Assembly (NCBI GenBank): GCA_026702755.1
Contig: JAPPBX010000104.1
Coordinates: 1-59,867 of the forward strand
Reading direction: 5' to 3'
Source: Candidatus Poribacteria bacterium
GTDB lineage: Bacteria > Poribacteria > WGA-4E > WGA-3G
Length of the DNA: 59,867 nucleotides
A program made the translations under genes and the position numbers. The notes beneath the pieces are model-generated. The model made no database searches and was not told the DNA's origin. It was given only the letters and a program-made list of their open reading frames with translations. Below are positions 1 through 59,867 of the stretch, piece by piece. The number at the start of each line of letters is the position of its first letter. Within the stretch, counting starts at the first letter, position 1.

Positions 1-2
1 AT

Positions 3-440
3 TTAACACAAGAGACTTGGATAAAAGCGTTTCGTGCCATCAACACCTTCCGCGCCGATGCTTCGTTTTACAGTTGGCTCTACCGCATCGCTGAAAACGT
101 CTGTATCGACTACTACCGAAAACGGAAGGTAGCACACACCATCGAACCCATTCATGACATCAATGAACGCCGCATCACAGACACACACCCCTGTCCGAGC
201 CAACACCTCGCGCGTCAGGAACTTCGACACCATCTTCAGGAGGCTGTTGCGCGCCTGACACCGACACGCAAACGCGTCTTTCTGCTATACTATGTTCATG
301 AAATGCCCATCAAAACCATCGCAACCCGTATGAAACGTTCCGAAGGTACCATCAAGACACATCTCCGCAACGCACGCCTCCACCTCCGAGAACTCCTCAC
401 CCCTTACCTGGAAAATCAACACATTTCTTGGCTCACATGA
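3..440 (+). CDS. ECF-type RNA polymerase sigma factor (5'-truncated by window edge)
   Basis: An open frame of 145 residues enters from the left edge and stops at TGA 438-440. The first part (residues about 1-42, with WIKAF, FYSWLYRIAEN and DYYRKRK) matches the end of sigma region 2 of extracytoplasmic-function factors. The second part (about 80-140, with LTPTRKRVFLLYYVHEMPI and SEGTIKTHLRNARLHLRE) is the region 4 helix-turn-helix that contacts the -35 element. The N-terminus lies outside the window. The stop is overlapped by an ATGA (436-439) that opens only nine codons before a stop, in the place where an anti-sigma gene often starts, so a lost anti-sigma gene is possible. No anti-sigma gene is seen, and the next gene is a permease on the same strand. 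Confidence 0.88.
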   Translation, partial: LTQETWIKAFRAINTFRADASFYSWLYRIAENVCIDYYRKRKVAHTIEPIHDINERRITDTHPCPSQHLARQELRHHLQEAVARLTPTRKRVFLLYYVHEMPIKTIATRMKRSEGTIKTHLRNARLHLRELLTPYLENQHISWLT

Positions 441-598
441 ACTTTCACAATCCCCATATCGCTTGAAAATGAGGGTCTATAATTCTGAATTTTGAAACTT
501 GTATAAACCTATTTACGATAATTATGTCAAACAATCGGAATAAACACTTTTAATTGACAATAAACAGACAAAAAGTTCAGGAAAGTTCAGGAGGAAAC

Positions 599-1900
599 AT
601 GCGTTTAATTGAAGGGCTATCTATTGGAATCTCCGCGATTCGCGCAAATAAGATGCGCTCTTTACTAACAATGCTGGGTATTATCATCGGTATCGCCTCT
701 GTACTGGCAATGATCGCTATCGGTGATGGTGCCAAAGAAATTGTGATACAGGACGCACAGAAAATGGGCGGTGCAACCCGAATCACACTGTACCAAACAT
801 CATACAAACGAGAAAACAACAGATGGGTCCGCATCCGTAGCAATGAATACATGGAATACGAAGATGCGTTGGCTATTGAGGCAGAATGTCCATCTGTGAG
901 CGCAGTCACGCCTCGAATTGCGGATTGGAGAGGCGTATTGATTCAAGGTCCAGACGGTAGTGAAACCCGTGCTGGCTATAACGGTGTAGATGCCAGTTAT
1001 ACAACCGCAATGGATTGGGATGTTCAAGAAGGACGCTTCATTACAGATGAGGATGTTCAGAACGCAGCAAGAATCTGTGTGCTGGGCGATGAACTCGCGA
1101 CCGAGCTGTTTGGCACCAAATCCCCCTTAGGACAAGAAATCAAAATTGTCAAAAGGGTTAGCTACCGCGATCAATGGGGACGGAGAACGAGGCGGCGGTC
1201 CACCGAACGTCTCACGGTTGTTGGCACATTCATGCCGAGGGGCACAAGTCTCCAGTTCGGATGGAGTTACGATAACCTTGCCTTTATTCCTGTGTCAACT
1301 GTGCAAGAGCGTTTCACCGGGGACGATGAGGTGGGGAGTATTATGGTTTTCGCCAATAATGTTGACGCGGTCCCGAAAGCGATCGAAGAGGTGAAAACCG
1401 TCATCAGAAAACGACATAGAAACCAAGATGATTTCGTTAGAATTCGGGCGATGCGTTCAGGCATGGCACAGTTAGAAAAAATCAGCAAGATGATTAAAAT
1501 CGCCTTGGGCAGTATTGCTGGCTTCTCGCTTCTCGTTGGCGGCATCGGCATTATGAATATGATGTTAGTTGCTGTCACCGAACGCACCCGTGAAATTGGA
1601 CTTCGGAAGGCACTCGGTGCTAAATCTTTAGATATCCTGGCACAGTTCCTCATGGAAGCTGTCATAATGTGTGGTGTAGGGGGTGCAATCGGCATCGGAT
1701 TAGGTATTTTCGCTGGAGAAGGTATGGCGATGCTCGCCGTTAAAATCGCTAAAATCGTTCCCGAATGGCCCTCGGTAATCTCTATGCAGTGGGTGATGAT
1801 TTCGGTCTCCTTCTCTGCGGCAATTGGTATCGCCTTTGGTATGTATCCGGCAATAAAAGCCTCCACCCTCCAACCCGTTGAAGCATTACGCAAAGACTAA
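599..1900 (+). CDS. MacB/FtsX-type ABC transporter permease (tandem copy 1)
   Basis: A 433-residue membrane protein with a transmembrane segment near residues 20-40 (LLTMLGIIIGIASVLAMIAI), a large extracytoplasmic MacB periplasmic-core-like domain (about 45-275), and three C-terminal transmembrane segments of the FtsX domain, including the cytoplasmic motif EIGLRKALGAKSLDIL that couples to an ATPase. ATG 599 is chosen over an in-frame upstream start at 554 because AGGAGGAAAC lies just before 599 and the paralogues begin at the same residue. E. coli MacB carries its ATPase in the same chain; here there is none. It is very similar to the next two genes. It probably moves lipoproteins, peptides or toxic compounds with the downstream adaptor; substrate unknown. 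Confidence 0.9.
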   Translation: MRLIEGLSIGISAIRANKMRSLLTMLGIIIGIASVLAMIAIGDGAKEIVIQDAQKMGGATRITLYQTSYKRENNRWVRIRSNEYMEYEDALAIEAECPSVSAVTPRIADWRGVLIQGPDGSETRAGYNGVDASYTTAMDWDVQEGRFITDEDVQNAARICVLGDELATELFGTKSPLGQEIKIVKRVSYRDQWGRRTRRRSTERLTVVGTFMPRGTSLQFGWSYDNLAFIPVSTVQERFTGDDEVGSIMVFANNVDAVPKAIEEVKTVIRKRHRNQDDFVRIRAMRSGMAQLEKISKMIKIALGSIAGFSLLVGGIGIMNMMLVAVTERTREIGLRKALGAKSLDILAQFLMEAVIMCGVGGAIGIGLGIFAGEGMAMLAVKIAKIVPEWPSVISMQWVMISVSFSAAIGIAFGMYPAIKASTLQPVEALRKD

Positions 1901-1933
1901 AAAACTGGCTACCCAACCAGTATCTATTCTTAC

Positions 1934-1962
1934 AGGCGCGCTTTCCAGGCGCGCCTTTCTTC
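1934..1962 (+). terminator. Probable rho-independent terminator after permease 1
   Basis: An eight-base-pair GC-rich stem (AGGCGCGC / GCGCGCCT) with a seven-base loop is followed by TTCTTC. It lies 33 bases after the permease 1 stop. The U-tract is short, so termination may be partial. It implies that permease 2 may have its own promoter. Confidence 0.6.
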
Positions 1963-2030
1963 ATTGTCTCCATTCTCCAATCCCGAAACTCACAACCAAT
2001 ACACAATAAACGTGCGTTCAACATAAATTG

Positions 2031-2261
2031 GTAGGTTGGGTTGAATGGAATCTAACTGAAAACTGCATAGACAAGATAACCTTTGAACTCATCAAGAAAC
2101 CTAAAATTACCAAAATACGAGTGAAACCCAACACATTTTCACACCGATAGTTTTGGGTGTTGGGTTTCGCTATTTCTATTTACACGGATAATCCATAGAA
2201 AATCGACATTTTCCGTATAAATCGGAAGTTTTTTGGTCTTTTACCGCTCAACCCAACCTAC
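2031..2261. repeat. Nested inverted-repeat element (GTAGGTTGGGTT family), full copy
   Basis: Outer arms GTAGGTTGGGTTGA (2031-2044) and TCAACCCAACCTAC (2248-2261) are exact reverse complements. Inside is a second exact pair, GAAACCCAACAC (2123-2134) and GTGTTGGGTTTC (2157-2168). There is no ORF. A shorter relative lies at 37250-37391. The arrangement resembles a non-autonomous MITE-like element or a structured intergenic repeat. It fills most of the 465-base gap between permeases 1 and 2; the rest of the gap shows nothing else except the terminator. Confidence 0.75.
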
Positions 2262-2365
2262 GATCACATCCATATTTTGTAATCGAACTCATATTAATAA
2301 ACCTATTTTGCTCTACAACGTCAAACAACAATCAGTAACTACACCGAAAAAGACTGAGGAGAAAA

Positions 2366-3667
2366 ATGCACATAGTTGAGGGAGTATCGGTTGGAATTTC
2401 CGCGATCCGTTCAAACAAAATGCGCTCGTTGCTGACGATGCTCGGAATCATCATCGGTGTCGCATCTGTATTGGCGATGATTGCCATCGGTGATGGTGCC
2501 AAAGAAATCGTGATGCGAGATGCCCAGAAACTGGGCGGTGCGAATCAGTTTACCATGTACCGTACATGGTATAAGCGGGAGAATAACAGATGGGTCCGTA
2601 TCCGCAGCAACGAATACATGGAATACGGAGATGTATTGGCTATTGAGGCAGAATGTCCATCCGTGAGCGCAGTTACACCGAGAATCCCAGATTGGAAGGG
2701 TGTATTAATTCAAACTGAAGGCGGTGCTGAAACCCGTGCGGGTTACAATGGTGTGGATGCAAGTTATCAAACCGCAATGGATTGGGATATCAAAGACGGA
2801 CGTTTTATTACGGATGAAGACGTTGAAAACGCAACAAAAGTCTGTGTCCTTGGCGATGAGGTCGCTGTCGCTCTATTCGGTGCCAAATCGCCTTTAGGGC
2901 AAGAAATTAAAATCGCAAAGGGGCAGGGCTATTACGACCGATGGGGTCGGAAAGAGGGCAAGCGATCCACGGAACGTTTTACCGTCGTCGGTACACTCGT
3001 GCCCAGAGGTAGAAGTCTACGGTTCGGGTGGAGTTTTGATAACCTTGTCTTTATGCCAATATCCACAACACAAGAACGCTTTACCGGCAACGACCGAATT
3101 CAGGACATTGTAATCTATGCACATACCATCGAAGATGTTCCACAGGCGATTGAAGAGGTAAAAGCCGTCATCAGAAAACGACATAAAAACCAAGACGACT
3201 TCATCAGAATTTTTGAGATGCGAGCAGGCATGGCACAGTTAGAGAAAATCAGTAAGATGATTAAAATCGCCTTAGGGAGTATCGCTGGGTTCTCACTCCT
3301 TGTCGGGGGGATTGGCATTATGAATATGATGTTAGTCGCTGTTACGGAGCGCACCCGGGAAATCGGTCTCCGAAAGGCACTCGGTGCTAAACCTCTGGAT
3401 ATCTTAACTCAGTTCCTAATAGAGGCGGTTGTAATGTGTGCTGTAGGCGGCGCAATCGGGGTTGGGTTGGGCATCTTTGCCGGTGAAGGAATGGCACTGC
3501 TCGCCGTCAAAATCGCTAAAATTGTCCCCGAATGGCCCGCCGTTGTTTCCATGCAGTGGGTCGTAATTTCGGTCTCATTTTCCGCTGCGATTGGCATTTC
3601 GTTCGGACTGTACCCCGCAATAAAAGCATCATCGCTCTCACCGATTGAAGCACTTCGTAAAGATTAA
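2366..3667 (+). CDS. MacB/FtsX-type ABC transporter permease (tandem copy 2)
   Basis: 433 residues, collinear with copy 1 without obvious gaps. It has the N-terminal membrane anchor, the periplasmic core (EYMEYGDVLAIEAECPSVSA, then the TRAGYNGVDASYQTAMDW region) and three C-terminal membrane helices with EIGLRKALGAKPLDIL. The start is supported by GAGGAG a few bases upstream. Copies 1 and 2 are the closest pair, which points to recent duplication. The 284 bases that follow, up to copy 3, hold no gene or clear repeat. Confidence 0.9.
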   Translation: MHIVEGVSVGISAIRSNKMRSLLTMLGIIIGVASVLAMIAIGDGAKEIVMRDAQKLGGANQFTMYRTWYKRENNRWVRIRSNEYMEYGDVLAIEAECPSVSAVTPRIPDWKGVLIQTEGGAETRAGYNGVDASYQTAMDWDIKDGRFITDEDVENATKVCVLGDEVAVALFGAKSPLGQEIKIAKGQGYYDRWGRKEGKRSTERFTVVGTLVPRGRSLRFGWSFDNLVFMPISTTQERFTGNDRIQDIVIYAHTIEDVPQAIEEVKAVIRKRHKNQDDFIRIFEMRAGMAQLEKISKMIKIALGSIAGFSLLVGGIGIMNMMLVAVTERTREIGLRKALGAKPLDILTQFLIEAVVMCAVGGAIGVGLGIFAGEGMALLAVKIAKIVPEWPAVVSMQWVVISVSFSAAIGISFGLYPAIKASSLSPIEALRKD

Positions 3668-3951
3668 AATAGAGTTGTCCAGTTAATATAGGGAACGCTT
3701 TTCAAGAGTGCTTCACCGTATTAAATTTTTTCATTCCCAATTTCTTTATCCGAGAATTTACAATAAACAAACAATAAACCTATTTCACGCAATTGCGTCT
3801 AATCTAAATAGAATAGTTAACCCGACAAATGCCATAAGCACCGCGATTCGGAAATCGTTCTAAAAAGATTGCTACGAAAAAATCGAACTTTATTTACCCC
3901 TTTTTTGTCTAAATAACAAGCGTAGAAATATATTTAATTTGGAGGCATGAA

Positions 3952-5256
3952 ATGCGTATAATTGAGGGGGTATCCGTTGGAATTTCCGCAATCCGTAGCA
4001 ATAAACTGCGCTCTTTACTAACGATGCTTGGCATTATTATCGGTGTTGCCTCGGTACTTGCAATGATAGCGATCGGCGATGGTGCCAAGACCATCGTGCT
4101 ACAAGATGCACAGAAATTGGGTGGTGTGAACCAGTTCACAATGTACCGTAGTTCTTACAAGCGCGTCGGAAACCGTTGGATGCCGAATCGTAGCAATGAA
4201 TACTTTGAATATGATGACGTATTGGCAATTGAAGCGGAATGTCCATCTGTAAAGTTGGTCGTGCCGAGAATTCCAGAGTGGCGCGGTGTACTTGTTCAGG
4301 CTGCTGGTGGAGCAGAACACCGGACAGGGTATAACGGCGTAAATGCATCGTTTTCGGAAGCGATGGATTGGGACCTACAGCAAGGTCGCTTTATTTCAGA
4401 GGAAGACCTTGATAATGAAGCGAAGGTCTGTGTGCTCGGCTCTGAAGTGGTTGCTAATCTGTTTGCAGGTAAATCACCCATAGGAGAAGAAATTAAAATC
4501 GGCAGAGGTTCCGGAGGTCGTTTCGATCGGTATGGTAGAAGAGACCAGAAGCGGATAACCGAACGTTTTACCGTTATCGGGACCATGGAAAGCCGGGGAC
4601 GCAGTCTACGGTTTGGTTGGAATTTGGACGATATGATATTCATTCCGATCACAACAACACAAGAGCGTTTTACCGGTAACGATAGAATTATGATGCTTTC
4701 AGTTCACGCAAACACTGTTGAAGAGATCCCACAAGCAATTGAAGAAGTAAAAGCAGTCATCCGGAAACGGCATAAAGGTCAAGATGATTTCTTCATGCTT
4801 AGGGATATGCGCGAAGGCATGGCGCAGTTGGATAAAATCAGTAAAGTCATAAAAATCGCATTAGGGAGTATCGCCGGATTTTCGCTGCTTGTCGGCGGCA
4901 TTGGGATTATGAACATGATGCTTGTTGCTGTCACCGAACGAACCCGTGAGATCGGTTTACGAAAAGCAATCGGTGCGAAGCGTTTGGATATCATGGTACA
5001 GTTTCTAATGGAAGCAATTGCTATGTGTAGTGTAGGCGGTGTACTGGGCGTTTTATTGGGCATGTTCGCTGGCGAAGGGATGGCGTTGCTCGCTGTCAAC
5101 ATCGTCAAAATTGTTCCCGAATGGCCCTCGGTTATTTCCACAGAGTGGATATTGATTTCAGTATCGTTTTCAGCGATGATCGGTATCTCTTTTGGACTGT
5201 ACCCAGCCATAAAAGCCTCTTCGCTCTCACCAATTGAGGCACTCAGGACTGATTAG
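3952..5256 (+). CDS. MacB/FtsX-type ABC transporter permease (tandem copy 3)
   Basis: 434 residues with the same topology as copies 1 and 2. The periplasmic domain is more diverged (TGYNGVNASFSEAMDWDLQQ replaces the copy 1/2 version) and a short Gly-rich insertion (GRGSGGRFDRYGR) occurs near residue 182. The start is supported by TTGGAGGCATGAA. It is 12 bases upstream of permease 4, so the two are probably co-transcribed and may form a heterodimer. Substrate unknown. Confidence 0.9.
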   Translation: MRIIEGVSVGISAIRSNKLRSLLTMLGIIIGVASVLAMIAIGDGAKTIVLQDAQKLGGVNQFTMYRSSYKRVGNRWMPNRSNEYFEYDDVLAIEAECPSVKLVVPRIPEWRGVLVQAAGGAEHRTGYNGVNASFSEAMDWDLQQGRFISEEDLDNEAKVCVLGSEVVANLFAGKSPIGEEIKIGRGSGGRFDRYGRRDQKRITERFTVIGTMESRGRSLRFGWNLDDMIFIPITTTQERFTGNDRIMMLSVHANTVEEIPQAIEEVKAVIRKRHKGQDDFFMLRDMREGMAQLDKISKVIKIALGSIAGFSLLVGGIGIMNMMLVAVTERTREIGLRKAIGAKRLDIMVQFLMEAIAMCSVGGVLGVLLGMFAGEGMALLAVNIVKIVPEWPSVISTEWILISVSFSAMIGISFGLYPAIKASSLSPIEALRTD

Positions 5257-5268
5257 GAGGGAATTTAC

Positions 5269-6585
5269 ATGAATTTGATAGAGTGTATTATACTCGGCAT
5301 ATCGAGTTTGCGACGGAATCCGCTCCGATCAGCACTGACGATTTTAGGGATTATCGTCGGTGTAGGTTCCGTTGTCAGCATGGTATCCGTCGGAGACGGG
5401 TCGAGTGCCATGGTTCTGCGGGAAATTGAGCGGACAGGCGGCACAAAAATGATCGAAATCTATAAGGACGATTGGGACAAACAGTCGGGAACCTTGAGCC
5501 GTGCAGCTGGCTCGGCAGTGCGTGGGAGAAGTCGATGGAGAAGAAACCGCGCCGAAGACCTGGAAACCGAAGATGCATTTGCGATTCTTGAGAGAGCCAG
5601 AGGGATCGTCAGTGTCGTTGCTGAAGACGATATGGGCGGCTGGAGCGTGAGCCACAAGGGTAGAACTAAAGAGTCACGCATCGTGGCTTCAACGGCTGGA
5701 TACGACCGATCGCACAACTGGTACCCCTCAGAAGGCAGGTTTTTCACAGCGGAAGAAGTGGAAGCTGCCAGTAGTGTCGCTGTTATCGGTTCTAAAATTA
5801 AGGAAGAAGTTTTCCTCAACGAAGATCCTGTCGGAAAAGAGATTACGGCATCGCGTCCCTCTTATTGGCGCGGAAGAGGTGGACTTTATGAAGTTCGCCT
5901 AAAAGTCATTGGCGTTATGGAAGAAAAAGGCGATGCAATGGACACTTCCGGTTGGGATGACCGATTCATTATCCCGATAACAACGCTACAACAACGTTTT
6001 AAAGGTCGGAACGATGTTGAACGCATCCGCGTAGAAGCCGTTGACGTGGATACGATTCCGTTGGCTATAGCGGATACCAAACAGATCTTGGGAAGACAAC
6101 ACAACAACACTGGAGAAGAATATAACTATTGGACTGCTACAGAGGAATTGGCAACCGCCAATAAGGTTGGTTTAGTCATGAAGGCACTGATGGGAGGCAT
6201 CGCCGGTATCGCACTCATGGTCGCTGGTATCGGTGTGATGAACATCATGCTCGTCTCCGTAACTGACCGGACAAAGGAAATCGGGCTTCGCAAAGCACTC
6301 GGTGCAACCCGCAACGACATTTTAGCCCAATTCTTGATTGAGGCATCGGTACTGACCCTTTCTGGTGGAATTATCGGAGCAATTGCGGGTGTGTTCATAG
6401 GGAAAGGAACAGCCGCCCTCATTTCCAAGTTTGTCTGGGAAGGAAGCAACTGGCCCTCGGTGATTTCATTCGGAACAATGGTTATTGCCTTACTCGTTTC
6501 TGTAGCTATCGGTGTTTTCTTCGGGCTTTATCCTGCCAACAAGGCAGCGAAGCTCACACCCGTTGAAGCACTGCGTACAGATTAG
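5269..6585 (+). CDS. MacB/FtsX-type ABC transporter permease (tandem copy 4, divergent)
   Basis: 438 residues. It keeps the fold (N-terminal anchor, periplasmic core, GGIAGIALMVAGIGVMNIML and EIGLRKALGATRNDILAQF near the C-terminus) but differs from copies 1-3 over most of its length. It is therefore an older paralogue that may serve as the constant partner of the other three. AGGAGG precedes the ATG. It lies 12 bases after copy 3 and is followed by a repeat and then the adaptor gene. Confidence 0.9.
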   Translation: MNLIECIILGISSLRRNPLRSALTILGIIVGVGSVVSMVSVGDGSSAMVLREIERTGGTKMIEIYKDDWDKQSGTLSRAAGSAVRGRSRWRRNRAEDLETEDAFAILERARGIVSVVAEDDMGGWSVSHKGRTKESRIVASTAGYDRSHNWYPSEGRFFTAEEVEAASSVAVIGSKIKEEVFLNEDPVGKEITASRPSYWRGRGGLYEVRLKVIGVMEEKGDAMDTSGWDDRFIIPITTLQQRFKGRNDVERIRVEAVDVDTIPLAIADTKQILGRQHNNTGEEYNYWTATEELATANKVGLVMKALMGGIAGIALMVAGIGVMNIMLVSVTDRTKEIGLRKALGATRNDILAQFLIEASVLTLSGGIIGAIAGVFIGKGTAALISKFVWEGSNWPSVISFGTMVIALLVSVAIGVFFGLYPANKAAKLTPVEALRTD

Positions 6586-6596
6586 TCTATTTTATT

Positions 6597-6689
6597 AGTT
6601 ATCAGTTAGCAGTCGTCAGTTAGCAGAGAAGAGCGTTTTGTTAAACGAAAACCTCTTAACTGACAACCGACAACTGACCACTGATAACT
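6597..6689. repeat. Dispersed inverted repeat (CAGTTATCAGTT family)
   Basis: The left arm consists of CAGTTATCAGTTAGCAGTC-like units and the right arm of CTGACAACCGACAACTGACC-like units, so the two arms are imperfect reverse complements around an AT-rich centre. The same word pattern recurs at 9476-9547, 33322-33422 and 58676-58700. It lies between permease 4 and the adaptor, and ends about 11 bases before the adaptor ribosome-binding site. Confidence 0.75.
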
Positions 6690-6713
6690 CCTATTCTATA
6701 GGAGGGATTACCC

Positions 6714-8594
6714 TTGAAGAAAGTAATTATTGCTGCCGCCGTTGTTTTAGTACTCGTCGTTGCAATCGGTTGGGCCTTCCTGGGTCGTGGCGGAAACGGT
6801 CAAGATCCAACGCAAGAGCAAAAAATTGAGGTCGTTGAACGCGGCGATTTCCAAATGCGTATCAGTGCAACTGGTAACTTGGAACCTCTCATCGACGTAG
6901 AGATAAAATCCAACGTGGAAGGTGAAATTATTAAACTCCATGTTAAAAACGGTCAGACGGTAGAGAAAGACCAAGTGCTGCTCGAACTCGACCCGGAACT
7001 CTACCAAGAAGAGAAAAAACAGGCAGAAGCCGATGTCGCAGCTGCTGAAGCACAAGTTACGCAAGCACAACTCAATATTAAACTTAAAGATGAGCGGCTT
7101 GACAGCCAACTCACGCAGGCTGACGCAGATTTGAAAATCGCTGAGGCAAATTTTGAGACCACCAAAGCCTCAACCATAACACAAGTTAGCCAAGCAGAAG
7201 CAAATATTCAGACAACCAAGAACTCGCTTGAACAGGATAAAATTGCCCTGGCGCAAGCCAAGATCGCCCTTGCACAGGCAAAAATTACGTTATCTGAAAA
7301 CGAAGCATCACTCAGATCCGCAAAGGTTTCCTTGGATAACGCGAAATCAGAACTTGACCGGAACACGGAGCTCTATGACAAGAAACTGATTTCCAAAAAG
7401 GCATTGGAAGACTCACAAGCACAGCACGCCAATGCGGAAGTCCAACATGAAAATGCCAGTACACGGGTGGACTCACAGAAAGAATCGATCACTTCACAAG
7501 AGAAAACAGTAGAAATACGTGAGAGTGCCATTAATTCACGTGAGACAAACTTAGCAACCGAGGAAAAGAACCTTGAACACCTCAAAAACATGCGGCAGAA
7601 AGCAGAGGAGGAAGCCAAGCTCCGCGTCGAAAATTCCAGTACTCGGTATCAGGAACTCATAGAGACTTTCGACAATGAGAAATTGTTGACAAAACAATCC
7701 GAAGTCAGTGCTAAAGCAAACCGACTCCGACGGCAAAGTACGCTGAAAAATCAGACGGAACGGCTTGACTGGACCGTAATCAAGGCACCGATGGCAGGAG
7801 TCGTTACACTCCTTGAGTTGGAAGAGGGTGAAATTGTGACCTCTGGACGCTCCGCATTCTCGCAAAGCCCGCCCATTATGACCATCGTTGATCCGTCCAA
7901 AATGGTCGTCAAAACCTTCATCAACGAAGTCGATATGGAACGCCTCAGTCTCGATCAACGCGCAGAAATCAAGGTGGATGCCTACCAGACAAAAACTTAT
8001 GATGGTAAAGTTTATGAAATTTCACCCAGTGGACAGGAACAAGATAATATCATCTCATTCGAGGTGATGATAGAGATTAGTGGGTCCCCAGCGGAACTCA
8101 AACCCGGCATGAGTTCAGATGTCGACATCATTACCTACGAGGAAAAGGATGTCTTGCTGCTACCGATCGATGCGCTTATAAATGAGGCTTCGGCAACCCT
8201 CACCGCTCAAGTTGATGATACCAAACCCTACAAGGTAAATCAACCGATTGAAGTCCAGACTGTCAGCGAGAAAATTTTCAGAGGCACTGTGTCAAACGTT
8301 GGCGCGAATGATGTCACCATCAGCCTTGACAGTTCACAACGCGGTATTCGTCCGGGTCCAACAACGTTGTCCCTTCTCGTGAAAGGTAAGAAGAAAGCAG
8401 ACGGTGTGCGTGCCACAATCACAATGTCGAAAGGAAAATCTGTCATGTTAGATGATGGGGGTAAAGGCACACGTACAGGGATTGAAGTCGGTATGCAGAA
8501 CGAAACACACGTGATTGTTAAAAGCGGACTTAAGGCAGGTGACCGCGTTGTGCTGCAGCAGCGGAAACCACAAGGTGGCGGATTCGGAAGGTAA
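6714..8594 (+). CDS. HlyD/MacA-family membrane-fusion adaptor with long coiled coil
   Basis: 626 residues starting with TTG 6714 after a strong GGAGGGATTACCC ribosome-binding site. Residues 3-22 form an N-terminal membrane anchor. Residues about 40-75 are the first half of a biotinyl-lipoyl-like domain (SATGNLEPLIDVEIKSNVEG). About 95-345 is an exceptionally long Ala/Gln/Glu/Lys-rich coiled coil. The second half follows (IKAPMAGVVTLLELEEGEIV, about 357), then beta-barrel and membrane-proximal domains. In MacAB-type machines this protein spans the periplasm and connects the permease to an outer-membrane channel. The position directly after four permeases supports that role. The coiled coil is longer than in E. 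coli MacA, and a large extra C-terminal region (about 500-626) is present. Confidence 0.88.
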   Translation: MKKVIIAAAVVLVLVVAIGWAFLGRGGNGQDPTQEQKIEVVERGDFQMRISATGNLEPLIDVEIKSNVEGEIIKLHVKNGQTVEKDQVLLELDPELYQEEKKQAEADVAAAEAQVTQAQLNIKLKDERLDSQLTQADADLKIAEANFETTKASTITQVSQAEANIQTTKNSLEQDKIALAQAKIALAQAKITLSENEASLRSAKVSLDNAKSELDRNTELYDKKLISKKALEDSQAQHANAEVQHENASTRVDSQKESITSQEKTVEIRESAINSRETNLATEEKNLEHLKNMRQKAEEEAKLRVENSSTRYQELIETFDNEKLLTKQSEVSAKANRLRRQSTLKNQTERLDWTVIKAPMAGVVTLLELEEGEIVTSGRSAFSQSPPIMTIVDPSKMVVKTFINEVDMERLSLDQRAEIKVDAYQTKTYDGKVYEISPSGQEQDNIISFEVMIEISGSPAELKPGMSSDVDIITYEEKDVLLLPIDALINEASATLTAQVDDTKPYKVNQPIEVQTVSEKIFRGTVSNVGANDVTISLDSSQRGIRPGPTTLSLLVKGKKKADGVRATITMSKGKSVMLDDGGKGTRTGIEVGMQNETHVIVKSGLKAGDRVVLQQRKPQGGGFGR

Positions 8595-8605
8595 AACAGT
8601 AGCTT

Positions 8606-8635
8606 TGTAGTCTCGATCTTCAGATCGAGACTACA
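8606..8635. terminator. Perfect palindrome between convergent genes, possible bidirectional terminator
   Basis: Two exact 14-base arms (TGTAGTCTCGATCT and its complement) are separated by two bases. It sits between the convergent adaptor and metallo-hydrolase genes and overlaps the stop codon of the latter. There is no strong U-tract on either side, so it could instead be a copy of a short repeat. Confidence 0.45.
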
Positions 8636-9431
8636 GTTGAATTACCTGTGTATCATAAGCAAGGTAGGCGTTGTCTGGAAGTTCAATATCTACTTCTTTA
8701 CACTGCTCCGGGAAATACCGATGATCTAATCGGTGCATAATATGTGTAAAATAGGTTTCCCTCGTTTTCAAGGCATCGCTAATTTCTAACGCTTCACCAA
8801 CCGAGAGATGCGTTGGGTGTCTCGGATTAAAACTCAGCGCATCAATAACCAACACCTCAATCCCGTTTAATAAATCTTGTGACGCTTTCGGCAGTCGTTT
8901 CACATCCGGTAGATACCCGAAATTGTCGATACGATAGCCGTAAGTGTCAACGTTTCCATGCTCAACCGGAATCGGTGTAATGTCAAAACCCAGCAACGAA
9001 AATCTTTTATCTTTTTCAACGACATTTGGGAGTAGATGACCGACTCCTCCACCTTGGAACGTCTCCTTTGTGAACATATAATCAAAGTTTCGTTGTAGGA
9101 TGCCCATTGTCTGTTCGGGACCGTAAATCGGCATATCCATCTGCTGTTTTCGGCACGGCATTACGATATCGTTGGTGCCACTGACATGGTCGGCGTGAGG
9201 GTGCGTGAAAATAACAGCATCTATCCGTTCAATCCGATTCCGGACGATCTGATCCATGAAATTAGGGCCGAGGTCAAATTGGAGGTTTTTTCCGTCTTTT
9301 TCAATATGGACCGATGAACGGGTTCGATAGTTTTTTGAACTAACATCCCGCGCGTCTTCACAGGTTTCGCAGTCGCATTTATACTCAGGAACGCCTGTTG
9401 AGGTGCCTGAACCCAAAATCGTAATCTTCAT
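8631..9431 (-). CDS. MBL-fold metallo-hydrolase (PhnP-like)
   Basis: 266 residues. The metallo-beta-lactamase signature THPHADH is at about residue 76-82, with the later His and Asp ligands in PVEHGNV (about 157), VIDALSF (about 195) and THIMHRLDH near the end. The N-terminal GSGTSTGVPEYKCDCETCED matches the Cys-rich loop that binds a structural zinc in PhnP-type phosphodiesterases. Such enzymes hydrolyse cyclic phosphodiesters; the substrate here is not known, as there are no phosphonate genes nearby. It is convergent with the adaptor gene. Confidence 0.85.
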   Translation of the reverse strand: MKITILGSGTSTGVPEYKCDCETCEDARDVSSKNYRTRSSVHIEKDGKNLQFDLGPNFMDQIVRNRIERIDAVIFTHPHADHVSGTNDIVMPCRKQQMDMPIYGPEQTMGILQRNFDYMFTKETFQGGGVGHLLPNVVEKDKRFSLLGFDITPIPVEHGNVDTYGYRIDNFGYLPDVKRLPKASQDLLNGIEVLVIDALSFNPRHPTHLSVGEALEISDALKTRETYFTHIMHRLDHRYFPEQCKEVDIELPDNAYLAYDTQVIQL

Positions 9432-9475
9432 TTCTTATTTCTCAATTTTCTATAGTTTTTATATCTCGGAGGCGT

Positions 9476-9547
9476 GGTTTTCAGTTGTCGGTTTTCATGT
9501 AGAAGATCTTTTTCTTTCTGAGAACTGACAACCGATAACTGACAACT
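9476..9547. repeat. Dispersed inverted repeat (CAGTT family)
   Basis: A left arm TTTTCAGTTGTCGGTTTTCA and a right arm AACTGACAACCGATAACTG flank an AT-rich centre containing AGAAGATCTT. It has the same word pattern as 6597-6689. It lies between divergent genes (metallo-hydrolase and acetyltransferase), ending five bases before the acetyltransferase ATG, so it occupies the place of that gene's leader. Confidence 0.75.
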
Positions 9548-9552
9548 ATTAA

Positions 9553-10314
9553 ATGACTAAACTTACATCCCAAGAATATCTCGTTCTGGCTGATGTCATT
9601 GGCGACACACCAATGACAGTTATCTCTGCCTCCCGCTTGCAACAACGGATGTGCGATGCTTACATCGCTGGTTCGCTACCAGATGTTGATGCCGCCATCG
9701 TTTTTGACGCATACTGCTCGGACGAACCCGCCGGTTTCGGCACCGATGCCGATGCTCTGTGGCAACTCTTGAAAGCAACCGACGGATGGAGTTGTATCAA
9801 CGTTGACAATTCCTGTGCTGCAGCTCTCGGCGCGCTTATTGAAGCGGACAGGGGCACATCCATCCGCTATTACGGTGATGTCTGTTACGCGCTCTTAGAG
9901 CCTGTCCACTGTTATCCAAACGAGAGCGTTCGCCGCTTGTCATTGGAAGATGTAGAACGTCTGGCAAAAGCCCCCGCAGAAATCCAAGGAAACGGTTACA
10001 AAACACACGAAGCCATGCTGACAGAAGGCATCGCTGCTGGAGCCGTTGTGGACGGGAACATTGTTGCTATTGCGCACACCTACGCTGAAACAAAGCTCCA
10101 TGCCGACATCGGAGTTTCTACACTAAAGGCATGGCGTGAAAAAGGATTCGCCACCGCAGCGGCATCGGTCGTCGCACAAGAAATTCAGGCGAAAGGTAAA
10201 GTCCCTGCCTGGAGTTGCGGTGAAGACAATATCGCTTCACTTCAGGTGGCACAAAAATTGGGCTTCACCGAAGTCGCACGGCGCACCTACGTTATTCCCA
10301 CCTCACCAGAATAG
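9553..10314 (+). CDS. GNAT-family acetyltransferase
   Basis: 253 residues. The C-terminal half (about 135-250) has the GNAT layout: a strand with IAHTYAETKLHADIGVSTL, then the acetyl-CoA loop and helix WREKGFATAAASVVAQEIQ (the equivalent of the R/Q-x-x-G-x-G/A signature), then SCGEDNIASLQVAQKLGF, typical of motif B. The N-terminal half is a less conserved region seen in larger GNAT proteins. The acceptor is unknown. There is no ribosome-binding site because the upstream repeat abuts the start. Confidence 0.8.
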   Translation: MTKLTSQEYLVLADVIGDTPMTVISASRLQQRMCDAYIAGSLPDVDAAIVFDAYCSDEPAGFGTDADALWQLLKATDGWSCINVDNSCAAALGALIEADRGTSIRYYGDVCYALLEPVHCYPNESVRRLSLEDVERLAKAPAEIQGNGYKTHEAMLTEGIAAGAVVDGNIVAIAHTYAETKLHADIGVSTLKAWREKGFATAAASVVAQEIQAKGKVPAWSCGEDNIASLQVAQKLGFTEVARRTYVIPTSPE

Positions 10315-10321
10315 CACTTGT

Positions 10322-11581
10322 TTACCCAAGGGCATCGTCTACCTTGTTGATAGCCGCTGCCATCAACCGCGCGTGCTCCTCCTGCATATTCACGTTAAAC
10401 CCAAACCGTAGTGCGCGACCGAGGATAGACAACGTTTGCGGACACATATCCGGTGAGTATTCAACATCTCCTTTATAACGCGGATCCTTCCACGGGTATC
10501 CAGACGCGTCCGGAGAATGCTTGAATAGGATCGAATCCCAATAGGTATAGATATGCCGGTCGGGAAAGCCTTCATTGTAAGCAGTTCCTGCGTTCAGTCC
10601 TTCTGCCTTGAGTGCCTCAGCGTACTTCTTGGCGAGTTCCAGATCGCGCACAATAATGGCGGCACTAATACCGCACTCACCAGTCGGATCATCGACGTGT
10701 TGTCGAATATAACCTTTCGGATTCTCAGCGAGTTCCGCCGTGAACGCCTTTTTGAGTCGGCGTGTATGTCCCAAGATGTTCTCTAATTTTGAGAGTTGCA
10801 CGCGTGCGATCGCCCCTAAAATCTCACTCGTCCGGTAACACTGCCGTGAGAAGGGTTTATTCTGCCATTCAGAATCGCTCATCCACATCGGCAAACCGGG
10901 TTCTGCTGCGAATGCTGCACGTTCATAGACATCGTAGTCATCACTAAAGACGAGTCCACCCTCCCCACAAGAAATCACCTTGTAGTAGTTGAGACTCCAC
11001 GCCCCTGCATCTCCCCATGTTCCCGCATATTTACCCTTATACTGTCCACCGACACACTGACAGCAATCTTCAACAACGAGAAGGTCGTGCTTCTGCGCGA
11101 GTTCAACGATTGCTTCAAGTCGGCACGGCACGCCTTGCATGTGTACCGGTAGGATGGCTTTAGTATGTGGCGTAATTTTCCGTTCCACGTCGGCAACGTC
11201 TAAACCGAGCGAATCGTCGATCTCTGCTATTACCGGAATCGCACCAACACCGACAATAGCAGCAGCGGTTGCGATAAAGGTATAGCCCGGTACAATCACC
11301 TCATCCCCCGGTCCGATGCCGACCCCAGTCAACGCGCAGATGATCGCTGAGGTGCCTGAGTTCACCATCAAAGCGTGTTTTGCACCGAGGTACGCGGCTG
11401 CCTCCTTCTCAAAACTGGCGACATTTGAATCCTCAACGAACCGAAAGAGTTTCCCACTGCGCAAGACCTCAGTCACAGCGTTGATCTCACGCTCATCTAT
11501 CACACTGGGTCCGTGCATTCCGCCCGGTATTGATTCTGCGATAACGGGAGTTCCGCCATCTATTGCTAAACGTGCTGGCAT
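10322..11581 (-). CDS. DegT/DnrJ/EryC1/StrS-family PLP aminotransferase
   Basis: 419 residues. Features of the sugar-aminotransferase family are visible: the N-terminal GG(T)PV segment, GTSAIICALTGVGIGPGDEV (cofactor phosphate site), VVEDCCQCVGGQYKGK (Asp that contacts the PLP ring) and SLNYYKVISCGEGG, where the Lys forms the Schiff base. Members aminate keto-sugars or make aminohydroxybenzoate. No sugar-nucleotide genes are adjacent, so the substrate is open. ATG 11581 is preferred over 11596 because GGAGG lies directly upstream of it. A strong promoter is seen at 11649-11677. Confidence 0.88.
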   Translation of the reverse strand: MPARLAIDGGTPVIAESIPGGMHGPSVIDEREINAVTEVLRSGKLFRFVEDSNVASFEKEAAAYLGAKHALMVNSGTSAIICALTGVGIGPGDEVIVPGYTFIATAAAIVGVGAIPVIAEIDDSLGLDVADVERKITPHTKAILPVHMQGVPCRLEAIVELAQKHDLLVVEDCCQCVGGQYKGKYAGTWGDAGAWSLNYYKVISCGEGGLVFSDDYDVYERAAFAAEPGLPMWMSDSEWQNKPFSRQCYRTSEILGAIARVQLSKLENILGHTRRLKKAFTAELAENPKGYIRQHVDDPTGECGISAAIIVRDLELAKKYAEALKAEGLNAGTAYNEGFPDRHIYTYWDSILFKHSPDASGYPWKDPRYKGDVEYSPDMCPQTLSILGRALRFGFNVNMQEEHARLMAAAINKVDDALG

Positions 11582-11648
11582 CTTTTTCCTCCACAAATCT
11601 TAGCGCGTCGTTTGTAAATCCACTTAGAAAAATCTGAAATATGGTGAT

Positions 11649-11677
11649 ACTTTACCAGACGCATCTCTTTTTGTCAA
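11649..11677 (-). promoter_or_regulatory. Sigma-70-type promoter for the DegT aminotransferase
   Basis: Read on the minus strand, TTGACA (11672-11677) and TAAAGT (11649-11654) are separated by exactly 17 bases. It lies about 70 bases upstream of the ATG. The upstream helical-repeat gene ends just before it at 11698, so the aminotransferase has its own promoter. Confidence 0.65.
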
Positions 11678-11697
11678 TCGCGTTTTTCTCACACCTT

Positions 11698-12645
11698 CTA
11701 CCTACGCCACCAACTCTTTTTTCCCTGATACAATGCAAGGAGCTTTGAGATTTCTTTCGCCTTCTTGTCCAGACGCAACACCGCCTTACAGGCTTCAACG
11801 ACTCTCTGTTTGGCATCTTCACTCTGCGTTGTTTGATAGATATAGTGATAACTCTGCGCAACAGCCGTATGATACATCACGAGGTCTACGCCTTCTGGGA
11901 CTTCGGTCGGAAGTTGTTGAAGCATCTCGACCGCTGCATCCCACGCCTCCGCTTCAGCATGACAGATAACTTGCTGATAGCGCAGATGGTGTTGCGACGG
12001 GTCCAGCCAATATGTCTGTTCATAACACGTCACCGCCTCCGAGTAATCCGCATTGGCGACGTGCAACTGCGCAAGTTCCGTATAAAAAGCGGACAACCCG
12101 CTCTCTGCTATCGTGTAAAGCAACACGCCAGTACTGACGAGCCAATCCCTTTCCAACAGGAAATCGATCGCTGAGTTTCGTTCTTCTTCCGTGATCTGGA
12201 TATCGGTGAGGAGATGCTTGGCGACCGCAGCATTCGGAAAAATCTTAGTACGGCTTTTCAGCAACGGATACGCCTGAACCGCCTTATCCATTGTGATGAG
12301 TTTAATTCCCGTCGCGATACGAAACAGGGACACAATCTGGTCGCTATTTTTACGGGACATCTCCTCGGCAATTGCCTCCCGATTTTCTGAAAAATGCAGA
12401 TTGAGCTCCTCAATTGCCTCTCGGATGTCGGCATCGCTTGGTGCGAGTTGATGTGCTTTCGACAAAAATCGTTGCGCCGTGAAAAGTTCTCGCCACGTCC
12501 GATAGATTGTCCCCAATCGAAAATTAGCGAGCGCGAGGGTGGATGTGTCATCTGTTGTGCTGAGAATGCTATCGTAGGTTTGGATGGCTTCGGCGAGTTT
12601 GCCTTCGGTTTCTAAGGCTTGCGCATTAGCGATTGGATTTGACAT
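11698..12645 (-). CDS. TPR-like helical-repeat protein, function unknown
   Basis: 315 residues, mostly predicted helical, with tetratricopeptide-like units. AIQTYDSILSTTDDTSTLAL and ALANFRLGTIYRTWRELFTA lie near the N-terminus, and ADYSEAVTCYEQTYWLDPSQ and VVEACKAVLRLDKKAKEISK near the C-terminus. There is no signal peptide or catalytic motif. ATG 12645 is preferred over an upstream GTG at 12705 because the extra 20 residues have no repeat character and the earlier start lacks a ribosome-binding site. It is a single gene under a strong promoter (12724-12752). It probably mediates protein contacts. Confidence 0.75.
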   Translation of the reverse strand: MSNPIANAQALETEGKLAEAIQTYDSILSTTDDTSTLALANFRLGTIYRTWRELFTAQRFLSKAHQLAPSDADIREAIEELNLHFSENREAIAEEMSRKNSDQIVSLFRIATGIKLITMDKAVQAYPLLKSRTKIFPNAAVAKHLLTDIQITEEERNSAIDFLLERDWLVSTGVLLYTIAESGLSAFYTELAQLHVANADYSEAVTCYEQTYWLDPSQHHLRYQQVICHAEAEAWDAAVEMLQQLPTEVPEGVDLVMYHTAVAQSYHYIYQTTQSEDAKQRVVEACKAVLRLDKKAKEISKLLALYQGKKSWWRR

Positions 12646-12723
12646 AGGAGACGTAATTTCCTTGCCGGATTCTGTGATGAATTTATCGCATCTGGTCTGG
12701 TTCACGAATAAACGTTGACCACT

Positions 12724-12752
12724 ATTTTAACCCAACGGAATTTGTTTGTCAA
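12724..12752 (-). promoter_or_regulatory. Sigma-70-type promoter for the TPR-like gene
   Basis: On the minus strand TTGACA (12747-12752) and TAAAAT (12724-12729) are separated by 17 bases, close to consensus. It lies about 80 bases upstream of the chosen ATG 12645; the alternative start at 12705 would fall only 18 bases after the -10, which also favours 12645. Confidence 0.7.
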
Positions 12753-12819
12753 GAGACGTAGAAGGTTTCGACATTCAGTGAAGGAGCCTCGCTCTACCGC
12801 TGGCGAGGGTGTTTTTGCG

Positions 12820-12979
12820 GAAATGCTTGATCCCTCGAATGACCGTCGCGCCCTTGACGCAATCATCTTTTGATGCTCTCGGTCTCATGCAAGGTGAACG
12901 CGATGGTGTGTATGAAGCGGTTGTCAATCTGGTGGAATCTCGGCTGCGGAAGGCGCGGGGTCTGAAAGGAAAATCATAG
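12820..12979 (+). pseudogene. Frameshifted C-terminal gene fragment, possibly from a DNA methyltransferase
   Basis: Two overlapping frames join into one plausible protein tail: EMLDPSNDRRALDAIIF in one frame continues as DALGLMQGERDGVYEAVVNL and VESRLRKARGLKGKS in the next, with a single extra T near 12871 as the break. The tail ends at TAG 12977-12979. Directly upstream is a GCTGGCGAGG repeat word (12799-12808), which may mark where the rest was lost. The tail resembles C-termini of large N-6 DNA methylases, but that link is from memory and weak. In the restarted frame an ATG at 12839 gives 46 residues. Confidence 0.4.
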
Positions 12980-12997
12980 GTGCGCGTGGCATAAGTT

Positions 12998-13041
12998 GTC
13001 TGAATCGCGGATTAGACGGATTACACAGATTTCGCGGATTA
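12998..13041. repeat. Dispersed repeat, TCTGAATCGCGGATTA family (copy 1)
   Basis: GTCTGAATCGCGGATTA is followed by a series of GGATTA/GGATT words at about 10-base spacing. Related copies are at 13158-13200 (same orientation) and 14034-14071 (opposite orientation). It contains no gene. The 12646-13630 gap as a whole holds a promoter, gene fragments and these repeats only. Confidence 0.65.
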
Positions 13042-13157
13042 CGCTCCAGTGGAGCGGTATGTTGCACATGAAGTTAATTCGGTCTCAAACTTCCAAATTC
13101 GGTTGCCATCTGTGCGTTTTGTATGTTATCATTAATTTCAAGCGACGTAGTAAATCA

Positions 13158-13200
13158 TCTGAATCGCGGATTACACGAATTGCGTAGATTTGGCGGATTT
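13158..13200. repeat. Dispersed repeat, TCTGAATCGCGGATTA family (copy 2)
   Basis: ATCTGAATCGCGGATTACAC is followed by AATTGCG, TAGATT and GGCGGATTT words in the same order as copy 1, 117 bases downstream of it. Together the two copies bracket a short stretch without coding signal. Confidence 0.65.
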
Positions 13201-13354
13201 TTGAAGCTGGGTCATACAAGCTGCGGATTAGGTAGACAGAATCACATCCGTGCCATGGGTGATTCAGACACTTACAAGGTTTCATTCAAAAGAAATTGGG
13301 ATTGTGAAGAAAAGTTAAATACCAAATTTAAGAATAGGAGAAAAAGGATTTCTG

Positions 13355-13520
13355 ATGCTACAAATAGACTGGAATATTCCGAGGATATCGAATCAGCCAA
13401 TAAACTTAACCTTAAAAAAATGGCAACCAATTATTCATAGTAGATCCGAATGGATCTGGCAAGTCAGCATTAATACAACGGTTTGTCTCAGAGCATCCGC
13501 AAAACTGGGCAAGCGGATAA
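13355..13520 (+). pseudogene. Relic of an AAA/ABC-type ATP-binding gene (P-loop retained)
   Basis: A start with a good ribosome-binding site (AGGAGAAAAAGGATTTCTG) opens MLQIDWNIPRISNQPINLTL and KKWQPI. A frameshift near 13436 moves the continuation to FIVDPNGSGKSALIQRF and VSEHPQNWASG, which then stops at TAA 13518-13520. The Walker A P-loop (PNGSGKS, about 13446-13466) is unmistakable. The remaining several hundred residues expected of an ATPase are missing. The debris between here and 13630 holds no further recognisable domain. Confidence 0.55.
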
Positions 13521-13630
13521 CTGCACTACTGGACGCAGGCCTTATCATGCAACGCTAACAGGACTTACGCCTGAACAAGTCAGTAAACTGCTTACACCTA
13601 CAGTTCCAAATCCTGGAAAGGAAGAAAAAA

Positions 13631-13903
13631 ATGAACAAACCAAGAGTTTTCGCAGACTTCCATAGCGCAGACGCAAAAGGAAGAGTGCGGTTGAATTGCG
13701 ATGGGACGATGGCGGATATCAAACGTCAAAAAATCGTGCTGCAAGATGGGCAATCTCTTATTATCTATAGGGAAGAATTGGAGGTTACGGGGGTTGTTCA
13801 CTACTCCGAAAAAGAAAAATTGTGGACAGCGGTAATTGATTGGAATGCTATTCAAGAGGCAGAACCCATTGTCTCTGAAATAACACCCACATCGGTAACA
13901 TAG
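13631..13903 (+). CDS. Small conserved-looking hypothetical protein
   Basis: 90 residues beginning after a clear AAAGGAAGAAAAAA ribosome-binding site. It has alternating beta-type sequence (RVRLNCDGTMADIKRQKIVL, then QSLIIYREELEVTGVVHYSE) and no signal peptide, Cys cluster or catalytic motif. The orderly sequence and the ribosome-binding site argue for a real gene even though it follows degraded DNA. It lies upstream of the TPR-UPF0175/DUF3368 module, but a 219-base gap with repeat sequence makes co-transcription uncertain. Function unknown. Confidence 0.65.
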   Translation: MNKPRVFADFHSADAKGRVRLNCDGTMADIKRQKIVLQDGQSLIIYREELEVTGVVHYSEKEKLWTAVIDWNAIQEAEPIVSEITPTSVT

Positions 13904-14033
13904 CAAGTTAAGCGTTCTATTCTCATTGCGAAGCAATATCGCTCCGCTGGAGCCGGAGGTCAGAGAATATCTGTCAATCCATCCGAGCGAATTGATAGAA
14001 CAAATTGCTGAAAGCATCACCTAAAAATGAGCA

Positions 14034-14071
14034 AAAATCAATCCGCGTCATCGGTGAAATCCGCGATTCAG
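14034..14071. repeat. Dispersed repeat, TCTGAATCGCGGATTA family (copy 3, inverted)
   Basis: AATCCGCGTCATCGGTGAAA and TCCGCGATTCAGAC are the reverse complement of the family word seen at 12998 and 13158. It lies within the apparent 5' extension of the TPR-UPF0175 frame, so the extension from 14027 encodes repeat sequence rather than ancestral protein. Confidence 0.6.
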
Positions 14072-14122
14072 ACAAGCAAAGAGCCAAATTCCCCAAGTCA
14101 TCCGCATCATGGAGAAGAAAAC

Positions 14123-15361
14123 GTGACAAAAAAACACAGTCAGAAACGTGCCGAGGTGTATTACAAACACCGGTTCGCTCAATGGAAAAAAGCGGATTAT
14201 GAGCGTGCCATTGTAGACTTTACCAAAGCGATAGAACACAATTCAGAAGATGTCTTTGCCTATACGAATCGGGGCGTGGCTTATTACAACAAGGGCAGGT
14301 TTTACCGCACAGTTGATGACTTTAGCAAAGTGATAAGTCTCACGCCGGACGATCCATTTGCCTATTATGTCCGCGGGTTCGCTTACCGGAGCCTGCTTGT
14401 TTTTGAGAAAGCCATCCAAGACTTTAGCACAGCAATACGTCTCAAATCTGATGCAGCTGCTGATGCCTATACCGAGCGCGGTGTAACCCACCACCTTAAA
14501 GGTGACGTAGACCATGCTATTGGGGACTATAACGCTGCGATCGCACTGGATCCAGCGTTTGCACAGGCTTATACGGCGCGCGGTCAAGTTTACCGTGATA
14601 AAGGCGAGAGAGACAAGGCAATTGAAGATTATAACAAAGCCATACAACTCAATCCGGGACTCGCTGAGCCTTATACCTACCGCGGTCTCATCTACAATCA
14701 ACAACGCGAGTTAGACAAAGCGATTGCAGATCATAGTAAAGCAATTGCCTGCAACCCAGAATTTGCCGAGGCATACCTCAATCGGGGGCAGGCTTACTAC
14801 ACTAAAAGCGAATTGGACAAAGCGATTGAAGATTACGACAAAGCTATAGAGCTCAACCCAGAACTTGTGGAGGCATACACGCATCGAGGCAACGCCTACA
14901 GTGCTAAAGTAGAGTTAAACAGCGCAATTGCGGATTATACTGAGGCACTAAAACTCAGGCCAAAGATTGCTGAATTCTATTACACACGGGGTGAAGCATG
15001 GTTGCTTGCAAAAAGTTGGGAAGAGGCGAAGACTGACCTGACAGCTGCACTCCTACAAGATGTAGATGTCGCCGCTGCGTTTCACAATACCCACGAGAGC
15101 ATTGATGCCTTTGAGGAGAAGATCGGGAGTCGTTTGCCGAAAGAAATTGTAGAGTTATTGACACCGCGGAGCGAACCGTTTGAAATTGATAGAGATGCGC
15201 GGATCGCGTTGGGAATGAAGTACTACGGAAACGATGAACTCAGCAGCGGCCTGGCCGCAAAACTTGCAGGAGTATCACGAGAAGAATTCTGGTATTTGAT
15301 GGGGGATTACGGACTCTCACTGTTTGGTGATGAGGAAGAGTACGCCAAGAGTGGATATTAA
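14123..15361 (+). CDS. TPR protein with C-terminal UPF0175 (antitoxin-type) domain
   Basis: 412 residues. About eight tetratricopeptide units fill residues 10-305, each close to the form A-Y-x-x-R-G-x-A-Y-x-x-K-G-E-x-D-x-A-I-x-D-Y. A linker follows (AFEEKIGSRLPKEIVELLTP, about 322-341). Residues about 350-412 read ARIALGMKYYGNDELSSGLA, then AKLAGVSREEFWYLMGDYGL, which matches UPF0175, the usual antitoxin partner of DUF3368 toxins. GTG 14123 is chosen because GGAGAAG lies 5-6 bases upstream; the longer ATG at 14027 has no such site and translates a dispersed repeat. It is three bases upstream of the DUF3368 gene. Classical UPF0175 proteins are about 80-100 residues, so this fusion is unusual. 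Confidence 0.8.
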   Translation: MTKKHSQKRAEVYYKHRFAQWKKADYERAIVDFTKAIEHNSEDVFAYTNRGVAYYNKGRFYRTVDDFSKVISLTPDDPFAYYVRGFAYRSLLVFEKAIQDFSTAIRLKSDAAADAYTERGVTHHLKGDVDHAIGDYNAAIALDPAFAQAYTARGQVYRDKGERDKAIEDYNKAIQLNPGLAEPYTYRGLIYNQQRELDKAIADHSKAIACNPEFAEAYLNRGQAYYTKSELDKAIEDYDKAIELNPELVEAYTHRGNAYSAKVELNSAIADYTEALKLRPKIAEFYYTRGEAWLLAKSWEEAKTDLTAALLQDVDVAAAFHNTHESIDAFEEKIGSRLPKEIVELLTPRSEPFEIDRDARIALGMKYYGNDELSSGLAAKLAGVSREEFWYLMGDYGLSLFGDEEEYAKSGY

Positions 15362-15364
15362 AGA

Positions 15365-15856
15365 ATGCCGATACAACCAGTGATTAGCAATAATAGTCCG
15401 CTTGTTGGACTGCTCGGGCTCAATCTTTTTTCTCTATTGCGAGACCTTTATACAGAGGTGTGGATTCCACGAAAAGTTGAAAAGGAGTTTCTCAGAAAGG
15501 ATCCGATAGTCCGCCAGGAGGCACTCGAAAATGCTCCCTGGATTAAGACTGTTGATTTAACGGATCCCCAAACCGCTTCGGTTCATGCGGAACTTGATGA
15601 TGGCGAAGCCGAGGCGTTGGCTCTTGCTAATGAACATGACGCACGTCTCGTTCTTCTTGATGAAAAGAAGGGAAGACAGAAGGCGAAAAAAATCGGATTA
15701 ACGGTTAAGGGAATAGCAGGCATTTTACTTCAGGCAAAGGAAGAAGGCTTGATTGATGTCATCAAGCCGCTTTTAATTCGGTTGCAGGATAACGGAGTGT
15801 ACCTGAGCGAATCGCTCATCAATAACGCCCTGCGAGACGCAGGTGAGGCAGATTAG
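15365..15856 (+). CDS. DUF3368 PIN-like toxin-family protein
   Basis: 163 residues. ISNNSPLVGLLGLNLFSLL at the N-terminus, LDDGEAEALALANEHDARLV in the middle and LLDEKKGRQKAKKIGLTVKG after it are the conserved blocks of DUF3368, a PIN-fold family. PIN toxins are Mg-dependent ribonucleases; the acidic residues in DDGEAEA and LLDE fit that site, while the first Asp position reads Asn, as in many DUF3368 members. It starts three bases after the TPR-UPF0175 gene, the normal order of antitoxin before toxin. Ribonuclease activity is inferred from family membership. Confidence 0.8.
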   Translation: MPIQPVISNNSPLVGLLGLNLFSLLRDLYTEVWIPRKVEKEFLRKDPIVRQEALENAPWIKTVDLTDPQTASVHAELDDGEAEALALANEHDARLVLLDEKKGRQKAKKIGLTVKGIAGILLQAKEEGLIDVIKPLLIRLQDNGVYLSESLINNALRDAGEAD

Positions 15857-15889
15857 TTGGGCTTACTGTTGAAGACTATATAAATTAAA

Positions 15890-15983
15890 TTAGGACTTAC
15901 GCACCCTCTTTGCTGGCGAGGTTTTAAACCTCGCCAGCAGTGGGCGGACCTTAAGGTTTACCAGAAACTTACGTAAGCCCTAT
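15890..15983. repeat. Composite inverted repeat with GCTGGCGAGG hairpin
   Basis: A central near-perfect palindrome has 14-base arms TGCTGGCGAGGTTT (15911-15924) and AAACCTCGCCAGCA (15926-15939). It is bracketed by TTAGGACTTACG and CGTAAGCCCTAT, which are themselves imperfect reverse complements. The same core word occurs at 12799-12808, 50222, 50290 and 58454. It lies between the two toxin-like modules. Confidence 0.7.
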
Positions 15984-16023
15984 AAATAATAATTATCCGA
16001 GATGTATTATGGAGAAAAAAGAA

Positions 16024-16419
16024 ATGCAAAAACCGAATCAAGAACTTATCAATAAATATTACACGCGCGGTATAGCATCCGGCGAAAAAGGCGAGGTTGA
16101 ACTTGCAATTGAGGACTACACTGAGGCAATAGCACTGGATCCGAAGTTTGCCGAAGCGTATTATCAGCGCGGGCTTGCTTACGCTAAAAATGGCGAACTT
16201 GACAAAGCCATTGGGGACTATACCACAGCAATAGAACTCAAACCCGACTATGCGGATGCTTATTACAGGCGCAGCAAGGCTTGGTTACGCCTTGGAAAGC
16301 AAGACGAAGCGAAAGCGGACATGCAAACCGCTAGCAACATCGGGATAAACAGCAGCACTGCTTTAGACGAAACCCTACGTAACTATGCCCGCGCATGGAA
16401 AGCCCTCGGTAATGTATGA
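16024..16419 (+). CDS. Small TPR protein preceding Doc toxin
   Basis: 131 residues with three TPR units (ELINKYYTRGIASGEKGEVE, AEAYYQRGLAYAKNGELDKA and ADAYYRRSKAWLRLGKQDEA) and a short helical tail ending ETLRNYARAWKALGNV. ATG 16024 is preferred over ATG 16009 because GGAGAAAAAAGA lies between them. Its stop overlaps the start of the Doc gene by four bases, so the pair is translationally coupled. It occupies the antitoxin position but has no recognisable Phd/AbrB-type DNA-binding domain. It may neutralise Doc through its C-terminal helix; that is inference. Confidence 0.75.
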   Translation: MQKPNQELINKYYTRGIASGEKGEVELAIEDYTEAIALDPKFAEAYYQRGLAYAKNGELDKAIGDYTTAIELKPDYADAYYRRSKAWLRLGKQDEAKADMQTASNIGINSSTALDETLRNYARAWKALGNV

Positions 16420-16787
16420 GATATTTGACAATTGCAGAGATTTTGGAGGTTGCCGAGGGACATGTCGGGACTTATCATTTACTGGATGAAAACCGTTTAC
16501 ACTATGTGGTTGAAGCAGTTAGTGGAACGTTTGGTGACACAGAACTGTATCCGACTTTGTCGCAGAAAGCCGCTGTATACGCCCATCACATTATCACGGG
16601 ACATATATTTTTAGATGGAAACAAACGTACCGGTTTACACTGCGCGATCCTGTTCTTAGAATTTAACGGTTGTACCCTGCGGCTTGACCTTGATGATTCA
16701 ATTATTGAACTCGGTTTTAAGATTGCCGACGGATCCATCACCGATATTGAGGACATCGCCGACCATATACAGTCATGGATTCTGTAA
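16416..16787 (+). CDS. Doc-family (Fic superfamily) toxin-like protein
   Basis: 123 residues. The signature HIFLDGNKRTG at about 63-73 matches the Doc-type Fic motif (H-x-F-x-D-A/G-N-K-R-T). LHYVVEAVSGTFGDTELYPT and LSQKAAVYAHHIITGHIFLD are typical Doc surroundings. Doc proteins phosphorylate elongation factor Tu and arrest translation. The catalytic His63 and the NKR residues are present, so activity is plausible. The ATGA overlap with the TPR gene shows coupling. Confidence 0.85.
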   Translation: MRYLTIAEILEVAEGHVGTYHLLDENRLHYVVEAVSGTFGDTELYPTLSQKAAVYAHHIITGHIFLDGNKRTGLHCAILFLEFNGCTLRLDLDDSIIELGFKIADGSITDIEDIADHIQSWIL

Positions 16788-16833
16788 CAAACAGATTTTG
16801 TTATGATATTTCTTGCTGCAAGCGAAAAGGATG

Positions 16834-17040
16834 TTAACCCTCCGAAATCCAATCCTCTGTCGCTTCTGCGAATTCCTTCGACAAATCCTCAGAAATCGTC
16901 TGTTCCAAGAGTTCAATCAGATCTTCACGGAATTTAAGCCAATCGTCGCCGCGGCGGGTAAACCGGTGCCTATCCTCAATTTCAACAAACATAGTGTCCT
17001 GCGGTTCGGACATGGATTCTAAATAACGCCTAACATTCAT
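16834..17040 (-). CDS. Small acidic hypothetical protein
   Basis: 68 residues after a good AAGGAGAATAATT ribosome-binding site on the minus strand. The sequence is charged and helical (WLKFREDLIELLEQTISEDL, then SKEFAEATEDWISEG). No domain is recognised. It is convergent with the Doc gene. Size, charge and context would fit an antitoxin or regulatory peptide, but nothing in the sequence proves it. Confidence 0.55.
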   Translation of the reverse strand: MNVRRYLESMSEPQDTMFVEIEDRHRFTRRGDDWLKFREDLIELLEQTISEDLSKEFAEATEDWISEG

Positions 17041-17066
17041 AATTATTCTCCTTTTTTAGTGGTGGA

Positions 17067-17220
17067 ATGGCTATCAGCCATCGGCTTTCGGCTCTCAGCA
17101 AGAGAGCACTATCCAGAGCAAAACTGCTGGCATTGTCCTTTAAGTTTCTTATAGAGGTTTGTGTGGAATAACTGCCACACGAACGGCTGACGGCTGATGG
17201 CTGACTGCTGATAGCCGTTA
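17067..17220. repeat. Long inverted repeat (GGCTATCAGCC family)
   Basis: Left arm GGCTATCAGCCATCGGCTTT and right arm GATGGCTGACTGCTGATAGC are imperfect reverse complements separated by about 80 bases, which include a small GTGTGG/CCACAC hairpin. The right end reaches into the last codons of the HAD gene, whose TAA stop (17218-17220) lies at the repeat edge. It is the same family as 44750-44866 and 50994-51030. Confidence 0.7.
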
Positions 17221-17898
17221 CAGCCATTCATGCATCTCCCAACCAGATTTAAGTGCTTTCTCACGAAGTGCTTTTCCTGGATTCACAACGACCGGATTTC
17301 CAACGCATTCCAACATCGGTAGATCGGATTGACTATCGCCGTAAGCATAACTCTCTTCCAATGAAATTTCGTGTTGCTCCGCATAAGTTTGGATCGCTTT
17401 CGCCTTCTCTTTCCCAATGAGTGGATCGGTTGTCAGTTCACCTGTGAATTTCCCGTCCTTTTCTCGAAGTTGCGGTGCCAGGACGAAATCAACGGTGAGG
17501 TAGTCCGCAATCGGTTGGACAATAAAATCGAGCGATCCCGTTACGAGAGCCACGGCTGTACCTTGCTCCTTGTGTTCCTGCACTTGCGATACCGCCTCGG
17601 AGAAAATTTTGGGGCGAAGGTAAGCCTCAAACATTCTCAAGGCTAATTCTTTAATATCGGCAACATTCATCCCACGATAGTTACGATAAAATACCTGATT
17701 GAAACGCGGGCGACTCACCCTATCCAAAATCAAGTAATAAACAACCTTCGGGAGGAAACCGATGAGCCACAAGTATTTTAGCAGGAATGGAATCTGTGCA
17801 GAGCGCATCCAGATGTAGTAATGCACGATCGTGGATTTCAACAGGGTGCCATCTACATCAAAAAATGCGACTGTCTTTTTCGGGTTGGGATCCGACAT
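17218..17898 (-). CDS. HAD-family (subfamily IB) phosphatase
   Basis: 226 residues. Motif I is FFDVDGTLL (nucleophile Asp and second Asp), motif II lies in VALVTGSLDF (about 115), motif III Lys is in LIGKEKAKAI, and motif IV is YGDSQSDLPML (about 187). The helical cap between motifs I and II fits subfamily IB, which includes phosphoserine phosphatase-like and lysophosphatidic acid phosphatase-like enzymes. It starts 11 bases after the multidomain lipid-enzyme gene, with AGGAAA upstream, so they form an operon. A lysophosphatidate-type phosphatase would suit that neighbour; this is inference. Confidence 0.85.
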   Translation of the reverse strand: MSDPNPKKTVAFFDVDGTLLKSTIVHYYIWMRSAQIPFLLKYLWLIGFLPKVVYYLILDRVSRPRFNQVFYRNYRGMNVADIKELALRMFEAYLRPKIFSEAVSQVQEHKEQGTAVALVTGSLDFIVQPIADYLTVDFVLAPQLREKDGKFTGELTTDPLIGKEKAKAIQTYAEQHEISLEESYAYGDSQSDLPMLECVGNPVVVNPGKALREKALKSGWEMHEWL

Positions 17899-17909
17899 GA
17901 TAAAATTTC

Positions 17910-20900
17910 CTAAGCGTTTTCCTGTCCTCTCAGCGTTGCCCCAAGTTCGGCGACGCGGTTTTGTGCCAATTCTAAAAATTCTTGGTATCTATCGGGGTCA
18001 ATTTGGCTTTCGCAACGCTCGCGTGGAAAAGTAAGCGGCTCCCCAAAAACGATGCGAACGGGGTGTTTCTTGGGCAAGTTCCGCCCTTTCGGCAACGCGT
18101 GATAGGTGCCTTCAATATAAGCCGGTATAACCGGAACATCGGGACCGTAGATAAGCAAACTAAGCACCCCTTGTTTGAAAGGCTGAAGTTCACCATCAAG
18201 CGAGCGTGTCCCCTCAGGAAAGATCAGTAAGCCGTTATTTTGCACCATCACTTCATTCGCTGCCCGGAGGTCTTGTAGGAATTCGGCGAAATTGCCTTCC
18301 CGCTCTATCGGAAGTGCGTTGAGGCACGTTTGAGCAAACCAACCTTGGAGACGGGTAGCAAACCAATAATCCCGCGCGGCGAGCGTCCAAAGTTGATACG
18401 CCTTCGTTCCGAGCGCAGAAATCACCGTCAGTGTATCAAGATGACTGGTGTGATTTGGCATAATGATATAAGGTTTGCCTTGCGGGATATGCTCAAGCCC
18501 ATAACACTTCAACGAAAAATAACGCCTATAGATACCAGTGATCACGGAACGGAAGGCGCGTGCGTACCATCGCGGCACCTGTCTAAGTTCCGGTTTCTTG
18601 TCTTCATGAAAACCCTCTGTTTCCGCCGCAGCTCTTGTGGGAAAGGTCTCAATTAACTTAACGACATCGCCAACAGTCTCCAAATTGGCGAGAAGTGCAT
18701 CTGGAATTGTTCCACCGAGTCTGGATTCAAGAATTAACAACAGGTCAAGTCGCGTGAGGGAGTCAAGTCCCAGATCGGTATCCAAACGACTTTCCGGCTG
18801 AATTTGGTGTGCGGGCATGCGCGCTAACCGCGCGAGGGTAGAGAGGATCTCTTCCGGTATATCTTCTCTCGGTGTTGCCCCTTCTACATCCGTTTCTGAA
18901 GCCTCCTGAAGGTCTGCCATATTTTTAATATGCGCCTCCAAGCTGCATCTTAGACTTTGGCGATCTATCGTGCCATCCGCACCCTTCGGTAGCGGGTTGT
19001 CCCATAAATGAGATTTGTGAAATTGCTGGTAACTCGGCAACTGCTTCGCCCGTGCTTGGAGGTGGTTTTGAATCTCCGTCTTTGTTGTTTCATCAGACAT
19101 TGCCGGCACAATTACAGCGTGGACAGCCGTATCCGACCCATCTTCGTATGGAATACCTACGACACATATTTCGGAGATAGCCGGGTTATCCCCATAGAGT
19201 GCTTCCAGTTCGACAGGATAGATATTCTTTCCAGAGGCAGGAACAATAATGTCCTTGCAATGCCCAGTGAGATAGAGATAGCCATCCGCGTCCATATACC
19301 CTAAATCGCCTGTATAGAGCCATCCATCGCGGATAGCCTTCTCTGTGGCATCAGGGTTCCGATGGTAGCCTTGCATTGTACTCGGTCCCTTAGCGATGAT
19401 TTCGCCGATACCCTCACCGTCCGGACTTTCAATCTTAAGTTCCACACCTTCCACTGCTGGCCCCACGGATCCGCGTTTGCTTTTTAGATACGGATTGACA
19501 CTCAGCACAGGTGCCGTTTCTGTCATTCCATAGCCTTGGTAAAGCGTCATTCCAAACTTTTGAAATCCGTCGTAAATCGCGTCGGAGAGCGAGGCACCAC
19601 CGCTCACAAGGACACGAATTTGCCCACCCATGACAGTCTGTGCTTTTTCCGCCAATGTCTCACCCGGTGTGTCTTCTCTCGTCGCTTGCCGTTCAATCGT
19701 GCCTTGGAGCATCTGAAAAAGGCGCGGAACACCGATAAATGCTGTCGTCTTTGCCTCACGCATTGTCTTTAAAAGTGTTGTAGGGCGGAGCGCATTGACA
19801 TAAATTGCTGTTGTACCACTGTAAAGTGCCATCAACAGACTGCATGAGAAACTCAAGGCGTGATACAACGGGAGTGCTGACAGAATTCGCTCTGTGTCTG
19901 TTGGTGGGAGTGCTTTCGCTACTGCTTGTACGTTGGATATAAAACCACCGTGTGTGAGCATCGCCCCTTTTGCCTCCACAGTCGTACCCATAGTGAAGAT
20001 AATTGATGCGACTGTGTCTGGTGAAACCTCTACATTCGGGAAATCGGTTGGAATATCGGTGGTTGAGGCATCCTCCGCTGTCCGGTCAGCACCCACAATC
20101 TCGCAGTTCTTATTGATGTTCTGTAGAAGGACTTCCGAGGTTGATAACGCCGCGCCGAATTTTTCTAATACGCTTTCAGACGCTAAAATTGATTTCGCAG
20201 TGGTAAACTCAGCGATTGCTGAAATTTCGTGGGCAGGTGTTTGCGCGTCAAGAGGCACGACAGCAGCACCAATCTGGACAGCGGCGAGGTAGACAATACA
20301 CCATTCAGGCTGATTTTCAGAGACAAGGACCACCCGGTCATCCTTGCGCAAACCGCTCTGCCATAGCTGCCAAGCGACTTGACGCGACAACGTATAGGTC
20401 TCCGAGTATGTGTATTCTTCCCACCCGTCCTCGTTTGCCATCTGCAGTGCAATTCTATCTGGAATGCGAGATGCCTGTATCTTAATCAGATCTACGATTG
20501 TTTTTGGGTTGATCCATTCAGGGGACGCAGCAGACTCCTCCGATTCATCTTGCGAACCCGTCTTCCTCGGTTTTGTAGAGGAAGACTCCTCCATATCGTC
20601 CGCTGCGCCGCTCTCCTCAATTTTCAACACATGCCGTTTGATACCGGGAATGTGAATCTCTTGAAAATACCGCTTCCAATGGATCCTTGAGACATCGAAG
20701 TTAAAACGTTGCTGTTCTGTCGGTGAAAGTGCGTCGTAAAGCCCGCGCGTCTTTTCCGTTTCAAATTCAAAGTTGGTCCGCGTGTAAGGGGCATAGATTC
20801 TGATGTAATGCAGGAGTGTCTTGATGCCGCTCTGTTTAAGGGCAAGCTGACGACGTTTCCGCTTCGCAGCGCGTATTGGGAGTTTACCAAGCGTCCAAAT

Positions 20901-22208
20901 GGCAAGATCCGCCAAACGCATCCGGCTATCTAATTTCCGTTGAAACTCCTCTAAACTCGGATATTTCCAGATCGGTACAGGGATCGGCTTCCCATCTTCC
21001 AACATCGGGTATTCAGTGAAATACTCGTAGGTCGCCTCAAAAATATCCCGAAAATAGAGAGGATTCTGTGTTCCCGTCGCCACGTGATATACCTCAATAC
21101 CACCGCGTCTTGCTGTTGCCTCAGCAGCTGCCAGCATAGCGTTCACAACAAAATCAACGGGGACAATATCGAGAACTATGTCTGGATCAGCAGGGAAATC
21201 GGGCAGCCGTCCTTTGCCAAAACCGACAATCAGAGGTTCGGACATCCGAAACCCACCGAGCCAACCGGGTTCAGGTTCATCAAAGCTGCTCTCAATAATT
21301 GAGGGGCGTACGATAGCCGTTGGCAGCTCACCCCGCAATTCCATAACTACCTGCTCGGCGAGGAATTTCATATAGGTGTAGGTATCGTTCCACCCGCGTG
21401 AACGGGCATGCCTCAACCCCTCTTCGACCAAACGATTCTCAAGCCATTCTACCTTCAATTCTTCAACGTGCGCCTCAAGTTTTTTACGCGATCCCGCGCC
21501 TCTTCTTTCCTGTTCTGCTTCCTGCTGAAAGCGCGCCAGATTTTCGGGTGAATCGGCTTCAGCACGGATCGCAGTACTCAAAGAAAGCAGCCCCTCGATT
21601 TCCTCGGAGAGCGTCTCTGGAATAGCCATTCCGGTCTTTTCCCGATGTTGTGCCGCGTACTCTGGGTATGGCAGCGGCAGTTCTTCGGGAACTCGCCCCG
21701 GATTGTCACCACATACGTATGCTGTCGAAACATGGAGAAACACGGCATCCCGACAGCCTTTTGCGAAATTGATGACGTGTCTGGCAGCGAGCGCATTTCC
21801 CCACAGAGAATCATCAAAAGGTGGATCAAATTGCACGAGTCCAGCGATGTTAATACAGACCTCGACTTCGTCCTGAAGTTGTTGATACTCAAGATCATTG
21901 AATCCGAGGCGTTCATCAGTGAGTTCACCCTCGACAGCAGCCAGTTTCTGCTTCGCCCATGCATCAAAATTTGCACCATGCAAACGCCGGAGGGAGGCGA
22001 AAACGTCTGAGGTGAGAAGTTCATTTTCTAAGCGTTCCTGAGCAGAAGCGTGTTTCCCAGCAGTATCCGTACGGCTTCGGATGAGCAGATAAATTTTTTC
22101 AACATCGGGAAGTGTGGTCAAAATTTTCGCCACCATCGGTTGCCCCAAAAATGCGGTACCGCCGGTAATGAACAGAACTTTCCCCCGAAAAAAATCAGTT
22201 ATTGGCAT
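17910..22208 (-). CDS. Fatty acyl reductase / AMP-ligase / ACP / PlsC acyltransferase fusion (ElbD-like)
   Basis: 1432 residues with four modules. Residues 1-395: NAD-binding reductase of the fatty acyl-CoA reductase type, with GGTAFLG (16-22) and the YxxxK active site YTYMK (277-281). About 565-1080: AMP-binding ligase, with TMGTTVEAKGAMLTHGG (739-755), YQGYGMTET (890-898), GWLYTGDLG (962-970) and catalytic Lys near 1075. About 1118-1190: acyl carrier domain with DLGLDSL, phosphopantetheine Ser1150. About 1215-1430: PlsC acyltransferase with NHTSHLD (1252-1258) and FPEGTRS (1330-1336). All catalytic signatures appear intact. The order recalls Myxococcus ElbD, implicated in ether lipid formation, and the HAD phosphatase downstream fits glycerolipid chemistry. 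It could alternatively make fatty alcohols or wax-like lipids. Confidence 0.88.
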   Translation of the reverse strand: MPITDFFRGKVLFITGGTAFLGQPMVAKILTTLPDVEKIYLLIRSRTDTAGKHASAQERLENELLTSDVFASLRRLHGANFDAWAKQKLAAVEGELTDERLGFNDLEYQQLQDEVEVCINIAGLVQFDPPFDDSLWGNALAARHVINFAKGCRDAVFLHVSTAYVCGDNPGRVPEELPLPYPEYAAQHREKTGMAIPETLSEEIEGLLSLSTAIRAEADSPENLARFQQEAEQERRGAGSRKKLEAHVEELKVEWLENRLVEEGLRHARSRGWNDTYTYMKFLAEQVVMELRGELPTAIVRPSIIESSFDEPEPGWLGGFRMSEPLIVGFGKGRLPDFPADPDIVLDIVPVDFVVNAMLAAAEATARRGGIEVYHVATGTQNPLYFRDIFEATYEYFTEYPMLEDGKPIPVPIWKYPSLEEFQRKLDSRMRLADLAIWTLGKLPIRAAKRKRRQLALKQSGIKTLLHYIRIYAPYTRTNFEFETEKTRGLYDALSPTEQQRFNFDVSRIHWKRYFQEIHIPGIKRHVLKIEESGAADDMEESSSTKPRKTGSQDESEESAASPEWINPKTIVDLIKIQASRIPDRIALQMANEDGWEEYTYSETYTLSRQVAWQLWQSGLRKDDRVVLVSENQPEWCIVYLAAVQIGAAVVPLDAQTPAHEISAIAEFTTAKSILASESVLEKFGAALSTSEVLLQNINKNCEIVGADRTAEDASTTDIPTDFPNVEVSPDTVASIIFTMGTTVEAKGAMLTHGGFISNVQAVAKALPPTDTERILSALPLYHALSFSCSLLMALYSGTTAIYVNALRPTTLLKTMREAKTTAFIGVPRLFQMLQGTIERQATREDTPGETLAEKAQTVMGGQIRVLVSGGASLSDAIYDGFQKFGMTLYQGYGMTETAPVLSVNPYLKSKRGSVGPAVEGVELKIESPDGEGIGEIIAKGPSTMQGYHRNPDATEKAIRDGWLYTGDLGYMDADGYLYLTGHCKDIIVPASGKNIYPVELEALYGDNPAISEICVVGIPYEDGSDTAVHAVIVPAMSDETTKTEIQNHLQARAKQLPSYQQFHKSHLWDNPLPKGADGTIDRQSLRCSLEAHIKNMADLQEASETDVEGATPREDIPEEILSTLARLARMPAHQIQPESRLDTDLGLDSLTRLDLLLILESRLGGTIPDALLANLETVGDVVKLIETFPTRAAAETEGFHEDKKPELRQVPRWYARAFRSVITGIYRRYFSLKCYGLEHIPQGKPYIIMPNHTSHLDTLTVISALGTKAYQLWTLAARDYWFATRLQGWFAQTCLNALPIEREGNFAEFLQDLRAANEVMVQNNGLLIFPEGTRSLDGELQPFKQGVLSLLIYGPDVPVIPAYIEGTYHALPKGRNLPKKHPVRIVFGEPLTFPRERCESQIDPDRYQEFLELAQNRVAELGATLRGQENA

Positions 22209-22484
22209 AATCAGTTATTGACATAAAGTTTGAAAAATATTAGAATATTCGTTAGTAACTCGAGCACACTTCTGTGTGAACCGGTGTTTTTCTCTTGACC
22301 TTTTCGGCTAAGAAATCCATCCGCTCGTTGACAGGGTGTTTGCAAAGATACAAGGCGTTCGGCAGAACTCCATTTATGAATTTCGTCTAATCTTTCGGTA
22401 AATCACCTAAAACGCGGTTTATAAGCCAAAACATCCTATTAAAGATAACACATTTTCTATAAAAAGTCAAAGGCTGAATTGACA

Positions 22485-23684
22485 ATGTTAGCAGAAGAAG
22501 ATAAGTTACAATTTTTAAAAAAGACGGAACTCTTTGCAGAACTCCCACCAGCCGAATTAAAAGCGGTCTGTCACATTACGAGCGAAGTTGCGTATCCCGC
22601 CGATTCAACGCTATTTGAGGAGGGGGACGAAGGCGATTCTCTCTATCTGTTGGTGGATGGTGAAGTCAGCATTATCAAGGCTGGGACAGAGGTGTTGTTC
22701 TTTGATGAGAAAGGTTACTGCCTCGGCGAAATCGCCTTGATTGACAACAAACCGCGAAGTGCCACAGTAAAAACGGTGAAACCTACGCAATTCCTGAGAA
22801 TCACCAGACACGACTTTTACAACGCTATGGCGCGAGAACCGCGGATTGGTAGTGGGATGTTTCGGGTTTTGAACGATAAAATCCGACGCGACCTTGAAAT
22901 TCAGATGAGTGCCATCCGCAAAGAGATTGCACAGGAAGAATCAATGCGGCTCGCCGCTGAAGTCCAAAAGTCTCTCCTACCAGACAAAGAAATCGCACAC
23001 CCTTGTGTTCGTTCCGCCGGATATTGCCGACCAGCGAACACCGTCGGCGGCGATTATTACGACTATCTGGAACTCTCCGACAACAGTGTTGCAATCTTCC
23101 TCGGTGACGTTATGGGGCACGGTTATCATTCAGCAATGGTCGCAGCGATGACCAAAAGTTGTTTGCAAACGCAGATCCGCTTTGACGCTTCTGTACCGGA
23201 AGTTATGAAAGCCATTACTCGAGTCACAGAAGAGGATGCGCAAGCCTTTATCTACATGACCTGCTGTTATCTGATCATTCACCCGGACAATCGGTTGGAA
23301 TTCGCCAATGCCGGTCACCCACAGATGCTTCTCTATCGCGCGGAGCAGAACAGCACTAACGATGAAAATGGCAACCTACTTGAGTTAGAATCTGCGTTTC
23401 TACCCGTCGGTATCTCAATGTCCGAGACACCAACACAATATTACAGCACCGAGATCGAATGGCATCCGGGTGATTTGCTTGTCCTTTATTCAGACGGCAT
23501 TACCGAAGCGTTCAATCCTAACGCCGAAATGTACGGATTTGAACGTTTCAAAGCACTCATCTCACAAAAACGCCATTTGTCACCCGAAGAAATAAAAACG
23601 GAGATTCTATCTGACCTTCAAGCACACCAGCAAGACGAGAGTGCCAATGATGACATTACGTTGGTCGTGGCGAAATTCCTATAG
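22485..23684 (+). CDS. Cyclic-nucleotide-binding domain fused to SpoIIE/RsbU-type PP2C phosphatase
   Basis: 399 residues. Residues about 10-125 form a cNMP-binding beta-roll (FEEGDEGDSLYLLVDGEVSI and LGEIALIDNKPRSATVKT, the phosphate-binding cassette with the conserved Glu and Arg). A helical linker spans 130-165. The PP2C-like domain follows, with VGGDYYDYLELSDNSVAIFL, GDVMGHG and a C-terminal NDDITLVVAKF carrying metal-ligand Asp residues. RsbU-type phosphatases dephosphorylate anti-anti-sigma factors; the cNMP domain would make this one ligand-responsive. ATG 22485 is chosen; a TTG at 22479 is also possible, and neither has a strong ribosome-binding site. The 275 bases upstream hold no gene. 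Confidence 0.88.
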   Translation: MLAEEDKLQFLKKTELFAELPPAELKAVCHITSEVAYPADSTLFEEGDEGDSLYLLVDGEVSIIKAGTEVLFFDEKGYCLGEIALIDNKPRSATVKTVKPTQFLRITRHDFYNAMAREPRIGSGMFRVLNDKIRRDLEIQMSAIRKEIAQEESMRLAAEVQKSLLPDKEIAHPCVRSAGYCRPANTVGGDYYDYLELSDNSVAIFLGDVMGHGYHSAMVAAMTKSCLQTQIRFDASVPEVMKAITRVTEEDAQAFIYMTCCYLIIHPDNRLEFANAGHPQMLLYRAEQNSTNDENGNLLELESAFLPVGISMSETPTQYYSTEIEWHPGDLLVLYSDGITEAFNPNAEMYGFERFKALISQKRHLSPEEIKTEILSDLQAHQQDESANDDITLVVAKFL

Positions 23685-23710
23685 ATATGAATCGTCCGTG
23701 TAAAAATTTC

Positions 23711-24907
23711 CTACTTAAGCTGGCTGACAGCATAATGCATGATATTTTCCATGAGTGCTTTGTTCATAGAAGTTGTATATTGGCTATCGTTGCGAAGGCT
23801 GGTAATAATGTATAATCCCTTGCCATACCGTCTCGCGCCAACAACGAGTTCCTTGTTGTCCTTGGTCGTCGCAAAAATCTCATCTTTCCGGTCCCAGTCT
23901 ACCCACGCATCATCAATAAAGATTTTGCCAGACGCAATCACGTTCGGGATAGAGAAGAGAGACTTGCCCTTTTCAGTAACGGCGAAATGTTGGGTCGGCG
24001 GGCTTTCAACACCCTTCAGCTTACCCTGCAACCACCCGACACCGCAAGGCTTTTCGGCACTACTGTCCTGTCCCGTAACGACAACAATACCGCCTTTTTT
24101 CACAAAGTTTTTAATCTTTTTTTCTACTTCACCAGAAAGGAGATAGTGACCATAACTGGAGATTTCTTCGTATCCGATCCACAAAATATCCGCGTTCTCC
24201 AGCTGCGGCAACTTATGTTCTTTGGTAGGTTCGTGGGCAACAGTGCGTTTGCCAACCTCCTTTACCGAACGTACTGCTTGATATTCATACGTAGCAGTAT
24301 TTGTATAAACAGGCGTTTGACTCCATGTGGGATGTGTGCTGTTTCCCGTCAGGACGAGAACTTTTACGGCATCTTTTGGCGCGGCAACCCACATTTTACC
24401 GGCTAACATGTCAACAACTATCTTTTGGAACGCCTTCGTTTTGCCATCAAAGGTCCGTGACATCATCGGATCAATATGCGTGAAGGTCCACCAAGAGCCA
24501 CCATATCCACCGCGATACGCACGCATCTGAAACCATGTGTTATCAATAAAGCACATGCTATCTATACCGTAATGCTCACGATAGAAAACGATGATAGGCA
24601 TCCCCGGTTTGAGGAGTCGGACCATCTTTTCTGGGGAGGTACCCCGTTTGTAATGCCCGGTAGCGAAGTTCATCTTGATTTCCTTGAGTTCGCTTTTTCC
24701 TTTGACATCTTTCTGGACGGTAACAACGCCTCGCAAACGCCCCTTGTCAACGCTCTTTACTTCACCGAAAACGATGTTCGTACAAGCATCAAGGACTTCA
24801 CGGATCGTATACTCGCGCTCAATAAACGCAGACGTAGTTGGCGTGAAAAGCAATCCCATAAAACAAAACCCTAATAATAGAGCAATGAGGTTGTATGTAA
24901 AGCGCAT
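23711..24907 (-). CDS. Secreted hypothetical protein with C-terminal amidotransferase-like fold
   Basis: 398 residues starting at ATG 24907 after AAAGGGG; an earlier in-frame start at 24937 lacks a ribosome-binding site. A signal peptide is evident (NLIALLLGFCFMGLLFTPTT, then SAF). Residues about 30-180 are a beta-rich domain. From about 190 the order of strands and helices (VKVLVLTGNSTHPTWSQT, then DILWIGYEEISSYG and KKGGIVVVTGQDSS) resembles the class I glutamine amidotransferase/ThuA fold without a clear catalytic Cys. It probably acts in the periplasm or outside the cell. It is convergent with the phosphatase gene. Confidence 0.65.
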   Translation of the reverse strand: MRFTYNLIALLLGFCFMGLLFTPTTSAFIEREYTIREVLDACTNIVFGEVKSVDKGRLRGVVTVQKDVKGKSELKEIKMNFATGHYKRGTSPEKMVRLLKPGMPIIVFYREHYGIDSMCFIDNTWFQMRAYRGGYGGSWWTFTHIDPMMSRTFDGKTKAFQKIVVDMLAGKMWVAAPKDAVKVLVLTGNSTHPTWSQTPVYTNTATYEYQAVRSVKEVGKRTVAHEPTKEHKLPQLENADILWIGYEEISSYGHYLLSGEVEKKIKNFVKKGGIVVVTGQDSSAEKPCGVGWLQGKLKGVESPPTQHFAVTEKGKSLFSIPNVIASGKIFIDDAWVDWDRKDEIFATTKDNKELVVGARRYGKGLYIITSLRNDSQYTTSMNKALMENIMHYAVSQLK

Positions 24908-25057
24908 GGTGGAATCCCCTTTAAAGATCATAGACACGGTCAGATGAAATCAAACCCTTAATTCCATAAACTTGATGTTCTTAACCAGCGAATTTTATAT
25001 AGATATTGTATTATATCTCCGTTGAATTTTCAAGCATTTTTTGTGTCGTTCTATGTT

Positions 25058-26620
25058 ATGTCAGGATTGAAACTTCCGTTTTTTGCACAGATTACAAGCC
25101 TAAAAGATTCACGATGGACATCGGCAGAAATCTTTAACGCTGCTATTTACATCGGATTCCTGATTTTTGTGCTTGCCCTGCCGTTCGGCTACTCGACAGC
25201 ATTCCTCAACATCGGGCTTTCATTTGTGCTATTGGGATGGGTGGGACGAATGGTTTCAGAATGGAAACTCGGTTGGCAGCGTACATCGCTTGATATTCCA
25301 ATTGCGTTGTTTCTGGGATTGGCGTTGATCGCCTCCCTCCTCGCACCACACCCTGCCACCAGTAGCCTCGGTTATTTTTGGAAACACCTCCGAGCGGTTC
25401 TGCTCTTTTATGCCGTTATTCACAGCCACTTGGGTATCCGATGGCGACATGTCGTTATCGTTTTTATCGCTGCGGCTGGAATCTCTTCCACGCTCGGACT
25501 CTGGTATTACGCAAACGATAATCGCTTAGCGATTGATTTTATGGGACGGATTGGGTTACAATTTCAGGAGGAACTTGATGCTGGCGAAGCCCCAAATTTA
25601 CAAATATCTGATGACTTACGCGCCGAATTGCGAGAATGCAACGTACCGCTCTCCCAAACTGCATTGTTTGTGGCTTCAAAGCAATCAGGCGAATGGAGGA
25701 TTGATGATCCAGCGCGAGAGAGACGTTACGTGGTCCGCAAGAATGAAGCGCACCTTATGGTGTACATGATCGAACAACGGCTCACTGGAACCTTCAAGAT
25801 GCCAAACGACTTAGGCGCATACCTTGCCCTCAGCCTCCCATTTGTGATAGGCTACTTTATAGCAAGTTGGCGGAAATATCCAGAACAGCGGATTCCACTA
25901 TGGGGAACTTTAGTACTTGGGGTCGTCGTAATTATGATGAGCGCGAATCTCGTATTGACCCTCACACGTGCCGCTTGGGTAAGCGTCACCGTCGCCACCG
26001 TTTGTCTCGGCGTTTATCTCATCGTAAGGGCACTACGGAAACTTGGACCGGTAGACAGCCTGTGGAAGCGTGTCTTGTTAGGGTTCACTATAATTGCTCT
26101 GCTTCTCAGTGCCTCGTTATTCGTCATGCCGCAGCATATTAAGGCTCGTTTCCAGACGATGATTGAACATCCAGTGGGATTCATGGGAGAACGTCCGCAG
26201 TGGTGGCAAACCTCACTGGAACTCATTCGGAAATACCCACTCACCGGCATCGGATTGGGTAGATTTCGCTATGAGTATCAACGCAATGGACCGCCTGAGC
26301 AATATAATATCCCTTACCACGCGCATAACATCTATTTGCACATCGCTGTTGAGCACGGTATCCCTTCGCTTCTGATGTTTTTATGGATGGTGGTAATTAT
26401 CTGTCAACAGGTTTTTACTATGCGACAGGCAAATGGGTTTTGGGGGACAGGAACCTTCATCGGGGCAAGTGGATTTCTCATCTCCGCACTCGTTTATGGA
26501 CTCGCAGACAACATTCTACACCAACGCACAGTATTGCTCTTCTGGTTTATTATTGGAATAATCTTTTATATACAATTGCCTAAGGACGAAAAACATGAAG
26601 AAATCCTTGAAACCAATTGA
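25058..26620 (+). CDS. O-antigen ligase/polymerase-like (Wzy/WaaL) membrane protein
   Basis: About 520 residues with roughly ten hydrophobic segments. The Wzy_C/WaaL-type block is visible: a hydrophobic stretch ending LVLTLTRAAWVSVTVATVCL, a long loop, then PLTGIGLGRFRYEYQRNGP and the His-containing HAHNIYLHIAVEHGIP, which is the ligase signature. It probably joins or polymerises surface polysaccharide on the periplasmic face. The start is uncertain (TTG 25022 would add 12 residues) and no ribosome-binding site is clear. It overlaps the next gene by 26 bases. Confidence 0.82.
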   Translation: MSGLKLPFFAQITSLKDSRWTSAEIFNAAIYIGFLIFVLALPFGYSTAFLNIGLSFVLLGWVGRMVSEWKLGWQRTSLDIPIALFLGLALIASLLAPHPATSSLGYFWKHLRAVLLFYAVIHSHLGIRWRHVVIVFIAAAGISSTLGLWYYANDNRLAIDFMGRIGLQFQEELDAGEAPNLQISDDLRAELRECNVPLSQTALFVASKQSGEWRIDDPARERRYVVRKNEAHLMVYMIEQRLTGTFKMPNDLGAYLALSLPFVIGYFIASWRKYPEQRIPLWGTLVLGVVVIMMSANLVLTLTRAAWVSVTVATVCLGVYLIVRALRKLGPVDSLWKRVLLGFTIIALLLSASLFVMPQHIKARFQTMIEHPVGFMGERPQWWQTSLELIRKYPLTGIGLGRFRYEYQRNGPPEQYNIPYHAHNIYLHIAVEHGIPSLLMFLWMVVIICQQVFTMRQANGFWGTGTFIGASGFLISALVYGLADNILHQRTVLLFWFIIGIIFYIQLPKDEKHEEILETN

Positions 26621-27542
26621 CATGGCTTCCGTGAAGACCTATCCACTTCAGAATCGCATCAACAAAGTCTCCGTTCAGGACTTCGCGACGCTCCCAGAAT
26701 CAGAAATGGACTTGACTCCATTTTTAGCGAGTCTTCCGAACATCCTCAAGGGACAAGATTTTTTGGCACTGGTTGATGACATCGTTGCTGCATATCAAAA
26801 CAAAAAACCTGTCATCGTGATGATGGGCGGGCATGTCATCAAGTGTGGATTAAGTCCACTTTTAATCGACTTGGCGAAACGCGGGGTGATTACCGGGTTT
26901 GCGTTCAACGGCGCAAGCAGTATCCACGACTTCGAGATAGCTCTCATCGGCGAAACCTCTGAAGATGTCGCTGCCTACATTCAGACGGGACAGTTCGGGA
27001 TGTGGGAGGAAACCGGACGATTGATGAACGAGGCAATTCAGCACGCCGCAGATACAGATATCGGAATAGGCGAAGCATTGGGCAAACAATTGTTAGAAAT
27101 GCGCGCGCCCTACAATGCGTATAGTCTCTTAGCTGCGGGTGTTCAATACGATGTTCCAATCACGGTGCATGTCGCTATCGGTACGGATATTATCCATCAG
27201 CATCCATCTGCGGGGGGTGCAGCTATCGGCGCGGCGAGTTTCACCGATTTCCGGTTATTGACAACGTTAGTGACAGATTTGGAAGGTGGTGGCGTTGTGC
27301 TAAATTTGGGTTCGGCTGTGATTCTACCGGAGGTTTTCTTGAAAGCGTTGACGATTGCGCGGAATCTGGGGCATACGGTATCCCACTTCACGACTGCCAA
27401 TTTCGACATGAACCAACAGTATCGCCCCGTAGAAAATGTCGTCAAACGCCCAACAGAGATGGGGGGTAAGGGTTATACATTCACTGGACACCACGAGTTG
27501 ATGATCCCACTTCTGGCGCAGTCAGTCCTTTCCCGACTATAA
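26595..27542 (+). CDS. Deoxyhypusine synthase-like protein
   Basis: 315 residues. IVMMGGHVIKCGLSPLLIDL is a nucleotide-binding-like loop, followed by GFAFNGASSIHDFEIALIGE, and later HVAIGTDIIHQHPSAGGAAI with two His residues, then GGVVLNLGSAVILPEVFLKA. This order resembles bacterial deoxyhypusine synthase-like proteins, which use NAD; the recognition is by eye and moderate. AAGGA lies nine bases before ATG 26595, supporting the overlap with the O-antigen ligase-like gene, though ATG 26622 is an alternative. The substrate in bacteria without hypusine is unclear, and the tie to polysaccharide genes may be only positional. Confidence 0.55.
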   Translation: MKKSLKPIDMASVKTYPLQNRINKVSVQDFATLPESEMDLTPFLASLPNILKGQDFLALVDDIVAAYQNKKPVIVMMGGHVIKCGLSPLLIDLAKRGVITGFAFNGASSIHDFEIALIGETSEDVAAYIQTGQFGMWEETGRLMNEAIQHAADTDIGIGEALGKQLLEMRAPYNAYSLLAAGVQYDVPITVHVAIGTDIIHQHPSAGGAAIGAASFTDFRLLTTLVTDLEGGGVVLNLGSAVILPEVFLKALTIARNLGHTVSHFTTANFDMNQQYRPVENVVKRPTEMGGKGYTFTGHHELMIPLLAQSVLSRL

Positions 27543-27667
27543 ATAGTAAACTGTGTTCTTAGAGTTAAGTCCGTCAATAAAAAAAGCACGCTGTCAACGC
27601 GCGCCTTTCAAAGTACACGATTGGCTTACTATTGAACTCAGCATTATACGATCAACGGTATGCTACG

Positions 27668-27859
27668 CTATTTTCGGTTCGAGAAACGCATTAACGAACC
27701 CTTCCCGCGCCCTGTTTTTAGTTTCATCAGTAACGCGCGGGCAGCTCGTAATTTCGGCAATGACGGAATATGTAGATAGATTCTTAAGAGTTTACCCCGT
27801 TTAGCACTATCTACGTTCGCGTAACCTTCTAAAATTTTCCGATATGTTGAACTATCCAT
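27668..27859 (-). CDS. Possible small basic protein, unknown
   Basis: 63 residues starting at ATG 27859, with GGAGAG about ten bases upstream. The sequence is basic and helical (KILEGYANVDSAKRGKLLRI, then LRAARALLMKLKTGRGKG). No family is recognised, and it may be the remnant of a longer gene. It lies in the 361-base gap between the deoxyhypusine synthase-like and CYTH genes; nothing else is visible in that gap. Confidence 0.3.
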   Translation of the reverse strand: MDSSTYRKILEGYANVDSAKRGKLLRIYLHIPSLPKLRAARALLMKLKTGRGKGSLMRFSNRK

Positions 27860-27903
27860 CTTTATAAATCTCTCCAATCGTTGGCAAGTCCCACCGAAAT
27901 CAG

Positions 27904-28452
27904 TTATGATTTTTGCATAACGAGGTCGCTGTAGGAGACAGCAACCGGATCGGCAGTATCTAAATGAAGTATGGCTTTAACGTGGTGATGTTCATTTATC
28001 GCTTCGGCTTCTGTTTGTTCCTGAAACACCGTTTCTAATTCGATGAATTGCCCTAAATCCACAACCGTATCAAGGTGGATGCGAGTATGATTGAACATCC
28101 AGAGTTCTCGCTGTTTCTTGACAATTGTCTTGACACCCAGCGCGGCAGTTAGCAGTGTTTTGAGGGTCTCAGGATCGGCAATTTCACAGAGTTGATACTG
28201 ACTGTAACGCGACGCTTCATGATTCGGACGCTCATAATAGATGAGCCAAGCCTCGGTCGCCTCATCAATCTCGCGCAATTTGAGTCGCGGTTCATAGGCT
28301 TCTGATATTGAAGAATCTTCTCCCCCCGTTACATAAAAATACGTATCAACTTGATGGACGGTTTCACGATGTGTCGCGTTTAAGTCTGCAAGTCTCGGAT
28401 AGAGGCTCTCAAGCGACTGACACTGCGCTTTAAATTCTAAATTTGTTGCCAT
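27904..28452 (-). CDS. CYTH-domain protein (class IV adenylate cyclase / thiamine triphosphatase-like)
   Basis: 182 residues. CYTH hallmarks are in order: NLEFKAQ at residues 4-10 (variant of the ExExK signature), RLKLREID (about 76), WLIYYERP, VKKQRELWMFNHTRIHLDTV (about 126) and FIELETVF (about 154). The family hydrolyses or cyclises triphosphates inside an eight-strand tunnel with a divalent metal. The first signature reads E-F-K, so the ligand set may be reduced. It lies 12 bases downstream of the receiver-like gene, in the same transcript. Confidence 0.8.
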   Translation of the reverse strand: MATNLEFKAQCQSLESLYPRLADLNATHRETVHQVDTYFYVTGGEDSSISEAYEPRLKLREIDEATEAWLIYYERPNHEASRYSQYQLCEIADPETLKTLLTAALGVKTIVKKQRELWMFNHTRIHLDTVVDLGQFIELETVFQEQTEAEAINEHHHVKAILHLDTADPVAVSYSDLVMQKS

Positions 28453-28464
28453 GTGAATTCGGAC

Positions 28465-29064
28465 TTACTCAATTTCTCCAAAATCTTCATCGGATTGGAA
28501 GTTGTCAACACACGAGCGGTTGCAACGTTCACCATGTGCCAATAACCAACAGGTTTGATGCTTTAATTTAAGGGAACTTATCAGACAAGTGCGCAACTGC
28601 TCAGGGTCGAAACCGCGTCCTAACAGGTAACTGTAGCTACCGGCTCTCATCGCCCGTTGTCCCTCGTGATCATTACGGACAATCGAGACGATTTTGACAT
28701 GCGGCTGATACCTCCTGATATATTCAAAGAGCCTTCCTCGCTGGCGGCGAGTGTAGTCAGCAATGACCAGTTGATATTTGCGCATCTTCAACAAACCGAT
28801 GGCTTCCGAGGATCGCTCTGGAAAATCGCATCCGTAGCCCTCGGAGCGAATGAGGTTCCTTACCTTATCATGTAAGTTACCATCACGTGAAACGAGCATC
28901 ACATCGCCTTCTAATTCAGAGATGCCGAAATCCTCTTGAATATCAAGCGGGATACGTGCTTCTCTCGTCCGCCATTCCAGCCTTCTGCGTGCACTTCGCA
29001 TCTGATCGTTGACGCGATCCAATCTCTCGTCTAAGTCCGGGAGTGGTTTAAAAAATTTTTTCAT
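28465..29064 (-). CDS. Receiver-like (pseudo response regulator) protein with C-terminal Cys cluster
   Basis: 199 residues. A charged helical N-terminus (1-45, LDERLDRVNDQMRSARRRLE) precedes a CheY-like domain (about 52-170). GDVMLVSRDGNLHDKVRNLI replaces the usual acidic pair, YQLVIADYTRRQRGRLFEYI gives a possible phospho-acceptor Asp, and VKIVSIVRN with YLLGRGFDPEQL replaces the usual Thr and Lys positions. The C-terminus has C-x8-C-x3-C (CWLLAHGERCNRSC), a possible metal or redox site. The missing Lys suggests a phosphorylation-independent receiver. No kinase is adjacent. Confidence 0.6.
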   Translation of the reverse strand: MKKFFKPLPDLDERLDRVNDQMRSARRRLEWRTREARIPLDIQEDFGISELEGDVMLVSRDGNLHDKVRNLIRSEGYGCDFPERSSEAIGLLKMRKYQLVIADYTRRQRGRLFEYIRRYQPHVKIVSIVRNDHEGQRAMRAGSYSYLLGRGFDPEQLRTCLISSLKLKHQTCWLLAHGERCNRSCVDNFQSDEDFGEIE

Positions 29065-29159
29065 CTGGTCCTACCATGCCTATCCCCAAAAGATGCTAAC
29101 AGGAAAATTTCTTTTACCTAATTGTACCGCATCTCAGGACACATATCAAGCAATTTTTG

Positions 29160-29188
29160 TTGATAAAAACCGCGAAATACTATAGAAT
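29160..29188 (+). promoter_or_regulatory. Possible sigma-70 promoter upstream of the isochorismatase operon
   Basis: TTGATA (29160-29165) and TAGAAT (29183-29188) are separated by 17 bases, about 105 bases upstream of the isochorismatase ATG. It is the best promoter-like pair in the divergent gap of 228 bases. Confidence 0.45.
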
Positions 29189-29292
29189 CTCCAACACAGA
29201 AAAGCAGTAAGCAGTGTCTACAACCGAAACCGTGGCAACAAACGATCGCGCAGCCCTCTTATAGAGACACCGGCGGAAAAGGATAGAAGAAC

Positions 29293-30327
29293 ATGCCTAC
29301 ACCACAACCTCCACTCCCGTCACATTTCAACACCGATCAAGTAGACCGAGTCTGGCGGATTCCCTATCAAGAACGCCAACACGAGGCGCAAACGTGGGCA
29401 AAGGAGCACGACATCCACCCCGCATTTGAGGATGATTTTCGGACATGTCTGCTGCTTGTCGATGTGCAAAATACATTCTGTATCCCCGACTATGAACTCT
29501 TCGTTGGCGGTAGATCCGGAAATGGTGCAGTAGAAGATAACATCCGTTTGTGTCAGTTTATCTATCGCAATCTACCGCACATCAGCAAAATCGCTTGCAC
29601 GCTCGACACGCATACAGCGATGCAGATATTCCACGAAATCTTCTGGATTAACGATGCAGGTGAACATCCCACTCCGTTACAGACACTGATTACACAAGCG
29701 GACATCGAAGCAGGCAGATGGCATGTCAATCCTGCTGTTTCGGAAAGCGTAACCGGAAAATCAGATCAATATGAATGGCTTGAGGCTTACGGGCAACACT
29801 ACGTCGAAGTGCTTACTGCGGATGGGAAATATCCGCTCACGATATGGCCCTACCATGCGATGCTTGGTGGGATTGGACACGCTGTCGTTTCCGCTGTTGA
29901 TGAAGCCTGCTTTTTTCATACGATTGCCCGTAAGAGTCAGGTACATTACGAAACGAAAGGACAGAATCCGCTAACCGAAAACTACTCAGTCCTGCGTCCA
30001 GAAGTTCTCAACGACGCGGACGGGAAACCGATTGCAGAAAAAAACATCCCCTTTCTCCAAATGCTTCTCGGATACGATCAGGTGATTATTGCAGGACAGG
30101 CAAAAAGCCATTGTGTCGCGTGGACGGTCAGCGATCTGCTCACAGAAATCCAGCAAACGAATCTTGCGTTAGCGAAAAAAATCTATTTGGTGGAGGACTT
30201 AACTTCACCCGTTGTTGTACCGGGAGTCGTAGACTATACAGAACCAGCAGACGCTGCTTTCGCCGAGTTTTCGGAAGCAGGAATGCACATTGTCCAGTCA
30301 ACAGAACCGATTGATCATTGGACTTAA
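29293..30327 (+). CDS. Isochorismatase-family cysteine hydrolase (nicotinamidase-like)
   Basis: 344 residues, longer than the usual 180-220. LLLVDVQNTF (about 57) carries the catalytic Asp and IIAGQAKSHCVAWTVSDLL (about 266) the nucleophilic Cys. A long insertion between them (about 100-220) includes HEIFWINDAGEHPTPLQTLI and WPYHAMLGGIGHAV, the latter with His residues near the metal site. Such enzymes deaminate nicotinamide or hydrolyse related amides. It starts an apparent operon with the nucleoside-type MFS transporter 14 bases downstream, which may fit a nucleoside or pyridine salvage role. Confidence 0.82.
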   Translation: MPTPQPPLPSHFNTDQVDRVWRIPYQERQHEAQTWAKEHDIHPAFEDDFRTCLLLVDVQNTFCIPDYELFVGGRSGNGAVEDNIRLCQFIYRNLPHISKIACTLDTHTAMQIFHEIFWINDAGEHPTPLQTLITQADIEAGRWHVNPAVSESVTGKSDQYEWLEAYGQHYVEVLTADGKYPLTIWPYHAMLGGIGHAVVSAVDEACFFHTIARKSQVHYETKGQNPLTENYSVLRPEVLNDADGKPIAEKNIPFLQMLLGYDQVIIAGQAKSHCVAWTVSDLLTEIQQTNLALAKKIYLVEDLTSPVVVPGVVDYTEPADAAFAEFSEAGMHIVQSTEPIDHWT

Positions 30328-30341
30328 GGAGGAGACCCTTT

Positions 30342-31604
30342 ATGGAAAATCAACGGACAGAATTGGGTACCTATGTACGGCTATCCGGAATGATGTTTCT
30401 ACAGTTCGCCATCTGGGGGGCATGGGCAGTGCTTATCGCTGGACACATGCAGAACCTTGGGTTCACTGGCAAACAGATTAGCTACGTCTTCGGCACGACG
30501 GCTATCGGTTCGATAATCTCTCCGATTATAGCAGGGTGGGTTGCAGATCGGCTCATGCCAGCACAAGTCTTCGCAGCGATCTCGCACCTGTTCGGTGGAG
30601 TGTGCCTCCTCTTTGCCTGGAAACAGACGACCTTTCCGATGATGTGGGGCGCGATTTTCCTGCACGCCGTTCTCTATATGCCGACCATCGCGCTGACGAA
30701 CGCGATTGCCTTCCACCACATGGGACAGTCAGATAAATTCGGAAATATCCGGGTCTTTGGAACACTCGGTTGGATCGCAATCAATTGGCTACTGAGTTGG
30801 TATCTCCGGTTTTGGGAAGGGCAAGAGACAACCCTTCCACACGTGGGTGATTGCCTTCTCTTCGGAGCTGTCCTTTCATTCATTATGGGTGCGTACTGCC
30901 TGACGCTGCCCCATACGCCTCCCAGTAAAGAGGCGAAGAACCCCTACGCTTTTCTTGAAGCGTTCTCCCTCGTCTCAAATCGGAACTTCGCGGTACTCCT
31001 GATTATCTCTTTCGTCGTTGCTATTGAACTTCCTTTCTATTACAACCTGACCTACCTGTTCCTGACCGAGGCAGAACACGGCGTTGAGTTAGCAGGAAGC
31101 AGTGCCAATCTTGCGATGAGTCTCGGACAGGTCGCTGAGGTCGCGTTGATGATCCTGCTATTTCCGTGTCTGCGCCGGTTCGGCATGCGATTTACTATCT
31201 TTTTGGGTATTCTTGCGTGGCCCGTCCGCTATGCCATCTTCGCCATTGGACAACCCGTGTGGTTAGTTATTGGTGCGCAAACGTTGCACGGCATCTGTTA
31301 TTCATTCTTTTTCGTCGGTGGAATGATTGCCGTAGAACGCCTCAGTTCAAAGGATATTCGTGCGAGTTCTCAAGCACTGCTTCTCTTCGTAACGAACGGA
31401 TTCGGAATGTTGGTAGGACATATTGTTAGCGGTCGTGTGCATGATTACTTCGCTTATGCAGAAGGTGGACACGCATGGGCAAAAATCTTTATGGTACCGA
31501 TTGTTGTAACAGTCCTCGCTGCAATCGCCTTCATCGCGTTGTTCAATGAACAGAAGTATCAGGCGGATGCGGACGCTATTGAACAAGACCCCGCGAACAC
31601 ATAG
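30342..31604 (+). CDS. MFS transporter, nucleoside:H+ symporter family
   Basis: 420 residues with twelve hydrophobic segments. QFAIWGAWAVLIAGHM near the N-terminus, FGTTAIGSIISPIIAGWVAD in TM2-3 and DKFGNIRVFGTLGWIAINWL are typical of the NupG/nucleoside symporter branch. ATG 30342 is chosen because AAGGAGG lies eight bases upstream; the in-frame TTG at 30318 precedes that site. It imports a substrate at the cytoplasmic membrane, probably a nucleoside or sugar-like compound acted on by its neighbours. Confidence 0.82.
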   Translation: MENQRTELGTYVRLSGMMFLQFAIWGAWAVLIAGHMQNLGFTGKQISYVFGTTAIGSIISPIIAGWVADRLMPAQVFAAISHLFGGVCLLFAWKQTTFPMMWGAIFLHAVLYMPTIALTNAIAFHHMGQSDKFGNIRVFGTLGWIAINWLLSWYLRFWEGQETTLPHVGDCLLFGAVLSFIMGAYCLTLPHTPPSKEAKNPYAFLEAFSLVSNRNFAVLLIISFVVAIELPFYYNLTYLFLTEAEHGVELAGSSANLAMSLGQVAEVALMILLFPCLRRFGMRFTIFLGILAWPVRYAIFAIGQPVWLVIGAQTLHGICYSFFFVGGMIAVERLSSKDIRASSQALLLFVTNGFGMLVGHIVSGRVHDYFAYAEGGHAWAKIFMVPIVVTVLAAIAFIALFNEQKYQADADAIEQDPANT

Positions 31605-31618
31605 TTGAGGGAAAAATT

Positions 31619-33307
31619 ATGTCAATGCATAAAACACTCGTGTTTAACACCGCTGGCGGTAATCTAACGGTTTCAGCAATGCAGAACTGGCACATCACTG
31701 TTTCCGATGACGCTACTGCTTCTGAACGATACGCCGTCGAAGAATTCCAAAAATGGTTCAACCAAGCAACCGGATTGACTTTACCGTTGGGTACCGCAAC
31801 CAACGGCGGGCAAGTCACAATTGGAGGATCCGCCTCGTTGGGTGATGAAGACATCGAAATCACCGTTGATAGTAGTCAGGTTCAGATCAAGGGGGGCATG
31901 CCACGTGGTATTCTCTACGCTGTGTACCAGTTTCTTGAGGAATTGGTCGGTGTCCGATTCCTAACGGTTGATCATACCTATATCCCCGATGCATCTGCCC
32001 TGCAAATACCGTGCGGGAGTTATACCTACTCCCCACCGTTCTCATTTCGCTGGAGTTATTACCGTGAGAATTCAGATGCACCGGAATTCGCGGCGAAACG
32101 GAAAGTCAATACTGTCACCGATGCAGAAAATCTCGGTGGGAAAACCCAACAGCAACTTATCAATCACTCGTTCCACGCATTAGTCCCCTTCGGCACGTAT
32201 GGCGAAAGTCATCCAGAGTATTACGCACTTGTAGACGGAAAACGGGATACGGATACACACGGTGGTGGACCGCAGCTCTGCGTGACGAACCCCGAAGTCA
32301 TTGCGGTTGCCGCTGAATCCGCAATTCAGCAACTCTCGGAACGTCCCGGAGCCGCCAATATCAGTGTAAGCCAAGCGGATACAGCGGCATACTGCCGGTG
32401 CAAAATATGCGAGACACTCAACGAAGCGGAAGAGTCGCCAATGGGTTCGCACTTGACATTTGTCAATGCCGTCGCAGAACGCATTGAAAAAGCATATCCT
32501 CACGTCAAAGTTGGGACGCTGGCATACTGGTATACCCGCAAACCCCCCAAGACCGTGAAGCCGCTGCACAACGTGCAGATCCAACTCTGTAGTATTGAAT
32601 GCTGCACGCTCCACGCCATTGATAATCCAGATTGCGAGCAGAATCGAGCCTTCTGCCAAGATACTAATGAGTGGGGAAAAATCTGTGACGACATCTGGAT
32701 TTGGAATTACAACACCAATTTCCGCGCCTATGATTTGCCGTTCCCGAATCTACGGAGTATTGCTCCGAATGTCCGTTACTTCCTAAGCAATAACGCCAAA
32801 GGTGTCTTCATGCAGGCAAACGGTAACGGGTTAACAGGCGAATTCTCCGATCTACGGAATTACCTCATCTCACAACTCATCTGGAACCCACACCTCGATG
32901 CCGATGCACACTTAGATGAATTCGTGAACCTCCACTACGAAGCTGCGGCACCGCCGATTTTGGAATACATCAACTTCCTCCACGATGACGTTGAGGAAAG
33001 AGGTCTCCACCCACGGTGTTTTCCGACACCAGAGGATGTAGGATTGGATGCGGAGAGCTCACAAACCATTTTTGACTATTTCCAGCAAGCGTTAGCACTC
33101 GCCGAGAGACCAGAAATTCGGGCGCGTGTTGAAAAAGCCTCTATCCCCGCCTACAAAGCGATGATCGTTGCTGGTGGTGAAATGCCATCCCAAAAACGGC
33201 AGACGCTGATTGACGAATATATCACGTTGTGTAAACGCTACAATATGTCGCACGCCGCAGAAACGCAAGCAGCAGAAACATATTTTGAAGAACTCCGCAG
33301 CCAATAA
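31619..33307 (+). CDS. DUF4838-domain protein (glycoside hydrolase-like)
   Basis: 562 residues. The N-terminal 100 residues (ERYAVEEFQKWFNQATGLTL, then GILYAVYQFLEELVGVRFLT) form the alpha/beta module that precedes catalytic domains in hexosaminidase- and alpha-glucuronidase-like proteins. About 130-400 is DUF4838 proper, with HSFHALVPFGTYGESHPEYY, CVTNPEV, SVSQADTAAYCRCKICETLN and IWNYNTNF. The four-Cys cluster CRCKIC plus CSIECC may bind a metal. There is no signal peptide, so the protein is probably cytoplasmic. It is 14 bases after the transporter, suggesting it processes the imported compound. Confidence 0.8.
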   Translation: MSMHKTLVFNTAGGNLTVSAMQNWHITVSDDATASERYAVEEFQKWFNQATGLTLPLGTATNGGQVTIGGSASLGDEDIEITVDSSQVQIKGGMPRGILYAVYQFLEELVGVRFLTVDHTYIPDASALQIPCGSYTYSPPFSFRWSYYRENSDAPEFAAKRKVNTVTDAENLGGKTQQQLINHSFHALVPFGTYGESHPEYYALVDGKRDTDTHGGGPQLCVTNPEVIAVAAESAIQQLSERPGAANISVSQADTAAYCRCKICETLNEAEESPMGSHLTFVNAVAERIEKAYPHVKVGTLAYWYTRKPPKTVKPLHNVQIQLCSIECCTLHAIDNPDCEQNRAFCQDTNEWGKICDDIWIWNYNTNFRAYDLPFPNLRSIAPNVRYFLSNNAKGVFMQANGNGLTGEFSDLRNYLISQLIWNPHLDADAHLDEFVNLHYEAAAPPILEYINFLHDDVEERGLHPRCFPTPEDVGLDAESSQTIFDYFQQALALAERPEIRARVEKASIPAYKAMIVAGGEMPSQKRQTLIDEYITLCKRYNMSHAAETQAAETYFEELRSQ

Positions 33308-33321
33308 TCTCATTTATCATC

Positions 33322-33422
33322 ACCGGTTGGCAGTTTTCCGAAAAGTGGATATTGGTCATCGGTAAAACGGACTGTGATGGACCCAAACCTATCTCTTAAC
33401 TGGCAACTGACAACTGATAACT
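33322..33422. repeat. Dispersed inverted repeat (CAGTT family) at the VWA gene start
   Basis: Left arm CCGGTTGGCAGTTTTCCG and right arm AACTGGCAACTGACAACTG, followed by ATAACT, are imperfect reverse complements. It is the same family as 6597-6689 and 9476-9547. It ends nine bases before ATG 33431 and has replaced the normal leader. If the upstream GTG 33374 or ATG 33377 were used, the repeat would be translated. Confidence 0.65.
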
Positions 33423-33430
33423 TCTCAAAA

Positions 33431-36187
33431 ATGTTTGATTTCCGAGCCCCGCTCTTCTTGATTCTACTTGCTGTGATTCCTCTGCTGATCCTTGTGCAGC
33501 GAAGCGCACGCCTTAGCACGGTGAAGTGGCGAAAAAAGGCGACCTTCATCCTCAGAGGTGCCGCGCTCCTCTGTGCAATCCTCGCCTTAGCCAATCTGCA
33601 CCGAACGCATAAGGAGCAACGCCTCGCGGTTGCTTTTTTGCTTGATACTTCCGAAAGTATTCCGCGCTCACAACACGAGGAAGCACGCAAACAGATAAAA
33701 GCTACTGTCGAAAAGTTGAAACCCACCGACCAGTTCGGTATCATCGGTTTTGCGAAGGAAACCTCAGTTCTACTGGAAATCCGTCAGAAACAAGACCATC
33801 TATTAGACAGTGCGTCTACTGTGTCGCTGGAAACGTTCGCAGAACAGACTGCTCGACGAGATGGGACCGATATACTCGCCGCCCTTAAGCGCGCAATTGC
33901 CCAATTACCAGACAATCACCATCGACGCATCGTGCTGTTCAGCGACGGAATGCATAACGCTGGCGGCATACCCCTCATGGACTATTTACCCTTACTCTCT
34001 GCAAGCAACATGGAAATATTGACTGTCCCTCTTGATGCCGTTAACGATGCAGTTCGGGTGGTGCATTTGCAAGTACCTACGCAGGTCCGCAAAGGACAAA
34101 GTTTTGAGATTAGAGCAGTGATCGAAACCGATGGCAGTATCCCGACACTCACCGCGACGCTCTATCACCAAGGTGTGCCGATCAATACGCTTGAATGGAC
34201 CCTATCGAGGGGTACACATCCTTTCACTTTACCTGTGCCACCGATTTCAACGGAAGGAAACCATAGATACACCCTGCAGCTGAACGTAACCGACGAAGTC
34301 CCTGAAAACAACGAAGGATACGGCGTTGTAAAACTTGCTGACAAACCACACGCGCTATACATAGAGAATGATTTGGCACATGCAACATACTTAGAAACTG
34401 TCCTTCAAGAAAACGGCTTTGAGGTCGAGGTGATGTCTCCTTCAGAGATGCCAACGGAACTCGTGGAACTCCAACGCAGCGATGTACTAATTCTGAGCAA
34501 TGTTTCCGCAGAGACACTCTCAACAGAACAGTTGCGGAGCATCGAAAATTACGTCGGTGATCTTGGGCACGGATTAGTGGTCATCGGTGGCGAACGTGCT
34601 TATGGACCTGGAGGCTATACCGACACGGTGTTGGAACGTGTACTCCCCGTGGAAATGACACCGCGTGAACGCAAGGACGCTGTTGCCATCGTTTTTGTGC
34701 TGGATACATCGGGCAGTATGGCAAACTACGTTGAAGCACGGCAGAAAATTGGACTCGCCATTGAAGGGGTTCGCGCCGGTATCCGCAACCTTGACGAGGA
34801 GGATGTGGCAGGGATCCTCGGATTTAACACGGAGGTTCATACCATCTCCGATCTTACGTCCGAACACCGTGCGCTCCGTCAAGTCGTAGGTCGGCTTAAA
34901 CCGACAGGCGGCACCACGAAGATGAAGGATGCTATTGAACGAGCATACGAGATGCTCGAAGCAAACGATGCGAAACGGAAGTATATCGTCCTTTTGTCCG
35001 ACGGTAAATCCCGTGGCGCAGCGTCCGATTTTCTTGCCTTAGCAGAACGGATTGCTGAGGCGCGCATCCGCACGACGACAATCGCGATAGGCGATGAGAA
35101 CAAGGAACTCCTATCACAGTTCGCAGAAATCGGCGGTGGAAGTGCCGTCTTTGTGAAAAATGTCCAATTGCCAGCGGTTTTGACGGAAGCCGTTCGAGAA
35201 ACGCAGCACTACACGGTTCAAGAACCCTTCCAACCTGTCATTGTTTCGCCAGATGAACCGATTGTGGCAGACATCGGAACACCACCGCTTCTCTACGGCT
35301 ATGTCGCGACGACGGAAAAAGAAACCGCGCAAGTACTCATCCGCTCACATAAGGAGGAACCGATTCTTGCGGCTTGGAATTTTGGGTTGGGGAAAGCAAT
35401 CGCGTGGACATCGGATGCTAAACCAGCATGGTCGAAAGCGTGGATACCGTGGCACAACTTCGGGAAATTTTGGGGACAAGTTATCAATTGGACGGTGCCC
35501 GCGGCGGACGCAGGTTCCGATTTCGATCTCGTGGTGTCCGCGAACCACGGCGTAGGGGAGGTTAATATTGACACACGGACACCCTCAGAAGCATCTTATA
35601 GGGTTCACGTCGTTGCTCCGGACGGCACAAACGAAATCGTTGAAATCCAACAATTGACACCGACGCGCTACAACGGCACATTCCAGATGCAGGATAGCGG
35701 CTCCTATATAGTTACTGCCCAGCGCGAAGGCGATGCGCATCAACAAATCGAAGTCCTGTCGCTCCCTTATCCAGCAGAATATGCGGAATTTGGGACCGAT
35801 ACCGCCTTACTAAAAATGCTTGTAGCTGGCACCGCCGGTATCCACGAACCGACACCTACACAAATAGCAACACCCGCGGGAACGCCAATCGAAAGGCAGA
35901 TGTCGCTTGCCCAAGCGTTATTAGTCGCCGCTGCGCTACTCTTTGTATTGGAGATGATCCTCCGACGTTTCAGCATAACACACAGACTCGTAGGAGCGAT
36001 CTCCGAATCGCGACTTTTCGTTAGATTCCGTAGCAAACCCGCGATCAGCCCAGCAGGAATCCATGGCACACCTACACCATCAGATGCTATTCCACCGGGC
36101 GAACGCGCTCCAGAAAGCACAACATCTCCACAGCCAGCAGAGACTTCAATGAACCGATTATTGGCTGCTAAAAGAAGGGTACGATGA
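33431..36187 (+). CDS. Membrane-anchored protein with two von Willebrand factor A domains
   Basis: 918 residues from ATG 33431. Two membrane segments lie at about 7-25 and 36-55. VWA domain 1 (about 62-230) has the metal-site motif DTSES. A beta-sandwich region follows, then an amidotransferase-like domain (GLVVIGGERAYGPGGYTDTV, about 380). VWA domain 2 (about 415-580) has the perfect MIDAS motif DTSGS, with Thr in GGTTKM and Asp in LLSDGKS. The C-terminal membrane helix is LAQALLVAAALLFVLEMI (about 832-849) with a cytoplasmic tail. The layout resembles BatA/BatB-like and DUF4159-neighbourhood proteins. It probably works in cell-envelope assembly or stress. Earlier starts at 33374 and 33377 translate repeat sequence and are not preferred. 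Confidence 0.82.
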   Translation: MFDFRAPLFLILLAVIPLLILVQRSARLSTVKWRKKATFILRGAALLCAILALANLHRTHKEQRLAVAFLLDTSESIPRSQHEEARKQIKATVEKLKPTDQFGIIGFAKETSVLLEIRQKQDHLLDSASTVSLETFAEQTARRDGTDILAALKRAIAQLPDNHHRRIVLFSDGMHNAGGIPLMDYLPLLSASNMEILTVPLDAVNDAVRVVHLQVPTQVRKGQSFEIRAVIETDGSIPTLTATLYHQGVPINTLEWTLSRGTHPFTLPVPPISTEGNHRYTLQLNVTDEVPENNEGYGVVKLADKPHALYIENDLAHATYLETVLQENGFEVEVMSPSEMPTELVELQRSDVLILSNVSAETLSTEQLRSIENYVGDLGHGLVVIGGERAYGPGGYTDTVLERVLPVEMTPRERKDAVAIVFVLDTSGSMANYVEARQKIGLAIEGVRAGIRNLDEEDVAGILGFNTEVHTISDLTSEHRALRQVVGRLKPTGGTTKMKDAIERAYEMLEANDAKRKYIVLLSDGKSRGAASDFLALAERIAEARIRTTTIAIGDENKELLSQFAEIGGGSAVFVKNVQLPAVLTEAVRETQHYTVQEPFQPVIVSPDEPIVADIGTPPLLYGYVATTEKETAQVLIRSHKEEPILAAWNFGLGKAIAWTSDAKPAWSKAWIPWHNFGKFWGQVINWTVPAADAGSDFDLVVSANHGVGEVNIDTRTPSEASYRVHVVAPDGTNEIVEIQQLTPTRYNGTFQMQDSGSYIVTAQREGDAHQQIEVLSLPYPAEYAEFGTDTALLKMLVAGTAGIHEPTPTQIATPAGTPIERQMSLAQALLVAAALLFVLEMILRRFSITHRLVGAISESRLFVRFRSKPAISPAGIHGTPTPSDAIPPGERAPESTTSPQPAETSMNRLLAAKRRVR

Positions 36188-36216
36188 TTCGGTGGGCTTT
36201 CGTTAGGAAGGTTGAA

Positions 36217-37086
36217 TTATTGAAATGTGAGTTGGCGTGAACTAAATTGAACCTGGGATTGGTTTTCAAGATGTGCTCTCTGCTTAATATTCTCCTTTGC
36301 CATTTGATAATACTCAGGTAAAATCTCAATACCAGCGGAATTTCTCAACAACGCTTGAGCGACCTGACACGTCGTACCAGCACCAGCAAATGGATCGAGT
36401 ACCCAATCGTTTTCTTTCGTAAACAGCTTAATAAACCACTCAGGCAACGTTTTGGGAAAAACGGCACTGTGCTTTCGATTTCCCGTTTCTGTTGCTAAGT
36501 GTAAAACATTTGTCGGATATGCCATCTTTCGATCCAGCCAATTTGAGACATTTTTGCCGAATCCGCTTCCGACCTTCGACGTATCTCGACTCTGATCTGT
36601 CTCGCTGAGTTTTTTCAACCTTTTTTCCGCCCAATCTCCCATCGGCACCATAACTGATTCTTGATACATGTTGAATTTTCTGTTTTTATTAAACTGCAAA
36701 CATCTTTCCCAAGCATCCCTGAATCGGTTGGGCCACTTGCCCGGATAACAGTTTTTCTTGTGCCACACAAATTCCTCTGTCCACAACCACCCCTGCTTTC
36801 TCATTTCAAGTATCAACTCAATAACATAAGTATGCCGTTCTCCGTCAATAGCCTGCTCCTTGATATTTAAAATAAATGTGCCGGATGGCTTGAGTACTCT
36901 CAAAAATTCTTCGGCACGCGGCAGAAACCAATTGACGTATTCATCTGGTCTGATTCCGCCATAAGTTTTAGAACGCCGGTCCGCATACGGAGGAGAGGTT
37001 ATAATCAGGTCAAATGAATCTGCATCAAAATCGGAGAGTACCTCTAAGCAATCTCCAAGATAAAGGTCTGTTTTTATTCCTGTCAT
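36217..37086 (-). CDS. Site-specific DNA methyltransferase (N6-adenine or N4-cytosine), orphan
   Basis: 289 residues. TSPPYADRRSKTYGG (about 30) is motif IV, the catalytic S/D-P-P-Y/W; WVLDPFAGAGTTCQVAQALL (about 240) is motif I for S-adenosylmethionine. Motif IV before motif I indicates the beta class, which modifies exocyclic amino groups. TSPPY favours N4-cytosine, but this is not certain. There is no restriction enzyme next to it, so it may be a solitary regulatory or protective methylase. It is convergent with the VWA gene, and a promoter-like pair lies at 37191-37219. Confidence 0.85.
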   Translation of the reverse strand: MTGIKTDLYLGDCLEVLSDFDADSFDLIITSPPYADRRSKTYGGIRPDEYVNWFLPRAEEFLRVLKPSGTFILNIKEQAIDGERHTYVIELILEMRKQGWLWTEEFVWHKKNCYPGKWPNRFRDAWERCLQFNKNRKFNMYQESVMVPMGDWAEKRLKKLSETDQSRDTSKVGSGFGKNVSNWLDRKMAYPTNVLHLATETGNRKHSAVFPKTLPEWFIKLFTKENDWVLDPFAGAGTTCQVAQALLRNSAGIEILPEYYQMAKENIKQRAHLENQSQVQFSSRQLTFQ

Positions 37087-37190
37087 CCAATGATCTGCCT
37101 TTAATCGTCTTTCGTGATATGAATATGAAGGTTTTGCTGAAAAATGCTATCGTATCGCACAGAAATTTTTCACTGTAAGCAGTTATCAAA

Positions 37191-37219
37191 ATAATACCAC
37201 GTTTAGGAAAAGAAATCAA
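37191..37219 (-). promoter_or_regulatory. Possible sigma-70 promoter for the orphan methyltransferase
   Basis: Minus-strand TTGATT (37214-37219) and TATTAT (37191-37196) with a 17-base spacer, about 100 bases upstream of the ATG. Confidence 0.45.
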
Positions 37220-37249
37220 GCGGGTGTGTAAATATTTTGTCAAAAGCAC

Positions 37250-37391
37250 GTAGGTTGGGTTGAGAGGGAAAAGACAAAGAATCTATAGTTTATGCGGAGG
37301 ATGCTAATTTTGGTTGAACTATTCCTGTAGAATAGATATAGCGAAACCCAACACCTCAAAACACTGTCAGTGTGAGAATGCGTTGGGTTTC
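37250..37391. repeat. GTAGGTTGGGTT repeat element, shortened copy
   Basis: It shares the left outer arm GTAGGTTGGGTTGA (37250-37263) and the inner hairpin GAAACCCAAC (37343-37352) / GTTGGGTTTC (37382-37391) with the full copy at 2031-2261, but lacks the right outer arm. It accounts for most of the 345-base gap between the methyltransferase and the PhoX gene. Confidence 0.7.
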
Positions 37392-37431
37392 AAGTGCCCT
37401 TGGAAAGTTTTAAGCAGCGAGATTTTGATTG

Positions 37432-38946
37432 TTAGCCACCAAGAGACGCGCTCGTTGATGCCGTATTATTAGGCTTCTGCCATAGTACCTCAGAACGCTG
37501 CCGAATTTGGTGCCAAGGACCAGTGATTGCCAATGTAATCCCAGGACTCTGAATGTTTACAAAAAGCGTTGTACCATCCGGTGAGAACGTCGCACCCGCG
37601 AGTTCAGACAGATTACCGGCATTTCGAGCGAATCGGTAGATATTTCCTTCAGGTGTTACGCCGATGAGGAACTCCTCATTTGGACCATCCTCACAGATGA
37701 TTAAATCGCCCCAAGGTGTGACTGTCAAGTTATCTGCATTTTCCATGAGATTGACATCGTTTGGTTCGATGAAGAGTTCAAGCGTACCGGGTTGTTGTTC
37801 CTCACGACTTGTACCTTCGTAAGGACTCGGTCTATATCTCCAAATTTGCCCTTTATATTCAATACCGCCATTGGTGCAGGCAATATAGAACTCTCCTGTC
37901 CCTTGATTATCGCCATACCATATCCCCTCACCGCGTGCGAACTTCGCCGCACCTTTATCTTCAGCCCCTTGTATACGGAGGTCATCATTTGGCGATTCCA
38001 CATTCTCAATATCCACCCATTCAACCGCAAGCGTTTCTCCGACTGGTACCGGATTGTATGTCCACCAGAAAATCTTTTGATTCCGGTCTCGCCAGTTTTG
38101 GGTATCTGCACTTTCAAGGTCTCGAATTTTCAATGCCTGAAGTTTACCGCCTGCAGCGAGTTCCCCCGGTTGGTCCGGGATAAACCGATAGATTAAACTA
38201 TCACCCCTGTCTTCGGTTTCATAGACAATCCCAGTTTTGGGATCAACAGCCACCGCTTCATGATTGAAACGGCCCATCGCCTTCAACGGGATCGGGTCGG
38301 CTAATCCTATGTCAGCGGAAGCCGGGACTTCAAAATTGTACCCGTGGTCTGCTTCATAGGTGTTTTCTTTGTCAAACTTCTGTACATTCTCTTCACAGGT
38401 AAGCCACGTATTCCAAGGTGTCAGTCCACCGGCACAATTCCGGATTGTTCCTATCAGACTCAAGAAATGTTTTTCCAGTGTTTTTGTCCGCGTGTCATAG
38501 ACAAGCGTCGTCGTCCCACCGAGGCAGGGTAGTTCACCGGATCCAGCGTCATAGAATTTGTCAACAGCAGCACGCGCAATCTTTTCGTTATTCCATCCAA
38601 AGGGTCCCACAGATTTAGCAGTAGCGACCAATTCGTGATTTCGGACGAGGATAGTCTTACCGTTGGGACCCGGGAAAGCTGCCATGCCATCGTGTCCGCC
38701 CGGTACCCAAAGTCCATCGTCCATCTTTTCACCCGTTCTCGAAAAAGCGTGCGCGGTAAATCCTTCGGGGAGATCAAGGAGACGGTTCGCAGTCGGCACA
38801 AACTCAAAGGGCGGTGGAGGTTCAAAGCCCGGCACCTTTTGAATCAATGCATTGCTACATCCTAAAAATCCGAGACTGACCGCTGCAGATGCGGTCGCGA
38901 GCGCGCCAGAGTGTAGAAACTGCCGTCGAGATAGTTTATTTTTCAT
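37432..38946 (-). CDS. PhoX/DUF839-family phosphatase with Tat signal
   Basis: 504 residues. The N-terminus NKLSRRQFLHSGALATASAA is a twin-arginine export signal, so the protein folds in the cytoplasm and is exported. A Cys in GFLGCSN at about 30 could also be lipid-modified. DUF839 landmarks are GHDGMAAFPGP, ILVRNHEL (about 104), NCAGGLTPWNTWLTCEE (about 171) and GRFNHEAVAVDPKTGIVYET (about 227). PhoX enzymes are Ca/Fe-dependent alkaline phosphatases that release phosphate from organic esters. GAGGG lies six bases before the ATG. It is a single gene; no Pho box was identified. Confidence 0.85.
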   Translation of the reverse strand: MKNKLSRRQFLHSGALATASAAVSLGFLGCSNALIQKVPGFEPPPPFEFVPTANRLLDLPEGFTAHAFSRTGEKMDDGLWVPGGHDGMAAFPGPNGKTILVRNHELVATAKSVGPFGWNNEKIARAAVDKFYDAGSGELPCLGGTTTLVYDTRTKTLEKHFLSLIGTIRNCAGGLTPWNTWLTCEENVQKFDKENTYEADHGYNFEVPASADIGLADPIPLKAMGRFNHEAVAVDPKTGIVYETEDRGDSLIYRFIPDQPGELAAGGKLQALKIRDLESADTQNWRDRNQKIFWWTYNPVPVGETLAVEWVDIENVESPNDDLRIQGAEDKGAAKFARGEGIWYGDNQGTGEFYIACTNGGIEYKGQIWRYRPSPYEGTSREEQQPGTLELFIEPNDVNLMENADNLTVTPWGDLIICEDGPNEEFLIGVTPEGNIYRFARNAGNLSELAGATFSPDGTTLFVNIQSPGITLAITGPWHQIRQRSEVLWQKPNNTASTSASLGG

Positions 38947-39101
38947 AAATTTCCCTCATCAAGCGAACGTTAAGCGGTTATCAAATCTTTGTATTGTAGA
39001 CGGAATGCTTTTCTTCACATATTAAAGTATAACTTTAATATTTTACAATACTTTTGATTTTTTTTCAAAAGTTTATCGCAACCTCACTGAAAAAAGCCAT
39101 C

Positions 39102-39130
39102 TTGACAATAGAGCAGAGTTGTGTTAAAAT
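39102..39130 (+). promoter_or_regulatory. Sigma-70 promoter of leuS
   Basis: TTGACA (39102-39107) and TAAAAT (39125-39130) with a 17-base spacer, a near-consensus vegetative promoter. The start of transcription would be near 39138, about 45 bases before the ATG. Confidence 0.75.
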
Positions 39131-39181
39131 TTATTTTCGTAAAACCAACACGCTTATTATGAAAAAGGAGAAGAACAAGAA

Positions 39182-41737
39182 ATGGAGAACCATCCTTACG
39201 CCCCGGCGAAAATAGAACCCTATTGGCAAGCCGAGTGGCAAAAAAAAGAAGCATTCAAAGTTCCAAACGATATTGAGACCCTAAAGACGAAGCCGAAATT
39301 CTATGTGCTTGGCATGTTCCCCTATACTTCAGGTGCTGGGCTTCACATGGGACACGCCAAAAACTATGTCCCGACCGATGTACTCGCCAATTTTCGGCGG
39401 ATGCAGGGCTATCACGTGATGCACCCGATGGGATGGGATGCCTTCGGACTTCCCACAGAGCGGTACGCAGTCCGCGAAAATGAACACCCAGCGGATGTTA
39501 CAAAACGGAATACGGAAACCTTTCAGCAGCAGATCCAACGCATCGGTCTCACTTACGACTGGTCTCGCAAAATTGACACCTCTCTACCTGAATACTACAA
39601 ATGGACGCAATGGATCTTTCTCCGTCTCTATGAAAAGGGCTTAGCATATCTCGCCGATGTGCCGGTCAACTGGTGCCCAGCGTTAGGCACTGTCCTCTCA
39701 AACGAAGAAGTAAAAGATGGAAAATACGTCGAAACTGAAGACCCAGTCGAACGTCGCCTCATGCACCAGTGGATGCTCAAAATTACCGCTTATGCTGAAC
39801 GGTTGTTGGAAGACTTAGATCTATTGGATTGGCCCGAGGGTCTCAAAGAGATGCAACGGCACTGGATCGGCAAATCGGAAGGTGCAGACATTACTTTCAA
39901 TATTGAAGACAGCGATAAAACGTTCACCGTTTTCACAACGCGTCCCGATACGCTTTTTGGGGCAACCTATTGCGTACTTGCACCAGAGCATCCTCTCGTT
40001 TCTGAAATAACACACCCTGATGCAGCATCCGCTGTTAATGCTTACGTTGAGGAAGCCGTTAACAAATCCGATCTCCAACGTACGGATCTGGCGACAGAAA
40101 AAACTGGCGTTTTCACAGGGGCGTATGCCATTAACCCTTGCAACAACCAGCCTATCCCAATTTGGGTCGCGGACTATGTTCTGATGACTTATGGCACGGG
40201 TGCTATCATGGCAGTACCGGGCCACGATGAACGCGATCACGAATTCGCTACGACTTTTGACATTCCTATCGTTGAGGTCATTAGCGGAGGTGAAAAACCT
40301 ATTGAGGAGGAGGCTTTTGAAGGAGATGGTGTCTGCGTCAATTCAGATTTCCTCAACGGCTTGCAAGTTGCTGCAGCGAAAGAAAAGATGATTGCCTGGC
40401 TCGAAAGCGAGGGAAGAGGCACGCGTCAAGTTCAATACCGCTTACGGGACTGGCTTTTCTCACGGCAACGGTATTGGGGTGAACCTTTCCCATTGGCACA
40501 CCTTGACGACGGAACGATTGTTCAACTGCCAGACGAGGCACTACCTGTCGAGCTGCCGTCTATTGATGCCTATAAACCGACAGAAGATGGCAAACCGCCA
40601 CTTGCCCGCGCTGATGCAGACTGGTTGAAGGTGACACTGCCTGATGGTCAAACGGCGACGCGGGAAACGAACATTATGCCGCAATGGGCAGGTTCTTGTT
40701 GGTATTATCTCCGCTTCCTCGATGCACATAATACTGAGGCACCTTTTGATACTGAACTTGAACGCTATTGGATGCCGGTAGACCTCTATATGGGAGGTGC
40801 CGAGCACGCCGTTTTGCACTTGCTCTATGCCCGTTTCTGGCATAAAGTGCTTTACGATAGTGGCCTCGTCTCCACAAAAGAGCCGTTCCAAGGCTTGATA
40901 AACCAAGGCACGATCCTCGCTGAATCGTATCAAGACGATGCGGGTAAATACTACTATCCACACGAAGTTGAACAGAACAATGGAAAATCGGTTGTGAAAA
41001 CTTCCAGCCTACCCCTCAATGTGCAAATAGAGAAGATGTCGAAATCGCGCTTTAACGTCATCAATCCGGACGACGTTATTGACAATTACGGTGCGGATGC
41101 ACTCCGTCTCTATCTGCTATTCATCGGTCCAGTCACAGCTAGCACACCGTGGCAGGATGCAGGGGTAGAAGGGGTCTACCGATTCCTGCAACGCGTCTGG
41201 CGGCTTGTTATTGATGAAGAGAGCGGCGAACTCAGCGAGAAATTGACCGACGCTGCCGGCACAACAGTGCCCGAACTTTGGCGCGAACTCCACAAAACTA
41301 TCAAGCAGGTAACAGAGGATACGGAGTCGATTGATAAGATGAATACAGCGATTAGCCAGATGATGATTTTCGTTAATACTGCTACACAGGCGAAATCGCT
41401 ACCCAAGGAGACCTTGAAAATCTTCCTGCATCTGCTTTCGCCTTATGCCCCGCATATTGTGCAGGAATTGTGGCATCGTCTCAATGAAACGGGATTCATC
41501 GCGCACGAGCAGTGGCCCACACACGACGAATCCGTCCTGACGAGTGCTACTGTAACCATCATTGCACAGGTCAACGGGAAACTTCGCAGCCGTCTCGAAC
41601 TTTCTGCCGATGCAACTGATAAAGAAATTGAGGAAGCAGCACTTGCAGATGAACGGGTTCAGCGTTTCGTTGAAGGGAAGCCAGTTCGGAAGGTTATCGT
41701 CGTGCCGAAGCGCAACCTTATCAATATCGTTGTTTAG
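39182..41737 (+). CDS. leuS: Leucyl-tRNA synthetase
   Basis: 851 residues, close to the usual length (about 860). The class I signatures are present: [16 protein letters not shown] (HIGH-type, HMGH at 55-58) and KMSKSRFNV (about 618-626). The large CP1 editing domain is intact, with [20 protein letters not shown] (about 243) and [20 protein letters not shown] (about 337), the latter containing the Asp that recognises mischarged amino acids. The C-terminal anticodon-binding and KxxNIVV tail are complete. It charges tRNA-Leu in the cytoplasm. AAGGAG lies upstream and a strong promoter sits at 39102-39130. Confidence 0.96.
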
Positions 41738-41792
41738 AAATCACCTTGAAATAGGTAGAACATCACCACAAAACGTCCAAGAAAGTAGATTT

Positions 41793-42818
41793 ATGCCTAT
41801 CAAATGTCTGATCGGTGTTCTCATGTTAGTTGTCACGTTAGGCGGAGGCGTGTTTGCAGAGGATGGTACGGGAAAATTCGTCTTTACCATTCGCGAGCCT
41901 TTTTTGCATGAAGACGGTTTTCGAGCCTCGACGCGGATGTTGGAGAGAGGCAGGGATACAGAAAAGTGGTGGGAGTTCTATCAGTATAACATCTGTACGA
42001 TGAATCCGGACGGCACGGATTTCCGCCGACTCACCGATGATGGGCTTTCGCGCAACCCGCGATGGTCCCCCGATACGGAACGAATCGCTTACATATCCGG
42101 GGTGGACGGCGCAAAATCGCTATATGTAATGTGGGCAGATGGTACCAAGAAAAAGCGACTCATCAAAAGAGAGTACGAGATTCACGATTTCTGGTGGTCC
42201 CCGTTAAGTCATGCCCTTCTGGTTGTGGTCGAGATTGACCGTCCGAAAGATCCATTGGAAAATTGGGTGGTAACGGTTGATGGAAAAATAAAACGGTGGC
42301 GGACCCAGCAGTGGGCAAAGGGATGGCTACATTGGGATGCCAAAGGTGAAACCGTTAAAGAACCGAAAAGAAGATTGCTTGAGGCATTACCGAATGGAAC
42401 AACATGGCCCGAGTGGTCGCCAGACCGTAAATGGATCGCGTTTATGACCGATGGCCTCCTCGCGCTTGCAGAACCGGAGGTCGTCAGTATAAATAGAAAA
42501 TGGTTTCTACAGCGCGACGAGCCGCCGTGTCAAAAGATTGAAGAATGGTCACCAGATGGTAAACAGCTCCTGTTTTATGTATCAGGCGAAATCTGCGTTG
42601 CGACTGTAGCGCGCGGACGATTTAAGAACTATCTGAATCTGAGCTTGTACAAGGGACGTAACGCGACATGGTCTCCAGACGGAAGCCGGGTCGCATTTAT
42701 CGGAGCCGATTTGGACGGGCGACGTACCAGCGAAATCTTCACCTTAGACGTTGAAACCGCCAAAATGCAGCAGATTACCTCAACTGCTTACGATTATCTT
42801 GATCTGCATTGGCGGTAA
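41793..42818 (+). CDS. Exported TolB-like beta-propeller (PD40 repeat) protein
   Basis: 341 residues. The N-terminal signal is KCLIGVLMLVVTLGGGVFAE. The body has propeller blades with the PD40 pattern: NPRWSPDTERIAYISG, WPEWSPDRKWIAFMTDG, IEEWSPDGKQLLFYVSG and NATWSPDGSRVAFIGAD, ending in a propeller-closing strand. Such proteins act in the periplasm as interaction platforms or lyases. ATG 41793 is chosen; an upstream frame overlapping leuS lacks a signal peptide. It lies 55 bases after leuS and may share its transcript, but there is no functional link. Confidence 0.78.
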   Translation: MPIKCLIGVLMLVVTLGGGVFAEDGTGKFVFTIREPFLHEDGFRASTRMLERGRDTEKWWEFYQYNICTMNPDGTDFRRLTDDGLSRNPRWSPDTERIAYISGVDGAKSLYVMWADGTKKKRLIKREYEIHDFWWSPLSHALLVVVEIDRPKDPLENWVVTVDGKIKRWRTQQWAKGWLHWDAKGETVKEPKRRLLEALPNGTTWPEWSPDRKWIAFMTDGLLALAEPEVVSINRKWFLQRDEPPCQKIEEWSPDGKQLLFYVSGEICVATVARGRFKNYLNLSLYKGRNATWSPDGSRVAFIGADLDGRRTSEIFTLDVETAKMQQITSTAYDYLDLHWR

Positions 42819-42935
42819 AGCAAACCATTAAGGCTTAGACAACACAAACATGTATTTGAAATTAATCAATAACAATAATTGCCGCAAGTATTGGTAAACC
42901 TAAGCGGCAGTCAGTAGTTGGCTGAATAACTTTTT

Positions 42936-44747
42936 ATGACAAATTCCACACCTGTTAAGAGTGAACAGATAAATACGAAAAACGTTTCGATTATTCCATT
43001 AGGAGGCTTAGGTGAATTTGGACTCAACATGATGGTGTATGAGACCGAGGACGACATTATCGTCATTGATACCGGTTTCATGCTACCGAATGCAGACATG
43101 CCCGGTGTTGATCTGATATTCCCAGACATCCACTATCTCGTTGAACGGAAAGAGAAGATTCGCGGCATCCTTCTAACCCATGGACATGAGGATCATATTG
43201 GTGCCTTATTCTACGTTTTACGACAGTTAGATGTACCGGTCTACGGCACGCAACTCACGCTCGCGATTGCAAGTGGGAGATTACGTGAATATAACGTACT
43301 CGGCAAGGCACAACTCAATACCATTGCCCCCGGTGACACCGTCGAATTAGGCGGTTTTTCGGCTGAATTCATCCATGTCACACACAGCATTCCAGATAGT
43401 GTAGCGATTGCGCTGCGCACACCGATCGGTGTTATCGTCCATACAGGCGACTTCAAGTTTGATATGACCCCTGTCGATGGCAAATTGAGTGACATCCAAA
43501 CGCTCGCTCGCTTGGGTTCAGAAGGTGTGCTTCTGCTCATCTCCGACAGCACAAACGCAGAACGCCCCGGGCAAACGCCTTCTGAGCGGAGCATCTATGA
43601 TACCATAGACAATATTTTCCAGAAAACAGAGCAGAAACTTTTTCTTTGTACCTTTTCTTCAAGTCTACACCGAATCCAGCAATTCATTGATTTAGCAAAT
43701 AGACATCGACGGCTTATTGCTGTCAGTGGACGTTCCCTTCTCAATAACGTGCGTATCGCTTCCGAACTCGGCTATCTCAACCTGAACCCGGACTATCTCA
43801 TTGACGCTCGCGATGCGTCTATGTTCAAACCGCACGAAGTTGTGATTTTGAGTACCGGCAGCCAAGGTGAACCTCGATCTGCCATGTCATTGATGGCACT
43901 CGACAATCACCCGTTTTTAAAGGTGGAACAGGGCGATACGGTCGTCATCTCTGCTCGAATCATACCCGGCAACGAAAAGGCGATCGGGAATGTAGTGAAC
44001 CACCTGATCAGACGCGGCGCGAAGATATACCATGAGCGTAACGCCAACGTTCATGTCTCGGGACACGGATCAACCGAAGACCTAAAATTGATGCTCAATC
44101 TCTTACAACCCAAGTTTTTTATCCCGATGCACGGCGAATACCAAAACCTTGTACGACACGCTGAACTCGCTGAGTCTGTCGGCATCCCCAGCGACAACAT
44201 TAAAGTCGCTGAAGATGGTGAACTCATCCGCCTTACACCTGAGACGTGCGAGGTTTTTGGACGTGAGGGACGCTCTGGACGCGTCCTCGTTGACGGCAAG
44301 CCGGAAATTGAACTTGAGGATATCGTCCTACGCGACCGCATCCAACTTTCGGAGGAGGGCATCCTCGTCCCTATTGTTGTCTTGCACAGCGACACGGGTG
44401 ATAGCAATCAGCAATCAGCAGCCGGCAGTCAGCAAGAGGACATTGGGACAGACGAAACATCAGCAACTACCGACAGCCAAGAGCCGACAGCCGATAGCGA
44501 CTCTAAAACAGCACTCAACGCTGGACAAATAGAGATTATTTCACGTGGGTTTATTTACATGGACGAATCGGAAGAACTGGTAGAAAAAGCAAAAGAAATC
44601 ACCCGGCGCGTCATCGAAAATTTGAGCGATGAACAGAAACACGAAACGGAGACCGTCCAAGACGAAATTCGAGGCGCGCTCCGCCGGTTTTTCTCAAAAC
44701 AGATGCAGCGGACCCCGCTCGTTTTCCCCGTCGTCATGCGGGTTTGA
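42936..44747 (+). CDS. rnj: Ribonuclease J
   Basis: 603 residues. The metallo-beta-lactamase motif LTHGHEDHIGAL (HGHEDH at 82-87), GGLGEFGLNMMVYE near the N-terminus, LLISDSTNAERPGQTPSER (about 198) and the beta-CASP elements (VHVSGHGSTEDLKLML, PKFFIPMHGEYQNL) identify RNase J, the 5'-3' exo- and endoribonuclease of RNA decay and processing. The usual length is about 550-560 residues; the excess is a low-complexity Ser/Gln/Thr/Asp-rich stretch at about 488-522 that coincides with a dispersed-repeat-like DNA segment (44399-44500). The C-terminal domain resumes after it. Confidence 0.94.
   Translation: MTNSTPVKSEQINTKNVSIIPLGGLGEFGLNMMVYETEDDIIVIDTGFMLPNADMPGVDLIFPDIHYLVERKEKIRGILLTHGHEDHIGALFYVLRQLDVPVYGTQLTLAIASGRLREYNVLGKAQLNTIAPGDTVELGGFSAEFIHVTHSIPDSVAIALRTPIGVIVHTGDFKFDMTPVDGKLSDIQTLARLGSEGVLLLISDSTNAERPGQTPSERSIYDTIDNIFQKTEQKLFLCTFSSSLHRIQQFIDLANRHRRLIAVSGRSLLNNVRIASELGYLNLNPDYLIDARDASMFKPHEVVILSTGSQGEPRSAMSLMALDNHPFLKVEQGDTVVISARIIPGNEKAIGNVVNHLIRRGAKIYHERNANVHVSGHGSTEDLKLMLNLLQPKFFIPMHGEYQNLVRHAELAESVGIPSDNIKVAEDGELIRLTPETCEVFGREGRSGRVLVDGKPEIELEDIVLRDRIQLSEEGILVPIVVLHSDTGDSNQQSAAGSQQEDIGTDETSATTDSQEPTADSDSKTALNAGQIEIISRGFIYMDESEELVEKAKEITRRVIENLSDEQKHETETVQDEIRGALRRFFSKQMQRTPLVFPVVMRV
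44399..44500. repeat. Repeat-like insertion inside the RNase J coding region
   Basis: GATAGCAATCAGCAATCAGC and GCCGACAGCCGATAGC frame a segment whose words (CAGC, CAGTCAGC, CCGACAGCC) match the GGCTATCAGCC/CAGTT repeat families nearby, including the copy starting three bases after this gene's stop. The reading frame is kept, adding about 34 residues of low complexity. Confidence 0.5.
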
Positions 44748-44749
44748 TA

Positions 44750-44866
44750 ATGGCTATCGGCTTTCAGCCATCAGCTGTCAGTCTCCATTGACAACATTTT
44801 GCGTTCTCGTGAGGACTTAGACCTTCGATGACAGTAACTGATAGCCGACTGCTGATCGCTGACGAC
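44750..44866. repeat. Inverted repeat after RNase J (GGCTATCGGC family)
   Basis: Left arm ATGGCTATCGGCTTTCAGCC and right arm CTGATAGCCGACTGCTGATC are imperfect reverse complements around about 60 bases. It starts three bases after the RNase J stop and ends 25 bases before the lipoprotein gene. Confidence 0.7.
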
Positions 44867-44891
44867 TACGAAAAAGAAAGGAACATATAGT

Positions 44892-46067
44892 ATGAAATCA
44901 TTTATGTTAATCGTGGCAATTGCCACCTTGATAATAGGCTTTTCCGCCTGTGAGCGGGTATCCCAAATTGTCCAACCTGCCACACCTGAAATAGAAGGTA
45001 AAAGTGACGAAATTTCCATCGGAGTCGTTTTACCTTTGACGGGGCACTTGGCTGCCGCAGGCGAACTCATGAAACAAGGCTTCGACCTCGCTCTCAGTGA
45101 AATTAACAACCCGCAACCTGTAGGAACGATTTCCGAATCGCGACCCAGCAATATAAAACTCAAGTTTATTATTGAAGACGACACCAGTACGCCGGAGGGT
45201 GCGGTTGATGCTTTCAATAAACTGATTCATGAAGACAGCATGTCTGTTATTATCGGGCCAGCGTCGTCAAGCGCGACGAGAGCGGCTTTTCCCATTGCGC
45301 AAGAGAATCAGATTGTCGCAATCAGCCCGACATCGGGTGAGCGTGGTCTTAGCGCGATCGGTGATTTTGTCTTTCGGATCCCGCTCACGACAGACGTTGT
45401 GGTTCCTAAAGGCATTGAAATAACATACGCGAAACTCGGCTATCAACGCGTCGCTACGATGTATGATGAAACCGATGGCTTTTCTACAGATCGAGACACG
45501 GCATTACAAGAAGCGTTTACTGCAAAGGGTATTGAGGTCCTCACTACAGAATCCTTCCGGAGTGGAGATCCCGACTTCTCACCGCAATTAACCCGAATAC
45601 AGGCGTTAAATCCCGATGCCATCTTTGTTTCGGCATTACCACCTGAAAAACCCGGAATACTGATTCAAGCCCACCAACTCGGGATATCCGTTCCGTTTAT
45701 TGTGAGCTCAGTAACCAATGTTGAGGTGGCAGCCGCAGGTGCCGCCGCTGAAGGCGTAATAACTTTTATCGGTTGGCTCCCCACGGACGACACACCCGGA
45801 AATCAAGCCTTTGTTCAGAACTACAGCGCGACTTACGGCATGGAACCAAATGTCTTCGCTACGGCATCGTATGCCTCCGTTCACATTTTAGCAGAGGCGA
45901 TTAAGAATGCTCAAGCAACCGATTCTATCTCAATCCGAGACGCGTTGGCGAACATCAGTAATCTTGACACAGTTTTTGGCAAATTCTCTTTTAATGCCGA
46001 CGGAGACGCTGTTTACGAGCCGCGGGTACTGATAGCCAAAGACGGTACATTGCAACCTTTTGAGTAA
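44892..46067 (+). CDS. Periplasmic solute-binding lipoprotein (LivJ-type, Peripla_BP_6)
   Basis: 391 residues. A lipoprotein signal is clear: a hydrophobic core followed by IGFSAC with the lipidated Cys at about 20. The mature part has the type I periplasmic binding fold of amino-acid receptors: IGVVLPLTGHLAAAGELMKQ (about 41), FIIEDDTSTPEGAVDAFNKL, VIIGPASSSATRAAFPIAQE (about 119), ISPTSGE and FVSALPPEKPGILIQAHQLG. AAAGGAAC precedes the ATG. No Liv permease or ATPase is adjacent, so it may be an orphan receptor. Confidence 0.88.
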   Translation: MKSFMLIVAIATLIIGFSACERVSQIVQPATPEIEGKSDEISIGVVLPLTGHLAAAGELMKQGFDLALSEINNPQPVGTISESRPSNIKLKFIIEDDTSTPEGAVDAFNKLIHEDSMSVIIGPASSSATRAAFPIAQENQIVAISPTSGERGLSAIGDFVFRIPLTTDVVVPKGIEITYAKLGYQRVATMYDETDGFSTDRDTALQEAFTAKGIEVLTTESFRSGDPDFSPQLTRIQALNPDAIFVSALPPEKPGILIQAHQLGISVPFIVSSVTNVEVAAAGAAAEGVITFIGWLPTDDTPGNQAFVQNYSATYGMEPNVFATASYASVHILAEAIKNAQATDSISIRDALANISNLDTVFGKFSFNADGDAVYEPRVLIAKDGTLQPFE

Positions 46068-46153
46068 AGAACAACTCGACGGTAGCCTTCGCGTAATAAG
46101 TTCTGGAAATCTACTGGATTATCCAATCTAAAATTAAGGGAGACTTGGAGTCG

Positions 46154-46169
46154 TGTGATTTATTTCACA
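46154..46169. promoter_or_regulatory. CRP/FNR-type palindromic operator upstream of the restriction-modification pair
   Basis: TGTGATTTATTTCACA is a perfect TGTGA-N6-TCACA palindrome, the consensus half-sites for CRP-family regulators. It lies 86 bases after the lipoprotein stop and 102 bases before the methyltransferase ATG. The rest of the 204-base gap shows nothing else. Confidence 0.5.
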
Positions 46170-46271
46170 TTGCGACGGGTGATGAATCATTCTACTACGA
46201 ACTTATCTGCCTGTAATTTGGCAATCCATTAACTGGACAGCAGAGAACAAACAAATTTTATAGGTATTATA

Positions 46272-47519
46272 ATGCCAATTTTGAATGGGATTTATGCAGA
46301 TACGCCCTTTGATACAGAGGAAATACTTCAAGCGGATCTCAATATTGCGAATAAGTATCGGAGTAATCCTCTACGTTGGAAAGGGCAATTTTCACCTCAG
46401 CTGGTTCAGGTGTTCTTAGATAATTATTCTGATAGCGATTCTACTGTATTTGACCCATTTCTTGGGAGTGGAACTGTTCTTTTGGAATCCGGAATGGCTG
46501 GGCTGAAAGCTAGCGGCACTGAAATTAATCCTGCTGCTGTCATGCTAGCACAGACTTACCGTTTTATAAACATCCCTCTTGATTTACGCCGTTCACATTT
46601 ACAGACAGTGTCAAATCTCCTTCATGATGAATTTTTGCTCGAATTGCCACTTTTTCAGAATATTGAACAAGTTCATAGTAAAGCAAACTTTGAGGCGGTT
46701 AAACTTAAACTTGTTGGATTGCTGCCAAAGGTGGATGACCGTTTCCAGCAGGGATTGTTGGAAACCTTGATTACCTTACTAGATTTTTATCAAACCGATA
46801 TATCAGTGAAGAAAATTTTTAAAGTTTGGGAAAATCTCAGGCAACTTGTGATTAAACTGCCGTTTTCACATCAACCGATTGAGGTTTTTCTTTCAGATGC
46901 CCGTGAAGTCCCCTTATGCGATGAATCGGTTGATCTTGTAATCACCTCACCGCCATATATTAACGTTTTTAATTATCACCAGCAATATCGGGCATCAATG
47001 GAAGCTTTGAATTGGAATTTGTTAGGAGTCTCAAGATCAGAGTTCGGCGCTAATAGAAAACACAGAGCCAATAGATTTCTGACAGTTGTACAGTTTTGTC
47101 TTGACATGGCTCAAGCACTCGGTGAGTTAGCGAGAATATGTTGTTCCGGGGCAAGATTAATTTTGGTGGTAGGTAGAGAATCGAAGGTAAAAGGGACACG
47201 GTTCTTTAACGGTGAGATTGTGGCCGAAGTTTGTCATAGATCTTTGGGATTTAACTTAATTCTCAAGCAACAGAGGGTATTTCGTAATAGTTTTGGACAA
47301 AGTATTTTTGAAGATATTCTCCACTTTTCCCCGCCTTTTGAACATTCATTACCTGAGGTATATTTAGAGAAGGCACGGAACGTGGCTCAAGAAACATTAG
47401 AAGCTTCGTATTCAACAGTCCCGGAAAAGTCAAAGAAAGATATAAAATTAGCCGTAAAGAATATTTACGGCGTTCATCCATCACCTTTGTTTAATGCTAA
47501 GAGTACGAAAGGGATTTAA
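46272..47519 (+). CDS. DNA methyltransferase of a Bpu10I-like restriction-modification system
   Basis: 415 residues. Motif I STVFDPFLGSGTVLLESGMA (about 56-75) precedes motif IV DLVITSPPYINVFNYHQQYR (about 217-236), unlike the orphan methyltransferase at 36217. NPLRWKGQFSPQLVQVFLDN (about 36) is the N-terminal substrate-side motif common in cytosine-N4/adenine-N6 enzymes. It protects host DNA from the nuclease encoded two bases downstream. The AT-rich composition relative to neighbours suggests horizontal transfer of the pair. A CRP-like palindrome lies upstream. Confidence 0.85.
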   Translation: MPILNGIYADTPFDTEEILQADLNIANKYRSNPLRWKGQFSPQLVQVFLDNYSDSDSTVFDPFLGSGTVLLESGMAGLKASGTEINPAAVMLAQTYRFINIPLDLRRSHLQTVSNLLHDEFLLELPLFQNIEQVHSKANFEAVKLKLVGLLPKVDDRFQQGLLETLITLLDFYQTDISVKKIFKVWENLRQLVIKLPFSHQPIEVFLSDAREVPLCDESVDLVITSPPYINVFNYHQQYRASMEALNWNLLGVSRSEFGANRKHRANRFLTVVQFCLDMAQALGELARICCSGARLILVVGRESKVKGTRFFNGEIVAEVCHRSLGFNLILKQQRVFRNSFGQSIFEDILHFSPPFEHSLPEVYLEKARNVAQETLEASYSTVPEKSKKDIKLAVKNIYGVHPSPLFNAKSTKGI

Positions 47520-47521
47520 GT

Positions 47522-48433
47522 GTGTATATTCCACCAACACCTCATGGTGATAAGTTAAACGCGTTGCTTACAAATGAAAAACTTCCTGAAACTGACCGTC
47601 CCCGTATCTTGGAAGCAGGGACACTATATAAAAAGTGGTTAGAGAACCTAAAGTCAGTATCGGGTGAACATCGAAAAATTGTCATTGATATGGTTGACAT
47701 ACTCAATGAATACAAACAATATATTGAGTTAAATGTAATATTTGATAGCGACAACAATTTCCTTTATCGGCAGAAAGGTCAACTTAAGCTTGATAATACC
47801 ATTATTGAAGAATTTCTTCCCATATTATTAATGTCAACCCTTTCTAATTTATTTCAAGACTATGATTTAGATTTTGGTCCAATGACTTGTTTTTCGGGAA
47901 TTAGATTTGAGTCAAGTATTAGGGAAGATAGAGTAGGTGGAGGTATGCGATTCAGAAATAAAGATCATGATTTTGCCATAAGTAGGAGATTATTTGTTCG
48001 CTCATCGCACTATGAGGATTTTCATAGCAATGTGACGGAAGAAACTAATATCGCTTATGTTGCGGCGGAGTGCAAAACAAATCTTGATAAAACAATGTTT
48101 CAAGAAGCGGCCGCGACCGCTTTGGATGTTAAACTTGCTGTTCCAGGAGCGAAATATTATTTATTATGTGAATGGCTTGATATGTTCCCCATAAGTACTA
48201 ATACTACAGCTATTGACGAAATTCTCATATTACGTAAAGCAAAAAGGCTTTCTTCTGAGGTTCGTCGCGCGTTCAGTAGTGTTGAAGGGAGAAAAGAAAA
48301 TAGAAGGAAATTCGCTCAATATTTAGAACACAATCCCTTTTCGGCGGAAGTGTTCCTCAGATTTTTAGATCACGTTCGTAAGGTTGTTGGCGAGAGTCCT
48401 GAGAATGATGTAATTACGAGAGGCTATTTCTAA
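47522..48433 (+). CDS. Bpu10I-family type II restriction endonuclease
   Basis: 303 residues starting with GTG two bases after the methyltransferase stop. NKDHDFAISRRLFVRSSHYE (about 149) and YVAAECKTNLDKTMFQEAAA (about 179) give a D-x(n)-E-x-K nuclease site (the Glu and Lys of AECK). The overall look (PPTPHGDKLNALLTNEKLPE at the N-terminus) resembles Bpu10I-type nucleases, which cut CCTNAGC-like sites. The family call is by recognition, not a search. Only one nuclease and one methyltransferase are present, whereas Bpu10I itself uses two of each. Low GC, like its partner. Confidence 0.7.
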   Translation: MYIPPTPHGDKLNALLTNEKLPETDRPRILEAGTLYKKWLENLKSVSGEHRKIVIDMVDILNEYKQYIELNVIFDSDNNFLYRQKGQLKLDNTIIEEFLPILLMSTLSNLFQDYDLDFGPMTCFSGIRFESSIREDRVGGGMRFRNKDHDFAISRRLFVRSSHYEDFHSNVTEETNIAYVAAECKTNLDKTMFQEAAATALDVKLAVPGAKYYLLCEWLDMFPISTNTTAIDEILILRKAKRLSSEVRRAFSSVEGRKENRRKFAQYLEHNPFSAEVFLRFLDHVRKVVGESPENDVITRGYF

Positions 48434-48494
48434 TTTAATGGTTATTTCAATTCTCAAGTTGAATTGCGTTATAATTAATAGGTAAAAGAAAACC

Positions 48495-49895
48495 ATGAAA
48501 AAAACGATGTACGAAAAAATATGGGAGGCGCATCTCGTGCGCGCCTCCGCGGATGAGGTGCCGATCCTCTATATCGACACACACCTCGTCCACGAAGTCA
48601 CATCCCCACAGGCATTTGAAGGGTTGCGGCTCAACAACCGAAAGGTACGCCGTCCCGATCTGACGTTCGCCACGATGGATCACAACGTACCGACGACAGA
48701 TAGATCACTGCCCATCACTGACCTAATCGCAGCAAAACAGATGGAAACGCTCGCAGAAAACTGCACCGAGTTTGACATCCCGCTCTACGACATCGATAGT
48801 CCTGAGCAAGGCATCGTCCACGTTATCGGACCCGAACTCGGTATCACGCAGCCCGGCAAAACCATTGTATGCGGCGATAGCCATACCTCAACGCATGGTG
48901 CGTTGGGCGCACTCGCTTTCGGCATCGGTACCAGTGAGATTGAACATGTCCTCGCCACCCAATGCCTCTTGCAACAGAAATCCGAAACCTTTGAGATTCG
49001 GATTGATGGCACACTTCCCTACGGCGTGACCGCAAAAGACATCATCCTCTCGATTATCGGGCATATCGGTATTGACGGCGGTAACGGTGCTGTGGTCGAG
49101 TACACAGGTTCTGCGATCCGCGCCCTCAGCATTGAGGAACGGATGACCGTGTGCAATATGTCAATCGAGGCAGGCGCACGTGCGGGTATGATTGCCCCTG
49201 ACGATACCACCTACGAATACATCGCTGGTAAACGTTTCGCACCGGAAGGCGAAGACTTTGACGCAGCAGTTGAACGCTGGAAACAACTCCCGACTGACGC
49301 AGGCGCAACCTATGACCGAACGCTACAACTCGACGCAGCGGACATCGCACCACAGGTAACGTGGGGCACAAACCCCGGGATGGTAACAGATGTGACAGGA
49401 CGCGTACCGGATCCTACGGACATGGACACAACCGACGACAAACGCGCTGCAGAACACGCTTTGGAATACATGGACCTCCAACCCGGCACCCCGATAACAG
49501 ATATTCCTGTAGACAGGGTTTTCATCGGTAGCTGCACTAACTCTCGTATCAGCGATTTACGGGCTGCTGCGGAAGTCGCCAAAGGCAAGAAAGTCGCAGA
49601 GACCGTCAATGCGATGGTCGTTCCGGGTTCGCAGGCAGTCAAACGTCAAGCGGAGGCGGAAGGACTTGACAAGGTTTTCCAAGAGGCAGGTTTTGAATGG
49701 CGTGAAGCCGGTTGCAGTATGTGTCTCGGTATGAATCCCGATATCTTGATGCCGGGTCAACGTTGTGCCAGTACATCGAACCGGAATTTTGAAGGCAGGC
49801 AGGGTAAAGGCGGACGCACGCATCTCGTCAGTCCACAGATGGCAGCTGCAACGGCGGTTACAGGTCATTTCGTTGACATCCGAAAATTTCAATAG
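48495..49895 (+). CDS. leuC: 3-isopropylmalate dehydratase large subunit
   Basis: 466 residues, the standard length. [41 protein letters not shown] (about 131) and [20 protein letters not shown] (about 342) plus [10 protein letters not shown] (about 405) contain the three Cys that bind the 4Fe-4S cluster. With LeuD it isomerises 2-isopropylmalate to 3-isopropylmalate in leucine synthesis. leuD lies about 500 bases downstream, separated by a small antitoxin gene, toxin remnant and repeat rather than directly adjacent. Confidence 0.95.
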
Positions 49896-49961
49896 GAAAC
49901 GTAGAAGATTGGAAGGCGGATCCTTTTCTTCCAACCCAATATAAGGAAATACGGGGTAACA

Positions 49962-50168
49962 ATGGAATCTACCATTATTGAAAAAATCAGGGAGCTTCCT
50001 CCCGAACTCCAAGAAGAAGTCATCCATTTCATTGATTTTCTACGAACCAAAAAAAGTTCAAAACGAAAGAAAGAACCAAACTTGGAATGGGTTGGCGGAT
50101 TAAAAGCGTATCGTGACCAGTTTACAGCCCTCGAGCTCCAGAAAAAAGCGTCAGATTGGAGGGATTAG
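49962..50168 (+). CDS. DUF2281-family antitoxin-like protein (orphan)
   Basis: 68 residues. IIEKIRELPPELQEEVIHFI followed by DFLRTKKSSKRKKE is the DUF2281 pattern (a helical VapB-like antitoxin), and the C-terminal part, with LKAYRDQFTALELQKKASDW, would hold the toxin-binding tail. AAGGAAATACGGGG lies upstream. Its stop overlaps the GTG start of a PIN-domain remnant, so it was once the first gene of a toxin-antitoxin pair. The pair sits inside the leu cluster. Confidence 0.75.
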   Translation: MESTIIEKIRELPPELQEEVIHFIDFLRTKKSSKRKKEPNLEWVGGLKAYRDQFTALELQKKASDWRD

Positions 50169-50212
50169 TGTCCCTCGCGGACACCAATATTTTCTTTGCA
50201 GGGAACAGTAAG
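50168..50212 (+). pseudogene. Remnant (N-terminal stub) of a PIN-domain toxin
   Basis: A GTG overlapping the antitoxin stop opens VSLADTNIFFAGNSK, the typical PIN N-terminus with the first catalytic Asp in the ADTN context. From about codon 15 the frame enters the GCTGGCGAGG repeat and ends at TAA 50330-50332 (55 codons in all), with none of the other PIN motifs. The rest of the toxin is missing. Confidence 0.55.
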
Positions 50213-50213
50213 C

Positions 50214-50313
50214 CCACATTCGCTGGCGAGGTTTGCAACCCCGCCACGGCTGGGGCTGTCCACTTTTGGACACCCTGCGGCCCATATTCGCTGGCGAGGT
50301 TTGCAACCTCGCT
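50214..50313. repeat. GCTGGCGAGG-family repeat that ends the PIN remnant
   Basis: Two copies of ATTCGCTGGCGAGGTTTGCA (starting near 50218 and 50286) are separated by a spacer with GTCCACTTTTGGAC and CCCGCCACGGCTGGGG. The same core is at 15911-15939. Nothing else is seen between it and leuD. Confidence 0.7.
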
Positions 50314-50411
50314 CCTTGTAATGTCCAAGTAATTGTGTATTTTACTATGGATGAGATGCCTTGGTGATATAGCACCCAATTTTACTATGAAATATTAGGA
50401 GAAAATACAAA

Positions 50412-50993
50412 ATGGAAGCATTTAAAGAACATGTCGGACGTGTCGTCCCACTCGACCGGATTAATGTTGATACTGACCAGATTATCCCGAAGCAATTTTT
50501 GAAACGGATTGAACGGACAGGCTTCGGTGAATTTCTCTTTAACGACTGGCGTTACCTTGAAAACGGAGATCCAAACCCAGAATTCGTGCTGAACCTCCCA
50601 CGCTACGCAGGTGCGAGTATTCTCATCGCCGGTGCGAATTTCGGTTGTGGCAGTTCCCGTGAACACGCCCCGTGGGCACTCCAGCAGTACGGCTTCAAAG
50701 CGATTCTCGCCCCCTCATTTGCGGACATCTTCCGTAACAACTGCTATAAGAACGGCATCCTCCCGATAGCACTGCCTGCGGACGTTGTTACCTCACTCAG
50801 TCAAGAGGCACAGAACACCGAGGGCTACCAGCTGATGATAGACTTAGAGGAACAATCAGTCATCTGTTCTGACGGCACTGCCCACACTTTTGAAATCGGT
50901 GATTTTGAGAAGTACTGCCTGCTCAACGGACTCGATGAAATCGGTTGGACTTTGCAATATGAAGCGGACATTGCCGCTTATGAAAATCGATAA
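50412..50993 (+). CDS. leuD: 3-isopropylmalate dehydratase small subunit
   Basis: 193 residues, near the usual 195-205. [20 protein letters not shown] (about 19) and [20 protein letters not shown] (about 73) are the LeuD signatures; the latter forms the swivel domain that closes on the LeuC cluster. The ribosome-binding site is AGGAGAAAATACAA. A partial repeat follows directly after the stop. Confidence 0.95.
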
Positions 50994-51030
50994 ATGGCTG
51001 TCAGCAGTCGGAAACCATCGGCTTTCAGTA
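50994..51030. repeat. Half copy of the GGCTGTCAGC repeat family after leuD
   Basis: AATGGCTGTCAGCAGTCGGA followed by AACCATCGGCTTTCAG matches one arm of the elements at 17067 and 44750; no second arm is present nearby. The following 200 bases up to the HAD gene hold no other feature. Confidence 0.5.
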
Positions 51031-51232
51031 AAGAGATATTTATGGCAATAAAAACGATTGTAAGGGCCACAAACCTTTATTGAAGGTGCTCATGGGATCG
51101 AGAGTTTTAGATTCCAATTTTTCCAGACGCTAACAGCAAAAATCTGAACAAACCAGGCACTTGCGAGTTAACCATAACAACAGTGCCTGTTTTCATCTTA
51201 AAATCGTCCCAACTTTAGCATCCGGTGGAGAG

Positions 51233-51931
51233 ATGCCTTACAAAGCCATCATATTCGATTTATACGGTACATTAGTTGAAAATTTCAGCAGCCAAGCGTA
51301 CGACCAGGTCCAAGAACAGATGGCAAAAACCCTTGATATTCCATACCTAAAATTCCGGCACGTCATGCTGGAAACAATCAACGATAAATCCTCAGGCGGC
51401 TATTATGCCGTTGAAGACAATATACTTGAGATATGTCGTCGCTTAAGTGTTAAAGTGAATACGACCCAAATTGAGCAGGTTGTCACTCTACATTATGAAT
51501 TCTCAGAGAGTACACTCGTGATTGAGTCCAAGGTCCTAAAGGCGTTAGATACACTAAAAAGTGATGGTTTACTTTTAGGTCTTATTACGAATTGCAGACC
51601 GCCTATTCCATCTGCGTTCTCGCAATCTTCGTTAGCTCAGTACATTGACGTTCCTGTTTTCTCCTGTGAAGAACGGATTAGGAAACCATCGCGGCGCATC
51701 TACCAGGTAGCGTGTGAACGGCTGAAGGTCCAACCACAGGAGTGTCTTTACGTTGGAGACGGGAGTGGTGAGGAATTGACGGGTGCAGCAGCGGTCGGCA
51801 TGCTACCCATACTAAAACGAGTCGATTTAACAGATGTCTACGACTCATATCGACCGGAAGTAGAAAACTGGCAGGGGATTGCCATTGATGAGATCGCGGA
51901 GTTGTGCGACATCGTTTCCGAATTAGCATAA
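51233..51931 (+). CDS. HAD-superfamily (subfamily IA) hydrolase
   Basis: 232 residues. Motif I IIFDLYGTLVENF (nucleophile Asp and following Tyr), motif II LLGLITNCRPP (Thr/Asn), motif III Lys in ERIRKPSRRIYQ, and motif IV YVGDGSGEELTGAAAVGM with the metal-ligand Asp residues. The cap is helical (subfamily IA, phosphoglycolate phosphatase-like). ATG 51233 follows GGTGGAGAG; a longer frame from 51161 adds unrelated residues. Substrate unknown. Confidence 0.85.
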   Translation: MPYKAIIFDLYGTLVENFSSQAYDQVQEQMAKTLDIPYLKFRHVMLETINDKSSGGYYAVEDNILEICRRLSVKVNTTQIEQVVTLHYEFSESTLVIESKVLKALDTLKSDGLLLGLITNCRPPIPSAFSQSSLAQYIDVPVFSCEERIRKPSRRIYQVACERLKVQPQECLYVGDGSGEELTGAAAVGMLPILKRVDLTDVYDSYRPEVENWQGIAIDEIAELCDIVSELA

Positions 51932-51997
51932 TTATGTGTTACCCAAATCGAGAATCTCAAACAACCATTTTTTGTTTTTTGACAGGAGGAATGAATC

Positions 51998-53500
51998 ATG
52001 GCTCATTTTTTTTCTGAAGCAAGCCGGACTTTCAGCGAATACCTGCTTTTACCCAACTTAACCACGAAGGATTGCATCCCTGAAAACGTTATCCTGAGAA
52101 CCCCGCTCGTGAAGTTTAAAGTTGGGCAGCAACCGCCATCTCTGGAAGTGAACATTCCGTTTGCTTCAGCAATCATGCAGGCTGTTTCGGATCACAATTT
52201 GGCAATTGCACTCGCAAGACAGGGCGGGATATCCTTTATTTATGGCTCCCAAAGTATTGAAGAGCAGGCAGCAATGGTACGGACAGTTAAAAGCCACAAA
52301 GCGGGTTTCGTCGTCAGCGACTCAAATTTAAAGTGTGATAGCACGATAGCAGATGTCGTGAAACTCACCGAAGAAACAGGACACTCGACGATTCCTATAA
52401 CCGAAGATGGTTCGTCTTCAGGAGAACTGTTCGGACTCATAACGGATAAGGACTATAGACTGAGTCGAGTGGATTTAAACGCTAAAGTACGCGAATTCAT
52501 GACACCGTTTCCCGAACTGATTGTCGGTCAAAAGGGAATTACGATTGAAGATGCCAACGACCTCATTTGGAAACACAAGATAAATTGTCTGCCGATCGTT
52601 GATGAAAATCGTAAACTGTTACATCTGGTCTTCAGGAAAGATTACGATGACCATAAGAAAAATCCACTTGAATCCGTAGATTCCCAGAAAAGACTCGTGG
52701 TGGGTGCCGGAATTAATACACGAGATTACAAAGAGAGAGTGCCAGCACTGGTCGCAGCGGGTGTCGATATTATTTGTGTTGATTCTTCAGAAGGGTATAC
52801 AGAATGGCAATCAGACACTATTCGATTTATTAAAAATGAATACAATGATACTGTAAAAGTGGGCGGCGGGAATGTCGTTCACGGAGATGCATTCATGTAT
52901 TTGGTAGAAGCCGGTGCTGATTTTGTAAAAGTGGGCATCGGTGGCGGTGCCATTTGTATAACAAGAGAACAGAAAGGGATTGGTTGTGGGCAAGCGACTG
53001 CCGTCATTGAAGTCGCCCGGCAAAGAGACCTGTATTTGAAGGAAACCGGTGTTTACGTGCCGATTTGCTCAGATGGCGGCATATTCCAAGATTATCATAT
53101 CGGTTTGGCACTCGCTATGGGTGCCGATTTCGTGATGATGGGCAGATATTTCGCAAGATTTGATGAAAGTCCAAGTAAGCTAAGAAAATTGGGTATGAAT
53201 ACAGTGAAAGAATATTGGGGCGAAGGAACAAAACGCGCCTCTAATTGGCAACGCTACCACGAAGGGGGCGGTCCAGAATTGCTGTTCGAGGAGGGTGCCG
53301 ACGCTTATGTGCCTTATGCAGGAAAGATGAACGATAATTTGAAAACGACCCTCGCAAAAATCCGGTCACTTCTATGTAATTGTGGGGCCATATCGCTACC
53401 GGAATTTCGTCAAAAAGCGAGGTTTGTGTTAGTCTCTTCAGCGAGTATTCGCGAAGGCGGTGTTCACGATATTATCCCAAGAACAACACAGGATGGATGA
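51998..53500 (+). CDS. guaB: IMP dehydrogenase
   Basis: 500 residues, standard length. The catalytic loop [20 protein letters not shown] (about 312-331) contains the active-site Cys after [23 protein letters not shown] and [20 protein letters not shown] are the phosphate-binding parts of the barrel. Two CBS regions occupy about 100-220. The usual GSGSICTTR is altered to GGGAICITR and the flap reads [16 protein letters not shown]. It makes XMP for guanine nucleotides. AGGAGGA precedes the ATG. Its TGA is two bases before the start of the first selenoprotein-like gene, so the two are likely co-transcribed. Confidence 0.9.
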
Positions 53501-53502
53501 AA

Positions 53503-55041
53503 ATGGAACCTTTCAACAACAAAATCACACTCAATCTTGACCGGAACACAGAAGCCAATGTTAAAGGGTTTATCGCGCCGATTGAATACACCCAATACAA
53601 CTTCCATGTAGAGTGGGAGGCATTGGCAAATCTGCAAGTCGCTGAACCAGAAAAGCAACATGCCGCATCCATTTTTCAGGCATTTCTTCCATCGGAACCG
53701 GTTTCGGTGGGTGATTGCTGGCAAATTGAGGCGGGTGTTTTGGAATTACTCAGGCAACTTAATCCGAAACCGAGATTGGATTTGGATGTCAATAACGGAG
53801 ATTCGTATGGCTCGTGGGCATGTCTACGTGCTTGCAACGATAAATTCGCCGACATCACCTTTCGCATCCATGCGGAATTTGTCATAGAAGGGGGGAGGTT
53901 CACACCTTCCCAGTTTGCTGGTCATCTCGTTATTGACCGAATCAAAGAAGAAATCGCATTCTTTCAGATGCATGTCCCTAAAGGGACACTGAATTTCGAT
54001 GCTTATCGGAACACAATCGGATCCGAGATCGGCTATTGTTCTCAAATGGAACTCTGCACAGGGACACCACCTCACGATGTCGAATTCATCACATCAATCA
54101 CACAAGAAGAAGCCGAACACGCACTGATATCGTGTTTCTACAAGGTTCAGCACATTAACTGGGTCCCGCTGGAGGAGGCGTTGGAGATGGCACCGGCACA
54201 GCAGAAACCGATCCACGCGGTCACATTAGATGGACCGCTCTTCGATGAGTCCTGCTGAGCGAGTGGCAAAGGTCTGAGGGCAGGTGTCCTCTCAAGAGAC
54301 GAAATTATTGAATTTTTGAACGAGCATTTCATTAACACATGGGTCCCCCACTCTGAATTAGGACGTGTCCGTCGTTTGCGGGAACCGATTGCCAAAAGAC
54401 GCGAACGCGAAGGCAAGCCGTTTGATACAACCCACGCTTTGGCACAAGCCATCATGAACGGATGGAAAACCGGCTCAAGAAAAGGGTCGCCGGTGGATTC
54501 CTTCGTTATATCACCCGAATTTGAACTGATGGGTAAACAACAGTTCAATGAACTCGCAAGGGATAATACCTCTCCAGCAAAATATTATCACGCATTCCTC
54601 AGGGAAGCCTTGAAAGGAAAACAGCCCGGATTGGGAAACATTGTTCTTACCCGTGAACACCCTGTAGAGGAAGTGCTGGACGTTTTTCGGACACCAACTG
54701 TCGGTTATTTAGATTACACGGTTGTCGTGGTTGATGTCACGTCTTTTGAAAACGGCGGGACACTCACCATTGATATTAAAATCGGTAGGGGTGGTGGTGA
54801 GGGTGAGTTTTATCTATTTGACGAGGATGGCGAACTTTCCATAGATGAAGAAGAACCGAAAGATGCACTTACTGGGACGTGGGGTGAACCGGGAGATACA
54901 CTACAGCTCACACACCGTTTTGACCGAGGGCAACGTTTTAAGTTAGGTGCTTCAGGATATTGGGACGAAGGCGAAATGTGTACCAACGCTTTTCAAGCAA
55001 GAATCTCTGTAGAGCCAGCAGAAAAACCCGAATCAATGTAG
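53503..55041 (+). CDS. Putative selenoprotein, tandem paralogue 1 (UGA at codon 252)
   Basis: 512 residues if UGA 54256-54258 is read as selenocysteine. Conventional reading gives a 251-residue ORF ending at ESC, then a second ORF from TTG 54316 that lacks a ribosome-binding site; the frame is open between them. Residues 1-205 are an N-terminal domain of unknown family with a conserved CWQIE Cys. About 206-290 reads INWVPLEEALEMA, KPIHAVTLDGPLFDESC-U-ASGK and FLNEHFINTWV, the layout of a thioredoxin_7-like domain with Cys-Sec at the active site. The C-terminal part (about 290-512) ends in a beta-rich domain with THRFDRGQRFKLGASG. ATG 53503 is chosen because it aligns with paralogue 2; ATG 53497 is also possible. 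The start is two bases after guaB. See also 54275-54294. Confidence 0.72.
54275..54294 (+). promoter_or_regulatory. Candidate bacterial SECIS hairpin, paralogue 1
   Basis: UGAGGG pairs with CCUCUCA (one bulged U) around the loop CAGGUGU. The loop begins 22 bases after UGA 54256-54258, within the range used by bacterial SECIS elements, and contains GGU as in the E. coli fdhF element. Folding was done by eye. Confidence 0.5.
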
Positions 55042-55167
55042 TATTTGCAAGGCTTCATTGATACAATATGATTTACATAAGTGCATCCAAAAATGTGTAT
55101 AAGCGAATCATTGCCTCCTTCTAATAGCAATGGTATTTTATACGAAAAAGGAAGTTCCTAACGAAAA

Positions 55168-56730
55168 ATGAAAACTTTCAACAACAAAATTGCACTTAAT
55201 CTTGACCGTGATGCACAAGTGTCTGTCACAGGCTTCATCGCACCGATTGAATATACCCAGCGCAACTACCACGTGGATTGGGACGAATTAGCAAACTTTC
55301 GGGTTGCTGAACCCGAAAAGCAATATCCTGCCTCCGTTTTTCAAGCATTTTTGCCACAAGAACCGGTCTCTGTGGGTGAATGCTGGCAAATTGAAGAAGA
55401 AGGGGCGTTAACACTGCTGAGGCAACTCAGTCCAAACCCACAATTGGAGTTGAAAATTGGTGGGGAGGATTCTTACGGTTTATGGGCATTTCTACGCGCT
55501 TACAACAATGAGTTTGCTGAGATTCTGTTCCGTATCCATGCGGAATTCGTTTTAGAAAAAGGCTGGTTTGCACCATCGCAGTTTGCTGGACATTTGATTA
55601 TCGACCAGAACGAAAAGAAAGTTGCCTCCCTCAAGATGCACGTTCCGGCTGCCACACTAAACTTTGATGTACGTTGGAAAATTAGAGATGGACTCCGCGG
55701 AGCGGACATCGGTTTTTGTCCGCAAATGGAACTCTGTGCAGGCACACAAGATGTTTTGCAAGATGCCAAATTCACAGAAGCGATCACCCAAGAGGAAGCA
55801 TTGCAAGCACTGATGTTACGTTTTTACAAGTCAGCACAAATTAACTGGGTACTGCTGGAGGAAGCGTTGGAGATGGCACCCGCACAACAGAAACCAATTC
55901 ATGCCATCTCGATAAGTGGGCCGCTCTTCGACGAATCATGCTGAGGGAGTGGCAAGACCCTGAGGGCAGGTGCTCTCTCTGACGATCAGAACATTGAATT
56001 CCTGAACGAAAATTTCATCAACACTTGGGTAACGAATGCTGAATTAGGGCGTAAACATAGTCTGCGAGAACCGATTGCCAAAAGACGCGAACGAGAGGGA
56101 AAAACGTTTGACACAAGCCATCCGTTGGCACAAGCCATTATAAAGGGGTGGAAGACCGGATCAAAGAAAGGTTCACCCGTGGATTGTTTCGTCATCTCAC
56201 CAGAGTTTGAATTGATGGGCAGACTGCTTGTCAATGAATTCTTCGACTACAATTGGAATAAATTTAAACTCCGAGATGAGGAAAGTTACCTTATATTTCT
56301 CAAGGAAGCTTTAGACGGAAAGCAGCCCGGGTTGGGTAATATTACTTTGAACAGTGAGGTGTCTTCTCAGGAGGTCATGGATGTTTTCCGAACACCGACG
56401 GTTGGTTATAAGGATTACACAGTCGTTGTAATTGATACAAGGGCGTTTGAAAATGGTGGTACGCTAACCGTTGATATTGAAACCGGTAGAGCCGACGCAG
56501 AAGGGCACTTCTATTTGGTTGATGGTGACGACGACCTCCCTACAACAGAAAGAGTGACTAAATACATGGTACTTGCGATGAAGTGGTTGGAACCCGATGA
56601 AACAGGGCAACTCACGCATCGTTTTGACCGAGGTCAGTTTTTTAAGTTGGGTGCTACCGGGTGTTACGGTAGGAGTGAGAAAGGCAGTACCAACGCTTTT
56701 AAGGCAAAAATTTCTGTAGTGGAGAATTGA
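55168..56730 (+). CDS. Putative selenoprotein, tandem paralogue 2 (UGA at codon 259)
   Basis: 520 residues with UGA 55942-55944 read as Sec. The two halves are in the same frame with no other stop. The second half has no ATG until far downstream: its conserved start region (FLNENFINTWVTNAELGR, about 55996) has neither a start codon of the usual kind nor a ribosome-binding site, so a separate gene would lose conserved sequence. The thioredoxin-like block reads INWVLLEEALEMA, KPIHAISISGPLFDESC-U-GSGK. The N-terminal half has Cys in VGECWQIE and in GFCPQMELCAGT. The start is ATG 55168, with AAAAAGGAAG upstream. It follows paralogue 1 by 126 bases. Confidence 0.72.
55962..55977 (+). promoter_or_regulatory. 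Candidate bacterial SECIS hairpin, paralogue 2
   Basis: GAGGGC pairs with GCUCUC (six pairs, one G-U) around the tetraloop AGGU, starting 23 bases after the UGA. It is the clearest of the three hairpins. Confidence 0.55.
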
Positions 56731-56731
56731 A

Positions 56732-58369
56732 ATGTGTATTTTATCAGACAAAATCACGCTCAATCTTAATGGGGACACAGAAGTCTCTGTCAAAGGCTTC
56801 ATCGCGCCGATCGAATACACGCAATACAACTTCCACGTGAAGTGGGACGAATTGGCGAACTTTCGGGTCGCTGAACCAAAAAAGCAGCATCCCACATCCG
56901 TTTTTCAAGCGTTTCTCCCATCAGAAGCGGCTTCGGTCGGTGGATGCTGGCAGATTCAAGCAGAAGGCGCGCTAACGTTGCTAAGGCAACTTCACCCGAA
57001 CCCGAGCTTGGATTTGCACATCAATAATGGAGATTCTTTTGGTTTGTGGTCATGTCTGCGTGCTTACAATAACGAATTTGCCGAGATTCTGTTCCGTATT
57101 CACGCGGAATTCGTCATGGAAAATGGGTGGTTTACGCCTTCACAATTTACTGGACACTTGGTTATTGACCGAATCCGAGAGAAAGTTGTGTCCTTCAGGA
57201 TGTACGTACCTGAAACGACACTGAACTTTGACGCGGGTTGGAAAGCACCGGCGCACCCGGGTGGCGCAGCGGAAATCGGCTTTTGCCCGCGAATAGAACT
57301 TGCTGCTGGCACACAACCTACTGATGTCGAATTCACCGCGTCAATCACGGAAGAAGAAGCCGAACGCGCGCTCGTATCGTGTTTCTATGAGTTTCAGCAA
57401 ATTAACTGGGTATCGCTGGAGGAAGCGTTAGAGATGGCACCCGCGCAAGGGAAACCAATCCATGTCATCTCAGTGGATGGACCGCTCTTTGACGAGGGGT
57501 GCTGAGGGAGTGGTAAAATCCTGAGGGCAGTTGAGCTCTCTGAAGATCGAATCATAGAATTTTTGAACGAAAACTTTATCAACACGTGGGTCCCCAACGC
57601 GGAGTTAGGACGAACGCCAAGTTTACGAGAACCGATTGCAAGGCGACGCGAACGCGAAGGTAAGACCTTCGACACAAGCCATCCCTTAGCACAAGCAATT
57701 ATCAAAACCTGGAAAAAGGGTTCACCAGTGGATTGTTTGGTTATCTCACCGGAGTTTGAAGCGATGGGTGGCATAGACTACAATATATTTCTCGACAACA
57801 TGACGGAACCAGACCACGCCGCTTATATGTTCCTTGACAAACTGACGGAGTCTGATGACCATACCGAACCTTACCTACTATTTCTCAGGGAGTCCTTGGA
57901 AGGAAAACGTCCCGGGTTGGGTGATCTCATCCTTACGCCGGAGCAACCCTCAAAGGAGGTCGTAGATACTTTTTATACCCCGATGCTCGCACATCAGGAT
58001 TACACTGTTGTCTACATTGATGCCACGGCGTTTGAAGTTGGTGGCACACTCACTGCCAACATCCAAGTCGGGAGAGACAATGGAATAGGGATTTTCCATC
58101 TCCTCGACGGAGACAAAAAACTCCCGACGGAAAAAGTGCCTGATGGCATTGATCCTGAAGCATGGAACAGCCAAGAAAGCGATGAATATAAGAAGGCACT
58201 TGGCGCACTTACCAGAGTCTGGGGGATATTCCCCGGTGAATCTGGACAAATTACATATCAGTTCGATCGTGGTCAACGCTTTAAACTATGTGTGACTGGA
58301 GACCAATGGAGTGAAATAGGCGATATAAACGCTTTCCACGCAAAAATTTCTGTGGAAGCGGCAGACTGA
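56732..58369 (+). CDS. Putative selenoprotein, tandem paralogue 3 (UGA at codon 258)
   Basis: 545 residues with UGA 57503-57505 read as Sec. The context here is GPLFDEGC-U-GSGK, so the local motif Gly-Cys-Sec-Gly equals the redox tetrapeptide of animal thioredoxin reductases. INWVSLEEALEMA precedes it, and IEFLNENFINTWV follows. The N-terminal domain aligns with paralogues 1 and 2 (VGGCWQIQ); the C-terminal half carries an insertion (about residues 346-372) and a longer acidic loop before YQFDRGQRFKLCVTG. ATG 56732 follows GGAGAATTGA and begins one base after the paralogue 2 stop, so the genes are co-transcribed. Confidence 0.72.
57523..57540 (+). promoter_or_regulatory. Candidate bacterial SECIS hairpin, paralogue 3
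   Basis: GAGGGC pairs with GCUCUC around the loop AGUUGA, 23 bases after the UGA. The stem is identical to paralogue 2 although the loop and the encoded residues differ, which suggests the stem is kept for itself. Confidence 0.5.
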
Positions 58370-58453
58370 AGAATAGTAGGTAGTTAACAGTCATCAATTA
58401 TAGTAAAATCCGAAAGTATGTTTACAGTCCGTCACGGAACAAAAGCCCCACTG

Positions 58454-58516
58454 CCGCTGGCGAGGGAGTTTTTGCTTGGGGAGTTTTTGCTTGGGGATTT
58501 CTGCGTATTGCTTGGG
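58454..58516. repeat. GCTGGCGAGG word with short tandem repeat
   Basis: GCTGGCGAGG is followed by two perfect 15-base tandem units (GAGTTTTTGCTTGGG, 58466-58480 and 58481-58495) and a degenerate third unit. It lies in the 325-base gap between paralogue 3 and the deacetylase, which otherwise has only the inverted repeat at 58623-58675. Confidence 0.6.
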
Positions 58517-58622
58517 TGTTTCTGCGGATTTCCGCTAGTATTCTCGCCCTTACGTTGGTGTATAGGTAATTACGGGTTTTACTATAAGAGATGGTTTGGT
58601 TAGGCAAGACACCTCTTTAACT

Positions 58623-58675
58623 TTAACCATCAACTCGCCTTCCTTATAAATGTTAAAGCACGAGTTGATGGTTAA
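58623..58675. terminator. Perfect 15-base inverted repeat, possible terminator or structural element
   Basis: TTAACCATCAACTCG (58623-58637) and CGAGTTGATGGTTAA (58661-58675) are exact complements with a 23-base loop. It stands between convergent genes (selenoprotein paralogue 3 and deacetylase). The loop is long and there is no U-tract. Half of a CAGTT-family repeat follows (AACTGAAAACTGACAACTG). Confidence 0.4.
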
Positions 58676-58694
58676 AACTGAAAACTGACAACTG

Positions 58695-59402
58695 TTAACT
58701 CTGATTACCGACATCCGCCAACCGCACAAACCTGTATCCCTCCCGTTTCAATGCGGTGATGATTCGGTCTGTCGCTTCGATTGTCCCCGAACGGTCTGCG
58801 TTTTTATTTTCCGCTTTCCCATCGTGTAGGACAATAATCGAACCCGCCCCCGTAGATGAAAGTGTTTTTTTCAATACCGTCTCAGTGATCTTGTCGGGAT
58901 TCTGCGTCGTCCAATCCCAACTCCATACATTGCAGCTGATATGCGTTCGATCGTCTTTCGCGAGCACATAAGCGACTGGTAGAAACCGTGTTAGCATTGG
59001 TGCTCTAAATACACTATCCTTTGCAATGCCGTATTGCTGAAGAAGGTCGTCCGTGCGTTCAATTTGCCGCCGAACACAGAACGGTGACAAGAAACCCAGC
59101 AGTGGATGGCTATAGGTATGATTGCCAATCTGATGCCCTTCGGCAATAATCCGACGGACCGTTTCGGGGTGCCTTTCAATACGATTTCCGATTACGAAGA
59201 AGGTGGCTTTGACGTTGTGCTTAGCGAGGACATCAAGTAACCGCTCAGTATAAGGCGGATTTGGTCCATCGTCGTAAGTGAGCGCGACAACCTTCTGATC
59301 TGTGTTCAGGCGAACCATATTCTTCCCGAAAGGGGGTCTAAAGAAAACGCACAGCAGTATCGCGAATGCAAATCCTACAGCAGGGGTGATTATTGAACTC
59401 AT
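58695..59402 (-). CDS. Polysaccharide deacetylase (NodB-fold)
   Basis: 235 residues. An N-terminal membrane anchor or signal (TPAVGFAFAILLCVFF) is followed by the NodB domain: ALTYDDGPNPPYTERLLDVL (motif 1, about 41), NHTYSHPLLG (motif 2, His ligands, about 94), RAPMLTRFL (motif 3), VWSWDWTTQNP (motif 4) and IIVLHDGK (motif 5). It removes acetyl groups from surface or cell-wall polysaccharide outside the cytoplasmic membrane. All metal and catalytic motifs are present. Confidence 0.9.
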   Translation of the reverse strand: MSSIITPAVGFAFAILLCVFFRPPFGKNMVRLNTDQKVVALTYDDGPNPPYTERLLDVLAKHNVKATFFVIGNRIERHPETVRRIIAEGHQIGNHTYSHPLLGFLSPFCVRRQIERTDDLLQQYGIAKDSVFRAPMLTRFLPVAYVLAKDDRTHISCNVWSWDWTTQNPDKITETVLKKTLSSTGAGSIIVLHDGKAENKNADRSGTIEATDRIITALKREGYRFVRLADVGNQS

Positions 59403-59541
59403 TAGAATTGTTGCCTTTTAAAGATCTTGGCGTAAAGATTTACCGGAAACCAGATTTTTCTGAATCCTTACATCCAACTCATGTTTTCTAATTATACGAA
59501 AGATCTTACCGCCTGACTACACTTTTCAAACCCGATTTTTC

Positions 59542-59570
59542 TTGACGGTTTTTGTCAATCATGTTATCAT
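59542..59570 (+). promoter_or_regulatory. Sigma-70-type promoter for the AIM24 gene
   Basis: TTGACG (59542-59547) and TATCAT (59565-59570) with a 17-base spacer, about 90 bases before the ATG. Confidence 0.6.
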
Positions 59571-59658
59571 TTCCAAAAGCGATTATGGTGCGCTACAGTT
59601 TGAAGGATTCGTCTGCTGCCACATCATTATTTGGTCTAAACCTTTGAAAGGGACAACA

Positions 59659-59838
59659 ATGCGGAGCCACGAAGTAGACTATGAAATTTTCGGCAACGAT
59701 ATGCAGGTCGTTGAGATCGAACTCGACTTGGGTGAGACGATCATCGCTGAAGCTGGGGCGATGAACTGGATGGAAGAGGACATTGTCTATGAGGCAAAGA
59801 TGGGCGATGGTTCTAGTAGTCTGTCACAATTATCTTGA
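59659..59838 (+). CDS. AIM24-family protein, cut off after about 50 residues
   Basis: 59 residues. [20 protein letters not shown] and MGDGSS are the conserved N-terminal block of the AIM24 (TIGR00266) family, normally over 200 residues. After GDGSS the sequence no longer follows the family and stops at TGA 59836-59838. The DNA from about 59816 (TAGTAGTCTGTCACAATTA) is AT-rich and could be the end of an insertion sequence running out of the window; an assembly junction is also possible. ATG 59659 is chosen after GAAAGGGAC; a longer frame from 59542 would overlap the promoter. Confidence 0.6.
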
Positions 59839-59867
59839 TAGTTGATCTAAAATCTGGTATCCTTAGG

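Follow-up and report, generated by a model that had tools for sequence, protein, structure and literature searches.

Tandem Poribacterial genes with an in-frame UGA codon as probable bacterial homologues of selenoprotein N

The DNA analysed here is a stretch of 59,867 nucleotides from a Candidatus Poribacteria bacterium (contig JAPPBX010000104.1), referred to below as the window. Six of its open reading frames pair up in such a way that a single in-frame UGA separates the halves of each pair, raising the question whether this codon ends translation or encodes selenocysteine (Sec), and what kind of protein would be made in the latter case. A preliminary description had interpreted the locus as three tandem genes, each with one TGA directly after a Cys codon, and had assigned their products to a new selenoprotein family. 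Joining the open reading frames confirmed the gene structure: reading TGA as a residue turns the six frames into three proteins with the lengths given in that description (512, 520 and 545 residues), and the codon preceding each of the three TGAs is TGC (Cys). Compared from end to end, through the TGA, copy 2 shows 65% identity to copy 1 and copy 3 shows 63%. The motif A/G-S-G-K-x-L-R-A, described earlier as conserved after the UGA, follows the TGA in the three window copies, and the conservation past this codon was found again across the family. Coordinates are collected in Table 1.

The in-frame TGA after Cys is a trait of the family and not a peculiarity of the window copies. The genome (5.84 Mb) contains about 14 family loci (three each on contigs C104 and C102, four on C17, and single loci on C124, C12, C63 and C122), 13 of them with TGA at the shared place. 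Within the Poribacteria the family is present in 65 of 85 genomes and in 7 of 22 genera, all belonging to one order; the profile search with the Sec domain covered this phylum. When about 85,000 species were scanned, 67 loci turned up, exclusively from Poribacteria; since the patterns used represent N-terminal sequence of the window subfamily, other phyla may also be hosts. No relative was seen on plasmids or viral contigs at the search sensitivity applied. TGA occupies the homologous column at 209 of the 213 distinct sites in Poribacteria (188 of 190 in a first count, before further loci were added), far more often than chance would allow, and the remaining four have GGC (two), GGA (one) and TCA (one), corresponding to three Gly and one Ser; TAA or TAG was never seen among the 213 sites. 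The true stops of 179 family genes are mixed (TAA 78, TGA 70, TAG 31), so that stops inside the genes would not be expected to be TGA in every case. A genome-wide reassignment of UGA was rejected, UGA being the normal stop in 70 of these genes. The homologues with Cys at the UGA column that the preliminary description had proposed to look for were not found, the non-TGA copies carrying Gly or Ser instead. Algal selenoprotein N (SELENON/SEPN1; see below) is almost exclusively Sec-containing, and Cys homologues are thus not obligatory. The presence of Gly or Ser at this column suggests that the selenol is perhaps dispensable in some copies.

Both halves of the genes are under purifying selection, with dN/dS values of 0.12-0.35 upstream and 0.09-0.27 downstream of the UGA (13 pairs). 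In the alignment, conservation of the residues immediately behind the UGA matches that of the residues preceding it, and the four homologues with a sense codon at this column each form one continuous frame. Past the UGA, a dN/dS well below one is combined with frozen synonymous positions. Codons +6 to +11 after the UGA are nearly frozen synonymously (for example, Arg is AGG or AGA only, Ala is GCA, Gly is GGT and Leu is CTC), while many later codons vary freely. This stretch corresponds to a family hairpin, GAGRNC-[AGKU]-GNYCUC, located 23 nt after the UGA. All six base pairs form, in one or the other of two registers, in 142 of 148 distinct sequences; random dealing of the 3' arms (1000 trials), a control that leaves relatedness in, yielded 121 such sequences on average and never more than 129. 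The register shifted by +2 has all six pairs in 21 of the 148 sequences. Two stem pairs covary (GG/UC, AG/CU, GA/UC). The loop (AGGU/AGUU or AGUUGA), the 6-bp stem and the distance of 23 nt match the published model of the bacterial SECIS (bSECIS), and 98% of the 42-nt stretches fall at or below its energy limit of -7.5. Shuffling of synonymous codons gave a mean z of about -1.9 for the folding energy. Minimum-energy folds of the single sequences of the three junctions were not significant against dinucleotide shuffles, and Rfam found nothing convincing in the region. Judged by the aligned sequences, the hairpin is compensated and fits the published bSECIS model. The loop GG is lost (CAACTG) in two of the three Gly copies, and TGT replaces TGC before the site in all three; we read the loss of GG in two copies as a consequence of the RNA signal no longer being needed there.

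The genes for Sec insertion that the preliminary description had suggested as a test, selA, selB, selD and the gene for tRNA-Sec, were all found in the genome (Table 1), which strongly supports Sec insertion. With homologues that continue past the site, conservation beyond it and the insertion genes present, the earlier assignment of the codon is upheld: selenocysteine is very probably inserted at the UGA.

Table 1. Features of the three genes (positions in the window) and of the Sec-insertion machinery (contig:positions).
Feature	Location	Strand	Remarks
SELENON-like selenoprotein gene (predicted), copy 1	53503..55041	+	512 residues with one Sec, stop TAG; single TGA; same TGA in homologues
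SELENON-like selenoprotein gene (predicted), copy 2	55168..56730	+	520 residues, stop TGA; AlphaFold2 model
SELENON-like selenoprotein gene (predicted), copy 3	56732..58369	+	545 residues, stop TGA; open through one TGA
Predicted Sec codon UGA, copy 1	54256..54258	+	context SCUASGK; conserved column
Predicted Sec codon UGA, copy 2	55942..55944	+	context SCUGSGK; conserved column
Predicted Sec codon UGA, copy 3	57503..57505	+	context GCUGSGK; conserved column
Putative bSECIS apical hairpin, copy 1	54276..54291	+	6-bp stem, loop AGGU, 23 nt after UGA
Putative bSECIS apical hairpin, copy 2	55962..55977	+	6-bp stem, loop AGGU; synonymous constraint, paired bases
Putative bSECIS apical hairpin, copy 3	57523..57540	+	alternative register, loop AGUUGA; single-sequence fold
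Predicted thioredoxin-like Sec domain, copy 2 (residues 226-390)	55843..56337	+	domain model pLDDT 87.2; Foldseek
Predicted C-terminal beta-sandwich, copy 2 (residues ~396-520)	56353..56727	+	model secondary structure; SELENON alignment ends before
selA	C10:701-2059		598 bits
selB	C86:3666-5561		351 bits
selD	C96:159939-160862		356 bits; own in-frame TGA at usual SelD position
tRNA-Sec	C86:5684-5773		78 bits; about 120 bases downstream of selB

Pfam and NCBIfam scans of the window proteins and 43 relatives gave no family, and sequence and profile searches of the PDB gave no relative. The proteins were compared with a working version of human SELENON residues 290-590, which was checked only by its end at residue 590 and by published variant positions. 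The variants R291, H389, U462 and R466 listed in PMC8967691 agree with this working sequence, and c.943G>A (codon 315) is consistent with its Gly315. The hhalign comparison of the family profile with the working sequence had a probability of 99.9% and an E value of 3e-36, with 34% identity over 250 columns, and the alignment extends to the human C-terminus (human 290-590). Copy 2 alone matched the working sequence in blastp with an E value of 1e-32. The Sec motif of SELENON is SCUG (PMC12839072, PMC8967691), with which the SCUG in the context GPLFDESCUGSGKTLR coincides; family members have SCU, ACU or GCU followed by G or A. R291, G315, C461 and R469 (human numbering) are invariant in the 43 bacterial members, H293 and N340 are nearly invariant, and the position of R466 is occupied by Lys. 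W453S, N340I, H293R and R469Q/W are changes that we take to be SELENON patient variants. According to the alignment, residues mutated in patients (R291, H293, G315, N340, R469) are conserved in the bacterial family. The similarity takes in the beta domain preceding the Sec domain and is therefore more than a shared fold. Homology to SELENON covers the Sec domain and the middle part of the N-terminal half, and the earlier view of a new selenoprotein family is therefore not supported; on the evidence of these comparisons, the family is a bacterial branch of SELENON.

The AlphaFold2 model of the whole copy 2 protein has a mean pLDDT of 87.9. Foldseek with this full model gave weak beta-domain matches only, and the Sec domain was therefore modelled separately. 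Its Foldseek matches were DsbH/DUF255, thioredoxins, the UAS domain of UBX domain protein 7, AGR3 and ERp19, with E values of 1e-4 to 3e-3. The model places Cys-Sec after the first strand and before the helix that follows, the position of the CXXC motif in thioredoxins, and the pair is thus predicted to be part of a thioredoxin-like domain of the DUF255/AGR/UAS type. As judged by model and alignment, human SELENON has nothing that corresponds to the C-terminal beta-sandwich, which spans about 125 residues. An EF-hand was not detected by Pfam in the 43 members. The N-termini of the window copies contain no hydrophobic segment and no signal peptide; a simple test found a signal-like start in 24 of 161 full-length family members (~15%).

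Three other explanations of these data were weighed. The pairs could be two genes each, the first ending at the UGA and the second beginning by re-initiation, which is what standard annotation would give, and copies 1 and 3 do have a TTG 20 codons after the UGA. Within the first 19 codons 3' of the TGA, however, none of the three copies has an ATG, GTG or TTG, and the earlier remark that copy 2 has no usual start near the conserved beginning of its second half proved correct: these codons are absent from the 50 codons checked, and the downstream open reading frame is listed from 56125 only. Together with the highly conserved protein stretch right after the UGA, the use of TGA to the exclusion of TAA and TAG, and the single frame of the four sense-codon homologues, this led us to reject the two-gene reading, which we consider extremely unlikely. 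If the UGA is translated, it could still be read through as an ordinary residue such as Trp or Cys, by programmed readthrough and with no selenium involved. The sequence data speak for readthrough and not for the identity of the inserted residue, and the column holds Gly or Ser in four copies; the complete Sec machinery in the genome, the bSECIS-type hairpin at the right distance, the homology to SELENON with Sec at the identical column and the lack of any copy with Trp there make this explanation highly improbable.

The likeness to SELENON, in turn, could reflect a common thioredoxin fold only, in which case the genes would represent an unrelated new selenoprotein family. The comparison depends on the working human sequence, and the library searches made no link to SELENON, with neither a SELENON model nor a SELENON structure found there. 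Against this stand the 250-residue alignment at 34% identity, which includes the N-terminal beta domain (FRIHAEF...QF.GH...LN.D), and the coincidence of patient-mutation residues between SELENON and the bacterial family, leaving this possibility a very slight chance. Taken together, we hold with high confidence that the three genes encode bacterial SELENON homologues, in which the hairpin and the Sec machinery would insert Sec at the UGA. By analogy with established bSECIS biology, SelB carrying Sec-tRNA would bind the hairpin, and insertion of Sec at the UGA would give a single chain of 512-545 residues. The vicinal Cys-Sec pair may then cycle between the selenol/thiol and the selenenylsulfide form and, as has been proposed for SELENON, could reduce or isomerise disulfides in client proteins. 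Having no signal peptide, the window copies would act in the cytosol, and the ~15% of members with signal-like N-termini outside of it. The preliminary designation as redox proteins is in line with this predicted function; a thiol/selenol redox role is likely.

In a tree built from the Sec domain, copies 1 and 3 fall among copies of other species instead of beside the adjacent copies of the window. The array is flanked by leuD, IMPDH and a polysaccharide deacetylase gene; several relatives also have these genes next to family members, and the tandem array is therefore probably old. That animal SELENON descended from a gene of the Poribacterial type, with the recoding hairpin (SRE) right behind the animal UGA as a remnant of the bacterial SECIS, seems to us rather unlikely. 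The reverse, capture of a sponge gene by Poribacteria, followed by the gain of a bSECIS and amplification to more than 12 copies, would be equally unusual. Sponges host Poribacteria and have a SelN of their own (PMC3473315).

Defects of SELENON cause a muscle disease in humans, and the reaction that it catalyses has yet to be settled. The bacterial branch would offer natural variants that can be produced in ordinary E. coli Sec-expression systems for structures and assays, and its more than 200 sequences point to the essential residues of SELENON. As EF-hand and membrane anchor are missing, the redox core appears separable from the calcium-sensing part. For a single gene family, 13 copies in one genome that encode Sec would be a strikingly large investment in selenium. 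Standard annotation would report each gene as two, so that deposited genomes of Poribacteria probably carry the family in wrongly annotated form. A name search in the whole text of a 2026 catalogue of 119 prokaryotic families (PMC13188914) did not find SELENON. The literature search found no paper joining Poribacteria with a selenoprotein or SEPN1. A bacterial SELENON homologue may already have been mentioned elsewhere in the literature, and priority is uncertain. The apparent novelty is a SELENON found in bacteria, equipped with a bacterial SECIS, present about 14 times in one genome, devoid of an EF-hand and extended by a C-terminal beta domain.

With SELENON of animals and some algae the family shares Sec in SCUG right after Cys, homology that starts at the FRIHAEF block, takes in the thioredoxin-like Sec domain and reaches the C-terminus of the human protein, the conserved disease-mutated residues and a hairpin directly 3' of the UGA (the SRE in animals). 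Animal SELENON uses a SECIS in the 3' UTR, whereas the Poribacterial family would use a bacterial SECIS within the reading frame, and about 14 copies in this genome compare with one in the animals listed in PMC3473315. SELENON is a type II ER membrane protein, defined further by redox activity on a calcium pump and by an EF-hand, which is not within the compared region; a membrane anchor is missing from the window copies, an EF-hand was not found in the bacterial family, and the latter has the added C-terminal beta-sandwich that human SELENON lacks. DsbH/DUF255 (Thioredox_DsbH), AGR2/AGR3/ERp19 and UAS proteins share the predicted fold of the Sec domain, but the best matches are only 13-17% identical to it and the N-terminal domain lies outside the match. 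Their redox motif is of the CXXC type or missing, and not a vicinal C-U pair. Mammalian thioredoxin reductase has the same vicinal Cys-Sec-Gly in its GCUG motif, which is also the motif of copy 3. There, GCUG lies at the C-terminal tail of a flavoenzyme, unlike the Cys-Sec of the bacterial family, which the model places where a helix of the thioredoxin-like domain begins. The resemblance between SCUG and GCUG has been noted before (PMC12839072). In UGSC-motif proteins and other prokaryotic selenoproteins, Sec is inserted via a bacterial SECIS (PMC13188914), as predicted for the Poribacterial family.

A related group of three family members (L014, of the same genome as the window, L136 and L137) carries Gly, encoded by GGC or GGA, in place of the selenocysteine (Sec) codon. 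The Cys preceding the Sec column is retained in these copies, and the GG of the hairpin loop is gone in two of the three. This group is a natural example of Sec loss plus SECIS decay. A Ser codon (TCA) occupies the Sec column in locus L079, and since the hairpin is still intact beside it, the loss of Sec in L079 is suggested to be recent.

In the third tandem copy and other copies with a Glu codon (GAG) at codon +10, the hairpin is moved by two bases, giving the loop AGUUGA with all 6/6 pairs kept. Comparison of copy 3 with the loci L062 and L069 showed a dS of ~0.7 in the upstream half and of 0.09-0.13 in the downstream half; this far lower downstream divergence suggests gene conversion among the array copies.

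Coordinates of the loci and elements described
Feature	Location
Gly copy L014	G000:C102:41684-43288
Ser codon of L079	L079:3426
Copy 3	window 56732-58369
Shifted hairpin of copy 3	window 57523-57540
selD (L141)	G000:C96:159939-160862

The selD gene of the same genome is itself a selenoprotein gene (Sec context CAGUASK), possibly with its own hairpin after the UGA.

Several copies of this genome (L013, L014, L015, L016, L017) have a signal-like N-terminal segment, and the family therefore seems to be active in more than one compartment. Among L094, L102, L058, L079 and further loci, the C-terminal beta-sandwich, absent from human SELENON, is doubled in some members, and others stop soon after the Sec domain.
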